A DNA stretch of 64,000 nucleotides from Halosolutus gelatinilyticus. GTDB lineage: Archaea > Halobacteriota > Halobacteria > Halobacteriales > Natrialbaceae. Positions within the stretch are counted from its first letter, which is position 1; each line of letters opens with the position of its first letter. A model generated the notes under the pieces. The model worked only from the letters and a program-made list of their open reading frames with translations. It was not told the DNA's origin and searched no databases. Both the position numbers and the translations under genes were made by a program. Positions 1 to 64,000 of the stretch are shown here, piece after piece. Location of the stretch: NCBI RefSeq assembly GCF_023028105.1, contig NZ_CP095491.1:2790001-2854000 (forward strand), written 5' to 3'.

Positions 1-674
1 TCGAGCCCGGAGTCGATCTCGTCGAGCACGGCGATCGACGGCTCGAGGATGGCGGCCTGCAGCACTTCGTTCTGTTTCTTTTCGCCGCCGGAGAAGCCAG
101 CGTTGAGGTACCGCTGGGCGAACTTTTCGTCCATGTCCAGCTGTTCCATCTTCTCCTGGAGGAGCTGCTGGAACTCGGCGACGCCGACCTCGCCGTCGTC
201 GGCGGGGCCTTCCATCGGCGAGGTCTCGTAGCCCTCGTCTCCCTCCGCTTCTTCGCCCTCGTCTTCCTCGAAGAGCTCCTCGCGCTCTTCGATCTTGGCG
301 TTCAGTGCCGTGCGGAGGAAGTTCGTCATCGTGACGCCCTCGATCTCGGCCGGGTACTGGAAGCCGAGGAAGACGCCGAGCGCGGCACGCTCGTTGGGTT
401 CGAGGTCGAGCAGGTCCCAGGTGCGCTGGTCCTCGTCGATCTCGACCTCGTCGCCGAACTCGTCGTCGTCGAGGTGGAGCAGCACCTCGCCCTCGGTGAC
501 CTCGTAGGCCGGGTGGCCGGCGATGACCTTCGCGGTCGTCGACTTCCCGGAGCCGTTGGGCCCCATCAGGGCGTGGATCTCGCCCGACTCGACCTCGAGA
601 TCGACGCCCTCGAGGATCTTCTCGTCGCCCTCCGCCACTTCCGCGTGCAGGTTGCGTAGTTCGAGACGTGCCAT
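1..674 (-). CDS. sufC: Fe-S cluster assembly ATPase SufC (3' end outside the window)
   Basis: Cytoplasmic ABC-type ATPase that powers the SufBCD scaffold for iron-sulfur cluster assembly. Reading leftward from ATG at 674, the first 224 codons are present and the C-terminus lies beyond base 1. Visible features are the Walker A motif GPNGSGKST near residues 38-46, the signature FSGGEKKQNEVLQ, and Walker B ending in VLDEIDSGL, where the window stops. The NEVLQ form of the signature is typical of SufC rather than of transport ATPases. A very acidic stretch (residues about 105-145) sits between the Q-loop region and the signature and looks like a haloarchaeal insertion. The gene diverges from the histidine kinase at 1009. 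sufB and sufD would be expected to its left. Identification is secure. Confidence 0.95.
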   Translation of the reverse strand, partial: MARLELRNLHAEVAEGDEKILEGVDLEVESGEIHALMGPNGSGKSTTAKVIAGHPAYEVTEGEVLLHLDDDEFGDEVEIDEDQRTWDLLDLEPNERAALGVFLGFQYPAEIEGVTMTNFLRTALNAKIEEREELFEEDEGEEAEGDEGYETSPMEGPADDGEVGVAEFQQLLQEKMEQLDMDEKFAQRYLNAGFSGGEKKQNEVLQAAILEPSIAVLDEIDSGL

Positions 675-1008
675 AGTACTCTGTCGTGTGAAGGGTGGGG
701 CGTTCACCTCATAACGATTTCGTCTTCGACCGGATCGATTCTCAGTTCGAAAAGAAAACTTCCGACATCGAAAATTCTATCATCTCCGACGGGAGACGCG
801 GTGACCGGATGGGGGATTCGCTGACGGCCGTCGGTACGCCGGTGGTCTTCCAGTTGACACTTAGCGATCGCTCGAACGGTGACCTGTTCGGAGGTGTATT
901 AATACGTCTACGGCCCCAATACTAGGCCATCTGGATGGGCATAACCAGCTGTATTGTCATGTCGGAACTAGAATACTCGCCGACGTATCCAACTCGCATC
1001 ACACAATA
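675..1008. promoter_or_regulatory. Divergent promoter region between sufC and the histidine kinase gene
   Basis: This 334-base stretch has no convincing gene. It is richer in A+T than the flanking genes. A perfect 10-bp palindrome GTATTAATAC lies at 896-905 and could be a TATA-type element or operator for the kinase gene about 100 bases downstream. On the other strand, a TTATGAG-like element about 40 bases before the sufC start is a reasonable TATA box for sufC. Both assignments are by eye only. Confidence 0.45.
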
Positions 1009-2727
1009 ATGGAGTGGCTATTCATCTTTCTGGGCATTCTCGTCCTCTCGTCGTTCATCTCATTTGGGCTCAGCTACGTCGTGTATCGCAACCGCGACAA
1101 GGAAGGTGCACTACCCCTGATCGGCGTTCTCCTCGGATCCGGAATCTGGACCGGATCGGATGCGGCGATCCTGGCGAGCAACGACCCGTCGACTATGTTG
1201 CGATTACACGCCGTCGGGTTCGTCGGCTCGTCGCTGCTCGTCTTCTCGATTTTCCTCTTCTCGCTCTTGTACACGAACCGGGGGCGGTACCTGACCCGGC
1301 GAACCGTCGCGGCGTTGGCGCTTCCGTTCGTCGTCGTGTTGATATTGGTCTTTACCGATCTGTCGATGGGTCACGGGCTCGTGATCGGGGACTACCGCGT
1401 GGTCTCGGCCGGCGACTTCCTCGTGATAGATCCGACGTGGGGACCGGCGTTCACGATCAACGTCCTCTACTCGTACGCGCTGGTCGTGAGCGCGCTACTC
1501 CTGTACGTGCTCGAGTTCGCTCGCGCGGAGCCGGGGAACCCGCACCGACGACAGTTGATTCTGCTCGCGCTCGCGGTCGGCATCCCCTCGATAGCCAGCG
1601 CGGTGTACATCACTACCGAGCCGCTCGTCGATCCGACGGGGGTTGCACTCGCCATCACCGGAATCCTGTTTTACGCGTTGCTCTTCCGGTTCGAGCTGCT
1701 CAACCTGGTCCCGATCGCCCGCAGCACCGCCATCAAAGAGCTCGAGCACGGCTTCATGGTCCTCGACACCAATGGCCGGATCGTCGACGTGAACAAGTCG
1801 ATGGCGGCGATGAGCGAGTCTTCTCGCGCGGTGCTCGTCGGCTCTCGCGTCGAGGATGCCTACGACGAGCACCCGGAGTTCGTCGAGATGATCGAGGACG
1901 ACGTCGAGACGAATCGGGACTTCTCGGTTCAGTACGACGACGAGCTTCGTCACTTCAACGTCGACGTCTCGAAGGTGCACGCCGCCAACGGGAGGTTCGT
2001 CGGCTGGGTCGTCCTGGCCAGAGACGTCACGACGGACCGTCGTCGCGAGCGGCGGTTGCGAGAACAGACCGAACTCCTCCGGCAACAGAACCGCAGACTC
2101 GAGCAGTTCGCGAACATCGTCTCGCACGATCTTCGGAACCCGCTTACCGTCGCGACGGGGTACCTGGAGTTGGAACGCGAACGACATTCGCCGAGCAACC
2201 TCGAGGCGATCGACAGGGCGCTCGATCGGATGGACGAGATCATCGAGGACGTCCTCACCATCTCGCGACAGACCGCCGAGTCGATCGACGCCGAGCCCGT
2301 CGACCTCGAGCCCGTCGCCGGAGAGTCGTGGGCGATGATCGACACGCGAGACGGCGAGTTACGGATCGACTCGAACGAGCGGATCCTCGCGGATCGAAGT
2401 CGACTCAGACGACTGCTCGAGAACCTGTTTCGAAACGCGTTCGACCACGGTAAGGACGACGTGACCGTGACGGTGGGGTCGATGCCCGACGGGTTCTACG
2501 TCGAAGACGACGGGCCCGGAATTCCGGCGGCGAACCGAGAGCAGGTGTTCGAGGAGGGGTACTCGACGGCGGGGAGCGGGACGGGCTTCGGGCTCGCGAT
2601 CGTCTCTGCGATCGCCGACGCGCACGGCTGGTCGGTGCGCGCGACGGAGAGCGAAACCGGCGGTGCTCGATTCGAGATCAGCGGCATCGACGAGGTCATC
2701 GGGGACGACCGTGCGGGGTTCGATTAG
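1009..2727 (+). CDS. Membrane sensor histidine kinase (7TM N-terminus, PAS, HisKA, HATPase)
   Basis: 572 residues. The first ~225 residues are hydrophobic and carry about seven membrane segments, as in the haloarchaeal histidine-kinase 7TM sensor module. A PAS-like domain follows (about 235-345, ending in the typical GWVVLARDVT strand). Then comes the dimerisation/phosphoacceptor helix with H373 in the H-box (IVSHDLRNPL), and a C-terminal GHKL ATPase with the N-box NLFRNAFDHG, G1 VEDDGPGIP and G2 GTGFGLAI. It should autophosphorylate in response to a membrane or small-molecule signal. No receiver-domain gene is next to it, so its partner is unknown. The ATG at 1009 is preceded by an A+T-rich leader. 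Family assignment is firm, the signal is not known. Confidence 0.92.
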   Translation: MEWLFIFLGILVLSSFISFGLSYVVYRNRDKEGALPLIGVLLGSGIWTGSDAAILASNDPSTMLRLHAVGFVGSSLLVFSIFLFSLLYTNRGRYLTRRTVAALALPFVVVLILVFTDLSMGHGLVIGDYRVVSAGDFLVIDPTWGPAFTINVLYSYALVVSALLLYVLEFARAEPGNPHRRQLILLALAVGIPSIASAVYITTEPLVDPTGVALAITGILFYALLFRFELLNLVPIARSTAIKELEHGFMVLDTNGRIVDVNKSMAAMSESSRAVLVGSRVEDAYDEHPEFVEMIEDDVETNRDFSVQYDDELRHFNVDVSKVHAANGRFVGWVVLARDVTTDRRRERRLREQTELLRQQNRRLEQFANIVSHDLRNPLTVATGYLELERERHSPSNLEAIDRALDRMDEIIEDVLTISRQTAESIDAEPVDLEPVAGESWAMIDTRDGELRIDSNERILADRSRLRRLLENLFRNAFDHGKDDVTVTVGSMPDGFYVEDDGPGIPAANREQVFEEGYSTAGSGTGFGLAIVSAIADAHGWSVRATESETGGARFEISGIDEVIGDDRAGFD

Positions 2728-2781
2728 TGACCGCCGTATCGGCGGGCGTTCCCAATCGGTGGCTTCTCGCCGGGAAGTCAG

Positions 2782-5502
2782 TCACATGAAGTTGTCGAGT
2801 CCGGTCTGCTGCTGGCCGGACTTGACCTCCTGCCAGGAGACGTCGAGCGCTTCGAGGATGCGTTCGATCGGCCCCTGTAACGTCTTCTCGAGCATTTCGT
2901 CGTAATCGACCTCGAACTCCTCGGGGACCTGGTCTTCGTACTCGAAGCAGATGACGTCGGGATTGCGCTTGAACGCCCCGTAGAGGGGATCGGTGCGGGC
3001 GTCGAGTCCCTCCGCGTCCTCGATACGTTCGAAGAAGGACGGATCGACCCGATCGAGGTAGAGCCGCTTCGGTTTGCTTCCGCGCTGGAAGTTAGTCCCC
3101 AGCAGCAGGTTGGCGTACTTCGCGCCGCGAACCTGCGCCGTGTCGGTGTCGTAGTCGGTCAGACGCTTCCCGATTCCGCCCGGGATGCCGATCTCGTCGA
3201 GCGAGACGTCGCCGCTTCGGACCTCCTCGATGACCTCGTTGACGTATGCCTTGGCACCCTCGACGTCGCCCTCGCGGACGATCATCTCGATGACCTCGTG
3301 TTGCACCTCCTTGGTGATCGGCGCGATGTCCGATCGCTGGTACTCGAAGCCGACGATGTCGATATCGTCGACGTCCTTGCCCTCCTTCCAGACGATGTGG
3401 CCCGCGTAGCGTTTCTTCGTGCCCGCCTGGAAGAAGCGCCGGTAGAGTTTCTCGAACTCGATCTGGAACCGGTGTTCCTGGGCGTTCAGATCCTCGCGCG
3501 CGAAGTCGTCGTAGCGACCGTTGATGTGCTCCTCGATAGCGAACGAGTGCTCCAGCGCCTCGGATTTCGAAACGTCCGGGCCGAGTTCGAGCATGACGCT
3601 GTCGGTGTCGCCGTAGGCGACCTGGTAGTCGAGTTCGTTCGCGGCCGTCTCGGTGAACTCGATCACCTCGCGGCCGGTCGCGGTGATCGCCGAGGCCGCC
3701 TCCTTGTCGTAGAGGCGGAACTGCTCCCAGCCCGAGACGCCGTACAGCGAGTTCATGATGACCTTCACGGCCCCCTGCTGGCGATCGTACTGCTCGTACT
3801 CGGGCGTGCCGGCGTCGTACTCGTCACGCTGGGCTTTCTTCTCCTCGCGCTCGGCGAGCAGTTCGTTGACCATCTCCCGGATGATGCCGTCGGGTTCCTT
3901 CCGGAAGTGCGTTCCCGAGGGCGCGGTGTAGGTCTCGCCGTCGTAGGCGTCGGGGTCGACCTTCGTCTCGGGCGAGGCGTTGACCGTCACCATACACATC
4001 GGGTACAGTGACTTCAGGTCGAGTACGGTCACGTTTTCCATGACGCCCGTGATCGGCTCGAACACCGCGCCGCCCTCGTACTCCTCGCCGGCCTCCTGCT
4101 GGCCCTTCGAGGGGAGCGCGAACCGCCCGTTCGCCTCGTGGAGGACGTACATGTCCACGACGTCGCCCGGCGTCGGGGCGTCTTCGAGCTTGCAGCCGAC
4201 GAACGTGGCCATCTCCCGCCAGAACGGGATCAGCTCCTGCTGGCGGTTGAGTTCGACGCAGAGTTCCACGTCCCGAAGGTTGTACGCCAGCAGTTGCGTC
4301 GGATCGGTCTCCCAGAGATCGCCGATGTCGCCGGCGTAGCGCTCTTTTCCGACGCCGAGTTCCGCCTCGCCGACGGCGTCCAGTCGGTAGGAGTCGAGTT
4401 CGGAGAACACGCGGCGCTGGTACGCATAGAGCAGGTCGAAGACGACCCGGCCCTTGATGTCCGGGCCGCCCCAGTTGCTCCGCCAGACCTCGTCGACGCG
4501 AGAGAGCCGATCGATCGAGAGGTCGTACTCGTGGTGTGATCCCTGGAGCTCCTCGAGTCGATCGAGGAGGTACGGCGCGTCGAAGTCCTCGAAGTTCCAC
4601 CCCGTCAGGACGTCGGGGTCGGTTTCTCGGATGTACTCGATGAAGGCGTCGAGCATCGCCTCCTCCTCCTCGAACGTCCGAACGTCGTAGTCGATCGCCC
4701 CCTCGATCGGCTCGTAGTCGGCGACCTCGGCCGGGATCTCGCCGTCGCCGGTCGGCGCCTCGTAGAGCCACATGACGTACTCGTCGCGGTAGGAATCGTG
4801 GCTGGTGAGACAGACGATCGGCTCCTCGCCGTCCTCGGGGAAGCCGGAGCGATCGTCGACCTCGATGTCGAACGTCTGGACGCGGGGGGTCGCGTCGACG
4901 TCCGCGGCCTCGACCTCCTCGTGGGGGACGACGAGCGAGTCGTCGTCGGCGCGTCGTTCCGGGACGCGAATCCCGCTGCGAATGTCTTTGTCGATCAAGA
5001 ACCGGTTCGGGAACAGGATGTCGGCCTCGTAGTGCTCGAAGTCATCGCGCACCTGACCGACGTCCCGCGGCGTCTGGCCGAAGATTTTCGTCAGCCGCTC
5101 CCCGCGGATGCTCTCGTAGGGACCGCCGGTCTCGTCTTCCTCCTCGCTGCCCGTCAGCCGATCGTACGCCTCTTCGGGCGGTCGATCGAGCGTCTCCGTC
5201 GGCGCGTAGAAGTACGGCCGGAAGCCGACGACCTGCACGTGCTCCAGTCGGTCGTCCGGCGTGCGGCCGAACACGTGCATGATCGGCTGCTCCGAGTCTC
5301 CGTATCCCGCGATCGTGTAATCGACCTGCATGACGGCGAGTTCGAGTTCGCCGTCGGATTCGGGAAGCGTCTCATCGAGTACGTCGATCACCTCGGCGAC
5401 GCGCGTGCCGCCGTTGCCGGCCACGGCAACCGCCTCTTCGTCCGGCCGGTCCTCGGACTCCTCGGCAAACTCCGCGAGTCCGGCCTGGCCCGCCTCGGTC
5501 AT
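2782..5502 (-). CDS. polB: DNA-directed DNA polymerase, family B (PolB1), intein-free
   Basis: Replicative/repair family-B DNA polymerase, 906 residues from the ATG at 5502. An in-frame extension to 5607 is possible, but it is basic, unlike the acidic protein, and crosses the promoter. Visible features are the N-terminal domain, the 3'-5' exonuclease with Exo I FDIEV and Exo III-like YNLRDVELC, then polymerase motif A (DLKSLYPMC), motif B (KVIMNSLYGVSG) and motif C (YGDTDSVM). Motifs A, B and C are common intein insertion points in haloarchaeal polB genes, and all three are uninterrupted here. The C-terminus ends in a QTGLDNFM-type PCNA-binding (PIP) motif. Neighbours include mre11/rad50 and PAN, matching my memory of the order in other haloarchaea. 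Very secure. Confidence 0.97.
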   Translation of the reverse strand: MTEAGQAGLAEFAEESEDRPDEEAVAVAGNGGTRVAEVIDVLDETLPESDGELELAVMQVDYTIAGYGDSEQPIMHVFGRTPDDRLEHVQVVGFRPYFYAPTETLDRPPEEAYDRLTGSEEEDETGGPYESIRGERLTKIFGQTPRDVGQVRDDFEHYEADILFPNRFLIDKDIRSGIRVPERRADDDSLVVPHEEVEAADVDATPRVQTFDIEVDDRSGFPEDGEEPIVCLTSHDSYRDEYVMWLYEAPTGDGEIPAEVADYEPIEGAIDYDVRTFEEEEAMLDAFIEYIRETDPDVLTGWNFEDFDAPYLLDRLEELQGSHHEYDLSIDRLSRVDEVWRSNWGGPDIKGRVVFDLLYAYQRRVFSELDSYRLDAVGEAELGVGKERYAGDIGDLWETDPTQLLAYNLRDVELCVELNRQQELIPFWREMATFVGCKLEDAPTPGDVVDMYVLHEANGRFALPSKGQQEAGEEYEGGAVFEPITGVMENVTVLDLKSLYPMCMVTVNASPETKVDPDAYDGETYTAPSGTHFRKEPDGIIREMVNELLAEREEKKAQRDEYDAGTPEYEQYDRQQGAVKVIMNSLYGVSGWEQFRLYDKEAASAITATGREVIEFTETAANELDYQVAYGDTDSVMLELGPDVSKSEALEHSFAIEEHINGRYDDFAREDLNAQEHRFQIEFEKLYRRFFQAGTKKRYAGHIVWKEGKDVDDIDIVGFEYQRSDIAPITKEVQHEVIEMIVREGDVEGAKAYVNEVIEEVRSGDVSLDEIGIPGGIGKRLTDYDTDTAQVRGAKYANLLLGTNFQRGSKPKRLYLDRVDPSFFERIEDAEGLDARTDPLYGAFKRNPDVICFEYEDQVPEEFEVDYDEMLEKTLQGPIERILEALDVSWQEVKSGQQQTGLDNFM

Positions 5503-5590
5503 GGTACCGAGGTTCGAAGCCGGCGAATAAAAACCCCCGTACTCCGTCCCGCTCGCGCGGCGAAACCTGATACTGCGCGGGCAAAAAGAC

Positions 5591-5614
5591 ATATAATGTG
5601 TTACCACATAACAC
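5591..5614. promoter_or_regulatory. TATA-like box overlapping a 6-bp inverted repeat
   Basis: ATATAAT at 5591-5597 is followed at once by GTGTTA (5598-5603), five bases, and TAACAC (5609-5614), a perfect 6-bp inverted repeat. It sits between polB (leftward) and the small gene at 5632 (rightward). The distance from the TATA-like box to GTG codons at 5623/5632 fits a leaderless or very short leader transcript for the small gene. The palindrome would overlap the RNA polymerase start region, as a repressor site would. Inference from position only. Confidence 0.45.
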
Positions 5615-5631
5615 GGTAGCAGGTGATCGAC

Positions 5632-5817
5632 GTGTCCACACGCGCGAACGACGACGAGACGATGGATAGTAGCGAATCGCGTAGCGATCCCAGTGTCGAG
5701 GGCACCGCGACGATCGAATCGTACGAGACGGACGACGGCGTCGTCTTCTACGACGCGGAGAACCCGTTAGCCTGGGTGGAAACCACCCGACCGCTCGCGC
5801 TCAAGGATCTCGCCTGA
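5632..5817 (+). CDS. Small conserved haloarchaeal protein (DUF7331-like)
   Basis: 61 residues, acidic. The C-terminal half (ESYETDDGVVFYDAENPLAW) matches a pattern I know from small haloarchaeal proteins of unknown function (I believe DUF7331). No membrane segment, cysteine cluster or catalytic motif is visible. GTG at 5632 was chosen because the product then begins M-S-T and lies about 35 bases after a TATA-like box. GTG 5623 and ATG 5662 are alternatives. It diverges from polB. Confidence 0.7.
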   Translation: MSTRANDDETMDSSESRSDPSVEGTATIESYETDDGVVFYDAENPLAWVETTRPLALKDLA

Positions 5818-5876
5818 GATCCCGCTCGTGCGAGCGAACGCGAACCCTTTTGCGCCCGCCTGTCGTCCACACGCTT

Positions 5877-6275
5877 GTGGTCTTCGATCGGACCGAGCAC
5901 GAACCGGAAGAGTACGACCCCGAGGAAGATCTGCGGGATCCGGAGAGCGACTCGCTGACCATTCCGCGGGTTTCGACCGAGGACGCCGGGTCGACTCTCC
6001 GAGCGGATCTGCGATCGGAACGCACCGACTCCGAAGACGGCCTCTCGGCGGGTGAGACCGACGTTCCGCCCGAGCTACTCAAAACCTTCTGGGCGATCGT
6101 CGTGGTGCTCAACGCGGCGATCCTCGCCTTCTCGATCGGCGCGCTGTTGGCGTTCTTCGAGGGCGCGGACACCCGCAGCCTCGGGCTCCTCGTCGGCGGC
6201 GTCGTCCTGTTCGGCTTCGCCGTCAAGCGGTACCGCGACTACATGGAGCGAAGGGATGACGAGGACGATGCGTAA
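5877..6275 (+). CDS. Haloarchaeal membrane protein with acidic N-terminus (DUF7322-like)
   Basis: About 132 residues. The N-terminal ~70 residues are acidic and probably cytoplasmic (EPEEYDPEEDLRDPESD is a recognisable haloarchaeal pattern). Two membrane helices follow, one of about FWAIVVVLNAAILAFSIGAL and one of about LGLLVGGVVLFGFAV, and then a charged tail KRYRDYMERRDDEDD. The GTG at 5877 was chosen because a CCCTTTTGC promoter element lies about 30 bases upstream, consistent with leaderless translation. A TTG at 5850 would overlap that element. Function unknown. Confidence 0.75.
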   Translation: MVFDRTEHEPEEYDPEEDLRDPESDSLTIPRVSTEDAGSTLRADLRSERTDSEDGLSAGETDVPPELLKTFWAIVVVLNAAILAFSIGALLAFFEGADTRSLGLLVGGVVLFGFAVKRYRDYMERRDDEDDA

Positions 6276-6380
6276 CTCCCGATCCGACCGTCGGACGGGA
6301 GGCGGAGACCGACCGACGATCGGTCGAAACCTAGTTCAGCGATCGCCGACAACACCCGTCACGCGCTGTTCACAGCCACT

Positions 6381-6851
6381 ATGAAAACCGTACGCGACGA
6401 TACCGGGAAACGGTATCTACTGCTCAAGCAGTCAGAGAGTGCGAGTCTCGTTCGCGATCCCGAAACCGGAAACGAATGTTACGTCCGGAACGATCGTCTC
6501 GACGTCGTCGGCGAATCGGCCCTCGAGACCGCCGCCCAGACGATCGACAGCCCGATCCGAACGCTGCTGACGAACGTCCACGACGAACAGACCCTGGGGC
6601 TGCTGATCGAACTCGCGGATCGCGGCCCGCTCCGGATCCGAACGCTTCTCGACGCGTACGACGTCTGCGAGAGCGACCTCCACGGGAGACTCACGGTCCT
6701 CTCGGCGGCGGGACTGATCGACGAAACCGAGGTCGCCGGCGAGCGCGGCTACCGCATTACCGAGCCGTGCAGGCGCGCGCTCGACGTCCTCCGACCCGAC
6801 CTCGAGGGCGACGACGCCGTTCCCGACGAACCGTCGATCGACTCCGCCTGA
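6381..6851 (+). CDS. Winged-helix-like haloarchaeal protein next to rad50 (DUF7346-like)
   Basis: 156 residues. The N-terminal ~45 residues form a beta-rich segment (YLLLKQSESASLVRDPETG). Residues ~65-140 look like a winged helix (LIELADRGPLRIRTLLDAY, LTVLSAAGLIDE, GYRITEPCRRALDVL), suggesting a DNA-binding regulator or a structural partner. It converges on rad50 (127 bases between stop codons), and the pairing with rad50/mre11 recurs in haloarchaea as far as I remember, so a role linked to DNA repair is plausible but unproven. ATG 6381 lies just after the motif CAGCCACT. Confidence 0.75.
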   Translation: MKTVRDDTGKRYLLLKQSESASLVRDPETGNECYVRNDRLDVVGESALETAAQTIDSPIRTLLTNVHDEQTLGLLIELADRGPLRIRTLLDAYDVCESDLHGRLTVLSAAGLIDETEVAGERGYRITEPCRRALDVLRPDLEGDDAVPDEPSIDSA

Positions 6852-6978
6852 TCCCGATCGCGAATTCGGCTTCGATTCCGGTTCCGATCACAGGTCCCTC
6901 CGATCCACGCCCGCTCGCGCGATCGTCGGTCACGGGTCGCGGTCCTGCGTCGCCGATCGCCGGTGTCGCTATTCGGCG

Positions 6979-9663
6979 CTACTCGGGCGCGAGCAACGCC
7001 GCCTCCGGTGGCTCGCCGCGTTCGAGTCTGGATCGGTTCGACGTCGCGTCCTTCTCGACCCGGACGATCGAATCGGCCGCGCCGACGAGTTCCTCGTCGT
7101 GGCTGACGACGACGATCTGTTCGACGCCGAGGCCGCGCATCGACTCCACCAGCGAGACGAGCCGCGTGACGTGGCCCGAATCGAGGAAGACCGTCGGCTC
7201 GTCGAGGATCAGCGGCGGCATCGGCGCCGTTCCCTCGACGCCCTCGGCGAGCAGCCGGTAGATCGCACACCGCAGGCTCAGGTTGAACAGGGCCCGCTCG
7301 CCGCCGGAAAGCTGTTCGGGATCGAGCGGCTCGCCGTCCTTCTGGTAGACCGTCAGCCGGTAGTCGCCGTCCAGATCGATCCCCGCGTACGAGTCGTTCT
7401 GGTAGACGAGATCGAACGTCTCGTTCAGGAGCCGTTCGAGTGTCTCGACGTTGCGCTGGCGGAGTTCCGCCCGCAGGTCGCCGTAGGTCGCCTGGAGCGT
7501 TTCTGCCTCCTCGTACAGCGATTCGAGCTTTTCACACCGCCGCTCAGCCGCCTCGAGGCGATCGCGGAGCCGTTCGAGGTCTTCGAGCTTCTCCTCGACG
7601 CGGCCGATCCGTCCCTGGACCTCGTCGCGGCGTTCCTCCAACGCCGAGAGCTTCTCATCGACCTTCTCGATGTAGCTCTCGGCGTTTTGCTTGTCGTCGC
7701 GCGCCGCTTCGACCCGATCCTCGTCGAACTCGGATTCGAGTTCGCGCTTGCGATCGCGCTTCGCCGAGAGCTGCTCCCGGCGCTCGTCGTTCATCGTCTC
7801 CCAGTCCGCGCGCCGTTCGCGCAGGGTCTCCGCCTCCCCGGCGAGATCCGCCCGCTCGTCGGCGATCTCGGCCAGGCGTTCCAGCGTCTCCAGATCCCCT
7901 CTGATCTCGCCGCGCTCGGTGTTGATCTCGCCGAGCCCGGTCCGCGTCTCCGCGACCGATTCCTCCAGCGCGTCCGCCTCGTTGCGCTTCGCCTCGGCGT
8001 CCCGTTCGTCCTCCGCGGCCGATTCGCGCAACCGCTCGCACTGCTCGCGGCGCTCCGCGACCGTCTCGCGTTTTTCCGCGAGCAACTGTTCGAGGTTATC
8101 GCGGTTGTCCGCGAGCCGATCGATCCGGCGCTCGGCCTCGCGAAGCGCTTCGGCCCGCTCGATTCGCTCGTCGAGCTCCTCGCGCTCGCGCTGGAGTTCG
8201 TCCCGGCGGTCCTCGAGTTCGGCCAGCTGCTCGCGCTTCTCGTCCAGCACGTCGACGTGGGGCGAGTCCTCGACCGGCTGCCCGCACTCCGGACACTTGC
8301 CCTCCTCGAGCAGCGTCTCCCCGTCCTCGATCGCGTTCTCGGCGGTCCTGATGTCGGCCGTAACGTCGCCGATCTCGTCGGTGAGTGCCTCGCGTTCGGC
8401 TTCGAGGTCGGCGAGGTGATCCGCCGCGTCACCGACCTCGACTGACGCGTCGTCGAACGACGCCCGCGCGGTTTCGATCTCCGACTCGAGGTCGTCCAGT
8501 TTCGTCTCGCGCTCGTCGATCGCTTCCTCGTCGGCGGAGAGCTGGCTCTCGAGGTCGGCGGCCTCCGTCCGCGCCTCCGCCGCGTCGGACTCGAGGTCGG
8601 CGGCCTCCTCGCGAAGGCGGTCGATCTCGCCGTTTTTTTCCGTGATCGCGACGCGGACGTCCTCGAGGTCGTCGCGGAGCTCCTCGTCCCGCGCTTCGAG
8701 CGTTTCGATCCGGTCGTCGATCGCGTCCCGGTCGGGATCGACCAGATCGAGGTCGGCTCCCTCGAGCAACTCGTCGCGTTCGGCCGCGAGTTTCGTCCGC
8801 CGTTCCTCGAGGCTGCGGATCTCGTCTTTCGTGTCCTCGCGCTCGCGCTCCGTCTCGGCGATCTTCTCCCGGAGCTCCTCGATCTCCGACTCCAACGTCT
8901 CGATCTCGGTTCGCGTCTCTTCGTGTCGATCGAGGACGTCTTCGGCGGCCTCCAGCGTCTCGCGGGCCTGCTCGCGCTGGTCCTCGAAGCGATCGATCTC
9001 CGCCGAAAGCTCCCGGCGTCGGGACTCGAGGTCGTTCAGTTGCTCGTGGAGATCCTGCGATTCCTTGTTCTCGACCTGGGTCCTGAGGTTCTCGAGGACC
9101 TCCCGTCTGCCGTCGAGCACCGACTTCACGCCGAGGCGGGCGTCGCTGGCCCGCTCGCGGTAGTCCTCGAGCGCCCCGAGCTGGAGGAGGTCGTCGATCA
9201 TGTCCTGGCGATCGCTCGGCGAGGCGTGGATGAGCTTGTTCACCTCGCCCTGGCGGACGTAGGCGCAGTTGACGAACGCGTCGGCGTCCATTCGCAGAAG
9301 CGTCCGCACTTCGCGGCGGACGTCGCGTGCGCCCTCGATCGTCTCGTCGGGCGTCTCGAGGACGCACTTCGTCGTCACCGCCCGATCGCCGCGCAGTTTG
9401 AGCTCGCGTTCAACGCGGTACGATCGGCCGTCGTGGGCGAACCAAAGTTCGATCTCGGCGTCCTCCTCGCCGGTCGTGATCACGTCGTCGAGCGTGCGAT
9501 CGTCGAGAGCCTTCGAGCCGTAGAGCGCGAAGAAGACGGCCTCGAGAAGCGTCGACTTCCCGCTACCGTTGACGCCGTGAACGACGGTGACGCCGCGATC
9601 GAGCGAGAGGTCGGCGTCCCCGTAGCACTTGAAATTCCGGAGTCGGACGCGATCGACCCTCAC
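6979..9663 (-). CDS. rad50: DNA double-strand break repair ATPase Rad50
   Basis: 894 residues. ATPase of the Mre11-Rad50 complex that senses and tethers DNA ends. The N-terminal ATPase half has Walker [10 protein letters not shown] (residues 30-38) and the Q-loop YVRQGEV. A very long, Glu/Arg-rich antiparallel coiled coil follows, broken in the middle by the zinc hook C457-P-E-C460 (C-X-X-C) that joins two complexes. The C-terminal half carries the signature [18 protein letters not shown], Walker [12 protein letters not shown] and the switch VVSHDEEL. The GTG start at 9661-9663 overlaps the mre11 stop codon in GTGA, so the two are co-translated. Very secure. Confidence 0.98.
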
Positions 9664-11081
9664 GCGAAATCACCCAGCGAGGCGTCGGCTTCTCCCGTTT
9701 CGTCGCTACCGCCCGATTCGTCCGTCTCGGCTGCGTCGGCGGCCGTCGTCGAACCAGTGGTCGCCCCGTCTTCGGACGTCTCGGCCGTATCGTCGAACGT
9801 CATCTCGTCCGCGCCGTCGAGCGTCGCTTCGGCGGAAGACGACCCGTCTTCGGCCGACTCGGCGTCGATCGCCTCCGCGTCGACCGCCGGCTCGCCCTCG
9901 ACCGACCCGAGTTCGTCTGCGACCGTGGTCACGTCTCCGTCCGAGGGCTCCCGTTCGGGCGCCGGCTCGAACGCTCCCTGATCGTCCTCGAGCAGGTCTC
10001 GAACGCGGCGTTCGACGGTGTCGCGGACGTTCGAGTCCGGCAGCTCGTCGTTCCGAACGGTTTTGTCGATGCTTCGGGCGGCGTCGCTGAGACCCAGTTC
10101 GCGGATCCGTTCCCGGACCGCTTCGTCCGGATCGGCGAAGCTCACCCGCACCTCCTCGTCTTCGTCGGGGAGGTCCCGACGATCGTTGACGCGGGCGATC
10201 AGCGCCCCGCGATCGAGGGCCAACTCCTCGATCGCGGCCGGAGTGATCGGCCGGCCCTCGCCCTCGATCGTCACGACGACGACCGCGTCTTCGAGGTCGT
10301 GTTCCCGGACGCGCTCCTGGACGCGATCGACCCCTTCGTCGGCTTCGAGTTCGAGGTCGACGAAGACGAACTCGCGGGTGGTGTCGAGGCCGCGCCGTCG
10401 AATCGCGACCTCCTCCTCGAACGTGACGAGGTTGTAGCCACGGGGTTCGCGCTCGCTCGCGCTCGCGCGCTCCGTCGAACCGCAGTAGGTGACCCAGGTA
10501 TCGCTCACCTCGGCGGTGCCCGGATCGTGGTTGTCGCCGACCAGGACGGCGTCGAACTCGACCGAGGATTCTGCGAGGAGCCGTTCTGTGTCCCAGTCCG
10601 CGTGCGCGAACGGTTCGAAGAGGCCGTGGCTCACGAGGACGGCGTGGTCGGCCTCGTCGGGAACGGGGGCGAACGCGTACTCGAGGTCGTCCCGGCGGGA
10701 GCGAGGTACGAAGTCGAGGCCGTAGAAGGCCGCGTCGCCGATCACGTGCGGCGTCGCGTCGAGGCGCGTTGCGAGGCCGAGGTCGGCGAAGAGGTCGAGC
10801 CACTGGGCGTCCCGCTTGCCCTCGTGGTTGCCGACGACGGCGAGAAACGGCACGTCTGCGTCGTTGAGGCGTCGGAGGATCTCGACGGTGCCCTGCAGAT
10901 CGACCAGGCCGGGTCGGCGATCGTGAAAGAGGTCGCCGGCGTGGATCACCGCGTCGACGCCGTCGTCGATCGCGTCGGCGGCGACCTGCCGGAAGGCGTC
11001 GAGAAAGTCCCGTCGTCGCTCGGGCGCGTTGTACTGCTGGTACCCGATGTGGGTGTCGCCCGTGTGTATCACCCGCGTCAT
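9660..11081 (-). CDS. mre11: DNA repair exonuclease Mre11
   Basis: 473 residues. Mn-dependent calcineurin-type nuclease that processes double-strand breaks with Rad50. All phosphodiesterase motifs are present: GDTHIG (D9, H11), AGDLFH (D50), GNHE (N85-H86), SHGLFEPF and GDNHD. Residues ~280-370 form the capping region. The C-terminal ~100 residues are highly acidic and low-complexity, typical of haloarchaeal Mre11. It is translated first in the operon and overlaps rad50 by four bases. A winged-helix gene lies 151 bases upstream on the same strand. Confidence 0.97.
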
Positions 11082-11232
11082 TGCTCACTCGTTCGAGTGC
11101 CCGCCCTAAAGGGGTTCCGCGACCGGAGTGAAAATAACGCGAGCCGATCGGTTCCAAGCGGCGACACGTCGCCGCCGCTCGACGGCCCGACCGTGGCGAT
11201 CGGCGGCGAGAAACGGCGGGGATGGCGATCGA

Positions 11233-11493
11233 TTACGCGTCGATATCGAGGCTGTAGAGTCGCTTGCGGGCGTCCGAAAACGAGAAGCGGGAGTCGATGA
11301 CGTTCTCCTCGTCGAGGCGGTTCAGTGCGTATCGGACCGTTCGCGCCGGGAGCAGCGTCTCGTCGGCGATCTGTTGCTGGGTCATCGTGTCGTTGTACTC
11401 GAGTACCTTCGCGACGAGTTTGGCGCTCGGAGGGAGATCGCGCACGTCGTCCCACGTGCCCCGCTTGGTCTCTTGCTGTACGGATGCGCTCAT
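11233..11493 (-). CDS. Small winged-helix (MarR-like) DNA-binding protein upstream of mre11
   Basis: 86 residues from ATG 11493 (a GTG three codons upstream is possible). The whole protein is a winged helix: helix 1 SAKLVAKVLEYND, helix 2-3 TQQQIADETLLPARTVRYAL, then wing LDEENVIDSRFSF and KRLYSLDI. It probably binds DNA as a transcription regulator. It precedes mre11-rad50 on the same strand, 151 bases away, so it could be in the same transcription unit. An A+T-rich promoter region (11515-11550) lies just upstream. Confidence 0.85.
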   Translation of the reverse strand: MSASVQQETKRGTWDDVRDLPPSAKLVAKVLEYNDTMTQQQIADETLLPARTVRYALNRLDEENVIDSRFSFSDARKRLYSLDIDA

Positions 11494-11618
11494 CGTACTC
11501 ACCCATTCTAAATACGAGGTGATAATATTTTCTGTTTCATTTTATTCTTCACAGTTATCGGGCCGCCGAAGTGCATCTACCCGAAGCCTCTTATGAACCA
11601 ACACCCAAAGCATGGGTG

Positions 11619-12836
11619 ATGAGTGACACTGTGGACGACGTCGACCTCCCGTACGACGAGGACGAGGCGTCCCAACAGGAGAAAATCCAGGCGCTCGAGG
11701 AACGGCTGGAGATCCTCGAGTCGCAAAACGAGGAGATGCGCGACAAACTCCTCGATGCGAACGCCGAGAACAACAAGTACCAGCAGAAGCTCGAGCGGTT
11801 GACCCACGAGAACAAGAAGCTCAAACAGTCCCCGCTGTTCGTCGCCACGGTTCAGGAGATCACGGACGAAGGCGTCATCATCAAACAGCACGGGAACAAC
11901 CAGGAGGCGCTGACGGAGGTCACCGAGGAGATGCGCGAGGACCTCGAACCCGACGCTCGCGTGGCCGTCAACAACTCCCTCTCTATCGTTAAGACTCTCT
12001 CGAACGAAACCGACGTGCGCGCTCGGGTTATGGAAGTCACCGAGAGCCCCGACGTGAGCTACGAGGACATCGGCGGCCTCGAAGAGCAGTTACAGGAGGT
12101 TCGCGAAACCGTCGAGATGCCCCTGGAGAAGCCCGACATGTTCGATGACGTCGGCATCGACCCGCCGAGCGGCGTCCTGCTGTACGGCCCGCCGGGGACG
12201 GGCAAGACGATGCTCGCGAAGGCCGTCGCCAACCAGACCGACGCCACCTTCATCAAGATGGCCGGCTCCGAACTGGTCCACAAGTTCATCGGCGAGGGCG
12301 CCAAGCTCGTCCGGGATCTGTTCGACGTCGCCCGCGACCACGAACCCGCGGTCATCTTCATCGACGAGATCGACGCGATCGCCGCCAAGCGAACGGAGTC
12401 GAAAACGTCGGGCGACGCAGAGGTTCAACGGACGATGATGCAACTGCTCTCCGAGATGGACGGCTTCGAGGAGCGCGGCGAGATCCGCATCATCGCCGCG
12501 ACCAACCGCTTCGACATGCTCGATCGCGCCATCCTCCGACCGGGCCGCTTCGATCGCCTCATCGAGGTGCCAAAGCCGAACGAGGAAGGCCGAGAGATCA
12601 TCTTCCAGATCCACACGCGCGACATGAACGTCGACGACGACGTCGACTTCGCGGCGCTGGCCGCCGAGGCCGAAGACGCCTCCGGTGCGGACGTCAAAGC
12701 GATCTGCACCGAAGCCGGCATGTTCGCGATCCGCGACGATCGCACCGAGATCCGGATGGAGGACTTCCACAACGCCTGGGAGAAGGTCCAGCAGGAGTCC
12801 GATGCCGCCGAAGACGTCTCGAAGACGTTCGCGTAA
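11619..12836 (+). CDS. pan: Proteasome-activating nucleotidase (PAN, AAA ATPase)
   Basis: 405 residues. Hexameric AAA unfoldase that feeds substrates to the 20S proteasome. The N-terminal coiled coil (about 17-70) is followed by an OB domain, then the AAA module with Walker A GPPGTGKT (190-197), pore loop F223-I-G, Walker B FIDEID (D249, E250), sensor 1 AATNR and an RPGRFDR arginine finger. ATG 11619 was chosen because the protein then starts as known haloarchaeal PAN proteins do (S-D-T-V-D-D-V-D-L) and a TTATGAA box lies ~28 bases upstream. The C-terminus ends K-T-F-A rather than the canonical hydrophobic-Tyr-X proteasome-docking tail. Confidence 0.96.
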   Translation: MSDTVDDVDLPYDEDEASQQEKIQALEERLEILESQNEEMRDKLLDANAENNKYQQKLERLTHENKKLKQSPLFVATVQEITDEGVIIKQHGNNQEALTEVTEEMREDLEPDARVAVNNSLSIVKTLSNETDVRARVMEVTESPDVSYEDIGGLEEQLQEVRETVEMPLEKPDMFDDVGIDPPSGVLLYGPPGTGKTMLAKAVANQTDATFIKMAGSELVHKFIGEGAKLVRDLFDVARDHEPAVIFIDEIDAIAAKRTESKTSGDAEVQRTMMQLLSEMDGFEERGEIRIIAATNRFDMLDRAILRPGRFDRLIEVPKPNEEGREIIFQIHTRDMNVDDDVDFAALAAEAEDASGADVKAICTEAGMFAIRDDRTEIRMEDFHNAWEKVQQESDAAEDVSKTFA

Positions 12837-13006
12837 ACTCGGGCGGCAGGTTTCGACTCGGTTCTCGATCGCAGGCGTTTCTACTATACCCACCTCCTCC
12901 TGTCACGGACCGATTGCACACCCTCGTTGCGAACTGACCGTCGCCTCCGTGTCTGCTACTACCGAAATAATCAAACTCCTCTCGTCGAAGATGGTTCTAA
13001 CCGATT

Positions 13007-13366
13007 TCACAGCGTAACTGGTGGGTCAAGACCGGGATCGATATCGATGATGGCTGAAAGCTGGGGCTCCAGCTGTTCGAACTGCGGTGTTGGTTCCACC
13101 AGTTGACGCTCTCGATCGTATTCGACGATCGAGAGGTCTTCCAACTTCGGGATGTGGGTATGGAGTAGCGAGATCTGAATGTCCGATATCTCTTCTCCGG
13201 AAAGCTCCGTTATGGCCGTATGATGATTCTGATCGACGATAATCTGCTTGAGATCGTTCATCGTTAGCGATCGGTTCTCGTGGGCGAGAGCTGCGAGGAT
13301 GATGCGACGGTGCTGATCTTGACACAGTTCAAGAACTGCGTCGAACTCGGTAGAAGACCCAACCAT
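13007..13366 (-). CDS. HTH regulator of the haloarchaeal DUF7344 type
   Basis: 119 residues. The N-terminal two thirds form a winged helix beginning VLELCQDQHRRIILAALAHE with NRSLTMNDLKQII, followed by a helix ISDIQISLLHTHIPKLEDLS and a wing IVEYDRERQLVEPT. This is the pattern of a large haloarchaeal family of small HTH proteins (DUF7344). Likely a sequence-specific regulator with unknown target. G+C of the gene is clearly below its neighbours. The next gene on the same strand is another regulator, 58 bases away. Confidence 0.8.
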   Translation of the reverse strand: MVGSSTEFDAVLELCQDQHRRIILAALAHENRSLTMNDLKQIIVDQNHHTAITELSGEEISDIQISLLHTHIPKLEDLSIVEYDRERQLVEPTPQFEQLEPQLSAIIDIDPGLDPPVTL

Positions 13367-13424
13367 TACCCCTACATAAACGACTTGCGCGGTTCAGGGT
13401 GGCTTTTGCATTTCCAACACTCTT

Positions 13425-14093
13425 TTAAGTGTCTTCTCGGGCTGAACTCCGTACGCCGGACAGCGTCGATCCAAGGACGTGCTGGATTCCACGCCGGAGT
13501 CGAGACGCAACGGCCTGGTGTGAGATTCCAAGTTCGTCTCCGAGTTCTTCCATCGTCACGTCGCGGGGAGAGTTGAAGTACCCGCGATCGTAGGCGAGTA
13601 CCAGCGCCTCTTCTTGGGTATCGGTCAGTGCGCCCTCGGTATCCGACTCGATCGGCGTGAGTGCGTGAAGCTTCGTCAGCGTGATCGGGATGTCTAACTC
13701 TCGGCAGCGTTGCTGAAAGGTTGTGATGTCGTACTGGTCGTCCCCGCGAATGCTGAACGTCCACTGCTGGGCCGTTCCCACTGCCTCGATGAGTGGAATT
13801 TCCGTTTCTGTCAAGACGCTCAGGACGCCGTTGTACTCCATCGCCCACTCGACGCGCAACAGATATTGATCCTCGACTGAATCGATAAGTTGGATAGCAT
13901 CCACGCCCGGATGGTCGGAAAATTCACTCTCGATATCGTCAACGACCGTTCCTCGAACCCAGAAGTAGGGAACGATCGACTCTCGTCCCGGAATAATCCG
14001 TTCCAGTTCGACCGTTATCCTCGGTAGCTGTGTGAACACGCTTCCCAAGGGGAACTGATCGGACGGAATCGTAAACGTCGCTTCGGTAGCCAT
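13425..14093 (-). CDS. Bat-type HTH-10 transcription regulator
   Basis: 222 residues from ATG 14093 (an upstream in-frame start at 14141 is less likely). The N-terminal domain resembles the bacterioopsin-activator-associated sensor region (ATFTIPSDQFPLGSVF and RVEWAMEYNGVLSVL). The C-terminal HTH-10 domain is clear: LTDTQEEALVLAYDRGYF, then SPRDVTMEELGDELGISHQA and VASRLRRGIQHVL. Such proteins regulate energy and membrane genes in haloarchaea. The target here is unknown. It lies in the lower-GC islet. Confidence 0.88.
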   Translation of the reverse strand: MATEATFTIPSDQFPLGSVFTQLPRITVELERIIPGRESIVPYFWVRGTVVDDIESEFSDHPGVDAIQLIDSVEDQYLLRVEWAMEYNGVLSVLTETEIPLIEAVGTAQQWTFSIRGDDQYDITTFQQRCRELDIPITLTKLHALTPIESDTEGALTDTQEEALVLAYDRGYFNSPRDVTMEELGDELGISHQAVASRLRRGIQHVLGSTLSGVRSSAREDT

Positions 14094-14357
14094 CGTCCGG
14101 ACAGTCGGACTCTGATCGTAAATGCCTACCACACGGACCATAGAGATCTGGCAAGCACTGAACCGCCCACGAAACTATCGTGTCGAAATGCAGTTTTTCG
14201 CCGCCCCGTAACGGACGCGGAATCACCGTAATTCTACCTGTTTGTATGCTGCTCGTCGATCTGTGGGCGCTGTATCTCGTCGACAGACGGTCGAGAGCGG
14301 TAGAAGAGAATGCAAGTCGGTCCTGATCGCGCAGTGCCGAACGCGATCGGCGCTCAC

Positions 14358-14495
14358 CTACAGCGTCGCGAAGACGAGCCACGGGACGATGAACAGGGCG
14401 ATCGTGAGAAGCGCGAGGATCAGCAGATATCCCGCACCCGTCCCCGCAGCGGTGATCCACGCCGGATGCTCGAATTCGCTGAGATCGACTGCCAT
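14358..14495 (-). CDS. 45-residue single-span membrane protein
   Basis: Translation from ATG 14495 gives 45 residues: a short acidic amphipathic start (AVDLSEFEHPAWITAAG) then one long hydrophobic segment (GYLLILALLTIALFIVPWLV) ending ATL. A TATA-like run (ACTATAAACG on the forward strand around 14516) lies just upstream. I believe similar tiny proteins recur in haloarchaea. Function unknown. The short length makes this moderately confident. Confidence 0.6.
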   Translation of the reverse strand: MAVDLSEFEHPAWITAAGTGAGYLLILALLTIALFIVPWLVFATL

Positions 14496-14752
14496 ATCCT
14501 ACCAGTCCGGCGAATAAACTATAAACGTGTCGGTGACAGGAACCCGCTCGATTCTGATCGCGAGCTCGATCGGCGGCCGCGGATCTCCGATCGGTTCGGG
14601 CCACCGGCGACGACTCGATCGCCGACATCGATCGCCACGCCGCGAACTCGATCGACAGTCGGACGAAACCGGTCGACGGGAATCGGGGCAGTGTCTGCGA
14701 TCGAACCGCGGTTTCGGACGGTTTTTACCGGGCCGCTCTCTACCCTCCTGCA

Positions 14753-15304
14753 ATGACCAAGATCGTCGTGGTCGACAACCACGGACAGTTCACCCACCTC
14801 GAACGCCGGGCGCTTCGCGATCTCGGCGTCGACACGGAGTTGATCGACAACGAGACGCCCCCCGAAGAAGCCGACGCTGACGGCGTCGTGCTTTCGGGCG
14901 GCCCGGACATGGACCGCATCGGCCGATCGGCCGACTACCTCGACGCGGACGTCCCGGTGCTCGGGATCTGCCTGGGGATGCAGTTGATCGCAGCGGAACT
15001 CGGCGGCCGCGTCGGTGGCGGCGAGTACGGCGGCTACGCCGACGTGAACGTCGAGATCGTCGACGGCGGCGATCCTCTGACCGGAACGTTGCACCCCGAG
15101 ACCCGCGTCTGGGCCAGCCACGCCGACGAGGTGAAGGAACTCCCCGAGGGCTTCGACCTGACCGCCCGAAGCGACGTCTGCGACGTCGAGGCGATGAGCG
15201 ACACCGATCGCGACCTCTACGGGGTCCAGTGGCACCCGGAGGTCGCCCACACCGAGGAGGGCGAGGAAATCTTCGAGAACTTCGTCGAGATCTGCCGGCA
15301 GTAA
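14753..15304 (+). CDS. guaAA: GMP synthase glutamine amidotransferase subunit A
   Basis: 183 residues, the full length of the stand-alone archaeal glutaminase subunit. It hydrolyses glutamine and passes ammonia to the separate GuaA-B synthetase (XMP to GMP). The catalytic triad is visible: C73 in GICLGMQ, H161 and E163 in WHPEV. VLSGGPD near residue 47 is the usual substrate loop. The promoter GGTTTTTACCGG lies ~30 bases before ATG 14753. No synthetase-subunit gene is adjacent, which is normal in archaea. Confidence 0.96.
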   Translation: MTKIVVVDNHGQFTHLERRALRDLGVDTELIDNETPPEEADADGVVLSGGPDMDRIGRSADYLDADVPVLGICLGMQLIAAELGGRVGGGEYGGYADVNVEIVDGGDPLTGTLHPETRVWASHADEVKELPEGFDLTARSDVCDVEAMSDTDRDLYGVQWHPEVAHTEEGEEIFENFVEICRQ

Positions 15305-15523
15305 CTCCTGCCGACGGTTTTCTGGCCCACACTCGACCGGCCTCTCCGTAATTACGTCGGTTACGCTCGATTCGTTCGGACCGAACACCCCTGCAAGTCG
15401 ACCGCACTCTCTCGCGGCGATCGCTCTCGACTCGGTTGTGCGATGCCGATTACACCGGTGTTACGTGGTTGCACTATTGTCGCCAAACGGATATATGGGT
15501 TAGAAAGCGAATCAGGTAACGTG

Positions 15524-15601
15524 ATGCAATCAGTGTCAATCGACGCGCCGCGCGCGACCGTATCGAGTTCGAACCGCCCCGTCGAGACGGAGGGGAACTG
15601 A
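15524..15601 (+). CDS. Possible 25-residue leader peptide upstream of the NmrA-family gene
   Basis: A TATA-like element GATATATGG (about 15489-15497) is ~28 bases before the ATG (or a GTG one codon earlier), exactly where a leaderless haloarchaeal ORF would begin. The 25-residue ORF (starts Q-S-V-S-I-D-A-P) ends with TGA at 15599-15601, one base before the ATG of the next gene at 15603. That next gene has a purine-rich GGAGGGG about 8 bases before its start, inside this ORF. So the mRNA may be bicistronic with a tiny first ORF. No homology known to me. Confidence 0.4.
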   Translation: MQSVSIDAPRATVSSSNRPVETEGN

Positions 15602-15602
15602 G

Positions 15603-16508
15603 ATGGTCGAGCGCGTTCTCGTCACCGGAGCGACCGGAAATCAGGGCGGTGCGGTCGTCGACCACCTCTTGGCGTCGGATGCCGACTTCGACGTCTACGG
15701 CCTCACGCGGGACGCCTCCGGCGAGACGGCGCAGGAACTCGCCGGTCGGGGCGTGACGATGGTCGAGGGCGACCTGAACGACGCGGACTCTCTGGCGCCC
15801 CGGGTCGCCGAGGTGGACGCCGTCTTCGCGGTCACCAACTTCTGGACCGAGGGCTACGACCAGCAGGTCCAACAGGGCGAAAACATCGCCGAGGTCGCCG
15901 CCGCCGAGGGCGTCGACCAGTTCGTCCTCAGCGGCGTCGGCAGCCACTGGGAGGACACCGGCGTCCCGCACTTCGATTCCGCGTGGGATATCGAGCAGCA
16001 CGCTCGGGACCTCGACCTTCCCCTGACCGTGCTCGGCCCGGTGTTCTTCTTCCAGAACTTCGAAGCGTTCGCCGAGGACGTCGTCGAAGACGGGACGCTC
16101 GCCCTGCCGCTCGAGGAGGGCGTCCCCCTGCAGATGGTCGACACCGACGACGTCGGCCGCGCCGCCGCCGTCGCGTTCGAGAACCCCGACGAATTCGTCG
16201 GCGATCGCATCGAACTCGCGGGCGACGAGAAGACTCTCGCCGAGGCAGCCGACGTCCTCTCCGAGGTCACCGGTCGGGACGTCGAGCCCGTTCACGTCCC
16301 GATCGAGGACGCCTACGACGCCTTCGGCGAGGAGTTCACCGTCATGTGCGAGTGGTTCAACGAGGTCGGCTACGGCGCGGATATCGACGCGCTCGAGGAC
16401 CGCTTCGGCTTCGAGTTCGTCGACCTCGAAACCTATCTCCGCGAGAGCGGCTGGGAGGACAAGGAGGGGATGGCGTCGGTTCCGGGCTGGGTCAAGGCGA
16501 TGCAGTGA
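15603..16508 (+). CDS. NmrA-family NAD(P)-binding protein
   Basis: 301 residues. Atypical short-chain dehydrogenase/NmrA fold: the dinucleotide-binding loop GATGNQGG at residues 9-16, then AVFAVTNFW and the strand FVLSGVGSHW. The usual SDR catalytic Tyr-X3-Lys is not evident, as in NmrA-type redox sensors and some NAD(P)H:quinone reductase-like proteins. Function could be redox sensing or reduction of a small substrate. It converges on hflX (33 bases between stops). Confidence 0.87.
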   Translation: MVERVLVTGATGNQGGAVVDHLLASDADFDVYGLTRDASGETAQELAGRGVTMVEGDLNDADSLAPRVAEVDAVFAVTNFWTEGYDQQVQQGENIAEVAAAEGVDQFVLSGVGSHWEDTGVPHFDSAWDIEQHARDLDLPLTVLGPVFFFQNFEAFAEDVVEDGTLALPLEEGVPLQMVDTDDVGRAAAVAFENPDEFVGDRIELAGDEKTLAEAADVLSEVTGRDVEPVHVPIEDAYDAFGEEFTVMCEWFNEVGYGADIDALEDRFGFEFVDLETYLRESGWEDKEGMASVPGWVKAMQ

Positions 16509-16541
16509 TCGGACCGGAGTAGCGTCCGCTCGCTTCGACTT

Positions 16542-17882
16542 CTACGCCGCCCGGGTAATCCGGGCCGCGTCCGCCCGCAACCGATCGATCGTCGGCGGCG
16601 ATCCGCGGCAGACGATCGTCACGGCGTCGCCGTCGTACTCGACCTCCTCGACGGCCGTCCGATCGTACGCCCGCGAGACGAGCGACATCGCGTCGTCACA
16701 GTTCGGCATTCGGAGCGTCGCGCGCTCGGTCGGCAGTCGGCGCCGGATCGCCGATCGAAGCCGATCGAGGTTCGTTCCGTCGAGGATGCTCACCGGAACC
16801 GGATCCGCCGCCGACGCGGGCACGCGGTCCGACGCGAGTTCGCGACGGCGGACTCGCTCGTCCGCCGAGAGTCGATCGACCTTGTTCAGCGCCGGAACGA
16901 TCCTCTCGCCGTCGACACCCTGTACGTCGAGCACCTCGAGTGCGACTTCGAGTCGATCGCGAACCCCTTCCCGAGGGCCGCTCGCGTCGGCGACGAGGAC
17001 GACGACGTCAGCTGCGGCCGCCTCGGAGAGCGTCGAAGTGAACGACTCGACGAGATCGTGGGGCAGGTCGTCGACGAATCCAACGGTGTCGGTCGCGAGC
17101 ATCGGTCGGCCGTCGATCGTTGCCCGCCGAGTCGTCGTCTCGAGCGTCTCGAAGAGTCGATCGGCGACGGCAGCGGTCGCGTTCTTGTTCGAGGCCTCGT
17201 CGGCCGAGCGTCCGTCAGCCCCCTCTCCGTCGGGGTGTGCGTCCTCGATCGACAGGTCGTCGGCGAGCCGGTGCAAAAGTGTCGACTTCCCGGCGTTCGT
17301 GTAGCCCGTGATGGTGACGAGGTCGAATCCCTCCTCGCGGCGGCGTTTTCGGAACTGCTCGGCGGGATCCGGGAGTTCCTCGAGTTTTCCTTCTAGTCGA
17401 TCGATTCGATCGCGAACGTCGTAAACGGGGGATCCCTTCTCGGTCTCCTCGTTGAGCAGCCCCTCGTCCGCCGACTCAATCACTCGCGGCAGGTCGTAGC
17501 GAAGGCGCGCCAGTTCGACCTGGTGTTGCGCCCGTCGCGTTCCCGCCTGCGTCTCGAAGATTTCGAGGACGAGCCGATAGCGATCGATCACCACCGTCCC
17601 GTCCGGCATCGTCGATTCGATCGCGCGGTGCTGGCTCGGCGTGAGTTCGCCGTCGACGACGAGGCGCCGGGCGTCGGTCGCGATCACGGTTTCGGCCAGG
17701 TCGTCGAGCTTTCCTCGGCCGAAGTACGTTCCGGCGTCTTCGGGTCCGACTTGCGTTCGTTCGGCGACGACCTCGTCGCCGAGCGCGCGGACCAGCGCTC
17801 GAATCTCGTCGGTCGCGACGGGGGCGGTCGTCGATCGGTTCGCGATGACTGTGCGTCTGCTTTCGTTTCGTGCTCGTGCCAT
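16542..17882 (-). CDS. hflX: GTPase HflX (ribosome-associated)
   Basis: 446 residues. The N-terminal HflX domain (about 10-120, with GTYFGRGKLDDL and TPSQHRAIE) and the glycine-rich linker are followed by a coiled segment and an Obg-like G domain: G1 GYTNAGKST (193-201), G3 DTVGFVDDLPHDLVESF and G4 NKVD. HflX binds the large ribosomal subunit and splits stalled ribosomes in bacteria. An archaeal role is less studied. An unusual polar stretch (DAHPDGEGADGRSADEASNK) lies after switch I, a haloarchaeal-looking insertion. Confidence 0.94.
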   Translation of the reverse strand: MARARNESRRTVIANRSTTAPVATDEIRALVRALGDEVVAERTQVGPEDAGTYFGRGKLDDLAETVIATDARRLVVDGELTPSQHRAIESTMPDGTVVIDRYRLVLEIFETQAGTRRAQHQVELARLRYDLPRVIESADEGLLNEETEKGSPVYDVRDRIDRLEGKLEELPDPAEQFRKRRREEGFDLVTITGYTNAGKSTLLHRLADDLSIEDAHPDGEGADGRSADEASNKNATAAVADRLFETLETTTRRATIDGRPMLATDTVGFVDDLPHDLVESFTSTLSEAAAADVVVLVADASGPREGVRDRLEVALEVLDVQGVDGERIVPALNKVDRLSADERVRRRELASDRVPASAADPVPVSILDGTNLDRLRSAIRRRLPTERATLRMPNCDDAMSLVSRAYDRTAVEEVEYDGDAVTIVCRGSPPTIDRLRADAARITRAA

Positions 17883-18231
17883 TTCGCTGTGGATCGTAGT
17901 GTCGTCATGGTAGTGTGAGTCGATACGGCGGCCCCCGCTTCGGCGTCTCGCGGAGCGGGGGCTCTGGAATCGAACGCGGACCGGGCTAGGCCGTCAGCTG
18001 CTACCGCGGAATCACGTCGACCGTCGTCGACGAGACGGCCGGAACGACCCCGGTTCAGCGAAAGGAAGAGGTCTCCATCGTGCTCGGACCGAACGTCACT
18101 GCGCTGGCACAAAATCGTTTCGGGTACCTCCCGCGGCGGATCGAGTACCGGGAGGGGACGTGGGCCGTCGGAATCGAATCCCGAACGATGCCTCTGGCGG
18201 TGTGGCTTCCGGAGAAGAACGGTTCGGCTCC
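17883..18231. other. 349-base intergenic region with three hairpins
   Basis: No gene seen. It separates the hflX start from the DUF3194 stop, both leftward. A hairpin with a perfect 9-bp stem GCCCCCGCT/AGCGGGGGC lies at 17931-17939 and 17954-17962. A 6-bp inverted repeat CGTCGA/TCGACG lies at 18015-18020 and 18027-18032. A 7-bp stem CCTCCCG/CGGGAGG lies at 18127-18133 and 18149-18155. The last could help end the pfdB-DUF3194 transcript. The first sits just before hflX and could act in its promoter/leader. None is followed by a clear T-tract. Confidence 0.45.
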
Positions 18232-18480
18232 CTACTCGCCGAAGAGGTCGTCGACGGCCTCCCGCGCGGCGAGAGCCGCGTCGTCGGCGACCCGATCGGG
18301 ATCGACGTCGTCGTCGGGGGCGTTGAGGTAGACGTCGACCTCGAGGACGCCGTCCTCGAAGGTCACGGTGACGTCGACGTCACGCACTGCCGATTGCTTG
18401 TACCGGGAGAAGATGAGCCCCTCCGCGGCGTCGGCCGCCGTCCGGACGACCTCCTCGTCGGTCGGTTCGTCCGCGCTCAT
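18232..18480 (-). CDS. DUF3194 family protein
   Basis: 82 residues. Archaeal DUF3194 family of unknown function, habitually encoded beside prefoldin beta. Pattern: an N-terminal helix VVRTAADAAEGLIFSRYK, then two beta-strands with VDVTVTFEDGVLEVDVYL, then an acidic helical tail. The start codon follows the pfdB stop with no spacer, so it is translationally coupled to prefoldin beta. Possible link to protein folding by context only. Confidence 0.88.
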   Translation of the reverse strand: MSADEPTDEEVVRTAADAAEGLIFSRYKQSAVRDVDVTVTFEDGVLEVDVYLNAPDDDVDPDRVADDAALAAREAVDDLFGE

Positions 18481-18879
18481 CTACGCGCCGCCGGCGCCGG
18501 GGCCGCCGGGGCCGGCCGGGCCGCCGCCCATCGCACCGCCGCCGAGCAGTTCTTCGAGGTCCTCCTGAAGGTTCTCGAACTGCTGCTGGATACGGTCTTC
18601 CTGCTTCTCCAGGGTCTCGAGGCGGATCTCGAGCGTATCGACCTTGTCCTCGAGGTCTTCCTGGGCCTCGTCGTAGTTCGTTTCGACGAGGAGTTCGCCG
18701 ACGTTCCGGTACATCATCGTCTCCTCATCGATATTCTCGAGTTCGTCGAGGGCGCTCTTGGACTCGTTCAGCCGCGACTCGGCCTCCTGCTTTTGCACGG
18801 CGACTTCCTGGGCGGTTTCCTGGAGTCCCTGCAGCTCTTCGATTTTCTCCTGTGCTTCAGGCGGCAGATTGCCTTGCAT
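18481..18879 (-). CDS. pfdB: Prefoldin subunit beta
   Basis: 132 residues. Beta subunit of the hexameric prefoldin chaperone that hands unfolded chains to the thermosome. Two long coiled-coil helices (about 5-45 and 70-115) flank the beta-hairpin [20 protein letters not shown]. The C-terminus is a glycine/alanine-rich tail. A separate TATA-like CTTTATC about 40 bases before ATG 18879 suggests its own promoter inside the cluster. Confidence 0.96.
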
Positions 18880-19013
18880 GTTTCGTCCGTCGCCCTCCGG
18901 ACTGATAAAGCCAAGCTTTGCCGATCGTCGTCGCCGACGCCGAGTATTCGGCCTGTCGGTCCGGTTTACGGGCTATTCGGAAGGTGCGTACGACGACGGT
19001 CGCCGACCGGCGG

Positions 19014-19292
19014 CTAGGTCGGCCGATCGCCGTCGGGTACGATCGCCGATCCGACGTCCGCGGTGCGCTCCGCGACGTCGATCAGCGAAAACCAGGTGTT
19101 CAGCGCCGCTCGGAGGGCGACGACGTCGGCGGCGACGATCTCAACCCGGACCAGCGTCTCGTCGCGGTCGATCGTCGTTCGCGACCGGTCGTCGTCGATC
19201 TCGCCGACTTCGCGGGCGACGCTCTCGGCCACGGTCCGTGCGCGAGACGCGGTCTCGTACTCGAGCTCGAGGGTTGCGTCGTGAGAAGCCAC
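19014..19292 (-). CDS. pcc1: KEOPS complex subunit Pcc1
   Basis: 92 residues. Dimeric Pcc1 subunit of KEOPS, which installs threonylcarbamoyl-adenosine (t6A37) on ANN-decoding tRNAs together with Kae1 and Bud32. Pattern: strand ATLELEYETASRARTVAESV, strand EIDDDRSRTTIDRDETLVRVEIVAADVVALRAALNTW and helix FSLIDVAERT. GTG start, four bases after the rpoP stop, so clearly one operon with rpoP and eL43. Confidence 0.93.
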   Translation of the reverse strand: MASHDATLELEYETASRARTVAESVAREVGEIDDDRSRTTIDRDETLVRVEIVAADVVALRAALNTWFSLIDVAERTADVGSAIVPDGDRPT

Positions 19293-19296
19293 CGGC

Positions 19297-19431
19297 TTAC
19301 TGGACGTCGACTTCCTTGACGTCGCGGCTGCGTTCTTTCAGGAGCACGCGGTGGCCGCAGTAGGGACAGCGGACCCCGCCGTACTCGTCGAGCTGGACGT
19401 CGCGTTTACAGCGAGAACATTTGTAGCTCAT
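19297..19431 (-). CDS. rpoP: DNA-directed RNA polymerase subunit P (Rpo12)
   Basis: 44 residues from ATG 19431. Small zinc-binding RNA polymerase subunit (eukaryotic Rpb12/RPC10 homologue). The zinc ribbon is intact: C-X2-C at YKCSRCK and C-X2-C at VRCPYCG. The basic end [12 protein letters not shown] is typical. It sits between eL43 and pcc1 in a leftward operon with 24- and 4-base gaps, a common archaeal arrangement. Confidence 0.96.
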
Positions 19432-19455
19432 ACTGGAGTGGTGTGCGAGCGCGGA

Positions 19456-19716
19456 TTATTCGTCGTCGGCCAGTGCGGCGCGAATCGAGCGGCGGACGGT
19501 CCGGCCGGCGGGCGTCTGCGGGCGGTAGGCGCCGCCGGTGAAGACGTCGCCGGTCTCCTCGTTCTTCCAGATGCCAGTTCCGACGCGCGTAACGTCGTCG
19601 CCGTCGACCTGCGCGTGTTTCATCTCGTCTTCGATCTCGCTGACGCGACGTCGCGCAACGCGGCCGTACCGGGCGCCAAAGCGGCCCGCGCTGCCGACGG
19701 TTCCTTTATCGGCCAT
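19456..19716 (-). CDS. rpl37ae: Large ribosomal subunit protein eL43 (L37Ae), lacking its zinc-finger cysteines
   Basis: 86 residues from ATG 19716. The N-terminus ([18 protein letters not shown]) and the C-terminus ([20 protein letters not shown]) match the L37Ae family exactly. The middle, which in the family carries two C-X2-C pairs binding zinc, reads [19 protein letters not shown] and [10 protein letters not shown] with no cysteine anywhere in the protein. The GTGIW landmark between the two knuckles remains. So this is a zinc-less eL43. First gene of the operon eL43-rpoP-pcc1-pfdB-DUF3194. Confidence 0.95.
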
Positions 19717-19834
19717 AGTACTGCTCACTATCGTCACCGGCTTCTTAAACCTGTTGAGTCACGGCTATAGTGGGCGACCGTCACCCGTTCGCGGCGAGTG
19801 CAAGGGGAACGTCCACGGCGACAGCCGTGAGACG

Positions 19835-20047
19835 TTACGACGATTCCTCGGCGGATCGCTCGGCGACCGGCCCGACGAGCAACTCCCCGATGACCAGCGC
19901 GAGCGCGGCGAGGTACCCCACCATCGCCAGCGGGGCGGCGAGCAGTCCTGTTCCGACTCCCGTCAGTGCGATCACCAATCGGAGCGCGAGTCCGCTCACC
20001 GCGAGCAGCGGAATCGCAGCCAGGACGACGTCCGGTCGCTCGATCAT
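19835..20047 (-). CDS. Small two-span membrane protein
   Basis: 70 residues. Two hydrophobic segments (about VVLAAIPLLAVSGLALRLVI and LLAAPLAMVGYLAALALVIG) separated by a short Gly-rich loop, with a polar acidic tail. The start is preceded by a strongly A+T-rich promoter (20048-20065, TAATTATATCTAATTA on the forward strand). No family recognised. Confidence 0.65.
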   Translation of the reverse strand: MIERPDVVLAAIPLLAVSGLALRLVIALTGVGTGLLAAPLAMVGYLAALALVIGELLVGPVAERSAEESS

Positions 20048-20212
20048 AGCTAATTATATCTAATTACAGTGAGCCGGATAAGGGGTGGACAACCAGCAGA
20101 GAGTGTCACTTCCATCGGCTCGTGACCATCTCTCACCGGTTCTGGTCGCCGCCGGCCAACGCGCCGCGATCGCGGGCACGAACTGTCGAAGCGGCGCAGT
20201 CGGGATCCGAAT

Positions 20213-20968
20213 CTACCGGAATTCCGCCGATTCGAGCGCCTCGTTCAAATCCTCGCGGATCCGCTCGCCCATCTCCCGATCGCGGGCGGTCGTCACCACG
20301 CGGTTCTCCTGGACGCTCGAACCGTCGCGAAGGAGCATTCGAACGTTGCCGCCGTCGTCGGCGCGGGTCACCTTCGCCCGCAGCCCGGATTGGGACCCCT
20401 TCCCGCCGGCGTCGATCGGCCCCGGGATCACCTTCTTGACGTGCGGGTGACCGGCGACGGTCTGGATCGCCCGCATCCCGGTTCGGCCGCCGATGAGCGT
20501 CGTGTGGCTGCCGCCGATCTTCTCGGCGGGTGGCGTCTCGACGACGTCCAGGGCTCGACTGCCGCGCCGCTCGAGCACCGACTGGACCGGGTCCTCGCCG
20601 TCGACGCGGTAGAAGGGATAGTGAATGTCGTCCCGGACGGCCCGGATCACCGATCGGGTCCCGGCGGCGTACACCTCCGCGGGTCGCTTGCGCCGGATCT
20701 CGTCGCCGATCAGCCCCGCGAAGTTGCGGAGTTCGACGACCTCGTTCTCGCCGTCGTCCTCCGGCGTCGTCGTGATCGTTGTCTCGCCAAGGACGTCGTC
20801 CGTCGCGTTCTCGGTGTGATCGGGGTCCGTGTCGCCACCGGCCAGCATCGTCAGCGTCGCTCGATCACGCGACGCGTCGAGGACCACCGCCTCGGTGTTC
20901 GCCTCCCGGCAGATCAGACAGAAGTCGCCGGGTTTCTCGAGCGGCGAGGCGCAGTGGCGACACTCCAT
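20213..20968 (-). CDS. DUF2103 family metal-binding protein
   Basis: 251 residues from ATG 20968. It starts with a zinc ribbon M-E-C-R-H-C and C-L-I-C (two C-X2-C pairs within 20 residues), then a ~180-residue domain matching the DUF2103 family (GSHTTLIGGRTGMRAIQTV and HPHVKKVIPGPIDAGG). An acidic linker (about 45-85) is haloarchaeal. Annotated in the family as predicted metal-binding. The reaction is unknown. It lies in tandem with the zinc-ribbon protein upstream (gap 104 bases). Confidence 0.85.
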   Translation of the reverse strand: MECRHCASPLEKPGDFCLICREANTEAVVLDASRDRATLTMLAGGDTDPDHTENATDDVLGETTITTTPEDDGENEVVELRNFAGLIGDEIRRKRPAEVYAAGTRSVIRAVRDDIHYPFYRVDGEDPVQSVLERRGSRALDVVETPPAEKIGGSHTTLIGGRTGMRAIQTVAGHPHVKKVIPGPIDAGGKGSQSGLRAKVTRADDGGNVRMLLRDGSSVQENRVVTTARDREMGERIREDLNEALESAEFR

Positions 20969-21072
20969 ATCGCGTGTGTTCGTCCGCGGCGATAAAACGA
21001 GCGTGTTTTCGACCGGGTCGATTTCACCGTCCGTCTCGCCGCGGTCGGGAGCGATCGGTCGACAAACGTCGG

Positions 21073-21501
21073 TCACCCCGCGGATTCCGTCGCGTCGGCG
21101 AGTTTCGCTCCGCAGGCCCGACAGTATCGAGCGTCGTCTCCGACGACGGCATCACACTCGGGACAGACGTCGGTGTCGACCACCGGTTCCGCCTCGACGT
21201 CCCTCCCGCAGGAGGGGCAGTACGCGACGTCCTCGGAAACCGTCGCGCCGCAGTTCGGGCAGTCGAGCTGCCGCTCCCAGAGCACCCGACGCCGCGAGTT
21301 GGCGGCGTAGTTGTACGCGCCCCAGAGGACGTTTCCAAGCCCCATGGTCCACCAGATCGTCAGCATCGCCACGACGATGTGGGAGGCGACCGACCCGAAC
21401 TCGCGATCGACCATCACGACCCGATCGGGCGCTTCGTCTTCGATCGCCCAGCCCTGTGCTACGAGGGTGTCGATCTCTCGTTGCAGGCGATTGCTTCGCA
21501 T
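21073..21501 (-). CDS. Membrane-associated double zinc-ribbon protein
   Basis: 142 residues from ATG 21501. The N-terminal ~45 residues form a small domain (LQREIDTLVAQGWAIEDE and DRVVMVDREFG), followed by one or two hydrophobic segments (HIVVAMLTIWWTMGLGNVLW). The C-terminus carries two zinc ribbons, CPNCG...CPSCG and CPECD...CRACG (eight cysteines). Likely a membrane-tethered cytoplasmic zinc-ribbon protein of unknown role. Confidence 0.8.
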   Translation of the reverse strand: MRSNRLQREIDTLVAQGWAIEDEAPDRVVMVDREFGSVASHIVVAMLTIWWTMGLGNVLWGAYNYAANSRRRVLWERQLDCPNCGATVSEDVAYCPSCGRDVEAEPVVDTDVCPECDAVVGDDARYCRACGAKLADATESAG

Positions 21502-21694
21502 GGCTCCACTTAGGACGGGCGTTGGCAAAACCTTCCTACCGGCCGCGCGTGACTGTCGGTTCGCCTAACCCGTCGGGCGACGCCCCGCAGCGCACGAACT
21601 GCCGGCAGTCCGTCTCCCGGCCCGCGCTCACCGTTCGCTCGGCACGTCGCACCAGGATACGCGAGGCTATCTCCTTCCGGTGCGAGAGTGAGGT

Positions 21695-22213
21695 ATGAAC
21701 GGATTCGTGTGGACGTTCACGACGGTCGCGGCGGTCGCGCAGGTCGACGGAATCAACGTCGACGTCGGCACACCCGTCGGTCTCGTCGGCGGTGCGATCG
21801 GGGCGTTCCTGACGACGCTGGTGATCGGCGCGATCCTGATCGCGATCGCACCGGACTACACGGACCGGATGACGGATGTCGTGCTCGACGATCCGATCGG
21901 GTCGTTCATCTACGGACTCCTCGCCCTCCTGGCCGTCATCATCCTGACGGTCCTGTTCGCGATCACGATCATTGGGATCTTCGTCGCCATTCCGCTCGCG
22001 ATCGCCGCTTACCTCGTGTGGGCGATCGGGTCGGTGTTCGCCTACCTCGCGATCGGCGAGCGACTGGTCGGCCGCGGGGACGGCTGGCTGAAACCCCTGC
22101 TGGTCGGCGCGGGGATCAACGGCCTGCTCACGCTGACCGGGATCGGCGGCCTCATCGCGTTCGCGATCGGTGCCACCGGCTTCGGGACGGTGCTGCGGAC
22201 GTACTTCGAGTAA
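21695..22213 (+). CDS. Polytopic membrane protein of unknown function
   Basis: 172 residues with about four hydrophobic segments (LVGGAIGAFLTTLVIGAILI, LLALLAVIILTVLFAITIIG, FVAIPLAIAAYLVWAIGSVF, GLLTLTGIGGLIAFAIGATG). The hydrophobic core with the turn ITIIGIFVAIPL resembles the membrane half of haloarchaeal bactofilin-associated proteins (DUF8173-like). That match is from memory. It converges on truD. Confidence 0.72.
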   Translation: MNGFVWTFTTVAAVAQVDGINVDVGTPVGLVGGAIGAFLTTLVIGAILIAIAPDYTDRMTDVVLDDPIGSFIYGLLALLAVIILTVLFAITIIGIFVAIPLAIAAYLVWAIGSVFAYLAIGERLVGRGDGWLKPLLVGAGINGLLTLTGIGGLIAFAIGATGFGTVLRTYFE

Positions 22214-22251
22214 CGGCGAGTCCACCTAGGGCCGCCCGGATGATCGCGGTT

Positions 22252-23628
22252 TCACCCGAGGTCGATCGGATCGACCTTCAGGTACTCCCGAAGGACGACC
22301 GTCGCGTAGGATCCCTTGGGCAGCGAAAACGAGAGCGCGAGCGGATCCGACTCGACCTCGACCCGCGTCTGGACGAGGATCGCCCGTCGCGTTCCGGTCG
22401 AGTGGAACTCGCCGGGCAGGTCGAAATCGGCGGGTTCGAGATCGAGGTCGTCGAGGACGGTCCGCTCGATCTCGCCCTGCTCACCGTCTGCGAGCTCCGT
22501 CTCGGTGCCGACCAGCGGCGCGGTCACGAACGCCCGGCCCCGCTCGCAGTGGCGCGTCACCGAGTTCACCCGCCGATCGTCGACCCGCTGCAGCCGGTCC
22601 GTATCGGGCAGCACGAGTCCCTCGGGAGCGTCCGAGTCCGCAAAGCAAACCACGTCACCGGCGACGGGTCGATCGAACGGCAACCCGCGTTCGAGCCGCT
22701 CGCTCAGCATCCGGTTGAACGCGTACGACTGGGCGGCGTGGACGAACAGTCGCTGGAGGTTCGAGGGCAATCGTTCGAGGGCCGCCCGGAACGTTTCGGG
22801 ACCCGGCTCGCCGTCCGCCTCGGCCAGTTCGTGCAGCATCGATCGTTCGTATCGCAGCCTGTTCGGGAAGCGATCGAGGGCCGCTTGCCAGTTTCGCGTC
22901 TCCTGTACGAAGGATCGGGCCTCCTGCGTCGACGCCGGTTCCGCGTCGGTCGGGTTTCCGAGGTAGGCCATCACCGCCCCGTCCCAGTCGCCGCGGACGA
23001 TCGCGAGGCCGACCTCGTGGGTGATCGGCCGTCGGCTGCCGAACCGCTGCTGGCCGAAGAAGTTGGGAACGCCGATCGGGGTGGCGTTCGGATCCGCCTC
23101 GGTTCCGGAACCGCGTCTCCGCTGCGGCTCCAGGCCGCCGAACTCGCACAACTCGTCCGTAATCGACTCCGCGTTCTCGGACCGCTCGGGATCGGTGACG
23201 ACGAGTTCGAAGGCGTTGCCCGCGAGGTCGCCGAACTCGATCGATCGGCCCGCGCGGCCGAGCACCTCGATGTCGGCTCCGTCGACGTCGGGCAGGTCAG
23301 CGGGATCGGCGCCGTAGACCGAGAACAGCTGCGTCGTCACGGCGTACTTGTCCTTCGTGCCGGCCCAGTCGACCCGCTCGCGCGAGACGCCGATCGCGTC
23401 CGAGAGCCGGCTCGCGAAGTCGTTGGTGTCCCACCCGCGCAGCGTCGCGCGGAAGACGAGGTGCGGGTAGGCGTCGGTGTCCGCGTCCGCGGGCCGGGTT
23501 TCGAACCGTTCGAGTTCGCGCACCCGGAAGTGCTCGTCCGCCTCGCGCAGGCGACCGCCGATCCCGTCGGCGTCGCTGACGTAGTACTCCATACCGACGG
23601 TCCGCTCTGTGGGGTGGGCTGGGCGCAT
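22252..23628 (-). CDS. truD: tRNA pseudouridine(13) synthase TruD
   Basis: 458 residues. It converts uridine 13 of tRNA to pseudouridine. The catalytic Asp is D93 in the motif AGTKDKYA. Other TruD landmarks are [10 protein letters not shown] and, later, [18 protein letters not shown] 23628 keeps the conserved N-terminal block A-H-P-x-E-R-x-x-G-M. An internal ATG at 23592 is less likely. An intact, full-length archaeal TruD. Divergent from the DUF2270 gene. Confidence 0.95.
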
Positions 23629-23737
23629 GCTCGTTGCGGGCGGCTTGGGGTGGCGCAGGTAAATCGGTTCGTTCTCGCGCTCGGGGTTTCACTTGCCGAG
23701 ACTCCCTCTATGGGCCCGGCGGTGGTAGCGAGCAGTG

Positions 23738-24442
23738 ATGGCTTCGACATCGGCCAAGGACGTCGATCCGACCGATACCGAGCACCGGGAGGTGGGCGCC
23801 GGACTGTTGGACGAGGAGATGGGACCGAGTTCGGCGATGGCCCACCTCTACCGCGGCGAGATCCACCGGATGAAGTACTGGCGCGAACGGCTCGATCGGA
23901 CCTCGAACTGGGCGGTGATCGTCATGAGCGGGGTCCTCACGTGGGGCTTTTCCGGCGAGGATCGGCCCCACTACATTATTCTGCTCGGAATCGCGGCGCT
24001 GGGAGCCTTCCTATTCATGGAGGCACAGCGCTACCGGGCCTACGACCTCTGGCGCGGTCGCGTCCGAATCCTCCAGAAGAACGTCTTCGCGTACGGCCTC
24101 GATCCGTCCGCGGGACTCGCGGATCTCGAGTGGCGGAGGAAACTGAGCCAGGACTACCGCACGCCCGTCATCAAGATCACCACCGAAGAGGCGATCGCCC
24201 ACCGACTTCGGCGGATCTATCTGCTGCTCTTTACCGTGATGCTCGGCGCGTGGTTCATCCACGTCACCGCGTTCTCGTCGACCCCGTGGCCCCAAAGCGC
24301 GGCGATCGGACCGCTCTCCGGTGTCGCGATGGCCGGTCTGCTCGGCGTGGTGTACATCGTCGCCGTCGTCATCGCCTTCCGGCCGCGGACGTGGCTGGCC
24401 GAAGACGAACTCCACGCGCGGGACGTCGGGAAGTTCCGGTAA
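23738..24442 (+). CDS. DUF2270 family membrane protein
   Basis: 234 residues. A cytoplasmic acidic N-terminus, then the conserved block AHLYRGEIHRMKYWRERLDR, two membrane segments (AVIVMSGVLTWGFSG, IILLGIAALGAFLFMEAQRY), a polar middle (YRAYDLWRGRVRILQKN) and two more spans near the C-terminus. This matches the archaeal/bacterial DUF2270 family of unknown function. ATG 23738 chosen over a GTG one codon upstream. It diverges from truD. Confidence 0.87.
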   Translation: MASTSAKDVDPTDTEHREVGAGLLDEEMGPSSAMAHLYRGEIHRMKYWRERLDRTSNWAVIVMSGVLTWGFSGEDRPHYIILLGIAALGAFLFMEAQRYRAYDLWRGRVRILQKNVFAYGLDPSAGLADLEWRRKLSQDYRTPVIKITTEEAIAHRLRRIYLLLFTVMLGAWFIHVTAFSSTPWPQSAAIGPLSGVAMAGLLGVVYIVAVVIAFRPRTWLAEDELHARDVGKFR

Positions 24443-24551
24443 CCCGCCGGCCCACCTCACGGCGATCGAACCGTCAGAGCGGACCCGCCGTCCACCATCG
24501 ATCGAGGCTCCGGATCGATCGTCTTATCAGCCTGCTTGACGATCCGATCGT

Positions 24552-24797
24552 ATGGTCTCGTCCGACGATCGGAGCGCGATTACGGCGGTTGTCGGAACGG
24601 GCGCCGGGATCGTCGTCGCGTCGTTCGTCGCCGGCGACGGGCCCGGATTCGGCGTCTGGATCGGGATCGGCGCGGTCGCCGTGCTCCTGTGGGCGCTCGT
24701 CCGCGTCGATCGCCCTCTCTCGACGCGAACCGCGTTCGCCGCCGCGACCGCGCTGACGATCGTGCTCCTCGTCGCCGCGGGCTGGCTCGGCGGCTGA
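24552..24797 (+). CDS. Small membrane protein
   Basis: 81 residues, almost entirely hydrophobic, with about three segments (ITAVVGTGAGIVVASFVAG, FGVWIGIGAVAVLLWALVRV, TAFAAATALTIVLLVAAGWL). No conserved polar motif seen. It has a TCTTATC promoter-like element ~28 bases before ATG 24552. Unknown function. Confidence 0.68.
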   Translation: MVSSDDRSAITAVVGTGAGIVVASFVAGDGPGFGVWIGIGAVAVLLWALVRVDRPLSTRTAFAAATALTIVLLVAAGWLGG

Positions 24798-24841
24798 CGA
24801 GGCGTTCCGTCCGCGTCTCAGCCGCCGAACCGTCGGTCCGC

Positions 24842-25504
24842 TCAGTCCGCGACGTCCGCGACGAGGCCCCTGACGTACTCTAGTTCGTCCTCGAGCACCG
24901 TGTGGCCGACGCCCTCGTAGATCCGCGTCTCCACGTCGGCGTCGAGGGCCTCGAACGCCCGCGCCGACTCCTCGACCCGATCGACCGGGATGTGCGGATC
25001 CCGATCGCCGCAGCCGATGAACACCGGCGTGCCGTCCATCGAGCCGTCGTACTCCCGTGGCGTGTCCTCGGGGCCGATCAGACCGCCGCTCAGGGCGACG
25101 ACGCCACCGTACCGATCGGCGTTGCGGGCCGCGTACTCCGTGGCGAGGCAGCCGCCCTGCGAGAAGCCGAGCAGCACGATCCGATCGAGCGGGAGCCCGT
25201 CTCCGGCGTCGTCAAGATCGCCCGTCGTCACGGCCTCGACCGTTTCGCCGATGAACTCGAGCGCGGAGTCGAGGTGCGGCTGATTCGACTCGAGGTCCGC
25301 GAGAAACGAGTTCGGATACCAACTGCCGCGCCGGGCCTGCGGCGCGACGTACGCGACGTCGTCGCGGCCGATTTCGTTCGCCATGCCGAGCATCCCGCTG
25401 GCGCGTGCGCCGCGCCCGTGGACGAGGATCACCGCCGCCGAGGCGTCGGCGAGCGACGATCCCGCGCGTTCGATCGGCTGATCGCTGTGTGGACCGGTAA
25501 CCAT
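24842..25504 (-). CDS. Alpha/beta hydrolase (phospholipase/carboxylesterase family)
   Basis: 220 residues. Serine esterase fold: nucleophile S115 in GFSQGG, Asp in CGDRDPHIPV and His in GVGHTVLEDE form the triad, and LVHGRGARASGML supplies the oxyanion-hole region. This is the carboxylesterase/acyl-protein-thioesterase-like family. Substrate cannot be read from sequence. It lies upstream of pth2 on the map, separated by 54 bases, same strand. Confidence 0.9.
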   Translation of the reverse strand: MVTGPHSDQPIERAGSSLADASAAVILVHGRGARASGMLGMANEIGRDDVAYVAPQARRGSWYPNSFLADLESNQPHLDSALEFIGETVEAVTTGDLDDAGDGLPLDRIVLLGFSQGGCLATEYAARNADRYGGVVALSGGLIGPEDTPREYDGSMDGTPVFIGCGDRDPHIPVDRVEESARAFEALDADVETRIYEGVGHTVLEDELEYVRGLVADVAD

Positions 25505-25558
25505 ACCGGACGCAACGGCTCGCGACGGAAAAGAGGTTGGCGAGTCGGCGAACGGAGC

Positions 25559-25897
25559 CTAGAACAGCGAGAGATCGCCGGTCACCCGATCGACGCGGTC
25601 GTCCGCGGCCGGCCCGACGGCCAGCGCGGTGACGGTGCCGGGTTCGAGCTGGGTGTGGCCCGCGTCGCGGATGATCGCGTTCGGGATCCCCTCGCTATCT
25701 GCGATCGCCGAGAGCTCGTGCAGCTGGCGCTCGTTCTCGCCCTTGAGGACGACCTTCTTCTGGCCGCCCTGTTTCCACTGACGCTGCAACTGCGCGTCGG
25801 CCTTCTCGTAGGCCGACAGCGACGCGTGGGCGACCTGCGCGGCGAGTTTCCCCTGGCCCATGCCGATGTCGGTGCGAGCGACGATGGCCTGTTTCAT
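25559..25897 (-). CDS. pth2: Peptidyl-tRNA hydrolase Pth2
   Basis: 112 residues, the normal length of archaeal Pth2, which releases peptides from dropped-off peptidyl-tRNA. Signature: [33 protein letters not shown], then [16 protein letters not shown] and [19 protein letters not shown]. All landmark residues are present. Confidence 0.96.
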
Positions 25898-25960
25898 GGC
25901 CGAACCGATGACAGGAGCGCCTTTAGCCCTGACTATCCGTCCCGTTCGGCGCCGTTCCGG

Positions 25961-26776
25961 TCAGCGAATGATCTCGCCGCCGAAACGAAGGGCCCGTTCC
26001 GTTCGTCTCGCCTCCGCGCCGGCCCCGACGAGCGTCGTTTCCGCGACCGGCTCCGAAAATCGATCGCGGTCCGGTTCGACGGGTTTGAGCATCGCCGAGA
26101 AGGTCGACCCTCGCCGGCTGCCCGCGGAGACGATCCCGCCGTACTTGCGCTCCTCGAAGGGAACTTCGTCCGGATCGGGGAACTGGTCGCGGAGTATCGC
26201 CGCCGCCTCACGGTGGAACGCCGCGGCCTGGCGCTGCGAGTACTGGCTCTCCGCGTAGTAGGTCTCGAGGTACTCCTCGGCCAGTTCCTCCGAGGAGTGT
26301 TCCGGGGATTCGTAGCGGACCGAGTCCGGGTCGGCGTACTCGCCGGCGAAGCGAACGTTCACCGTGAAGCTGTCCGGGTAGCGGAGGATCAGCGGCGAGA
26401 ACACCATGTCGGTCACCGTGGCCTGCTGCTGGAGCCGCCAGAGCGCTTCGAGGTAGTACGCGGCGATCGCCCCGACCCTGTCGTCGCGCTCCCCGAGATG
26501 GTACGCGATCGCGGCCTCCCCGTAGTTGTCGCCCGCGACCCGTCGGAGCCGCCCTTCGAAGCTCTCGGCGATGCGGTCGACTTCCTCCTCGTAGGCGACG
26601 AGTAACGGGACGTCCGGATCGGCGAGCAGCTCCGCCTTCCGCTCCTGTGCGTCCGCGATCGTCATCATGTTCTCGTGAAAGAGCCGCTCCGCCTCCGCGT
26701 CGGGGAGCGGCGTTCTGACCGCTCGTTGATGCAAGACCCGCGTATCGCCGTTGAATCGGTCCTGCGTCCCACCCAT
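25961..26776 (-). CDS. Uncharacterised haloarchaeal protein
   Basis: 271 residues from ATG 26776. I do not recognise the family. It is soluble-looking, rich in helices ([37 protein letters not shown]-like spacing, a long [20 protein letters not shown]) and contains a Tyr/Glu-rich patch ([20 protein letters not shown]). No signal peptide, membrane span, cysteine pair or nucleotide-binding loop. It ends near pth2 on the same strand and diverges from dcd. Codon use matches the neighbours, so it looks like a resident gene. Confidence 0.75.
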
Positions 26777-26913
26777 GCGACCCCGTACGGAACGCGTCGT
26801 ACAAATCGGTTCGGGCTGAAATCGGAACCCGCTCGGCAAATCCGGTTTCACTGACCCGTTCTGCCCGCAGCGGATCGGGTGATTTAGGGCCCCGTGGCTC
26901 GCTCTTACTCGAT

Positions 26914-27516
26914 ATGATCCTTTCGGACGCGGACATCCTCGACCGGCTCGAGGACGGCGACCTCGTCGTCGATCCCCTCGACGATCCCGAGCTCCAGATT
27001 CAGCCCGCGAGCGTCGATCTCCGACTGGGACGCGAGTTCCTCGAGTTCCAGCGGACGAACATCCCCTGCATCCACCCCGACTCCGAACGAGAAGTCGACG
27101 AGTACGTCAGCGAGACGGTCGTCGAGGACGAGGACGACTTCATCCTCCACCCCGGCGACTTCGTGCTCGGAACGACCTACGAGCGCGTCGAGATCCCGTC
27201 GGACCTGATCGCCCACGTCGAGGGCCGATCGTCGCTGGGCCGCCTCGCCGTCGTCGTCCACGCCACCGCGGGCCTGTGCGATCCCGGCTACCGCGGACAG
27301 ATCACCCTCGAACTCTCGAACCTCGGCTCCGCGCCCGTCGCGCTCACGCCGGGGATGCGCATCTCCCAGCTGACCTTCACGGAGCTCAAAACGCCCGCCG
27401 AACGACCCTACGGCAGCGATCGCGGCTCGAAGTACCAGGACCAGACCGGCCCGCAGGCCTCGCGGATCCAAAGCGACGACGAGTTCGGCGGCGATCAGCT
27501 GGCGCGCGAGAACTGA
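26914..27516 (+). CDS. dcd: dCTP deaminase
   Basis: 200 residues. It deaminates dCTP to dUTP in thymidylate supply. Trimeric dUTPase-fold landmarks: [12 protein letters not shown] near residue 29, the active-site block [20 protein letters not shown] (about 97-116) with the Arg-Ser-Ser and Glu equivalents, and [15 protein letters not shown]-terminal SKYQDQTGP segment is the lid. The length is typical of monofunctional Dcd. Confidence 0.94.
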
Positions 27517-27576
27517 CCCGGACGCAACCGAGCGCTACGGGACGAGTTGCGGGTCGATCGCTCGGCTCGAATCGAG

Positions 27577-27957
27577 TCAGGGCTGTTCTTCGAGGTGCAG
27601 CGGCTCGCCCTGTTGCGATCCCCACGCGGCGGCGAGAAGTCCGACGACGGCGCCGGCGCCGAACGACGGCCGTCCCCCGAGCGAGACGACCTGCATCGCC
27701 AGGATGAAGCCGACGACGAAGCCGACGGTGAAGCCGGCGAACGCGCCGGTGAAGCGGCGCTGTCGCGGCGGGACGTCGCCCGTGAGCCCCGCGGTGACGG
27801 CCGCCGTCGCGACGGCCCCGGCGAGAGCGCCGATCGGGAGCCCGAGGAGCGGAGCGAATCCAACCCACTGTCCGGCGACTTGGGTGACGGTGATCGCGAC
27901 GAGGAGAAACGTGGCGAACCCCGACGCGATCGCGAGTACGACGGATCTAGTTGCCAT
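27577..27957 (-). CDS. Small polytopic membrane protein
   Basis: 126 residues with four hydrophobic segments (SVVLAIASGFATFLLVAITV, PIGALAGAVATAAVTAGLTG, FTGAFAGFTVGFVVGFILAM, FGAGAVVGLLAAAWGS). It has a Gly/Ala-rich repeat-like symmetry suggestive of a two-fold duplicated hairpin. No family recognised with confidence. The start is preceded by TATAAACG-like DNA (about 27990 on the reverse strand). Confidence 0.72.
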   Translation of the reverse strand: MATRSVVLAIASGFATFLLVAITVTQVAGQWVGFAPLLGLPIGALAGAVATAAVTAGLTGDVPPRQRRFTGAFAGFTVGFVVGFILAMQVVSLGGRPSFGAGAVVGLLAAAWGSQQGEPLHLEEQP

Positions 27958-28078
27958 CGGTCGGGCGTACGTTTCGTCGGCGGACGTATAAACGTACAGA
28001 GCCCACCTCGTGCGGTCGGGCGTCGAGCGCCGCGACGGGAGCAGACACCTTTTTGTTCCGAGGAAAGAATCACCGCTC

Positions 28079-30295
28079 GTGAACGACGCCGTCCGCGCGC
28101 TCGCCGCCGTCTTGCTCCTGTGTTCGCTCCCGATCGCCGCGACGATCGGCGTCGGCGCGACGGCGTCGACCGGGAGCGATTCGGGAGCCGCGATCGCGAC
28201 GGCGAACGCGACCGAACGGGACGGCGAGACGGTGCGTCACCGGCACCCGGACGAGTACGAGGGCGAAAGCGACGCCGACCAGCTCGAAGCTTGGCTCTCG
28301 AATCGGCTGCTCGAACGGCTCCGGAACAGCACGCGAGCCCTCAACGAGGGCGAGTACGAGCTGGCCCGCGAGTACCTCGGCGAGGAGTACCGGGAGCGGT
28401 ACGAGCAGTACGTCGAGGTCGCCGGGGAATCGGACGACGGCAGCCGAGGCGACGGGGACGCTGCGGTGTTCGACGAGACGGCCAGCGAACAGGCGCGGTT
28501 GGTCGATCTCGTCGAAACCTACAACGAAACGACCGCCGAGTACGAACGCGCACGGGAGGCGGGCGAGGAGGACCGCGCTCGCGACCTCGCCCGCGAACTC
28601 GAGGCGCTCGCGGCGGAGATCGAGGCGACCGGCGGAACCGTCGTGACGAACTACGAGATCATCGCCGCGAAGTCCGGAGCGAACTCCTCGGAGGCGGGGA
28701 CGAACGCCTCGGACTCCGCCGCCGCGGTCGAGGAGTCGGTGTCGAACGTCCGGCGACTGCAGGCGGTCGTTCGGACCGAACAGTTCGTCGAGACCGAGCT
28801 CGTTCTCGACGCCGAGGCGGAGACGGGATCGTTCAGCGATCCGATTCGGATTCGGGGGGAGCTCCAAACGGCGGACGACTCGATCGTCGCGAACGAGACG
28901 GTGCGCCTCGAGATCGACGGCCACCCGATCGACGTGCGGACGGACGCCGACGGCGCGCTCGACTTCGAGTACCGACCGACCACTCAGCGGCTCTCGGAGA
29001 CGACCGTCACCGTCGAGTACGTTCCCGAGGCCCACTCGGCGTATCTCGGGAGCGAAACCGCCGTCAACGCCTCGATCGAGCAGGTCGAGCCGACGATCGC
29101 CGACCTCGAGACGACGGGCGCGATCGGGTACAACGAGTCGCTGTCCGTCGAGGGGACCCTCTCGGTCGACGGCGTTCCGGTCGACGACGTCCGACTCGAG
29201 GTCGCCGTCGGTGACGTCACGATCGGCACGGTCGCCGTCACCGACGGCGCGTTCGCCGATTCGATTCGGCTTCCGGCGGCGCTCCCCGCCGGCGATCGAT
29301 CGCTGACCGTCGCGTTCCCCCACGACGACCGCGCGCTCGCGGCGACGAGTGCCGCGACATCGGTGTCCGTCGTCGAGACCGAGACCGACCTGCGCCTCGA
29401 CGTCACCCCGATCGACGACGACGAGTTCAGGGTCGAGGGCCGACTCGCGACGATCGACGGTCAGGACGTCCCGAACCAGTCGATCGCGGTGGAGGTCGAC
29501 GGCGCGCGAGCGGGCCCGGTCGCGACCGGGCCGAACGGCGAATTTTCGGAGCGAGTGACCGCGGCGGCGGCGATCGACGACGAGGCGACGGTCGTCGCCG
29601 TCTACGACGACCCGGAGACGAACCTCGCGGCGGCGGAGACGGAGGCGACGGTCCGACCGCCCGGAAGCGGCGGATCGCTTCTCGCGGGGGCGCTCTCTGC
29701 GGTGTCGCCGTCGACGCTTCTCGTCGGCGCGATCGGGCTGGCGGGCGTCGGAGCGGCGGTCTGGTGGCGCCACCGCGGGTCCCGGGGCGTGGGATCGACG
29801 CGCGCTCCGTCGGCCGAGGCGGGTGCCGGAACCGCGTCCGCGGCGTCCGCAGCCGAGTCGGGGACGCCGGAGACGGCGCTCGTCGATGCGCTGTTCGACC
29901 GGGCGCGCGAGCACCTTTCGGACGGGCGGCCGGAACGAGCGGTACGGACCTGCTACGCCGCCGTTCGGCAGGCTTGCGCGCCGGATTCGATCGGCACCGG
30001 AACGCTCACCCACTGGGAGTTCTACCGGCAGTTCGACCCGGCGGACGCCGACGTCGCTGCCGAACGGGGCGTCGACGACGCCGCGGCTACCGCGGTCGGC
30101 GATCGAGACGAGGACGTCGCCCGCGATCGCGATCGACTGCGCGCGATCACGGAGACTTACGAACGAGCGGTGTTCGCGCCCGAGTCGGTGTCCCGTCGGG
30201 AGGCGGCGCGGCTCCTCGACGTCGCTCGATCCCTCTGTGACGACGAGGCGGCGTCACCGCCGACCGAATCCGAGACGCCGATCGCGGACGATTGA
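28079..30295 (+). CDS. Secreted, membrane-anchored protein with coiled coil, beta-sandwich repeats and DUF4129-like tail
   Basis: 738 residues from GTG 28079, chosen because a CACCTTTTTG promoter element lies ~30 bases before it and the N-terminus is then a clean signal peptide (AVRALAAVLLLCSLPIAATI). An acidic helical/coiled-coil region follows (about 50-230), then at least three Ig/transthyretin-like beta-sandwich units (about 235-560, each with VxGxL.. and EVDG-type strands). One membrane span follows (LLVGAIGLAGVGAAVWW), then a cytoplasmic tail with LVDALFDRAREHLSDGRPER and REAARLLDVARSLC, like DUF4129. Probably an envelope protein. Binding partners unknown. Confidence 0.82.
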   Translation: MNDAVRALAAVLLLCSLPIAATIGVGATASTGSDSGAAIATANATERDGETVRHRHPDEYEGESDADQLEAWLSNRLLERLRNSTRALNEGEYELAREYLGEEYRERYEQYVEVAGESDDGSRGDGDAAVFDETASEQARLVDLVETYNETTAEYERAREAGEEDRARDLARELEALAAEIEATGGTVVTNYEIIAAKSGANSSEAGTNASDSAAAVEESVSNVRRLQAVVRTEQFVETELVLDAEAETGSFSDPIRIRGELQTADDSIVANETVRLEIDGHPIDVRTDADGALDFEYRPTTQRLSETTVTVEYVPEAHSAYLGSETAVNASIEQVEPTIADLETTGAIGYNESLSVEGTLSVDGVPVDDVRLEVAVGDVTIGTVAVTDGAFADSIRLPAALPAGDRSLTVAFPHDDRALAATSAATSVSVVETETDLRLDVTPIDDDEFRVEGRLATIDGQDVPNQSIAVEVDGARAGPVATGPNGEFSERVTAAAAIDDEATVVAVYDDPETNLAAAETEATVRPPGSGGSLLAGALSAVSPSTLLVGAIGLAGVGAAVWWRHRGSRGVGSTRAPSAEAGAGTASAASAAESGTPETALVDALFDRAREHLSDGRPERAVRTCYAAVRQACAPDSIGTGTLTHWEFYRQFDPADADVAAERGVDDAAATAVGDRDEDVARDRDRLRAITETYERAVFAPESVSRREAARLLDVARSLCDDEAASPPTESETPIADD

Positions 30296-30418
30296 CCCCG
30301 GCTCCGGGTCGACGGTCGGGCGACCGGCGGTACCGAATTCGGCGGGCAGCCGATCGGCTCCGTTCTACGACTGGTCGATCGACCGACTTTTATCGTCCTC
30401 TCGCCGATGAAGGGGTGA

Positions 30419-31561
30419 ATGGTCGATCGACGGACCCTCCGGTTGCTGCTGCCGCGACACGTGCGCGGCTTGCCGGCCGATCTCGCGGCGGCGCTCGCCG
30501 TGACGGCGCTGGTCAACGTCGCCGTCTTCGCGCCCGCGATTCGCGACTCCCCGCTTCGGGTCCCGCTCAGCCTCGCGTTCGCCCTGTTCGTCCCCGGTTA
30601 CGTCTTCGTGGCGGCGCTCTTTCCCGAGACCGGAGCGCCGCCCGACGATCGCGCACCCGGAACCGAGGGAGACCCAGGGCGGTCGATCCCGGAGACCGCC
30701 GCGGGATTCGTTCCGGCATCCGATCGAACGGGGATCGACGGGATCGAACGCGTGGCCCTCGCGTTCGGCCTCAGTATCGCGATCACGCCGCTGATCGGCC
30801 TCGCGTTGAATTTCACTCCGTGGGGGATCCGGCTGTCCCCGATCATGGTCGCGATGACGGGGTTCACGCTCGCCGCGACGGCGATCGCCGCACACCGGCG
30901 CTGGCAGCTTCCGACCGAGGATCGGTTCGCCGTTCCCTATCGCAACTGGTATCGCGCGGGCCGCGCGGAACTGCTCGAACCCGACACGCGAACCGACGCC
31001 GTCCTGAACGTCCTGCTAGTCGCGTCGATCGTGTTGGCCGTCGCCGCCGTCGGGTTCGCGGTCGTCGCCCCGCCGCCGGGCGAGCAGTTCTCCGCCGTCT
31101 ACGTCCTCACCGAGAACGACGAGGGCGACCTCGTCGCCGACGGCTACCCGACGGAGTTCGTCCGAGGCGAGAGCGCGGAGATCGTCGTCGGCGTCGACAA
31201 TAACGAGCACGAGACGACCGACTACGCGATCGTCGTCCTCGAACAGCGAACCGAACAAGTGGAAAACGAGACGACCACGGCCGACGGTAACGTGACGACG
31301 GTCACCGAGACGGTCGTCACCGAGCAGCGCGAACTCGATCGTTTCGAGACCCGACTCGCGCACAACGAGTCCTGGCACCACCCGCACGAGATCGAGCCGA
31401 CGATGACGGGCGAGAACGTCCGCATCGTCTGGCTGCTGTTCCCCGGCGGCGACGTCCCGGCGGACCCGTCGATAGACGATACGGAGTACCACGCCCACCT
31501 CTGGGTGACGGTCGAAGAGGCGGCTGCTGAAGCGGACGAGGGCGCCCATACCGACGCCTGA
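30419..31561 (+). CDS. DUF1616 family membrane protein
   Basis: 380 residues. Four N-terminal membrane segments within residues ~25-225 with the family pattern VPLSLAFALFVPGYVFVAAL and LSIAITPLIGLALNFTPWGI, then one more span (VLNVLLVASIVLAVAAVGFA) and an extracellular domain with beta-rich sequence (EIVVGVDNNEHETTDYAIVV). DUF1616 proteins are found next to surface-glycan and S-layer genes in archaea. It follows the DUF4129-tailed protein by 123 bases, possibly with its own promoter. Confidence 0.87.
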   Translation: MVDRRTLRLLLPRHVRGLPADLAAALAVTALVNVAVFAPAIRDSPLRVPLSLAFALFVPGYVFVAALFPETGAPPDDRAPGTEGDPGRSIPETAAGFVPASDRTGIDGIERVALAFGLSIAITPLIGLALNFTPWGIRLSPIMVAMTGFTLAATAIAAHRRWQLPTEDRFAVPYRNWYRAGRAELLEPDTRTDAVLNVLLVASIVLAVAAVGFAVVAPPPGEQFSAVYVLTENDEGDLVADGYPTEFVRGESAEIVVGVDNNEHETTDYAIVVLEQRTEQVENETTTADGNVTTVTETVVTEQRELDRFETRLAHNESWHHPHEIEPTMTGENVRIVWLLFPGGDVPADPSIDDTEYHAHLWVTVEEAAAEADEGAHTDA

Positions 31562-31620
31562 CCGGAATCGGTGGCTCGATTCGATCGTGATCGTGTCGCA
31601 TTCGACGCCTGCGGCGCTCG

Positions 31621-31794
31621 TGAGATCACCACGAAAGCCCCTGCCGTGCTCCGGGAAGATGGGGGACGCAAGCATGCGACTGGAAGGAGCGCGCAGCGAG
31701 CCCTTCGACCGGAGACCAACGGGAGAGCTTCGTTCTCCCGAGCATCGCGGAAGCAAGCTTCCGCTCAACGCCAGGGGCTTTCGTGGTGTTCTCA
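31621..31794. mobile_element. Palindromic repeat element with 23-bp terminal inverted repeats (MITE-like)
   Basis: The ends are TGAGATCACCACGAAAGC at 31621 onward and its inverted copy ending at 31794. Over 23 bp they differ at one position (TGAGAT versus TGAGAA). The 174-bp element contains two internal hairpins, CGGGAGA/TCTCCCG (31720-31740) and a perfect 8-bp stem GCGGAAGC/GCTTCCGC (31747-31764). It has no gene. It lies between the convergent DUF1616 and glmU-type genes. A second element with the same ends is at 49713. It looks like a non-autonomous miniature transposable element or a bidirectional terminator family. Confidence 0.75.
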
Positions 31795-31831
31795 GCGCTT
31801 CGAATACGAAAATGGAGGCCCCGAAGTGCCG

Positions 31832-33019
31832 TTATCGATCGCGATCGACGGTTTCGCCGGGGAGGGTCGTCGCCCCGCCGGAGAGTTTCAGTCCCGGGGT
31901 CAGACTGGTGTTGATGCCCGTTTTGGCCTCGTCGCCGGCGACGACGCCGAACTTCCGACGGCCGGTCGAGACCCGCTCACCTTTCACCGTGAACCGAATG
32001 TCGGCGTCGTCGTGGCGCAGGTTCGCCACGTTGGTGCCGGCGCCGAAGTTGACGTCGCGGCCGAGCACGCTGTCGCCGACGTACGAGAGGTGGCTCACCG
32101 ACGCGCCTGCCGAGAGAACGCTGTTTTTCACTTCGGCGGCGTGGCCGATCTTCGCGCCCTCGCCGACGAGCGTCGCGCCGCGGACGTACGCGTTGGGCCC
32201 GACGGTAGCCCCCGATCGGATCAGGGCTGGCCCCTCGATCACGACGCCGGGTTTGACGGTGGCGCCCGCCTCGACGACGACGTCGCCGTTCAGGTGGGCG
32301 TCCTCGCTCACGTCGCCGTCGATCCGTCGATCGAGGGCGCCGAGTTTCCACTCGTTCGCCTCGAGCAGTTCCCACGGTCGACCCACGTCGAGCCACCGGC
32401 GGAGCGTGACCGGGGTCACGTCGTGGTCGTCGATCACCCGCGCGACCACGTCCGTGATCTCGTACTCGCCCCGCTCGCTCGCGGGGACCTCGAGCCACGC
32501 CGCCGCTTCCTCGGGGAACGCGTAGGCGCCGGCGTTGGCGAGGTTCGTCGGCGGATCGTCCGGTTTCTCGACGATCCCGGTCACGGTCTCGCCCGCGGAA
32601 TCGGCGCTCAACACGCCGTACTGACGCGGATCGTCGACTTCGATCGCACAGATTGCGGGACAGGACGCGAACAGCGCCGCGATCGCGTCCGGGTCGTACA
32701 GGTTGTCACCGTTGAGCACCGCGAACGGCCCGTCAATATGTTCGCTGGCCGCGTTGACGGCGTGGGCCGTCCCGAGTTGTTCCTCCTGGACGGCGTACGA
32801 AACCGGGACGCCGCGGTACTCTCCCCCGAAATAGTCGCGGACGGCTTCGGCTTCGTAGCCGACCACGAGCACGAGTTCCGTCGCGCCGGCGTCGACGGCT
32901 GCATCCACAGTGTGTGAGACGAGCGGTCGGTCGGCGACCGGAAGCATCGGTTTCGGAACCGATTCGGAAAGCGGTCGGATCCGGGTCCCCTCGCCGGCGG
33001 CGAGCACGATAGCGATCAT
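31832..33019 (-). CDS. glmU: Sugar-1-phosphate nucleotidylyltransferase/acetyltransferase (GlmU type)
   Basis: 395 residues. Bifunctional archaeal enzyme. The N-terminal nucleotidyltransferase has LAAGEGTRIRPLSES and P-K-P-M-L-P near residue 22 plus NGDN. The C-terminal left-handed beta-helix acetyltransferase has hexapeptide repeats (GATVKPGVVIEGPALIRSGA, then EGAKIGHAAEVKNSVL). It should make UDP-GlcNAc or a related sugar nucleotide for surface glycans. Substrate preference cannot be told by eye. Confidence 0.9.
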   Translation of the reverse strand: MIAIVLAAGEGTRIRPLSESVPKPMLPVADRPLVSHTVDAAVDAGATELVLVVGYEAEAVRDYFGGEYRGVPVSYAVQEEQLGTAHAVNAASEHIDGPFAVLNGDNLYDPDAIAALFASCPAICAIEVDDPRQYGVLSADSAGETVTGIVEKPDDPPTNLANAGAYAFPEEAAAWLEVPASERGEYEITDVVARVIDDHDVTPVTLRRWLDVGRPWELLEANEWKLGALDRRIDGDVSEDAHLNGDVVVEAGATVKPGVVIEGPALIRSGATVGPNAYVRGATLVGEGAKIGHAAEVKNSVLSAGASVSHLSYVGDSVLGRDVNFGAGTNVANLRHDDADIRFTVKGERVSTGRRKFGVVAGDEAKTGINTSLTPGLKLSGGATTLPGETVDRDR

Positions 33020-33162
33020 CGATACGTCACGATACCGGGATTCGAGTTATAAGCGATTCGCTCGCGTACTCCGATCACCGGACGACGGAAGTCCGGCGCG
33101 CGTTCCGACGTTGATACATGTCGATCGAGAGAGTTAATTGATCCGAGATCAGTGTCCCGCTA

Positions 33163-33939
33163 ATGGCTGCCCACGCCGGTTCTCCCGATCGTTCGGACGA
33201 CCTGCCCCCGGTCGTCGACGCGGACGACGTGACGAAGTGCTACGCGCGGGGGACGGAGCCGGGCCGCCTCGGGCGGGCGCTCGGCCGATCGGAGCCGCCG
33301 ACCGTTCGCGCGCTCGATTCGGTCTCGCTGACGATCGCCGACGGGGAGATCGTCGGCCTCGCCGGCCCGAGCGGGAGCGGGAAGTCGACGCTGCTGCACC
33401 TCCTGGCGGGACTCGATCGACCGACCGAGGGGGCCGTTTCGGTTCGGGGGAGAACCCTCTCGTCGCTGTCGACTCGCGAGCGGGCGCGGTACCGCCTCGA
33501 GCACGTCGGCATCGTCTTTCAACACTTCCACCTGCTCGACTCCCTGTCGGCGCGCGCCAACGTCGCCCTGCCGCTGGTCGAGCTCGGCGTTCGCAAGCGC
33601 GAGCGGCGGCGCCGAGCGACCGAACTCCTCGAGCGAGTGGGGCTGGGCGACCGCGTGACCCACCGCCCGCGGGAGCTGAGCGGGGGCGAACAACAGCGGG
33701 TCGCGATCGCTCGCGCGCTCGTCACCGATCCGACCCTGGTCGTCGCCGACGAGCCGACGGGCGAACTCGACACGGAGACCGGCGAGCGAATCCTCCGGGA
33801 GTTCGAACGCGTCGCGGAGGACCGCGCCGTCGTGCTCGCCTCCCACGATCGGGAGACGCTCGCCGTCTGCGATCGGATGATCCGGTTGAAAGACGGCCGA
33901 CGAACGGATCGGGAATCGCGGGTTCGAACCGATCCATGA
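33163..33939 (+). CDS. ABC transporter ATP-binding protein (LolD/MacB type)
   Basis: 258 residues. ATPase of a mechanotransmission-type ABC system: Walker A GPSGSGKST, Q-loop FQHFHLLDSLSARANV, signature LSGGEQQRVAIARAL, Walker B LVVADEPTGELD and H-loop LASHDRE. The Q-loop and ADEPTGELD wording are typical of the LolD/FtsE/MacB subgroup. The stop codon overlaps the ATG of the first permease (ATGA at 33936-33939). Confidence 0.93.
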   Translation: MAAHAGSPDRSDDLPPVVDADDVTKCYARGTEPGRLGRALGRSEPPTVRALDSVSLTIADGEIVGLAGPSGSGKSTLLHLLAGLDRPTEGAVSVRGRTLSSLSTRERARYRLEHVGIVFQHFHLLDSLSARANVALPLVELGVRKRERRRRATELLERVGLGDRVTHRPRELSGGEQQRVAIARALVTDPTLVVADEPTGELDTETGERILREFERVAEDRAVVLASHDRETLAVCDRMIRLKDGRRTDRESRVRTDP

Positions 33940-35150
33940 GGCCTCGCGCGCGTCTGGTCCGGTGGATCGGACTCGCAGGCGTCGGCGTCCGGCGAACGAT
34001 CTCGCGAGCGACGCACACGGCCCAACAGCGGACCCGGTTCAGCGTCCTCGGGGTCGCGGTCGCGATCGCCTTGCTGGTCGCCGTCACCGGAATCGGCGTC
34101 GGCCTCGCGACCGGGACGACCGTCTACGACGACGACGTCGACTACTGGATCGTTCCAGAGCGCAACGGGGTGGACTCGCCGCTGGTCGCGACCGACGGGC
34201 CGCAGTTCGGGTCCGTCCACGAGACGACCGACCGGGTCGCCGCCATCGAAGGGGTCGACTCGGTCACGCCGGTCCTGATGCAGGTCGTGCGGGTCGAGAC
34301 GGAATCCTCGACGGAGTACGTTCTGGTCGTCGGCGTCGTCAACGACTCGGACATCGATCGGATCGTCGGCGTCGAGACGGCGCCGCTGACGCCGGGCGAT
34401 CCGTACTACGCCGACGGCGGGTACGACGGGGAGTGGACCGGCGAGGCCGTCCTCTCCGACAGCGCCGCGTCCGTCCTCGGGGCGTCGACCGGCGATCCGC
34501 TCTCGGTCGCCGGAAACGACTCGTTCACCGTCGCCGAAGTCGACGAGTCGACCGATCGCGTCGGCGGCGTTCCGACCGCGCTGGTGCAGTTGAGCGAACT
34601 CCAGACGCTTTCGGGCGCCGATCGGCACGACCAGGCCGATCAGTTCGTAGTGTCCACGAACTCGCCCGAGGTGAAAGACGACCTCGCCGGACTGTATCCG
34701 CAGTCGTCCGTCCTCACCCGCGGCGAACTCGCGGCGAGCCGGACGCTCGACTCCGACCTTCCGCTGGCGCTCGGGCTCGCGGCGGTCGTCGTCGCCGTCG
34801 CGATCGGCACGCTGTTCGTCGTCACGACCGCCGGCCTCGAACTGGTCGCCGATCGCGATCAGCTGGCGACGATGGGCGCGCTCGGCGTCTCCGTCCGGAG
34901 TCAGCTCGCGCTGGTCGGCGTCCAGACGCTGGCGACGACGGCCGTCGGCGGGCTCCTGGGCGGAATCGCCGGACTCGGCGTCATTCGGGTCGTCAACGAG
35001 CTCGCCGTCCGAACGCTGACGAGCGAGCCGATCGCCGAGTCGACGCCCCTGTTCGTCCCCTACGGACTCGCCGTCGGGATCGCGATCGGACTGCTGTCGC
35101 TGCCGTGGCTGCTCGTGGCGACACGCCGACTGACCGGAGGTGTCCCCTGA
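33936..35150 (+). CDS. FtsX-family ABC permease, first subunit
   Basis: 404 residues from ATG 33936, overlapping the ATPase by four bases. One span after a basic N-terminus (RFSVLGVAVAIALLVAVTGI), a large extracellular domain (about 60-270), then three C-terminal spans (LALGLAAVVVAVAIGTLFVV, LALVGVQTLATTAVGGLLGG and LAVGIAIGLLSLPWLL): the MacB/FtsX layout. It likely forms a heterodimer with the next gene. Its stop shares one base with the next ATG. Confidence 0.9.
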   Translation: MRPRARLVRWIGLAGVGVRRTISRATHTAQQRTRFSVLGVAVAIALLVAVTGIGVGLATGTTVYDDDVDYWIVPERNGVDSPLVATDGPQFGSVHETTDRVAAIEGVDSVTPVLMQVVRVETESSTEYVLVVGVVNDSDIDRIVGVETAPLTPGDPYYADGGYDGEWTGEAVLSDSAASVLGASTGDPLSVAGNDSFTVAEVDESTDRVGGVPTALVQLSELQTLSGADRHDQADQFVVSTNSPEVKDDLAGLYPQSSVLTRGELAASRTLDSDLPLALGLAAVVVAVAIGTLFVVTTAGLELVADRDQLATMGALGVSVRSQLALVGVQTLATTAVGGLLGGIAGLGVIRVVNELAVRTLTSEPIAESTPLFVPYGLAVGIAIGLLSLPWLLVATRRLTGGVP

Positions 35151-36454
35151 TGCGGAGGACCGACGACGCGCCCGAACCCGAGCGACGGGGGGCCGAATCC
35201 GGCCGTCCGAGCGCCGAATCCGGGCGGCTGGCCCGAGTGCGCGAGCGCGTCCGGGCCGCCGGCGGACTGACGTTCGCACAGCTCCGCCATCATCGGCTCC
35301 GGCTGGGGCTGGCGATCGTCGGCGTGGCGCTCGCCGTCCTCGCGACGACGCTGCTCGCCGGGGCCGGCGTCGGAGTGCTCGAGACGGGACAACAGCAGTT
35401 CGCGGCGGCCGATCGGGATCTCTGGGTGACGGCGGGCGAAACCCGGTTGACGTCCTCCGGCGGCGGCGGCTTCGAGAACTCGCTGTACGATTCGCGATCC
35501 GTCGCCCGCGAGATGGAGGCTCACGACGGCGTCGCCACCGCGGTTCCGCTCGCGTTCGAGACGGTGTACGTCGGAACCGGCGACGGCGATTTCGCGACGT
35601 TCGTCGGCACCGGCGTTCCGGGCGGCGGGTCGTCCGTCCGGGTGACCGACGGAGCGGGGCTCAGCGGCGACCCTCACTACGCGAACGGGACCTACGAGGG
35701 CCCGCGGACGAACGAGCTCCTGCTCGACGAGGAGACGGCGAACTCGCTCGGTGTCGATGTCGGCGATACGGTCAACGTCGGCGGCTCGCTCTCGGTCGCT
35801 CGCAACACCGAGTTCACCGTCGTCGGGATCTCGCCCACCTTCGAGCGGATGCTCGGCGCGCCGACTGTGACGATGCCGCTGAGCGAACTTTACCGGGTGA
35901 CCGGGACGACCCGGACCGAACCCGCGACGTTCATCACGATCACCGGCGAGGACGGCGCGGACGTCGACGCCGTCCAGCGGGACCTCCGGGAGTCCTACCC
36001 GGAGTACGAGATCCGATCGAACCAGGAGCAACTCGAGGCGGTCGTCCAGGAGCAGGTGCTCGTCCTCGCGGCCGGCGGTGCGCTCGTGTTGCTCGCGGTC
36101 GGCGCGGGCGTTGCGCTCACGGTGTCGCTGCTGTCGCTCGTCGTGTTCCAGCAACGGCGCGAGTTCGCCGCGGCCCGAGCGCAGGGGCTCTCGTCGTCGC
36201 TGTTGATCGCGATCGTGATCGGCCAGGGGGTGACGATCGGATTCGTCGGCGGGGTCGTCGGACTCGCGCTCACGCCGCCGGCCGTGAGCCTGCTCAACGG
36301 GCTCGCCGCGGCCGTCGTCGGCTTCGAGGGCCTCGTCCGGACGGCCGAACCCATCTACGTCGGCGGGATCGCGATCGCGGTCGTCACCGGCACGATCGCT
36401 GCGGCGATCGCCGGCTGGCGGCTCGGTCGCCGCCCGATTCTGCAGGACATCTGA
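35150..36454 (+). CDS. FtsX-family ABC permease, second subunit
   Basis: 434 residues. Same layout as its neighbour but different sequence: a polar N-terminus (about 1-50), span LGLAIVGVALAVLATTLLAG, extracellular region with GTGVPGGGSSV, then three spans near the end. ATG overlaps the previous stop (TGATG), so ATPase and both permeases are one translationally coupled operon. Probably a lipoprotein/peptide exporter or envelope mechanotransducer rather than an importer, since no binding-protein gene is present. Confidence 0.9.
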   Translation: MRRTDDAPEPERRGAESGRPSAESGRLARVRERVRAAGGLTFAQLRHHRLRLGLAIVGVALAVLATTLLAGAGVGVLETGQQQFAAADRDLWVTAGETRLTSSGGGGFENSLYDSRSVAREMEAHDGVATAVPLAFETVYVGTGDGDFATFVGTGVPGGGSSVRVTDGAGLSGDPHYANGTYEGPRTNELLLDEETANSLGVDVGDTVNVGGSLSVARNTEFTVVGISPTFERMLGAPTVTMPLSELYRVTGTTRTEPATFITITGEDGADVDAVQRDLRESYPEYEIRSNQEQLEAVVQEQVLVLAAGGALVLLAVGAGVALTVSLLSLVVFQQRREFAAARAQGLSSSLLIAIVIGQGVTIGFVGGVVGLALTPPAVSLLNGLAAAVVGFEGLVRTAEPIYVGGIAIAVVTGTIAAAIAGWRLGRRPILQDI

Positions 36455-36580
36455 CCGGTCGGTTTGTACGGTTCCCGCCGGTCGACGCCGCGGTTCGAGT
36501 ACGATCGAACACGTAGTCCACGCAGACAGTGTACCGGGCTGACCAGGCGTTTTTTACCCGCTGCGACGGGACTGTGCTAT

Positions 36581-36763
36581 ATGACAACACTCCTCGAACG
36601 AGTGCGGCGGCGCTACGAGACGACCGAGAAGAAGTGTCCGGAGTGCGGCTACGTCGACGAGAGCGGCAACTGGGAGAGTCGGACGGACGGGAGTCGAATC
36701 GTCTACCGCCACGTCTGTCCCGGGTGCGATGCGAGCCGCGAACATACCTTTAAGCTCGCGTAA
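36581..36763 (+). CDS. Small zinc-finger protein (HVO_0649-like)
   Basis: 60 residues. Two C-X2-C knuckles, CPECG and CPGCD, separated by a beta-hairpin (ESGNWESRTDGSRIVYRHV), ending HTFKLA. The pattern matches a small haloarchaeal zinc-finger family I know as HVO_0649-like. Role unknown, possibly nucleic-acid or protein binding. ATG 36581 follows a TTTTTTACCC promoter element ~30 bases upstream, which supports the start. Confidence 0.8.
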   Translation: MTTLLERVRRRYETTEKKCPECGYVDESGNWESRTDGSRIVYRHVCPGCDASREHTFKLA

Positions 36764-36852
36764 GCTTCCTTCGCGCTCGGTCCCGACTCGCGGAGTCGAG
36801 AGGCGATCGTCCGCTGGCACTTATTTGTACGCCGCTCCCGAAGGTGGGAACG

Positions 36853-37266
36853 ATGACCGGTGGTCGGTTCAAACTGTTCGGCGCGTACGTGACCCGGCCG
36901 GTCCGCGACGCGATCGCGGAGTCGGTGTACGAGACGGCCGGCGTCGTCGACCTCGACGACTACTTCGACGAGACGGCAGACTCGGTCCCCGAGGGCGATC
37001 CGGGCGCCGAGGCGACGGACGCGCTCGTCGAGGACGTCGTCGCGGAGTTCGCCGCGCTGTACGACCACGCGGCGTTCGACGCGGCGACGCGGATCGATCC
37101 CGACGCGTTCGTGCTCGTGCAACTCGCGGCCAGACCGGAGCGCGTCGCGCGCGCTCGGGAACTGTTCCAGGCCGCGGCGACGATCCGGAACTCGGACCTT
37201 CGGACGGTGCAGACTGCGATCCTGGCCGCCGCACTCGAGGTCCCCGTCGAACCGACCGAGGAATAA
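36853..37266 (+). CDS. Uncharacterised small acidic haloarchaeal protein
   Basis: 137 residues from ATG 36853 (GTG 36844 possible). Mostly helical and acidic. Notable stretch GAYVTRPVRDAIAESVYETA at the start and a C-terminal helix LRTVQTAILAAALEVPVEPT. No membrane span, cysteine pair or known motif. It converges on the aldehyde dehydrogenase gene. Confidence 0.65.
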   Translation: MTGGRFKLFGAYVTRPVRDAIAESVYETAGVVDLDDYFDETADSVPEGDPGAEATDALVEDVVAEFAALYDHAAFDAATRIDPDAFVLVQLAARPERVARARELFQAAATIRNSDLRTVQTAILAAALEVPVEPTEE

Positions 37267-37357
37267 TCGGGCGGCGACCCCGCCACGCGCCGGGGCGATC
37301 GACGCCGTCGATCGCGTTCCGACTCGACGGCGGTGCGCTCGAGGGACCGATCGGCGC

Positions 37358-38941
37358 TCAGTCCTCGCGCGTCGTGATGTCGGCCGACAGCCCCTGGGCC
37401 ATCTCGATGTCCGTCGAGTTGTTCATCGTCCAGGCGGTGCGCTCGGTGACGGCCTCGATCGCCTCGCGGGCGCTCGGGTAGCCGTTGCCGGACTTCTTCA
37501 CGCCGCCGAACGGGAGCTGGACCTCGGCGCCGATGCAGGGCAGGTTCGCGTAGGCCAGCCCGAGTTCCGCGTGATCGCGGAAGTAGTTGAGCTGGCGGTA
37601 GTCCTCGGAGATGATCGCGCCGGCCAGCCCGTAGGGCGTGTCGTTGTGGATCTCCAGCGCGCGCTCGATGTCGCCGTCGTACTCGATGAGGGCGACGTGG
37701 GGGCCGAAACACTCCTCTTTCAGGCAGCGCAGATCCGGGTCGTAGTCGATCTCGTAGACGAACGGGCCGACCCAGTGACCGTTCGCGAAGCTGCCGCTTC
37801 GCTCACCATCGGCGGCAGCAGCCGCCCCGTCCTCGTGGCCCTCCGGGATCTCGTCCGCGTCGAGTTCGAACCGATCGACGAGCACCTCGGCGCCCTCTTG
37901 TCGGGCCAACTCGTTGTGCTTGCGGATCTTCTCGACGTGGTCGGCCTCGATCGCGGGCCCCATGAACGTGTCCTCGTCGAGGGGGTCGCCCACGGTGACG
38001 TCCTCGGCGATGTCGACGAAGCGCTCCGTGAACTCGTCGTAGACGTCCGTGTGGACGATCAGCCGTTCGCTCGAGACGCAGCGCTGGCCGGTCGTCTTGA
38101 ACGAGGACATGATCGCCGAGTGGACCGCGACGTCCAGGTCGGCCTCCTCGGTGATGACGATCCCGTTCTTGCCGCCCATCTCGCAGGCCGCGAGTTTGCC
38201 GGGTTCGCCGCCGACTTTCCCCGAAATTTCGTGGCCGACTTCCGCCGAGCCGGTAAAGAGGACGGTGTCGACGCGCTCGTCGTCGGTGATCGCCGCGCCG
38301 GCGTCGCCGAAGCCCTGAATCATGTTGAACACGCCGTCGGGAACCCCGGCGTCCGCCATCATCTCGGCGATGATCTGGCCGCACCACGGCGTCTGTTCCG
38401 CGGGTTTCCAGACGACCGTGTTCCCCTCGACCAGTGCGATCGCCATGTGCCAGAACGGGATCGCGACAGGGAAGTTCCACGGCGTGATGCAGCCGATCAC
38501 GCCCCGCGGTTTGCGGCGCATGTACGCGTCCTTGCTCGGAATCTCGGACGGGACGACGTCGCCGTGGGGGTGGCGGGCGTTGCCCGCCGCCCACTCGACC
38601 ATGTGCCAGGCCTCTGTGACGTCCGCCTTGCCCTCGCTGATCTCCTTGCCGCACTCCTTGGTGACGATCTCGCCCAGTTCCTCGTGGCGATCGCGCAGTT
38701 CGTGGTAGATGTCCCAGAGGTACTCCGCTCGATCGATGTACGACAGGTTCCGCCACTCGTCGACGGCGTCTTCGGCGGCCGCGAGCGCCGCGTCGACGTC
38801 GTCGACGGTGCCGCGCTGGAACGTCGCCAGCGTCTCGCCGGTCGCCGGGTTCTCGCTCTCGAACGTGTCCGACCCGCTCCCGTCGACCCATTCGCCGCCG
38901 ATGTAGTGTCCGTACACGTGCTCCGTGGCTTGCTGGCTCAT
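37358..38941 (-). CDS. Aldehyde dehydrogenase family protein
   Basis: 527 residues. NAD(P)-dependent oxidation of an aldehyde. Motifs: PWNFPVAIPFWHMAIALVEG (cofactor pocket), FTGSAEVG, catalytic Glu in CEMGGKNG, catalytic Cys in GQRCVSSER and CFGPHVALIEY near the C-terminus. Compared with typical ALDHs it carries an acidic/alanine-rich insertion (GHEDGAAAAADGERSGSFAN, about residue 375) before the C-terminal strand set. Substrate unknown. Candidates include 1-pyrroline-5-carboxylate and 2-aminoadipate semialdehyde. Confidence 0.88.
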   Translation of the reverse strand: MSQQATEHVYGHYIGGEWVDGSGSDTFESENPATGETLATFQRGTVDDVDAALAAAEDAVDEWRNLSYIDRAEYLWDIYHELRDRHEELGEIVTKECGKEISEGKADVTEAWHMVEWAAGNARHPHGDVVPSEIPSKDAYMRRKPRGVIGCITPWNFPVAIPFWHMAIALVEGNTVVWKPAEQTPWCGQIIAEMMADAGVPDGVFNMIQGFGDAGAAITDDERVDTVLFTGSAEVGHEISGKVGGEPGKLAACEMGGKNGIVITEEADLDVAVHSAIMSSFKTTGQRCVSSERLIVHTDVYDEFTERFVDIAEDVTVGDPLDEDTFMGPAIEADHVEKIRKHNELARQEGAEVLVDRFELDADEIPEGHEDGAAAAADGERSGSFANGHWVGPFVYEIDYDPDLRCLKEECFGPHVALIEYDGDIERALEIHNDTPYGLAGAIISEDYRQLNYFRDHAELGLAYANLPCIGAEVQLPFGGVKKSGNGYPSAREAIEAVTERTAWTMNNSTDIEMAQGLSADITTRED

Positions 38942-39144
38942 ATTCGAATCGTCTACGAGCGGGGTGAAAACAGTGATGGTCGCTTACACGACCGCTCCGT
39001 GCTCGATTCCGTACTTTGATGACCGATCGCCGACCCTGGCGAACAGGTTCCGCCGGCGTCGAACGCCCGTTCGGTGCGGGCGGTCGATCTCCGCGACCGG
39101 CGCGTACCGTCGGGTTCGACGTCTAACGCGTCGTCACCGATTCG

Positions 39145-39669
39145 TCACCGATCGTCGTCGCGACCGCGATCCGTCGTGACCGTCCGTTCGCCGTCGTCCG
39201 GTTCGTCACCTTCCTCCTCGGCGGGGTGGCGCTCGGCGCCCGACTCCTGCATGTCGTCCGTCTCGGGTTGGACGCCCTTGCCCGATCGGCCCTCGCCTTC
39301 CGGGAGGTCGTCGGCGTCCGGTTCGCCGGCGCCCGGGCCGAGTTCCCGGCGCTCGCCGTCGACGAACTGGCCGCCGGTCCCCTCATCGCGATCGAAGACC
39401 GGATCGGTTCCCTCTGTGGAGAACGGCGCTTCCGTTAGGTGGATCGCCTCCGCGGTGACCGCGTCGACGGCGGCGGCGTCGATCGGGACCGTCTCCTCGG
39501 TGTCGAGATCCCAGTCGTGAGCCGCGCGAATCGCGTCGATCGCGCCCTCCTTTGTCGCGACGTACGCCGTCTCGTCCTCGGTCAGTTTGACGACGCCGAT
39601 CGGTTCGCCGGCGGCGGTTTCGACGCGTTTGCCGACGTCGTCGTCGGAAAAGGACGGTGTCGGAGCCAT
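39145..39669 (-). CDS. Acidic protein with PRC-barrel-like N-terminus
   Basis: 174 residues. The N-terminal ~80 residues look like a PRC-barrel (DVGKRVETAAGEPIGVVKLT then ETVPIDAAAVDAV). The rest is a highly acidic, low-complexity tail (GTGGQFVDGERRELGPGAGE and AERHPAEEEGDEPDDGE). Probably cytoplasmic. PRC-barrel proteins often bind RNA or partner proteins. I have no stronger call. Confidence 0.65.
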   Translation of the reverse strand: MAPTPSFSDDDVGKRVETAAGEPIGVVKLTEDETAYVATKEGAIDAIRAAHDWDLDTEETVPIDAAAVDAVTAEAIHLTEAPFSTEGTDPVFDRDEGTGGQFVDGERRELGPGAGEPDADDLPEGEGRSGKGVQPETDDMQESGAERHPAEEEGDEPDDGERTVTTDRGRDDDR

Positions 39670-39780
39670 ACGCGACGATAGCGCCGGTCGTCGAAAGCGG
39701 CTGCTGCCTGCAACGGCCGGGGAGACGGGAGGTCGGAGATGGGCGCCGGGCGGCCGCTCGAAGACAGGGGCTCGATCGAA

Positions 39781-40590
39781 CTAGCCGCGACCGAGGTCGG
39801 CCGCCTTTTCGACTTCGCTGCGCAGCGTCGTCGAGTCGAACTCGTGGTCCGGTCGCAGGCGGACGAAATCGAGGAAGCGTCGCGCGCGCAACAGCGCGGA
39901 CGGATCGTAGACGGCGACGGCCGCGTCGACGGCGGCGCGGGCGCCGATACGGGGCTCGAGCATCGCGAGCGCACAGGCGAGGTCGTACGCCGACGTCTCG
40001 GTGACGCGGTTCTCGTGGACGTTCGTTGCGTCGATGAAGTAGAGTTCGTCGTCGTAGATAAGGACGTTCTCGGCCCGCAGGTCGCCGTGGGCCAGTCCGT
40101 GATCGTGGAGCGTCTTTAGCATCTCGAACAGCTCCCGGGATCGGTTCTCGACGACGAACGCGGGGACGTCCTCGAACGACTCGAACTCGGGGAGGTACTC
40201 CAGGACGAGGACGCCGAGCCCGTTGACCTCGAAGGCTTCGATCGGCCGCGGGGCGTTGACGCCGATCTCGCGCATCCGCTGAGTCGCCTCGTACTCGTGT
40301 TCGACCATCTCGCGGGGCGTGTCGAACCGCCCGAAGAAGCCCTCGGTGCGGGACGTGAACGCACCGACGTTCCGGCCGGTCGTGAGGACGGCGTGGACGA
40401 GCGCGTTCTGTCGCGAGACGATCTTGATGAACCACTCGTCGTCGATCACGCAGGGCGTCGAGAGCCAGTTGTCGGCGTCGAGGAACTCGACGCGGACGGC
40501 CTCGCGGTCGTGCCGGGCCGCCAGCGTCCGAATCACGCGCTCGATGCGCTCCCATTCGACGCTCCCTCGAGCGAGCTGGCGGATGTCCAT
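39781..40590 (-). CDS. RIO/Kdo-type protein kinase-like protein
   Basis: 269 residues from ATG 40590. Kinase-like fold: K56 in FIKIV (ATP-anchoring Lys), E99 region, then the catalytic block HGDLRAEN (D170, N175) and metal-binding D187 in YFIDATN, a RIO-like form of DFG. The small N-terminal helical part may be an HTH-like cap. Members act on proteins or small metabolites. Target unknown. It diverges from the large membrane protein gene at 40811. Confidence 0.82.
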   Translation of the reverse strand: MDIRQLARGSVEWERIERVIRTLAARHDREAVRVEFLDADNWLSTPCVIDDEWFIKIVSRQNALVHAVLTTGRNVGAFTSRTEGFFGRFDTPREMVEHEYEATQRMREIGVNAPRPIEAFEVNGLGVLVLEYLPEFESFEDVPAFVVENRSRELFEMLKTLHDHGLAHGDLRAENVLIYDDELYFIDATNVHENRVTETSAYDLACALAMLEPRIGARAAVDAAVAVYDPSALLRARRFLDFVRLRPDHEFDSTTLRSEVEKAADLGRG

Positions 40591-40810
40591 GCCTGACAGA
40601 GGGCTCTCGAGGTTAAATGCCTCCCGAACTGTCGTCGTCGAGATGTGTTCGAACGGATGGTGGTGTCCGCCGACCCGCGGACGGCGATCGGTCGTGACGC
40701 GCTCGCCGGATATCGCGACCGAACCGGATCCCGTGGCGAGCGACTCCGCGGGGAACCGAGTCACCCGACAGAACAGTATCATTTTCACCTTCCTCGACGT
40801 ATTCGCAACT

Positions 40811-42028
40811 ATGGACGCTATCGACGATCTGGGGGACGCGATCGACGCGACGAGAAACCTGCTGACCCCGGTCCGCCCGAAGATGTGGCTCAAGCTGTCG
40901 ATCGTCGTGCTGTTCGTCGTCGGGTTCGGCGGCGGCGCCTCGCCGCCGACCGGCAATTTCGAAGCCCCCGCCGACGATCCCGGGACCGGATCCGGTTCCG
41001 AGTTCGGGATCGATTCCGCGATCGAGCAACTTCCCGAGGATTTCTGGTTCTACGCGGCGATCGCGCTCGCCCTCGTGATCCTCCTCTGGCTGGTCTTCGG
41101 CCTGATCAGCGCGATCATGGAGTTCGTCTTCATCGAGTCGCTGCGGACGACCGAGGTTCGCGTCAGACGGTACGCGCGCCGCAACGTCGGTCGCGGCCTG
41201 CGGCTGTTCGGCTTCCGGCTGGTGCTCACGCTCCCGCTGCTCCTAGCCGTGGTGGGGCCCGTGGCGTACATCATCCTTCTCGATCCCGCACCGGAGCGAC
41301 TCGGCGGCTCGATCGCGCTGGTAGTGCTCGTCGGCGTCGTCGGGTACGCGATCTACGCGATCGTGATGCGATTCACCTCCGAGTTCGTCGCCCCGATCAT
41401 GTTGCTCGAAGACCGGGGCGTCCTCGGGGGGTGGCGGCGCTTCTGGCGGACGGGGACGGCCAACTGGGCCGAGTACGCGGTGTATCTGATACTCGCCTGG
41501 ATCATCCTCCTCGTGGCGAATATCGGCATCTCGCTCGTGTTGCTCGTGGGCGGGCTGTTGCTCGCGATCCCGTTTCTCGTCCTCGGCGCTGTGGCGTACG
41601 TGGCGGGCGGCGCCGGGCTGTACCTCTTGATCCCGATCGGCCTCGTCGCCCTCGTCGCGTACCTGCTGTTCTACGCGGTCGTCTGGATGCCGGTCCGCAC
41701 CTACTTCAAGTACTACGCGCTGTTGTTGCTCGGCGACACCGACGCGGACCTCGATCTGATCCCCGACCAGCGCGCGGCCATCCGATCGGACGGCGGGATG
41801 GCCGCGGGCGCGGAGACGCCCGACGAACCGGGCCGCCCCGGCGGACGCTGGGGAACCGCCGACGAAGACGAGTCGAGCGCGTGGGACGACGGGACGGACG
41901 CGGGTACGGGAGACGATCGGTCGACCGATTCGTGGGGATCCGACCGCGACGGGGACGACCCGTGGGGGCACTCCGACGATGAGAACGACGAGAGCGACGA
42001 GGACGATCGCTCCGATCGAGGCTGGTAG
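40811..42028 (+). CDS. Polytopic membrane protein (DUF7544-like)
   Basis: 405 residues from ATG 40811. The N-terminus DAIDDLGDAIDATRNLLTPV then WLKLSIVVLFVVGFGGG fits a haloarchaeal membrane family I know as DUF7544. About six further spans follow (IALALVILLWLVFGLISAIM, FRLVLTLPLLLAVVGPVAYI and others). The last ~80 residues are an acidic, Gly/Asp/Trp-rich hydrophilic tail. Function unknown. Confidence 0.8.
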   Translation: MDAIDDLGDAIDATRNLLTPVRPKMWLKLSIVVLFVVGFGGGASPPTGNFEAPADDPGTGSGSEFGIDSAIEQLPEDFWFYAAIALALVILLWLVFGLISAIMEFVFIESLRTTEVRVRRYARRNVGRGLRLFGFRLVLTLPLLLAVVGPVAYIILLDPAPERLGGSIALVVLVGVVGYAIYAIVMRFTSEFVAPIMLLEDRGVLGGWRRFWRTGTANWAEYAVYLILAWIILLVANIGISLVLLVGGLLLAIPFLVLGAVAYVAGGAGLYLLIPIGLVALVAYLLFYAVVWMPVRTYFKYYALLLLGDTDADLDLIPDQRAAIRSDGGMAAGAETPDEPGRPGGRWGTADEDESSAWDDGTDAGTGDDRSTDSWGSDRDGDDPWGHSDDENDESDEDDRSDRGW

Positions 42029-42140
42029 CGCTCGAAAGCGCTCCGCTCCCGCCGGTTCGCGCGGCGTTCGGCGCGAGTCCGTCGATCGCGGCTCGGACGA
42101 AGGTCGGTGCGTTTAACCTCCGGCCCGGCAATTTTTGCGT

Positions 42141-43283
42141 ATGGACTTCGGCTTGCCCGACGAGCACCGAATGGTACAGGAGACGGTCCGGGACTTTTGC
42201 GAGCGGGAGATCGAACCGATCGCCCAGGAGATCGAGGACGAGCACCGCTTCCCCGCGGAGATCTTCGACCAGCTCGCCGCCCTCGACATGATGGGCGTGC
42301 CGATCGACGACGCCTACGGCGGGCTGGGCGGCGACACGCTCATGTACTCGCTGGTCGCCGAGGAGATCGGCCGCGTCTCCGGCTCGGTCGGCCTCTCGTA
42401 CGTCGCGCACATCTCGCTCGCGTCGAAGCCGATCGAACTCTTCGGCACCGAGGAACAGAAGGAGCGCTGGCTGCGCCCGCTCGCGGAGGGCGAGCACATG
42501 GGCGGCTGGGCGCTGACCGAACCCGGCAGCGGCTCCGACGCCTCGGACATGGACACGACGGCGCGGAAAGAAGGCGACGAGTGGGTACTCGATGGCACGA
42601 AGCAGTTCATCACGAACGCCTCCGAGGCCGGGTCGGTGCTCGTCAAGGCGGTCACGGACCCAGAGGCGGGCTACGACGGGATCTCGACGTTCATCGTCGA
42701 TCCCCGCGAGGACGACGGCTTCGAGGTGACGACGATCTGGGACAAGATGGGGCTGAACGCCTCGCCCACCTGCGAGATCCAGCTGGAAGACGTCCGGCTC
42801 CCCGAGGATCGCCTGCTCGGCGAGGAGGGCGACGGTTGGGAACAGACGAAAAAGACCTTAGACGGGGGCCGGATCTCGATCGCCGCCCTCTCGACGGGGT
42901 TGGCCCAGGGCGCCTACGACCACGCGAAAGCCTACAGCGGGGAGCGCGAACAGTTCGGTCAGCCGATCTCGAAGTTCGACGCCATCCGCGACAAGCTCGT
43001 CGACATGCACCGAAAGACCGAGCGGGCGCGGCTGCTGACGCGCAAGGCTGCGACGCGCTACGACGACGGGCAGCCGGTGACCAGGGAGTCCGCCCTCGCG
43101 AAACTCGACGCCAGCGAGGCCGCCCGCGAAGTCGCCGAGGACGCCGTCCAGGTGCTCGGCGGCTACGGCTACACGACGGACTTCGCCCCGCAGCGGTTCT
43201 ACCGCGACGCCAAGCTGATGGAGATCGGCGAAGGGACGAGCGAGATCCAACACCTCGTCATCGGCCGGGAACTCGGCCTGTAG
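42141..43283 (+). CDS. acd: Acyl-CoA dehydrogenase
   Basis: 380 residues from ATG 42141 (TTTTTGCG promoter element just before it). FAD-dependent oxidation of an acyl-CoA to the 2,3-enoyl-CoA. Motifs: LTEPGSGSDASD (FAD/substrate loop), WVLDGTKQFITNA, and the C-terminal IGEGTSEIQHLVIGRELGL with the catalytic base region. The chain-length specificity cannot be told. An adjacent electron-transfer flavoprotein gene is not present. Confidence 0.94.
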   Translation: MDFGLPDEHRMVQETVRDFCEREIEPIAQEIEDEHRFPAEIFDQLAALDMMGVPIDDAYGGLGGDTLMYSLVAEEIGRVSGSVGLSYVAHISLASKPIELFGTEEQKERWLRPLAEGEHMGGWALTEPGSGSDASDMDTTARKEGDEWVLDGTKQFITNASEAGSVLVKAVTDPEAGYDGISTFIVDPREDDGFEVTTIWDKMGLNASPTCEIQLEDVRLPEDRLLGEEGDGWEQTKKTLDGGRISIAALSTGLAQGAYDHAKAYSGEREQFGQPISKFDAIRDKLVDMHRKTERARLLTRKAATRYDDGQPVTRESALAKLDASEAAREVAEDAVQVLGGYGYTTDFAPQRFYRDAKLMEIGEGTSEIQHLVIGRELGL

Positions 43284-43345
43284 TCGCCCTACAGGCCCTC
43301 GTCGGATTCGTCCTGCTCGCGTTGGGATCGTCGGCCGGTCGATCG

Positions 43346-43870
43346 CTACCGCCGGCGGAACGGATCGAGCACCGCCGACACAGAGGAGAGTTCGAGCGGG
43401 TGGCGCTGTTGCCCGCGTCGAATTCGCGTCAGGATGACGACCGCAACGTAGCTTAGGACCGCGAGACCGATCCCGACCAGGATGTTTCCGAGCAGCGTCT
43501 GCCCGACGGCCGTTCCGGCCGAATCGACAGCGGGATCGCTCGACAGGATCGACCGGGTGCCGAGCACGACGCCGCCGACGTGGTAACTCGCGACGTAGAC
43601 GGCCGGTTTCACGAACGGATTGAGGACGGCGACGCTGGCGAAGATCGCGGGTTTGTTGACCCACGACCACAGCGCCGCGAACACGAAAAAGAGGCCGATA
43701 CCGAGTCCGCCCGTCGGGAGCGTCGTGATGAAGATCCCGACGGCGAAGCTGGCGCCGATCTGGTGTGGCGTGTGGTCCGTCCGAAACGCGGCTCGCAACT
43801 CGCTGCGGGCGCGATCGCGATACCGGTTGAGCCGCCGTCGAATCACGTTCTGTACGTCGATCCCATCCAC
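43346..43870 (-). CDS. DUF2062 family membrane protein
   Basis: 174 residues from GTG 43870, chosen because a CTTTTTGTG element lies just before it. The conserved DUF2062 block HQIGASFAVGIFITTLPTGG is followed by FFVFAALWSWVNKPAIFASV and NPFVKPAVYVASYHVGGVVL, with three to four membrane segments. Members are often next to glycosyltransferases, but here the neighbour is glutamate dehydrogenase. Function unknown. Confidence 0.86.
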   Translation of the reverse strand: MDGIDVQNVIRRRLNRYRDRARSELRAAFRTDHTPHQIGASFAVGIFITTLPTGGLGIGLFFVFAALWSWVNKPAIFASVAVLNPFVKPAVYVASYHVGGVVLGTRSILSSDPAVDSAGTAVGQTLLGNILVGIGLAVLSYVAVVILTRIRRGQQRHPLELSSVSAVLDPFRRR

Positions 43871-43934
43871 TACACAAAAAGCGTATCGTCCTGCGGTCAA
43901 GCTTCCCCGCGAACCCTGAAAACGTGTTACCGGA

Positions 43935-45191
43935 TCAGGGGAAGCTGCCGGCTTCCTCGTAGGCGTCCGCGACGCGCTGGATCGCGACGACGTAGGTTGC
44001 GGTTCGCGGGTTGTCGAGGGCGTTCGCCTCGAGCGCCTCGACGAGCGCGTCGAAGCCGTCGACGATGATGTTCTCGAGTTCCTCGTTGACCCGCTCTTCG
44101 GACCAGTAGAATCGCTGGCGGTTCTGGACCCACTCGAAGTAGCTGACGGTCACGCCGCCGGCGTTGGCGAGGATGTCCGGGACGACGAAGACGTCCTCGT
44201 CCGCGAGCACGGCGTCGGCTTCGGGCGTCAGCGGCCCGTTAGCGGCTTCGGAGATGACGTCCGCCTGGACGTCTTCGGCGAGGTCGCCGTCGATCGCGTT
44301 CTCGAGGGCGGCTGGGATCAGCAGATCGACGTCGAGCGTGAGCACGTCCTCGTTGGTGATCTCCGCCTCGGCGTCGTGGAAGCCGACGACGCTGCCCGTC
44401 TCGTTCTTGTGCTCCTTGGCGGCGACGGGATCGAAGCCGTCGGGGTTGTAGATCCCGCCGCTGGAGTCGCTGGCGGCGACGACGGTCGCGCCCATCTCGT
44501 CGATCAGCTTCGCGGCGATCCAGCCGGCGTTGCCGTAGCCCTGGACGGCGACGGTCGCGCCCTGGAGATCCTTGTCGAGGTAGTCGAATGCCTCGCGAGC
44601 CGCGATGACGGTCGATCGACCGGTCGCCTCGACGCGGCCCTCGCTGCCGCCGCTGTTGAGGTCCTTCCCGGTGATGACGCCGGGTTCGGTGGTGTTCTCG
44701 AGCGTCTCGTAGGTGTCCTTGATCCAGTTCATCTCCCGCTGGCCCGTATTCACGTCGGGCGCGGGGATGTCGCGGTCCTCGCCGATCATCGGCGTGAGTT
44801 CCTTCGCGAAGGCGCGCGTGATGCGCTCGAGTTCGCTCTCGGAGTAGTCGTCGGGGTCGATGATGATGCCGCCCTTGCCGCCGCCGAGCGGGATGTCGAC
44901 GATCGCGGTCTTGTAGGTCATCCAGCCGGAGAGCGCCTTGACCTCGTCGCGGGAGACCTGCGGGTGGTAGCGGATGCCGCCCTTGTACGGCCCGCGATCG
45001 CCGTTGAACTGCGATCGGAACGCTTTGAACCGCTCGAGCGAACCGTCGTCGAGCTCGACCGTGAGGTTGGTCTCGAGCACTCGCTCCGGGTGTTTGAGCC
45101 GCTCGATCACGTCGTCGCCGATGTCGAGATACGCCGCCGCCTCGTCGATTTGCGACTGGAGGCTCTCGAATGGGTTGGCAGTCTCTGACAT
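43935..45191 (-). CDS. gdhB: Glutamate dehydrogenase
   Basis: 418 residues from ATG 45191. Oxidative deamination of glutamate, or the reverse assimilation of ammonia. Landmarks: the substrate-binding [20 protein letters not shown], catalytic Lys in [19 protein letters not shown], nucleotide-binding [20 protein letters not shown] and [15 protein letters not shown]. The promoter on the reverse strand is A+T-rich (TTATATTGG ~55 bases upstream). The homologue at 46707 differs in sequence, so the two are likely a paralogue pair. Confidence 0.95.
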
Positions 45192-45476
45192 TGCGAGTAC
45201 GTTCATAGGTTGGCGAAATAAGCGTGACGGAAGCCGATTAGTAACTAAGTCCCAATATAAGGTAATAGGAGATAATTATATTGTTGGTGTGCGCCCATCC
45301 GATCGGCCGTCGCCTGAGAATCGCTACCGTCTCACCGAAGCATCATCCTCGTCTCGCCGAGAAACCGCCCGCTCGTTACTGAGGAATCGCCATCGAACCA
45401 CTGAGGGATCGCCATCGCGCCGCAGAGACGAGCTACCGCGAGGTAGTTCCACGGGATGGCGCGGGCGGCGCCCGGG
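45192..45476. promoter_or_regulatory. gdhB upstream region with a tandem 18-bp direct repeat
   Basis: Nothing coding seen. The part next to gdhB (45225-45290) is A+T-rich and holds its promoter. Further away, ACTGAGGAATCGCCATCG at 45378-45395 is repeated as ACTGAGGGATCGCCATCG at 45400-45417 (22-base period, one mismatch). A weaker third similarity (CTGAGAATCGC) is near 45312. These could be regulator sites or a short tandem duplication. Confidence 0.4.
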
Positions 45477-46337
45477 TTACGCGCCGTCGCTGGCGGCCTC
45501 GGCACGATCGCGGATTCGTCGCGCCTGCGCGATCAGCGGCGCGTCGATCATCTCGCCGTCGACCTCGAAGACGCCCCGTCCCTCGGCCTCGGCCTCCCGC
45601 CTGGCCTCGAGAACCGCCTCGGCCCACTCGATCTCGCTTTCGTCCGGGGTGAACGCCTCATTGATCGGGCCGACCTGCGCGGGGTGGATCGCCAGCTTCC
45701 CGTCGTAACCGAGCCGAACCGATCGCTCGGCGTCCTCGCGCAGGCCCTCGTCGTCCTGGAAGTCGGTCACCAGGGTGTCGATCGCCTCGCAGTCGTGGGC
45801 CGCGGCCGCGACGACGACGCGTTCGCGTGCGTAGAGAACTTCCGTTCCCTCTGCGGTCCGCGTCGCACCGATATCGGCCGAGAGGTCCTCGGCGCCGAAT
45901 ACCAGCGCGTCGGTCGCCGGAACCGCCGCGATCTCCGGCGCCGCGAGGACGCCGCGAGCGCTCTCGATCAGCGCCAGCACCGGCGCGGAGACGCTCCAGG
46001 TGGCGAGTCGATCGGCGAGCGCGCGAACGTCGTCCGCGGCGCTCGCTTTCGGAAGCATCAGGCTGTCGAGGCGGACCTCGTCGGGGGACGCGAGCAGGGT
46101 ATCGAGATCGGCCTTGATCGCGTCGTCAGTCGCGTTGACGCGAACGCAGACCTCGCAGTCGGGGTCGAATTCTGGGTCGGCGAGAACGTCGCGAACCGCG
46201 TCTCTCGCTTCGTCCTTGCGCGTCGGGGACACGGCGTCCTCGAGATCGAAGACGATCACGTCGGCCCCCGCGTTCGGGGCTTTACGGAGCATCTCGGAAC
46301 GATCACCAGGGGTAAACAGGACGCTTCGACGTACCAT
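45477..46337 (-). CDS. HpcH/HpaI aldolase/CitE-type lyase
   Basis: 286 residues from ATG 46337. CitE-like TIM-barrel lyase of acyl-CoA substrates: RRSVLFTPGDRSEMLRKA, FDLEDAVSPTRKDEAR, metal-binding Glu in LIESARGVLAAPEI and Asp in FGAEDLSADIG, and AIHPAQV near the end. The archaeal/bacterial relatives include malyl/beta-methylmalyl-CoA lyases (used in the methylaspartate cycle) and mycobacterial CitE (Rv2498c). Flanking by two glutamate dehydrogenases favours central C-N metabolism. The exact CoA substrate is not certain. Confidence 0.86.
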   Translation of the reverse strand: MVRRSVLFTPGDRSEMLRKAPNAGADVIVFDLEDAVSPTRKDEARDAVRDVLADPEFDPDCEVCVRVNATDDAIKADLDTLLASPDEVRLDSLMLPKASAADDVRALADRLATWSVSAPVLALIESARGVLAAPEIAAVPATDALVFGAEDLSADIGATRTAEGTEVLYARERVVVAAAAHDCEAIDTLVTDFQDDEGLREDAERSVRLGYDGKLAIHPAQVGPINEAFTPDESEIEWAEAVLEARREAEAEGRGVFEVDGEMIDAPLIAQARRIRDRAEAASDGA

Positions 46338-46706
46338 ACGGACGTGTGCGAGAAGCGGGACCGTGAAAGTACGGGACGCGGTACGGCGGGAATCGGGCGG
46401 ATAGCCGGCGCGGAACGCGTTCGACCGGAACCGATCGAACTGCTGGGACGGGTCGAGAGGAGCAGGGCCCACATCGGGGGGTGGGCGATCGGATCGGACG
46501 GACCGGCAGCATCGTCATGGGAACCCCTCGTTCAGAGTGAAAACGAAGCGGGAATCGATGGGAGATCGATACCGAATTGCGATCGAAGAACGCACGAGGG
46601 TGGTTTCACTTTGAACGGGCGTATCGCGTGTCGATCCCGAATCACGCTGAACGAGGGGTGTGGGCGCCCGCGTTACCTGCGCACCAAACTCGGTCGCGAG
46701 GTCATG
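46338..46706. promoter_or_regulatory. 369-base gap with origin-box-like inverted repeats
   Basis: No gene seen. A perfect 13-bp inverted repeat ACCCCTCGTTCAG (46523-46535) / CTGAACGAGGGGT (46647-46659) encloses a second pair, GTTCAGAGTGAAA (46530-46542) and TTTCACTTTGAAC (46604-46616), one mismatch. Each half has the form TTC-N5-GAA flanked by a (A)ACGA-G-rich run, resembling haloarchaeal Orc1/Cdc6 origin recognition boxes. It sits 186-322 bases upstream of the CitE-type gene, so an operator is an alternative. Confidence 0.4.
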
Positions 46707-48044
46707 CTACGGCCACAGGCCGCGAGCGTCGTGCGCCTCGGCGACCCGGGAGAGTGCGACGATGTACGCCGCGTCGCGCCACGTGACGTCCCGCGCGTCG
46801 TACTCCTCGCGGACGGACTCCCACGCTCGGAGCATCTCCGTCTCGAGTTCCTCGTGGACCCGTTCGAGGCTCCACTTGCGGCGGTTGATATCCTGGAGCC
46901 ACTCGAAGTAACTGACCGTGACCCCGCCCGCGTTGGCGAGGATGTCCGGGACGACCGGAATGGCGCGCTCCTCGAATATTCGATCGGCCGTCGAGGTCGT
47001 CGGGCCGTTCGCGCCCTCGACGATCAGCTCCGCGCTGACGTCAGCGGCGTTCTCGCCGGTGAGCACGTTCCCGATCGCGGCCGGGATCAACACGTCCACG
47101 TCGAGTTCGAGCAGGTCCGCGTTCGAGAGCGTCTCGGGGGCGTCGTAGCCCGAGACCATCCCCGGCGTCTCGTCGTGGTCCTCAACGTCGGTCGTGTCGA
47201 GGCCGTCCGGGTCGTATATCGCCCCGTCGACGTCCGACACCGCGACGATCTGCGCGCCGAGGTCGTCGAGGTAGCGCGCGGCGTTGGCGCCGACGCTCCC
47301 GAATCCCTGGACGGCGACGGTGGTGTCTTCGACATCCCAGCCGTAGTAGTCGATCGCCTCCCGCGCGACGATGCCGACGCTGCGACCGGGAGCTTTCTCC
47401 CGGCCGTAGGAACCGCCCACGACGGGCGGTTTGCCGGTGACGACGCCGGGTTCGGTCTCCCCTTCCTGCATCGAGTAGGCGTCCATGAACCACGCCATGG
47501 TTTCCGGGTCCGTCCCCATGTCGGGCGCGGGAATGTCCGTCATCGGCCCGATGACCGGCCGGAGTTCCTCCGCAAATCGCCTGGTGAGCCGTTCCTTTTC
47601 GGCGGCGCTTAGGTCCTTGGGATCGACGACAACGCCGCCTTTTGCCCCGCCGAAGGGGAGGTCCATCACGGCGCACTTCCAGGTCATCCACATCGACAGT
47701 CCGATACACTCGTCCTCGCTGACGTCCGGGTGGTATCGCAGGCCGCCCTTGTACGGCCCGCGGACGCTGTCGTGTTGGGCGCGGTAGCCGGTGTACATCG
47801 CTCGAGTCCCGTCGTCGCGCTCGAGCGGGATCGTCACCCGGTAGACGCTCGTGGGATGCCGGAGCCGATCGACGATTCCGTCGTCGACGTCGAGGTGGGC
47901 CGCCGCGCGATCGAGCTGCCGACGCGCCGTTTCGACGGCGCTCTCGGCCTCCGATTTGGCGTTCTCGGCTTCCGGTTCGACGGTCTTCGCCGTCGGTTCG
48001 GTGCGCTGCGCGTCGGATTCCGCTGTGGGATCGGCTGTTGTCAT
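46707..48044 (-). CDS. Glutamate dehydrogenase paralogue with acidic N-terminal extension
   Basis: 445 residues from ATG 48044. Catalytic landmarks as in Gdh[21 protein letters not shown], Lys in [39 protein letters not shown] and [15 protein letters not shown]. It differs by a ~45-residue acidic, Ala/Glu-rich N-terminal extension ([20 protein letters not shown]) and by [16 protein letters not shown] where the other enzyme has [10 protein letters not shown]. Two different Gdh proteins often have opposite roles or cofactors. Which is which cannot be told here. Confidence 0.93.
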
Positions 48045-48252
48045 GGTCACGCCGTAGATCTCTCGCCCCGAATCGAAGCCGCGCGAGACGATCGCCCGTC
48101 GGGGGCCGGCTCCCGATCGTCTCCGGGACGATGCGAGGGGATTTCTCCACGATCCGGATAACCCTTGCTACTTCCTTCGGGTTCGTGCAATATTTGCACA
48201 CCGCGCACTATCTCCCCTCTCATTCAAGCCGCTCGTCGTGGTCCGACCTCCC

Positions 48253-49653
48253 GTGACCATCGAGAGCATCAATCCGGCGACCGGCGAGGTCGTCGACACG
48301 TTCGACGAGGAGTCCGAATCCGAACGGGAGGAGCAACTGAAGCGGGCGAGCGAGGCGTTCGAGGACTGGTCGCGAGTCCCGATCGAAAAACGCCAGCGAC
48401 TGCTGGCCGCGGCGGGCGAGGTCCTTCGCGAGAACAGCGACGAGTACGCCACCCTGATGACCGAGGAGATGGGCAAACCGATCGACCAGGCGCGATCGGA
48501 GGTCGAGAAGTGCGCCTGGGTCTGCGACTACTACGCCGAGCACGCGGCGGAGTTCCTCGCCGACGAGGTCGTCGCGGGCGAGCCGAACGCGACGACGAAG
48601 GTCGTCTACCAACCGCTCGGTCCGATCCTCGCGATCATGCCGTGGAACTTCCCGTTCTGGCAGGTCTTCCGGTTCGCCGCGCCGAACCTCACCGCGGGCA
48701 ACGTCGGCTTGCTGAAACACGCCTCGAACGTCCCCGGGTGCGCCCGGGCGATCGAGGACGTCTTCCGCGAGGCGGGCTACCCGGAGGGCGTGTTCACCTC
48801 CCTGCTGATCAGTTCGAGCGAGATAGACCAGGTGATCGAAGACGATCGGATTAGGGGCGTCACGCTCACCGGAAGCGACGGCGCGGGCCGCGCGGTCGGC
48901 GAGACGGCGGGCAGCAACCTCAAGAAGAGCGTCCTCGAACTCGGCGGCAGCGATCCGTTCGTCGTCCTCGACGACGCCCCGATGGACAAAACCGTGGAGA
49001 CGGCGGTCCAGGCCCGGCTCATCAACAACGGCCAGTCCTGCATCGCCGCGAAGCGGTTCATCGTGGTCGAGGACGTCTACGACGAGTTCCTCGATCGGTT
49101 CGTCCAGGAGATGGACGCGCAGACGGTCGGCGATCCGACGGACGACGAGACCGATATCGGCCCCCAGGCCCGCGAGGATCTGATGGAGGAGCTCCACGAG
49201 CAGGTCGAGGAGACGATCGACCAGGGCGGCGAACTGGAACTCGGCGGCGAACCGGTGGACCGCGACGGTGCGTTCTATCCGCCGACGGTGATCACGGACC
49301 CGCCGAAAGACGCGCCCGCGGACAAAGAGGAGATGTTCGGTCCCGTCGCGACGGTGTTCAAGGTTTCCGACGAGGCGGCGGCGATCGAGAAAGCCAACGA
49401 CACCCGATTCGGTCTCGGTGCCAGCGTCTGGACGGAGGACCTCGATCGGGGCGAGCGAGTCGCCCGCGAGTTCGAGTCCGGCCTCGCGTTCGTGAACGAA
49501 CTCGTCAAGTCCGATCCGCGGCTTCCGTTCGGCGGCGTCAAAGACTCCGGCTACGGGCGCGAACTCGCCCGCCACGGCATCCGCGAGTTCGTCAACGCGA
49601 AGACGATCTGGGTCCAGCACGAAGCCGGCGAGGAGACCGAGATGGTCGAATGA
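48253..49653 (+). CDS. Aldehyde dehydrogenase, succinate-semialdehyde type
   Basis: 466 residues from GTG 48253, so the protein begins T-I-E-S-I-N-P-A-T-G-E as the family does. An upstream GTG at 48238 is possible. Oxidises succinate semialdehyde or a related short aldehyde. Motifs: PWNFPFWQVFRFAAPNLTAG, LTGSDGAGRAVGE, catalytic Glu in LELGGSDPF and catalytic Cys in NNGQSCIAAKR. Divergent from the Gdh paralogue with ~208 bases between starts. With the Gdh genes it suggests glutamate/GABA or C4 metabolism. Confidence 0.9.
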   Translation: MTIESINPATGEVVDTFDEESESEREEQLKRASEAFEDWSRVPIEKRQRLLAAAGEVLRENSDEYATLMTEEMGKPIDQARSEVEKCAWVCDYYAEHAAEFLADEVVAGEPNATTKVVYQPLGPILAIMPWNFPFWQVFRFAAPNLTAGNVGLLKHASNVPGCARAIEDVFREAGYPEGVFTSLLISSSEIDQVIEDDRIRGVTLTGSDGAGRAVGETAGSNLKKSVLELGGSDPFVVLDDAPMDKTVETAVQARLINNGQSCIAAKRFIVVEDVYDEFLDRFVQEMDAQTVGDPTDDETDIGPQAREDLMEELHEQVEETIDQGGELELGGEPVDRDGAFYPPTVITDPPKDAPADKEEMFGPVATVFKVSDEAAAIEKANDTRFGLGASVWTEDLDRGERVAREFESGLAFVNELVKSDPRLPFGGVKDSGYGRELARHGIREFVNAKTIWVQHEAGEETEMVE

Positions 49654-49712
49654 ACGGTGATTTCGGGCAGGGTCACGGATAATCGGCGCCCCGCCCAAGA
49701 CGACGCCGATTC

Positions 49713-49814
49713 TGAGAACACCACGAAAGCCCTAGCCCCTTTCATTCCCACCCGCGGTGGTCTGCCCGGTCAGCTGAGAGGTGGGAACGAGTCCGGGGCT
49801 TTCGGGGTGTTCTC
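49713..49814. mobile_element. Second palindromic element with the same terminal repeat
   Basis: The left end TGAGAACACCACGAAAGCCC (49713-49732) is inverted at the right end as GGGCTTTCGGGGTGTTCTCG (about 49796-49815), with two mismatches. Inside, CATTCCCACC near 49743 pairs with GGTGGGAACG near 49780. About 103 bp, no gene. Like the element at 31621 it sits between convergent genes (semialdehyde dehydrogenase and the esterase homologue). Interiors of the two elements differ, only the ends are shared. Confidence 0.7.
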
Positions 49815-49854
49815 GTCCGGTTTATCCTCGACAGTTGATGGTCGAGAGACGCCG

Positions 49855-51207
49855 CTAGACGCCCCACGGATACGTCTCGGGAGGCGCCTCACCACCCTCG
49901 ATCCCCATCGGGTGGAGCGCCTCGGTCTCGTCGAGGTAGACGAACGCGTCGTACCGATCGGGCAGCACGGTGGGGACGTAGTTGCCGCCCTCGTAGGCGG
50001 GATCGTAGACGACGCCGATCGCGCGGTGGCCCCGAGGTTCGGCGAGCGGTCCGCCGTCGTCCTCGTCAGCCGTTCCGTAGCCCCGATCGAACTGGACAAT
50101 GGCGTCGTCGAGGCCCGCCCGGTGGAAGACGTCCTCGTGGCTTCCCGATCGCGCCTCGGGGACGGTCATCCGTTCCATCGGCGCACCCCACTCCTCGCCG
50201 GCGATGACGGTCCCGCGGCGGGAGCCGAAGCCGACGGTCGCGACGTCCGCGTCGTCCTCGCAGACCTCCTCGCGGGCGAGTTGACCCAGATTCAGCTTCC
50301 CGCGATCGACCATGTTCGTCGCGCGGGCGTCGCCGACGTGGGTGTTGTGCGCCCAGACGATACCGGGGCCGTCGTGGAATTCGAGGAGTCGCTGGAGCGT
50401 CTCGCTCATGTGGCGATCCCTCACATTCCACGAGTTCGCGCCGCCGCGGCCCATCGCTCGATAGTACGATTCGGCGTTCTTCGCGACCAGCGCGTTCTGT
50501 TCGGCGGCGAAGGATTCGAGCGGATCGTCCCCGTCGTACCCCGCATTCTGATCAGCGATCTCCTCACGAAGCGATCGAAGCACGTCGATCACCTCCGCCT
50601 CGCAGTCTTCGGGAATCAGTCGGATCGACTGCGCGTACTCGCGGGCGTCCTCGCCGTACGGTTCGAAGCAGTGATAGGCGTCGCGGGCCCGATCCGCCAA
50701 GTCGGGGTCCAGGCCCTCCAGGTAGTCGATGACCGCGGCCATCGACTCGTAGAGGCTGTAGACGTCCAGCCCGTAGAAACCGGCCCGATCGCCGACGGGC
50801 CGATCGGCGTTGTACCCGGCCAACCAATCGACGAACGCCGCGACCTCCCAGTTGGCCCACATCCACGTCGGCCAGCGCTCGAACGACTCGAGGACCTCGC
50901 GGGCGCTCTCGGCGTCCGATCGGCCGGTCGCGTACCGCGTCACCTCGTAGCAGTCGGTCCAGTCGCCCTCGACGGCGACGAACTCGAAGTCGTGATCGTC
51001 GAGCAACCGCGCCGACAGTTGCGCCCGGAGGCGGTAGTACTCCGAGGTACCGTGCGAGGCCTCGCCGAGCAGGACCACGTCCGCGTCGGCGACGTCGTCG
51101 ACGAGGCCGCCCAGGCCTTCACCGATCGGCGTCGCTCGATCGGCGACCGCGGCCGCCGCGCGCTCCGGATCGCCCGCCGTCGTCGTGTCGATTCGGTGTG
51201 CAGTCAC
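49855..51207 (-). CDS. Erythromycin-esterase family protein
   Basis: 450 residues from GTG 51207 (a GTG at 51216 is possible). EreA/EreB fold: VVLLGEASHGTSEYYRLRAQ with the conserved Glu-Ala-Ser-His, FVAVEGDWTDCYEV, and the motif IVWAHNTHVGDARATNM with the catalytic His. The family includes hydrolases of unknown natural substrate in archaea, so macrolide resistance should not be assumed. Convergent with the dehydrogenase gene. Confidence 0.87.
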   Translation of the reverse strand: MTAHRIDTTTAGDPERAAAAVADRATPIGEGLGGLVDDVADADVVLLGEASHGTSEYYRLRAQLSARLLDDHDFEFVAVEGDWTDCYEVTRYATGRSDAESAREVLESFERWPTWMWANWEVAAFVDWLAGYNADRPVGDRAGFYGLDVYSLYESMAAVIDYLEGLDPDLADRARDAYHCFEPYGEDAREYAQSIRLIPEDCEAEVIDVLRSLREEIADQNAGYDGDDPLESFAAEQNALVAKNAESYYRAMGRGGANSWNVRDRHMSETLQRLLEFHDGPGIVWAHNTHVGDARATNMVDRGKLNLGQLAREEVCEDDADVATVGFGSRRGTVIAGEEWGAPMERMTVPEARSGSHEDVFHRAGLDDAIVQFDRGYGTADEDDGGPLAEPRGHRAIGVVYDPAYEGGNYVPTVLPDRYDAFVYLDETEALHPMGIEGGEAPPETYPWGV

Positions 51208-51354
51208 GGAACTCACCCACCAGGACTGATCCCCGCGGTTCCTTCGGCGTACCCCTTGCTGTCGTCGGTGCCCGTTCGCGGGCCGCGTCGTTTCGACCTC
51301 CGGACACATTGCGCGAAGGACACGTTTTAGTGGGATCTCCGCGACTCCGAACCT

Positions 51355-51831
51355 ATGCCCGGACTGTACTACGAGGAGTTCACCGTCGGCGAGACGATCG
51401 AGCACGAGCGCCGGCGAACGATCTCCGAGAGCGACAACCAGCGCTTTTGCGACATGACGATGAACCAGCAGCCGCTGCACCTCGATCAGGAGTTCGCCGC
51501 GGACACCGACTTCGGCGAGCGATTGGTCAACGGCCTCTACACGATGTCGCTGGCGGTTGGCATCTCGATCCCCGAGACGACCGACGGGACGATCGTCGCC
51601 AACCTCTCGTACGATACCGTCGAGCACCCGCACCCGGTCTTCCACGGCGACACGATCCGCGTTCAGTCGACGGTCGCGGACAAGCGCGAGACCAGCGACG
51701 GCGAGCGCGGCGTCGTGACCATGCACGTCGAAGTCTTCAAGGTAAACGACCCGGACGAACCGCTCGTCTGCGAGTTCGATCGGACCGTCCTCTCGCTGAA
51801 GCGCGAGCACGCGGAAGAGGGGGACGAATGA
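51355..51831 (+). CDS. MaoC-like hydratase
   Basis: 158 residues. Hotdog-fold MaoC family: YYEEFTVGETIEHERRRTI then the active-site block FCDMTMNQQPLHLDQEFA (H42). The position of the usual catalytic Asp five residues before His is Asn here (N37), as in a MaoC subgroup often encoded beside CitE-like lyases. The CitE-type gene is 5 kb away. A hydratase of an unsaturated acyl-CoA is likely. Its stop overlaps the next ATG (ATGA), so it is the first gene of a three-gene operon. Confidence 0.88.
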   Translation: MPGLYYEEFTVGETIEHERRRTISESDNQRFCDMTMNQQPLHLDQEFAADTDFGERLVNGLYTMSLAVGISIPETTDGTIVANLSYDTVEHPHPVFHGDTIRVQSTVADKRETSDGERGVVTMHVEVFKVNDPDEPLVCEFDRTVLSLKREHAEEGDE

Positions 51832-52427
51832 CGGCCCCGGATCTGGATCCCGCCGACCTCGAGTGGCTCTCGCTCGACGCTGACGAGGAGGTCGTCTGGG
51901 CGAGCGGTCCCGATCGACGGACGCTCATTCCGGCGCTCCTTGTCGGGATCCCGCTCTCGATCGTCCTGATCGGGATTTTCGTCATCGTCGGCGAGTACTT
52001 CCGGGTGACGAACACCCACTACGTCGTGACGGACCAGGCGCTCTACAAGAAGACGGGCGTGTTCTCCCGCGACGTCAAGCGGATCGAACACGGGAAGATC
52101 CAGGACATCTCCTACTCTCAGAGCGCGCTGGGGAACCACTTCGGCTACGGGGACGTCGACGTCAGCACCGCCGGCGGCTCGGGTGTCGAGCTCTCGTTCG
52201 ACTCCGTACCCGACCCGCGAGCGGTCCAGCAGCGGATCAGCGAACTGATCGACCGCCCGCGGCGCGAGGGCGACGACGAGCGATCGACCGACGACGCGCT
52301 CGCGGAGATCCTGACCGAACTCCGCGCGATCCGGGCGGCCGTAGAGGAGTCGAAGAGCGACGCGGCGCGGCCTTCGAAGGACGGCCGGGGCGCTCGTGAT
52401 GGCGACGACCGCCGAAGGCAACGATGA
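51828..52427 (+). CDS. Bacterial-PH-domain membrane protein 1
   Basis: 199 residues. Acidic start (WLSLDADEEVVWASGPDRRT), a hydrophobic hairpin (LIPALLVGIPLSIVLIGIFV), then the bPH2 (DUF304) signature TNTHYVVTDQALYKKTGVFS and IQDISYSQSALGNHFGYGDV. C-terminal ~60 residues are charged and low-complexity. Overlaps both neighbours by four bases. Membrane-associated, probably a small oligomer. Function unknown. Confidence 0.88.
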   Translation: MTAPDLDPADLEWLSLDADEEVVWASGPDRRTLIPALLVGIPLSIVLIGIFVIVGEYFRVTNTHYVVTDQALYKKTGVFSRDVKRIEHGKIQDISYSQSALGNHFGYGDVDVSTAGGSGVELSFDSVPDPRAVQQRISELIDRPRREGDDERSTDDALAEILTELRAIRAAVEESKSDAARPSKDGRGARDGDDRRRQR

Positions 52428-53077
52428 GCGACGACGCCCAACGCGCGGACGCCGGGTCAGCGGCTGATCGGTCCGACGGTCTCGAATCGCCGACCGATCG
52501 CGCGGTCGAACCCGATCCGTCGACCGATCGGGAACTCGACTGGCTCGCGCTCGACGCCGGCGAGGAACTTCGTTGGGTCGGCGGGCCGCGGATCCAGACC
52601 GTCTACCCGTGGGCCGCCCTCGGGATCGTCGGCGCGATCGCGATCCTCGGTGCGATCGCGGCGGACGTTCTCTCGCCGTGGGCGGCGCTCTGTATTCCGC
52701 CAATCGCCGTTTCGGTGTGGTGGCTGACGCTTCGCGTCTCGCGGACAACGTACCTGATCACGAACCGTCGAATCGCCGCCAAAACGGGCGTTCTCGGCCT
52801 CTCCGTGCGGTTCCTCGGACTCGATCGAATCCAGAACACGACGTTCGAACAGGGCGTGACGGGCCGGCTGTTCGACTACGGTTCCGTCGAGATCGACCCC
52901 GCCGGCGGCGCGGCGCTTTCCTTCCGCAACGTCGACGACCCGGCGCGCGTTCGAGCGCGGCTCGAAGCGCAGCGCGGACGCGACTCGCCGACCGCGGTGC
53001 CGGGCAGTCGTGAGCAGTGGGCCGCCGTCCTCGACGAAGTCAGAGGGTGGCGGCGCGCCCTCGAACGGTCTCGGTGA
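52424..53077 (+). CDS. Bacterial-PH-domain membrane protein 2
   Basis: 217 residues. Paralogue of the preceding gene: DWLALDAGEELRWVGGPRIQ, a longer membrane hairpin (WAALGIVGAIAILGAIAADV and LCIPPIAVSVWWLTL), then TTYLITNRRIAAKTGVLGLS and IQNTTFEQGVTGRLFDYGSV. The ATGA overlap shows co-translation, so the two PH proteins probably form a complex. The N-terminal ~30 residues are acidic and unstructured. Confidence 0.88.
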   Translation: MSDDAQRADAGSAADRSDGLESPTDRAVEPDPSTDRELDWLALDAGEELRWVGGPRIQTVYPWAALGIVGAIAILGAIAADVLSPWAALCIPPIAVSVWWLTLRVSRTTYLITNRRIAAKTGVLGLSVRFLGLDRIQNTTFEQGVTGRLFDYGSVEIDPAGGAALSFRNVDDPARVRARLEAQRGRDSPTAVPGSREQWAAVLDEVRGWRRALERSR

Positions 53078-53177
53078 GCCGATCGCCGGGTGCCGCACCG
53101 ATCGATCCGTTCGTCAGCGTGGCACGCGTACCCATACCGTCGGCAAGGCTTTTATCCATCAACCCGACGACAGTATC

Positions 53178-53801
53178 ATGGCGGATCTCTTCCCCGAAAC
53201 GATCGAGACCGATCGGCTGCGCCTCGAAGCGACGGGACCCGAGACGGTAGACGTCTTCGAGTTGTACGAAATCTGTTCGTCGGATCCGGGGATCGAAGAG
53301 GTCACGGCGTACGTGACGTGGGACCCACATCCGACGCCGAAGGAAACCGCCGATCACGTCGAGCGATCGGCCGACCGGTTCGAATCGAACGAGGCCGCGT
53401 CGTACGTGATTCGCCCTCTCGAGGGCGAAGACGGGGCGGAAGAGATCGCCGGCGGTGCCGGGTGCGACGTCGACTGGGACCGTCGGACGATGACGCTCGG
53501 CGTCTGGCTCCGAAAGCGGTTCTGGGGCCGGGGTTACTCCGGCGAACGCGCCGCCGCGTTCATGCACGTCGCGTTCGAGCGCCTCGACCTTGAGGTGGTC
53601 GCGGTGCTCGCGCTCGTCGATAACGATCGGTCGAAGCGGGCGATCCGGAAGTACACGGAAGCACACGGCGGCGGTCGAGAGGGGACCCTCCGGAACTGGC
53701 AGGTCATCGACGGCGAGCCCGTCGACTGCGTCCGATACAGCGTCTCGCGATCGGAGTGGAGAGAAAATCCGACGGACGTAACGGTTTGTCTCGAAGCGTG
53801 A
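53178..53801 (+). CDS. GNAT-family N-acetyltransferase
   Basis: 207 residues from ATG 53178. RimJ/RimL-like: IETDRLRLEATGPETVDVFE at the start, acetyl-CoA loop RFWGRGYSGERAAAFM, and AVLALVDNDRSKRAIRKY for the later strand/helix. Acceptor (ribosomal protein N-terminus or a small amine) cannot be told. TTTTATCC promoter element lies ~28 bases before the ATG. Convergent with the DUF5658 gene. Confidence 0.9.
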   Translation: MADLFPETIETDRLRLEATGPETVDVFELYEICSSDPGIEEVTAYVTWDPHPTPKETADHVERSADRFESNEAASYVIRPLEGEDGAEEIAGGAGCDVDWDRRTMTLGVWLRKRFWGRGYSGERAAAFMHVAFERLDLEVVAVLALVDNDRSKRAIRKYTEAHGGGREGTLRNWQVIDGEPVDCVRYSVSRSEWRENPTDVTVCLEA

Positions 53802-53837
53802 GCGCCGCGTCCGATCCACCTCGATCGCCGATCGCGA

Positions 53838-54188
53838 TCACGCCACGGTCGCGATCATGTAGATGTTGATGAAGACGGCCGCCGTCCACGGCAGCGCGAG
53901 GCCGGCCGGAACGATCGCCCGGTACTCCGCGGGGAGCATCGGTCGGCAGACGAGACCGATCCCGATCGCGACCGCTTTCAGCGCGAACATTCCCGCCAGT
54001 CCGTGGCTATCGATCGCGCCGCGGGCGATCGGGTTCGACTCGGCCAATCCAAGTTGCAGGCCGACGAAGGTCGTCACCACGTCGCCGAGGAGCGAGACGA
54101 CCACGAGTCCCCAGAACAGTCGCTCGAGGCGAACGGGCGTGACGCCGCCGGGCAGTCGGTGGCGCAGCGACGCGCCGTCGAAACTCAT
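53838..54188 (-). CDS. DUF5658-type membrane protein
   Basis: 116 residues with about three spans (LFWGLVVVSLLGDVVTTFVG, GLAGMFALKAVAIGIGLVCR, AGLALPWTAAVFINIYMIAT). The sequence GLQLGLAESNPIARG after the first span is a pattern I associate with DUF5658. Function unknown. Just upstream (54190-54220) is a 7-bp hairpin that imitates a tRNA T-arm but no tRNA forms around it. Confidence 0.78.
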   Translation of the reverse strand: MSFDGASLRHRLPGGVTPVRLERLFWGLVVVSLLGDVVTTFVGLQLGLAESNPIARGAIDSHGLAGMFALKAVAIGIGLVCRPMLPAEYRAIVPAGLALPWTAAVFINIYMIATVA

Positions 54189-54456
54189 AGGCTCCCGATC
54201 GGAGTCGAACCGATCGCCGTCCGGCCCGGAGAGCGCGCGGGGCTACCGCACGCGCCGGTTCCATCACTCCCGGTATTGTTATGGCAACCGTAGGATGGAC
54301 GGGGCCTCGGTTACGTGGCGGTAACTGGGCGCTGAGCCGTCAACGAATAGTACTAGTCCCGATGCACAGTCGCGGTCGACGCGATCGGCGACGGTAATCG
54401 GACCGGCAGCAACGATTCACCGCCGACGACCCGGCGATCGATCAGCGTCGTCGCCG

Positions 54457-56262
54457 TCAGAGGATGGTGCCGTGTTTCTTGTCCGGAAGAGACGTCTCCA
54501 CGTCGGCGTAGAAGTCGAAGCGGGCAGCGAGTTCGTCGCGGAGCGCACTCGGCGGAACGATCTCGTCGATGACGACCTCGCTGGCCATCCGGTGGATGTC
54601 GATGTCCTCGCGGTACTCCTCGCGCAGCTCGCGTTCGGTGCGCTCGCGCTCCTCGGGATCGTCGATCGCGGCGAGTTTCCGAGCGTAGACGGCGTTGATC
54701 GCCGCCTCCGGCCCCATGATGCCGATCTCGCCGGAGGGGAGACCGATGACGCTCTCGGGATCGTAGGCGGGGCCGCCCATCGCGTAGATCCCCGCGCCGT
54801 AGGCCTTCCGCACGACAACCGTCTGCTGGGGGACCGTCGCGGCGGAGGTCGCGTAGATCATCTTCTTGCCCTGCTCCAAGATGCCCTCCTTTTCGACCTG
54901 GGAGCCGGCCATGAAGCCGGGCGTGTCACAGAGGTAGAGTAGCGGGACGTTAAACGCGTCCGACTTCCAGATGAACTCCGCGGCCTTCTCCGCCGCGTCG
55001 GGGAAGATCGCTCCCGCGCGGTTCGCGGGCTGGTTCGCGACGATTCCGATCGGTCGGCCGTCGATTCGGGCGTAGGCGGTGACGATCTCGGGACCGTAAT
55101 CGGGCCGTAACTCGAAGTACGACCCCTCGTCGACCAGCCGCTCGATGACGTCGGTCATGTCGTACCCCTTGTTCGGGTGCTGGGGAACGACGGCGTCGAT
55201 CCCCTCCGAGGACTTCGCGGGTCCGATCGGTTCCTGCTGGGGCGGCTTCTCGTCGGCGTTGTCCGGCAGATAGGTGATCAACTGCGCGACGAGCTCGCGA
55301 GCGTGTTCCTCGTCCCTCGCGATCAGATCCGCCGACCCGGATTCGCGGGCGTGGACCGCCGGACCGCCCAGGTCCTGCATGCTGATGTCTTCCCCGGTGA
55401 CCATCCGGACCATCCGGGGCGAGGCGATCGCCATCGCGGACATCCCCTCGACCATGATCGTGAAGTCCGCGAACACCGGGGTGTACGCCGCGCCGGCGAT
55501 ACAGGGGCCGTAGAGGACGCAGATCTGCGGGACGCGCCCGGAGAGCATCGAGTGGTTGTAGTAGTACTTGCCGATCCCCTCTCGGTTGGCGAAGAAGCCC
55601 GTCTGCTGGTCGATCCGCCCGCCGGAGGAGTCCATCAGGTAGAACACGGGGTTCCCGCTCTTGAGCGCCCGCTGTTGCATCCGGAGGAACTTCTCGACGC
55701 CCTTCGCGGCCATGCTCCCCCGCTTGACCGTGTAGTCGTTGGCCATGAAGTGGACGTCCCGCCCCTCGAAGGTCGCGGCGCCGGTGATGAGGCCGTCCGC
55801 CGGGAGTCGATCGTCGTCGTCCGGGCCCGTATTCATCCCCCGCGGGTGCCAGTCGTCGAACGCCGCGAACTTGCCGTCCTCGAAGAGGAACTCGTCGTTC
55901 TCGCCGCCGAACCAGAGGTCGAGCCGATCGCGCACGAACAGTTTCCCCTCCTCGGGCAGTTGGTCCCTGTACTTTTCCGGCCCGCCTTCGAGGATGTCCG
56001 CGATCTCCTCGCGAAGCAGCGCTTCGCGTTCGGTGGGTCCGAGTTCTGCGTCGGCGTCGCCGCCGTCGGCGGGTACCGTCGGCCCTCGCCGCCCGTCTGC
56101 GCCCGATCCGGACGTCGGTTCCGTCTCGTGTTCGTGGGTCGCCATCGGCTCGTCGTCGGCGCCGACGTAGACCTCGATCGTGTCGCCGACGTGTTCGGCC
56201 AGCGCGGCCGCGATCGCCGACGCCTCCTCGTCCGACGCCCCTGCCGCGATTCGGACTTTCAT
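54457..56262 (-). CDS. pccB: Acyl-CoA (propionyl-CoA type) carboxylase beta subunit with N-terminal extension
   Basis: 601 residues from ATG 56262 (TTTTATGC box ~25 bases upstream). Carboxyltransferase half of a biotin-dependent acyl-CoA carboxylase. Residues ~85-600 match the family: PVFYLMDSSGGRIDQQTGFF, GPCIAGAAYTPVFADFTIM, later VPLLYLCDTPGFMAGSQVEK and RKAYGAGIYAMGGPAYDPES. Residues 1-40 form an added block (VRIAAGASDEEASAIAAALA) like the small epsilon/third subunit of other carboxylases, joined by an acidic linker (about 42-80). The biotin carboxylase gene is not in the window. Confidence 0.92.
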   Translation of the reverse strand: MKVRIAAGASDEEASAIAAALAEHVGDTIEVYVGADDEPMATHEHETEPTSGSGADGRRGPTVPADGGDADAELGPTEREALLREEIADILEGGPEKYRDQLPEEGKLFVRDRLDLWFGGENDEFLFEDGKFAAFDDWHPRGMNTGPDDDDRLPADGLITGAATFEGRDVHFMANDYTVKRGSMAAKGVEKFLRMQQRALKSGNPVFYLMDSSGGRIDQQTGFFANREGIGKYYYNHSMLSGRVPQICVLYGPCIAGAAYTPVFADFTIMVEGMSAMAIASPRMVRMVTGEDISMQDLGGPAVHARESGSADLIARDEEHARELVAQLITYLPDNADEKPPQQEPIGPAKSSEGIDAVVPQHPNKGYDMTDVIERLVDEGSYFELRPDYGPEIVTAYARIDGRPIGIVANQPANRAGAIFPDAAEKAAEFIWKSDAFNVPLLYLCDTPGFMAGSQVEKEGILEQGKKMIYATSAATVPQQTVVVRKAYGAGIYAMGGPAYDPESVIGLPSGEIGIMGPEAAINAVYARKLAAIDDPEERERTERELREEYREDIDIHRMASEVVIDEIVPPSALRDELAARFDFYADVETSLPDKKHGTIL

Positions 56263-56821
56263 GGCAAAATTTGTGACGGCCCGCATAAAAGTCGTTTTCC
56301 ATCGCGGTTCGCGACGCCGAGGGCGTTCACTGGCCGAAAAGCGTAGCCGAGAGGCGCCGAAATCGGACGCCCGCCGCGAACCCGACCGCTCCGCGTCGAG
56401 CGGAACGAATAAAAACGGATCGCGGCGGGACGATCGCCACCGATCGGACGAACCGTCACGAACGAGCAGGCGAGGTGGATCACGAATCGCGACCCGACGC
56501 GAACCGCACGAGAGTGATGTCGCTGCCTCCGTGGTCACCAACACGGAGACGTCTCTGTGTGGGCGGGTGAGGGACACAAACGCTCACCTGTACTCGTACA
56601 CGTATTATATGACCGCCCGACGTCCGGTCTCGAACACCCGATCGGAGGGGGCGCGCGTCGCATTTCGGGACCGGATATCACGGCCGCGGCAGTTGCAGGC
56701 ACAACCCCTATCGACGTTTTCGTCGTCCATTCGACAGCTATGACTGGCTCCTGAAGGTCGCCCGTAGCGTCGGCGGAGCGGGAGTCAGCGGGAAACGAGT
56801 ACGCGAATCGGAATCGACGAT
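56263..56821. promoter_or_regulatory. 559-base divergent regulatory region
   Basis: No convincing gene. Next to pccB it carries the reverse-strand TATA-like TTTTATGC. A 20-bp near-perfect palindrome ACACGGAGACGTCTCTGTGT lies at 56541-56560 (18 of 20 positions symmetric, core GAGACGTCTC perfect). A 6-bp hairpin GGTGAG/CTCACC follows (56666-like spacing: 56566-56571 and 56583-56588), then TATTATA at 56603-56609. Another inverted repeat CCGCTC/GAGCGG is at 56386-56403. The region could hold a regulated promoter for the protease with a long leader. Confidence 0.45.
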
Positions 56822-57994
56822 ATGTCAGGCACCCAGTCGCCGTCTCTGGTCCACCGGCTCGCGAGCCTTCGCGATCGGTTGCACGCGGGGATGGATCGTC
56901 GTGAGTTCCTCAGAACGCTCGTCACCGGCGGCTACGCGCTCGGCGCGTCTCGCCTCCTCGGCGTCGACGATTTCCTCGCGGCCGACGACGGCGAGGTCCC
57001 GGTCGTCACCGCGCTCGTCCGGAACGCTCCCAACGATCCGTGGTCGCTCGAGGAACGGGTTCGCCACGTCCCCGCCGAGTGGTACGCGTCCGTCAAGAAG
57101 GCCCTCGAGGTGAACGAACTGCTGGCGCGGTACGGCTTCACCGGGTACCTCGGGAGCGTGGTCGTCCCCGGTGACTACGCCAGCGGGACCGCGACCGTCT
57201 CGGTCGGCATTTCCGCGGACGCCAAGTCGCTCAGGGAGACGATCGACCAGCTTTCGGGCGACGTCCCGGTGAGCGTCGAGACGATCGTCGAGTCGGGCGA
57301 GATCCATGACGGGCTCGAACCGCTCGAACCGCGAATCATCAGCTCCGTGGTCGACGATCGGGTTCCGAGCGGTGTCGCCTGCGAAACGACCACCAGTCTG
57401 GCGACGCTCGGACCCGCGCTGTACCATCCCGACGGTCGGCGACAGTTCTTCGTGACGGCCGCACACGCCTTCGACGGGAACGCGGAACTCGGGAGACGAC
57501 AACTCTTCCTTCCGGTTCAAGACGCGGACTCCCTGGAGCTCGGGACCGTCGCGCACATCCACCCTGGCGAAGACGTCGTCGCGATCGAACCCCGTCAGCA
57601 GGTCGATCCGGCGCCCGCCATCGACGCGCCGACGACGACCCGAATCCGCGGCCAGTACACTCGCTGGGGATTGGCCGACCTCATCGCCCGGGGAAAGGAA
57701 CTGGAGAAAGTCGGGGCGCTGACCGGCCACACGAGGGGTCGGATCCAGGGGATCGACGCGATCACCTGTTTCACCGACGACTTCTGCCGCCACGGTCAGA
57801 TCCGGTGGGGCGGCGAGATGGACCTGACGGACGGGGACAGCGGCTCGGTGAGCTACCACCCCGATCCGGACGGCGAGGACGGCGACGTCCTCGTCGCCGG
57901 CTTCAACAACGCCCGAACCTGGTGGCCCGGACAGAGCTACATCTGGGGCGTCGCGGCGTACCGACTGACCGAGATGCACGGGTACCACTTCTGA
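56822..57994 (+). CDS. Tat-exported trypsin-like serine protease
   Basis: 390 residues. Twin-arginine signal R26-R27 in DRREFLRTLVTGGYALGA near the N-terminus, so export of a folded protein. The mature part has a chymotrypsin-like triad: H215 in VTAAHAF, D251 in GEDVVAIEP and S340 in DGDSGSVSY. C316 and C322 could form a disulfide or metal pair. The middle 60-185 has a separate alpha/beta part. Likely an extracellular protease. Substrate and inhibitor unknown. It is the only gene in this direction here. Confidence 0.85.
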   Translation: MSGTQSPSLVHRLASLRDRLHAGMDRREFLRTLVTGGYALGASRLLGVDDFLAADDGEVPVVTALVRNAPNDPWSLEERVRHVPAEWYASVKKALEVNELLARYGFTGYLGSVVVPGDYASGTATVSVGISADAKSLRETIDQLSGDVPVSVETIVESGEIHDGLEPLEPRIISSVVDDRVPSGVACETTTSLATLGPALYHPDGRRQFFVTAAHAFDGNAELGRRQLFLPVQDADSLELGTVAHIHPGEDVVAIEPRQQVDPAPAIDAPTTTRIRGQYTRWGLADLIARGKELEKVGALTGHTRGRIQGIDAITCFTDDFCRHGQIRWGGEMDLTDGDSGSVSYHPDPDGEDGDVLVAGFNNARTWWPGQSYIWGVAAYRLTEMHGYHF

Positions 57995-58102
57995 GTGATC
58001 GACGAATGTTGCACATCAAGACGGAATTCGAATCGCGGATGGAACCGACGTCGCGACCGCTTCCGAGCCCGAAACGGACCGCAGGCACCCGATCGATAGC
58101 CG

Positions 58103-58318
58103 ATGAGTAACGACGCCTCCCGCTCGAACCGGTCCGGGACCGTCCGCCGCGCGATGAGAATGGGGGCTCGCCTGCTCGTCGACCTGTTCGTCGTCACGCT
58201 CTGGGTCGTCTTCCTGACGCTCCTCTTTCTCACGGCTGGCTGGCCGCGCTGGGCGTTCTACGTCGCGCTACTGTTCGGAGTCGGCGGCTACGTACTGATC
58301 ACGGCGGGGTGGCGGTAA
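58103..58318 (+). CDS. Small two-span membrane protein (DUF8119-like)
   Basis: 71 residues. Basic N-terminus (RRAMRMGARLLVDL) then spans LFVVTLWVVFLTLLFLTAGW and FYVALLFGVGGYVLI with a short charged loop. It resembles a small haloarchaeal family I believe is DUF8119. It lies 108 bases after the protease and before the convergent fbp. Confidence 0.7.
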   Translation: MSNDASRSNRSGTVRRAMRMGARLLVDLFVVTLWVVFLTLLFLTAGWPRWAFYVALLFGVGGYVLITAGWR

Positions 58319-58378
58319 CGGGAGGTCGCCGTAGCGAGCGACGCCGATGCGAATCGAGAACGGGGGACCGTTCGATCC

Positions 58379-59257
58379 TTACTCGAGAGCCGCTTCGAGT
58401 CGATCGATCAGGTCGGTGTTACCGACGAAGAGGGGCGTTCGACCGTGGACGTCGTTCGGCTCGACAGCCAGAAGCGATCGCTCGCCGTCGGAGGAGCGGC
58501 CGCCGGCCCGTTCGACGATGTAGCCGATCGGGTTCCCCTCGAACTGGAGGCGGAGTTTGCCTTCCGGACGGGATTCGAGCCCCGGATAGGCGAAGATCCC
58601 GCCGTAGGTGAGCACCTGGTTGACGTCGCCGATCATCGCGCCGCCGTATCGGAGTTTGAGTTCGCGCTCGATCTCGCGGGCGTACTCGCTGAACGCGTCG
58701 GTCCAGTTGGGGACGCGGCCGCCGAAGCCGTAGACGACCGGCTCGTCGGGGAGCGTGACGTCTCGCCGAACGATCGTTCGCTCGCCGCCGGTCAGTTCGT
58801 ACTCGGTGACGGTCTCCTCGGTGGCGAGTACCATCGTCGTGACCGGCCCGTAGAGGACGTAGCAAGCCGCGACGAGCGCGTCACCCCGGGCCGGCAGCGA
58901 GGCGTCGTAGACGCCGACGATCGTCCCCATACTGTTGTTCGACCGGAGGTTCGAGGAGCCGTCGAGGGGATCGACGGCGACCGCGTACGCGTCCGTCTCG
59001 GTATCCGGGTCGCCGCCGCAGTCGAGCACGTCCGACCGCTCCTCGCTCGCGTACTGTCCGACGCCGTCGATCGACGAGAGCCGATCGGCGAGCAGGTCGT
59101 CGGCCCAGACGTCCGCCTCGACCTGGGTCTCGCCGCTCGGGTTCGCCTCGTCGACCGTGTTGCGGCGACCGATCAGTCCCTGGCGGATCTCGGTGGCCGT
59201 CCGGCAGACGGTCGACACGACCGCCTCGACGACCGGGTCGGACACCGTCACGATCAC
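58379..59257 (-). CDS. fbp: Fructose-1,6-bisphosphatase (class 1/IMPase superfamily)
   Basis: 292 residues from GTG 59257, which overlaps the fba stop in GTGA. It dephosphorylates fructose-1,6-bisphosphate in gluconeogenesis. Metal-binding landmarks: E-E in [17 protein letters not shown] and, later, the substrate/metal Glu in [19 protein letters not shown]. Direct partner of the aldolase in the same operon. Confidence 0.93.
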
Positions 59258-60042
59258 TCCTCGAGCGCGGCGTCGGCGGTCGCCTCCTCGTAGATGACCT
59301 TCTCGAGGGCGTCGAGGATGTGGGTGGGGTTCTCGCGCTGCCAGACGTTGCGGCCGACGGCGAGCCCTTTACACCCCGACTGGACGGCGGCCTCGACGGT
59401 CGAGAGGAACTCGTAGTCCGAGGTCTTCGACCCGCCGCTCATGACGACCATCATGTCGCCGGAGGCCCTGCAGGCGTGTTGCATCGCCTCGGGGCTGCCG
59501 GGGTACTTGACCTTCGCGATGTCGGCACCCAGCTCGAGGGCGATGCGGGTCGCATAGGAGATGGTGCCCGGCTTGGTGTCGTTCTTGAGCCCCTGTCCGC
59601 GCGGGTAGGACCACATGACCATCGGGATGTCGTGTTCGCGGGCCTTCTCCTGGGCGTCGCGGAACTCTTCGAACATCTCCACCTCGTGGTTCGAACCGCT
59701 GTAGACGGTGAAGCCGACGGCGTCGGCGCCGAGTTCGGCGGCGTAGTCGACCGAGCAGTTGACCGGCGAGTCGGGCTCGCCCATCCAGAGGTTCGAGGTG
59801 CCGTTCAGCTTCAGGAGGAGGTTGACGTCGTCCTCGTAGCTCGGGTAGTAGCCCTCCGCGATCCCTTTCTGGACGGCCATGGCGGTGACCGCGTCGTGGG
59901 TCGCCGTCTCGAACACCGTCGACGGATCGAGTTTCTCCGGGACGTCTTCGAAATCGACCGGCCCGTGCTCCAGCCCGTGATCCATCGCCAGAATCAGACA
60001 CTTGCCGTCGCGGACGATCGGTGAATCGTCGATCGGAATCAT
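59254..60042 (-). CDS. fba: Archaeal class I fructose-bisphosphate aldolase
   Basis: 262 residues. DhnA/archaeal-type class I aldolase: [10 protein letters not shown] near residue 19, Schiff-base lysine region DIAKVKYPG (K177 or K179; K177 fits the family best), [24 protein letters not shown] and [10 protein letters not shown]. Together with fbp (GTGA overlap) it forms the gluconeogenic aldolase-phosphatase operon that turns triose phosphates into fructose-6-phosphate. DhnA relatives in other archaea can make a shikimate-pathway precursor instead, but the fbp partner favours sugar metabolism. Confidence 0.94.
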
Positions 60043-60054
60043 CTGGTAGTTGGT

Positions 60055-60120
60055 CCACCAGGCCGCTATATATCTCTGGTGGTCTCAATTAACTAAATTA
60101 CTTACTGAAGTAGTAAACGA
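60055..60120 (-). promoter_or_regulatory. fba promoter: TATA box inside an inverted repeat, TrmB-like box upstream
   Basis: TATATAT at 60067-60073 is the likely TATA box of fba (start 60042, reverse strand). It lies in the loop of a perfect 7-bp inverted repeat CCACCAG (60055-60061) / CTGGTGG (60076-60082). Further upstream TACT (60099-60102), eight bases, TAGTA (60111-60115) nearly matches the haloarchaeal TrmB motif TACT-N7-8-GAGTA. The other strand reads TACT-N8-AAGTA. TrmB is known to switch sugar genes in Halobacterium, with upstream-of-TATA sites activating. Confidence 0.6.
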
Positions 60121-60178
60121 TTTCGATCGCGGACGATGCGACGGGCCGGTCGCGATCGGCCGACCCGGTCGATCGCGA

Positions 60179-60856
60179 TCACAGCAACTCGCGCGCGTTG
60201 TGTCGCCACGTCCGGACGTGCAACACGTTCAGATCGAGCGCCTTCGCCACGTCGAACGCGTTGATCGTCGCCAGCCGCTCGGCCGATCGGATGCCGGCCT
60301 CGGCGAGTCGATCGGCGTCCTCGGGACCGACGCCGGTCACCGCCGTCACCGCCGTCGGTTTCGGCCACGGGCGCTCCGCCGGTTCGTCCCGACCGACGTC
60401 GACGGTTCGCGACCGGGCGTAATCGAACGACTGCCAGTCCTCGGTTCCGCTGGCGGCGATCCACTCGCGCTCGGCGTCGTCGAGCCCCCGCACGGCGGCC
60501 GATCGCAGATCGAGATCCCCGTCGCTCTCGAACGACCAGGGGAGCGAAAAGCGCCGGCGGAGCGCGTCCGCAGCCTCGTCGTCGACGCCGTCGTCGAGCA
60601 GCATCCGGTAGGAGTACTCCTTGTTCTCGACGACGGCGGGGTCGACGCCGGCCGCCTCGAGGGCCGCTCGTTCCGCCGATTCGATCCGCTCCCCGGCGCG
60701 GTCCGGCGCCGATCCCATGCCGAACACCAGTTTCGTCGGAGAGACCGTCTCCCCGCCCCGATCGGTCACCGACTCGGACTGTTCGACGTCGTCCCGATCG
60801 GCGCCGCTGTCGGCCTCGGGGTCGCTCCGTATCAATTCCTTATTCACGCGGTTCAC
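60179..60856 (-). CDS. Helix-hairpin-helix protein
   Basis: 225 residues from GTG 60856. A conserved N-terminal half (TKLVFGMGSAPDRAGERIES then YSYRMLLDDGVDDEAADALR) is followed by a C-terminal HhH (TGVGPEDADRLAEAGIRSAE then RLATINAFDVAKALDL). DNA or RNA binding is likely. I believe it belongs to a haloarchaeal DUF7409-like group. It lies downstream of an A+T-poor gap and next to the cyclodeaminase homologue. Confidence 0.78.
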   Translation of the reverse strand: MNRVNKELIRSDPEADSGADRDDVEQSESVTDRGGETVSPTKLVFGMGSAPDRAGERIESAERAALEAAGVDPAVVENKEYSYRMLLDDGVDDEAADALRRRFSLPWSFESDGDLDLRSAAVRGLDDAEREWIAASGTEDWQSFDYARSRTVDVGRDEPAERPWPKPTAVTAVTGVGPEDADRLAEAGIRSAERLATINAFDVAKALDLNVLHVRTWRHNARELL

Positions 60857-60916
60857 CGGTTACCCGTAGCTCACACTCTCACGTCTTGAAAGTTACCCAA
60901 ACTTCTAAACGGACCA

Positions 60917-61900
60917 TCACTCGCCGCCGGTTCGGAACGGAACCTCGGTTCCGGCGCCGTCGGCCCGGGCCCGCCGGTAGACAGCCGTCGCCGCGGTCAA
61001 GTCCATGACCGCGCTCCCGACGCTTTTCACCACCGCGAGTCCGTCCGCGCGTTCGATCGGCCGATCGTCCGCGAACGCCCTCGCCAGCGGCTCGAGATCG
61101 TCCATCTCCGCCCCGATATCCCGGAAATCGCCCGTCTCGATTGCCTCGCCGGGTACGTCGGCGAAGCGTCGATCGGCGCGCTCGACGAGCGCGGGTTCGA
61201 GTTCCCGCATCGCGGCGGTGTAGGCGCCGACCGCGACGACCAGCTCCGCGTCGGTCGCGTCGGCCGGGAACACCGGCTCGGTGCTCGTCGTCGCCGTCAC
61301 GACGACCGTCGCGTCCGAGACGGCGTCCACAGGCGTCTCGACGGCTTCGGCCGGGATCCCGTCTGCGCAGAGGTCGTCGGCACACTCGTCCTTCGAGTCG
61401 CTCGGCGAGTAGATCGACACCGAGTCGAGGTCCGAGGTCGCCGCGATCGCCCGCGTCTGCCAGCGCGCCTGTGCGCCGGCGCCGATCACCGCCAGTCGAA
61501 CGGGCTCGGCGGCGAGCGATCGGGCCGCGAGTCCGCCGACGCAGCCCGTTCGCACGTTCGTCACGCGCGTCCCGGGCATGTACGCGACGGGCCGTCCGGT
61601 CTTGGCGTCGGTGAGCGCGATCTGGGCCTGGATCGTCGGCAGTCCGCGGGACTCGTTGCCCTCGTGGACGCTCGCGAGCTTCGTGGCGTAGTACGGCTCG
61701 CCGCGGACGTACGCCGGCATCGTCAGCGCCGTGCCGCGAGGATCGTTTCCGTCCAGTCCCGCCCCGACCGGGAAGTGGGGCCGATCGGGCCGTTCGACGT
61801 TCCCCGCGGCCTGTTCGACGAGCGCGGTTTCGACTGCCGGCAGGATCGTCTCCACATCGCACAGCGATTCGACGTCGTTCGCGGTGAGCACCGTGACCAT
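60917..61900 (-). CDS. Ornithine cyclodeaminase/mu-crystallin family protein
   Basis: 327 residues from ATG 61900. NAD(P)-dependent family that includes ornithine cyclodeaminase, alanine dehydrogenase and ketimine reductase. Motifs: MPAYVRGEPYYATKLASVHE, a Rossmann loop VIGAGAQARWQ and DLTAATAVYRRA near the C-terminus. The specific substrate is not clear. It diverges from the 3-hydroxyacyl-CoA dehydrogenase gene. Confidence 0.9.
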   Translation of the reverse strand: MVTVLTANDVESLCDVETILPAVETALVEQAAGNVERPDRPHFPVGAGLDGNDPRGTALTMPAYVRGEPYYATKLASVHEGNESRGLPTIQAQIALTDAKTGRPVAYMPGTRVTNVRTGCVGGLAARSLAAEPVRLAVIGAGAQARWQTRAIAATSDLDSVSIYSPSDSKDECADDLCADGIPAEAVETPVDAVSDATVVVTATTSTEPVFPADATDAELVVAVGAYTAAMRELEPALVERADRRFADVPGEAIETGDFRDIGAEMDDLEPLARAFADDRPIERADGLAVVKSVGSAVMDLTAATAVYRRARADGAGTEVPFRTGGE

Positions 61901-62032
61901 ACCACCTGATTCGATGACGAGACTAAAGTGATACCCCTTAGCGGCGCCCGAGGTCCCCGTTGCGCGGTGCGTCGGCGGTAGTTCGGGGCAGGAACCAGCA
62001 CACTTACGCCCGCCTCGGGAATACGGCCGTGT

Positions 62033-62887
62033 ATGGTCCGCGATCAGATCGATCGAATCGGCGTCGTCGGCGCGGGAACGATGGGCAGCGGGATCGCGCA
62101 GGTCGCCGCGACCCACGGCTACGACGTCCGGATGCGGGACGTCGAACCCGAGTTCGTCGAGAACGGCTTCGGCAGCATCGAACACAGCCTCGATCGCCTC
62201 GCGGGGAAGGACGCCCTTCCGGCGGACCCCGAGACGATCCGCGATCGGATCGAGGGGACGACCGACCTCGACGACCTCGCGGACTGCGATCTCGTCGTCG
62301 AGGCCGCCCTCGAAAACATGGACGTCAAACGGGACATCTTCGCGGACCTCGAGTCGGTCTGCGACGATGACGTCCTGCTCGCGACCAACACGAGCACGCT
62401 CTCGATCACCTCGATCGCGTCGGTGCTCGATCGGCCCGAGCGCGTCGTTGGCCTCCACTTCATGAATCCGGTTCCGATCATGACGGGCGTCGAGGTCGTC
62501 GTCGGGCAGAAGACGACCGACGAGGCCGTCGAACTGGCCCACGAGATCGCCGAGGATCTCGAGAAGACGACCTGGGAGTCCGACGACAAGCCCGGCTTCG
62601 TCACGAACCGGATCCTCATGCCCTGGATCAACGAGGGCATCCGAGCCTACGACGAGGGGGTCGCCACGAAGGAGGACATCGACGCGGGCATGGAACTCGG
62701 CACGAACGTCCCGATGGGACCGCTGACGCTGGCAGACCACATCGGCCTCGACATCTGCTTGCACGCCTCCGAGACGCTGTACGAGGAACTCGGCGATCGG
62801 TACAAGCCCGCCTACCTCCTGAAGCGGAAGGTCGAAGCCGGCGAACTCGGCAAGAAGACCGGGAAGGGATTCTACGAGTACGATTGA
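62033..62887 (+). CDS. hbd: 3-hydroxyacyl-CoA dehydrogenase
   Basis: 284 residues. NAD-dependent oxidation of 3-hydroxyacyl-CoA, single-domain type. Rossmann loop GVVGAGTMGSGIAQVAA, catalytic His in VGLHFMNPVPIM, Asn/Ser region ATNTSTLSIT, and the C-terminal domain with FVTNRILMPWINEG and GPLTLADHIGLD. It fits beta-oxidation with the acyl-CoA dehydrogenase at 42141, though they are far apart. ATG 62033 follows a CACTTACGCC-type box. Confidence 0.94.
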   Translation: MVRDQIDRIGVVGAGTMGSGIAQVAATHGYDVRMRDVEPEFVENGFGSIEHSLDRLAGKDALPADPETIRDRIEGTTDLDDLADCDLVVEAALENMDVKRDIFADLESVCDDDVLLATNTSTLSITSIASVLDRPERVVGLHFMNPVPIMTGVEVVVGQKTTDEAVELAHEIAEDLEKTTWESDDKPGFVTNRILMPWINEGIRAYDEGVATKEDIDAGMELGTNVPMGPLTLADHIGLDICLHASETLYEELGDRYKPAYLLKRKVEAGELGKKTGKGFYEYD

Positions 62888-63052
62888 GCCGATCGAGTAG
62901 CTCACTCCACGGTTTCGGTCGTGGGTATTCTCTGCGATTCGCGTCGCGGAGTCATCGCTCTCGGAGTCGTCGCTCGTCTTCGCGCATTCTCTGTTGAATC
63001 CTGTTCTCAACTGTAGGTAATTATTTACGATCGCGCGACCGATTACGCGCCG

Positions 63053-64000
63053 ATGCGTACGTCCCTTCCCGCCCTAGTTGGCTGCAGTCTCCTCGTCGTC
63101 CTCGCGACCGCCGCCCTCGTCGGCGCGGCTCCCCCGCCCCTCGCCGTCTGCAGCGTCTGCGACGGACTCGACGGGGCGACCGATGGCGGCACGCTCGACA
63201 TTCACGTCGACGAGAACGGGGACTCGGAGTGGATCGCCCGCGTCCCCGTCGATGGCAACGCCGCCGACGCGTACCGGAGCGATCCCGCGGCGCTCGACGC
63301 GGCCGTCGAAGACGGCTGGCGTCGCTACGACACCGTCGGAGACGATCGCGACGACGTCGACGCGTCGATCTCCGAGCGAACCGTCGTCGTTCGGTACGCG
63401 GTCGACGACGTCGCCACGGCGGGCGTGGGCGACGGCTGGGTCTTCGATTACCTCTACGCCGGCGGGACGAACCAGCGGTACGAGCTCGCGGCGGACCGCG
63501 TGACGATTCACCTCCCGGACGGATACCAGGCGGCGAACGAACCGCCGAACGCCGTCGCCGAGGACGGAACGGTGACGTGGATAGCGAGCGACGCCCGCGG
63601 CGGAACCGGCGCTCCCGTCCAGAAGACGTACGTGACCTACGGCCGATCGGACGTCGTCGGAACGCTGGAATCGTGGGGATCGGGCTCGGTCGTCTTCGGG
63701 CCGCTGGTCCTCGAGCACACCGTCCGAGCCGGAATCGCTCCCGTCGCTCTTCTCGGGATCGCGACCGTCGCGGCCTCTACGGCCAGGACCGGTCGACTCT
63801 TGGTTCCGTTGGGTGGACCGGGTCGATCGGCGATCGAGCGCGGCGTCGATCGGCTCGGCGGGACCGTCGGTCGACGGACGCTCGTCGGAATCGCCGCCGG
63901 AACGGCGGGGGCCCTCGGCGGCCTCGGCTGGCTCCTCTCCGGTCCGGCCCTCGCGCTGCTCGCCGCCTCCTTCGGCCTCGCCGCGGCGCTGTTTCTGCCG
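63053..64000 (+). CDS. Secreted/membrane protein with N-terminal signal peptide (truncated by window end)
   Basis: 316 codons visible, no stop before 64000. N-terminal signal (RTSLPALVGCSLLVVLATAA then LVGAAPPPLAVCSVCDGL), an acidic extracellular domain (about 30-215, includes WRRYDTVGDDRDDVDASISE) and at least three membrane spans after residue ~225 (IAPVALLGIATVAASTA, LVGIAAGTAGALGGLGWLLS and ALALLAASFGLAAALFL). The C-V-C-S-V-C-type cysteines near the cleavage site could be a lipobox-like or disulfide feature. Family unknown. Confidence 0.7.
   Translation, partial: MRTSLPALVGCSLLVVLATAALVGAAPPPLAVCSVCDGLDGATDGGTLDIHVDENGDSEWIARVPVDGNAADAYRSDPAALDAAVEDGWRRYDTVGDDRDDVDASISERTVVVRYAVDDVATAGVGDGWVFDYLYAGGTNQRYELAADRVTIHLPDGYQAANEPPNAVAEDGTVTWIASDARGGTGAPVQKTYVTYGRSDVVGTLESWGSGSVVFGPLVLEHTVRAGIAPVALLGIATVAASTARTGRLLVPLGGPGRSAIERGVDRLGGTVGRRTLVGIAAGTAGALGGLGWLLSGPALALLAASFGLAAALFLP

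Follow-up and report, generated by a model that had tools for sequence, protein, structure and literature searches.

The window analysed here, a 64-kb stretch (64,000 nucleotides) of DNA from Halosolutus gelatinilyticus, contains a 174-bp palindrome at positions 31621-31794, an inverted-repeat element situated between the ends of two genes. It also contains a second, shorter copy of the same family. The features are, in order of position:

30419..31561, plus strand: left neighbour, gene for a DUF1616 protein (PF07760), ending 59 bp before the element
31621..31647, plus strand: left outer stem, with the family end AACACCACGAAAGCCCCTG, present here as TGAGATCACCACGAAAGCCCCTG
31648..31715, plus strand: conserved arm (arm B) in purine-rich orientation, with the core GACGCAAGCA ... 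GAGCGCGCAGCGAGCCC
31720..31740, no strand: hairpin 2, CGGGAGAGCTTCGTTCTCCCG
31747..31764, no strand: hairpin 3, GCGGAAGCAAGCTTCCGC
31768..31794, minus strand: right outer stem, the left end in inverted copy
31832..33019, minus strand: right neighbour, gene for an archaeal GlmU-like sugar-1-phosphate nucleotidylyltransferase/acetyltransferase (TIGR03992), with its stop 37 bp after the element
49713..49815, no strand: second, shorter family copy, consisting of the outer stem and a remnant of the central arm

The initial annotation of this site had described a palindrome between convergent genes, with 23-bp inverted ends carrying one mismatch, two internal hairpins and no open reading frame, and our analysis confirmed this description. 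Gene calls placed both stops beside the element at 59 and 37 bp, the inverted ends hold over the first 23 nt of outer stems that are 27 nt long and 93% complementary, and both hairpins were found at the positions given above. The codon-score gene caller found no gene inside the element, the only overlaps being mechanical ORFs. Arm B is a third focal arm that had not been named before; it is the conserved arm, and hence the hallmark, of the family, and its lower stem is partly unpaired in the focal copy. A search of the 64 kb with the arm model gave a match at 31641-31721 with 43.0 bits (E 4.8e-8), the runner-up having 16.7 bits. The inner region comprising hairpins 2 and 3 is common to five other copies in the same genome (81-96% over parts). 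When the two focal strands were folded, energies of -102.6 and -94.8 kcal/mol were obtained (z -6.7 and -7.0), and none of 200 shuffles of each folded as well. An inverted-repeat scan of the window returned the focal palindrome alone above threshold and nothing in one shuffled window, while the end 19-mer matched the window four times at up to three mismatches, where 0.01 matches were expected. An Rfam search of the focal site gave no match up to E 5.

The DUF1616 and GlmU-like genes are adjacent here and ~6.9 kb apart in the congener G001 (G001:C1:1009030-1015939), so that the focal junction (window 31562-31831) has no direct counterpart there. The shorter copy at 49713..49815 is absent from the orthologous spacer of G001.

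The host genome (G000) comprises 4.76 Mb in 4 contigs, of which the main contig, C1, accounts for 3.91 Mb. Searching it with CACCACGAAAGCCCC at up to two mismatches gave 95 matches (45 forward and 50 reverse), compared with 18 for a reversed control; the end is therefore found far more than once or twice, and the multi-copy inverted-repeat element proposed in the initial annotation was borne out. The end consensus of the family is (GAG)AACACCACG. Inward-facing end pairs, no more than 600 bp apart and with no more than five summed mismatches, were present in 44 of 54 fetched own loci, the other 10 having no paired element at that limit; 37 of the 44 pair at four mismatches or fewer, and the seven that need five may be spurious. 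Two of the 44 overlap a called gene. The elements are 64-428 bp long, with a degenerate one (L081) of 482 bp, and their arm content varies from copy to copy. All 95 end matches are on C1 and none on the other 0.85 Mb (C2-C4), a pattern with a chance of about 2e-4 for 44 elements and one not to be expected of a freely moving element, although plasmid records of other species do match parts of an element (see below).

BLAST comparison among the own elements gave 272 pairs with a hit, of which three are at least 95% alike over at least 60 bp (L060/L064 over 180 bp, L045/L053 over 80 bp and L065/L067 over 69 bp); none of the 272 reaches 95% over the whole element. Judged by their similarity, some stretches in these three pairs look like more recent copies. 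Most own copies have diverged, and thus no clear recent transposition is visible. The most recent-looking kinship is that of L060 and L064, which are 96% alike over the 180 bp.

The focal palindrome is a member of a Natrialbaceae family of multi-armed palindromes, built on a common plan in which an outer stem (AACACCACGAAAGCCCCTG and its inverse) encloses up to three main arms. Among the loci read in genomes G019, G023, G002 and G022, 15 of 20 hold elements of 246-319 bp, and those 15 fold either into three arms on an outer stem or into a single long palindrome. Along the element, arm 1 is followed by a central hairpin CCCCTTTCA..TGAAAGGGG and then by arm 3, which repeats arm 1 in inverted form; in 36 of 82 parsed elements this hairpin was recognised together with both of its side segments. 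Arm 1 is in orientation C in 38 cases and G in six (in five of which no central hairpin was recognised), and arm 3 is in orientation G in 37 and C in one, with 26 unassigned. In a full element each strand carries the purine-rich orientation at its 3' side. Unlike full elements with their paired arms, the focal copy has a single conserved arm.

The distribution of the family was followed with the ends and with the arm. Of 125 family genomes, 51 had a match to the 17-mer end, the number per genome ranging from 0 to 42, and exact 19-mer ends were found in 23 stretches of named genomes, in the genera Natronococcus, Halopiger, Natribaculum, Natronolimnohabitans, Haloterrigena, Natronorubrum and Salinadaptatus as well as in a Natrialbaceae MAG; a further occurrence in one Elusimicrobia MAG is probably due to chance. 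The arm core is spread more widely. Within the order, 163 of 293 genomes contained its pattern, with no control matches among the matches listed, and in a sample of the phylum it was present in 38 of 344 genomes and in none of the 279 outside the order. The 3.0-Mb genome G347 (family f5, genus g33) alone contains 109 exact copies of the arm-core pattern. There the arm sits within a larger conserved block, the right half of which is similar to the Natrialbaceae element (GGGACTCAAAGGGGCAG-arm-CTGGGGCTTTGGAGGTG), and TATA-like sites accompany 15 of 30 blocks on the left and 18 of 30 on the right. An arm model built only from Natrialbaceae matched all 30 G347 loci at E 0.01 or lower, all of these loci having been pre-selected by the pattern. 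To the right of the arm in these loci (L238-L267) lies a conserved end GGGGCTTTGGAGGTGTTCGCCGTCGATC; in some copies a unit of ~67 bp comes next, present once or up to several times and again holding GGGGCTTTGGAGGTGTTCGCCGTCGATC plus TATTTATAAG, as if the end and a TATA-like box had been multiplied.

Further Rfam searches returned only two tRNA genes in L204 and three matches in G347 loci at E 0.1-0.9, all below the gathering scores. Parts of one full element matched 21 of 72,556 plasmid records, all from other species and none over 80% of the element, and three plasmid records matched the G347-type element; no phage record matched. A viral carrier was considered and set aside: the 17-mer occurs in three viral contigs, yet the L136 stretch has one match only, and L135 and L137 have several near-matches in DNA of 45-46% G+C that look unrelated. 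We found no description of this family among the open-licence papers listed.

To characterize the conserved arm, forty arms, one per element, were aligned (alignment A1), with the structure set by hand for the test. Paired cells amounted to 90.6%, compared with 72.0 ± 0.9 in shuffles, cells changed on both sides numbered 142 compared with 46.8, and the covariation score was 0.445 compared with 0.137, as high as none of 500 shuffles; the copies are related and the hand-set structure was derived from the tested sequences, which gives these figures some favour. Sliding the structure along the alignment reduced covariation to 0.084 or less. RNAalifold, run unaided, returned a similar fold with double changes at 18 of 20 pairs. 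Thirty-nine of the 40 arms leave column pair 35-75 unpaired, so that a mismatch is kept. Of the 13 invariant columns, seven are unpaired in the named structure and one is at the kept mismatch, the remaining ones being four in two pairs that never vary and one in pair 36-74. The arm is thus conserved in structure and not in its stem letters, with loop letters that are nearly fixed.

The two strands of the arm were compared using a pattern that left one pair free to be C or T on one side and A or G on the other, and that gave 69 distinct matches in the loci examined. C-G was found in 27, T-A in 18 and T-G in 24 of them, and C-A in none, where 7.0 would be expected under independence within the two groups of matches. 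The corresponding p values, 2.9e-4 for the first group and a weak 0.05 for G347 alone, assume independent matches, which they are not. At a second pair, where C or G was permitted on both sides, none of the 69 was mispaired. Because T-G is tolerated and C-A avoided, the pattern suggests that a folded single strand is kept, and that it is the fold of the purine-rich strand; ssDNA and RNA are alike possible. GNA triloops make up 37 of 71 predicted hairpin loops and presumably hint at ssDNA, a point of chemistry to which we gave no weight in our conclusions.

Among related genomes, some sites lack the element and others have it in common across species. At one mismatch, G001 has three end matches compared with 62 in G000, and a 400-kb stretch of this congener contains no such element (best arm-model match E 0.1); an inverted-repeat scan of the same 400 kb gave two repeats and no replacement family. 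At three sites of the host the G001 counterpart is empty, with intergene distances of 27 bp compared with 201 bp in the host at L066, 114 compared with 446 at L067 and 99 compared with 369 at L069. At the L204/L205 site, 7 of 29 loci have both anchors in the same orientation, and of these seven, two carry the element, four lack it and one (G093) retains a truncated remnant; among five comparable relatives at the L204 site, four have no element and the fifth has the remnant. At the empty sites in other species, the intergenic flanks are too diverged to place the exact insertion point. In eight locus groups, each drawn from different species, an element is bordered by homologous flanks on either side; two of these groups include a degenerate member (L040 and L070), and L070/L196 was left out of the alignment. 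L092, L199 and L206 represent one site in three species at which the orientation of the element differs. The element of L206 (G093) is inverted relative to that of L092 (G023), with 96% over positions 1-178 and matched flanks, and arm 3 aligns, at 82%, only without inversion, which indicates that arm 3 was flipped separately.

Placement relative to genes was analysed for 68 elements from 94 loci, in which the ends pair at four mismatches or fewer and both neighbours are called within 400 bp; some of these elements are orthologous and hence not independent. Tandem genes flank 33 of them, divergent genes 26 and convergent genes nine, compared with 108, 36 and 51, respectively, of 195 element-free spacers from the same loci and the window. 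Distances were measured from the calls of a simple codon-score caller trained on the window, whose start codons are approximate and more so in other genomes: 39 of 85 element-to-start distances fall within 84-100 bp, placing these copies ~90 bp upstream of start codons, and 35 of 51 element-to-stop distances fall within 35-70 bp. Uniform placement in a spacer pool that included G001 would give 6-9% on the start side and 15-17% on the stop side. Under a strict null, in which each spacer kept its own length and elements were kept out of the last 75 bp before a start and the first 30 bp behind a stop (400 runs), the start side exceeded all runs (46% observed, 29% mean, 42% maximum) and the stop side lay within them (69% observed, 56% mean, 73% maximum). 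Copies that keep clear of promoters and terminators can account for the stop-side figure and for most of that on the start side, where some excess is left, and targeted insertion is possible. In G347 the spacing from genes is not tight.

Two readings had been offered in the initial annotation, a bidirectional transcription terminator and a miniature inverted-repeat element (MITE). Neither the terminator nor a MITE in the strict sense found support, and we consider both unlikely. A terminator would fit the strong stems and the convergent genes that end 59 and 37 bp from the focal copy, and among the 42 own copies between called genes the convergent share (9/42) is above that of window spacers of at least 100 bp (4/37). 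However, this share is no higher than among all gene pairs of the window (12/56), 16 of the 42 copies are divergent, and among the 68 elements of the larger set nine are convergent, compared with 51 of 195 element-free spacers. A T tract is absent after the stems. These results leave the terminator a slim chance. A classical MITE, whose parent DDE insertion sequence has since gone from the genome, would likewise have the inverted terminal repeats, the many copies and the lack of coding capacity that we observed. The check for target-site duplications, covering lengths 2-8 and offsets 0-15 against permuted flanks, revealed none in 75 pooled elements, each value being reached by 21 to 58 of 60 permutations; values in two subsets (k=2 in 38 other elements, reached by 0/60 permutations, and k=8 in 37 own elements, 1/60) did not recur in the pooled set. 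Among the matches listed for G000 and the family genomes, inspected by eye, ends are paired at short distance only, and no pair lies 0.7-5 kb apart as a parent insertion sequence would require. Compensatory change inside the element also speaks against a MITE, since to our knowledge it is not a feature of known MITEs, and a classical MITE is in our view just as improbable as a terminator.

Mobilisation by a resident IS200/IS605 or RAYT enzyme was rejected. A search for Y1_Tnp (PF01797) gave no match in G000, G001, G012 or G023, nor did the genome with the most 17-mer end matches among the family genomes contain one. Elsewhere, two matches were found in G019, two in G126, one in G222 and one in G347, and element ends are absent near these six loci. 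A likeness to integron attC sites was considered and dropped.

Several known systems resemble the family in part. REPINs or BIMEs, which are associated with RAYT transposases, consist of two inverted imperfect hairpin units; they are symmetric and intergenic, keep mismatches, hold no internal transposase and carry a GTAG or CGTC tag at their ends. Elements of the present family likewise combine two hairpin units in inverted orientation and lie in spacers, the focal copy having one such arm only; however, they are larger, with a central third arm, the end consensus lacks a GTAG or CGTC tag, and G000 has no Y1 transposase. Correia elements and other bacterial MITEs are also short, intergenic and many-copied with inverted ends, but they leave target duplications and their copies are alike in sequence, whereas in our family no target duplication was found and structure is kept more than sequence. 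The SMR-A and SMR-B elements of Haloquadratum walsbyi are described as having inverted ends and no target duplication, as being too short for a transposase, and as occurring in up to 54 copies, with an unknown mode of movement and absence from a plasmid there; within a type, copies commonly exceed 95% identity and measure about 80-110 bp, and other mobile elements are the target of SMR-A (PMC3119063). Compared with that description, our family shares the inverted ends, a length too small for a transposase, the numerous copies, the lack of coding and the lack of a pooled target duplication. Strain-specific insertions are a further trait of SMRs; the nearest observation here is of sites that are empty in other species, with flanks too diverged to place the insertion. 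It differs in that its copies measure 64-428 bp, their stem letters vary widely around a structure common to all, they occupy gene spacers, and just three of 272 own pairs are at least 95% alike over at least 60 bp. PATEs, as characterized in PMC3119063 and PMC10544981, are non-coding haloarchaeal elements with palindromes near their ends and no target duplication, which by definition lack inverted terminal repeats and have IS605-like ends. Relative to this account, the family is similarly haloarchaeal, non-coding, palindromic near its ends and free of pooled target duplication, but it differs in its inverted ends, which are absent from the six Y1 loci checked.

Since the fold is kept while the letters change, the family probably represents a mobile-type element or else a folded signal, and not a simple gene terminator. 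With moderate confidence, we favour an old, non-autonomous, multi-armed haloarchaeal repeat of REPIN/SMR-like type with a partner acting in trans. In its favour are the number and inward pairing of the ends, the compensatory change around nearly fixed loops, the wobble asymmetry, the absence of a pooled target duplication, the empty and the shared sites, the distances from genes and the three own pairs that look more recent. Against it stand the negative Y1_Tnp results, the divergence of most copies and the confinement of the end matches to C1. The main rival is that the host has recruited the element as structural or regulatory DNA or RNA, i.e., as a folded spacer or insulator between promoters and neighbours or as a structured RNA, its spread being ancient. 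Such a role would be in keeping with start spacing that is tighter than the strict null, the eight cross-species groups with the element between homologous flanks, the nearly fixed loops on compensating stems, the order-wide arm core and the G347 block with its TATA-like sites. It is less easily reconciled with the patchy occurrence within the genus (three matches in G001 and 62 in G000), the decay of a copy to a remnant in G093, the loose spacing in G347 and stop-side spacing inside the strict null, and 26 of 68 elements have divergent flanks, where read-through transcription is not expected; we therefore regard recruitment as doubtful. A further alternative dispenses with selection on structure altogether, arm complementarity arising from self-correction of palindromes by template switching. 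One element and one arm are indeed inverted between orthologous sites, which means that the repeats do undergo recombination or template switching. Self-correction would nevertheless be expected to remove mismatches, yet that of pair 35-75 is kept in 39 of 40 arms, and to treat both strands alike, yet C-A is avoided and T-G tolerated. This alternative is scarcely credible.

Under the favoured REPIN/SMR-like interpretation, a full copy consists of two inverted end units, each formed by an outer half-stem and a conserved arm, around the central hairpin; with the units inverted, either strand read 5' to 3' folds into nearly identical cloverleaf-like forms. The focal copy is a reduced variant that has a single conserved arm beside two other hairpins. 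A protein or enzyme acting in trans may recognise the folded single strand, as ssDNA or RNA, and the same factor may occasionally spread the element. Insertions would survive chiefly in spacer DNA beyond promoters and terminators, and copies would then persist for long periods, with arms lost or inverted.

Archaeal spacer DNA is considered lean, and few structured repeat families showing compensatory change are known to us from there. Tentatively, the arm could represent a new order-wide motif of Halobacteria, a folded single strand with fixed loops that is kept by a conserved haloarchaeal protein within different larger elements, as a parasite or in domesticated form. If this were true, the motif would occur as a symmetric three-arm palindrome in Natrialbaceae and within a larger, possibly promoter-bearing block in genus g33 of family f5. 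It would be either a mobile RNA or ssDNA parasite of archaeal spacers with its own recognition enzyme, or a domesticated spacer element. The conserved arm provides a starting point for identifying the protein by which the family is recognised. A family that reaches dozens of copies in some genomes, has a preferred gene spacing and extends across the order could mislead RNA-seq and promote rearrangements, and it cautions that a strong spacer palindrome need not be a terminator.

Element architecture showed two additional variations. L098, L050, L064 and L190 are enlarged to about 290-440 bp by extra small hairpins within their arms, many of which have CTTCG/CGAAG tips, as if hairpins inserted into hairpins. 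Among matches to the pattern CACCTCGAAAGCCCC in G019, a variant outer end with CACCTCG recurs and perhaps represents a subfamily.
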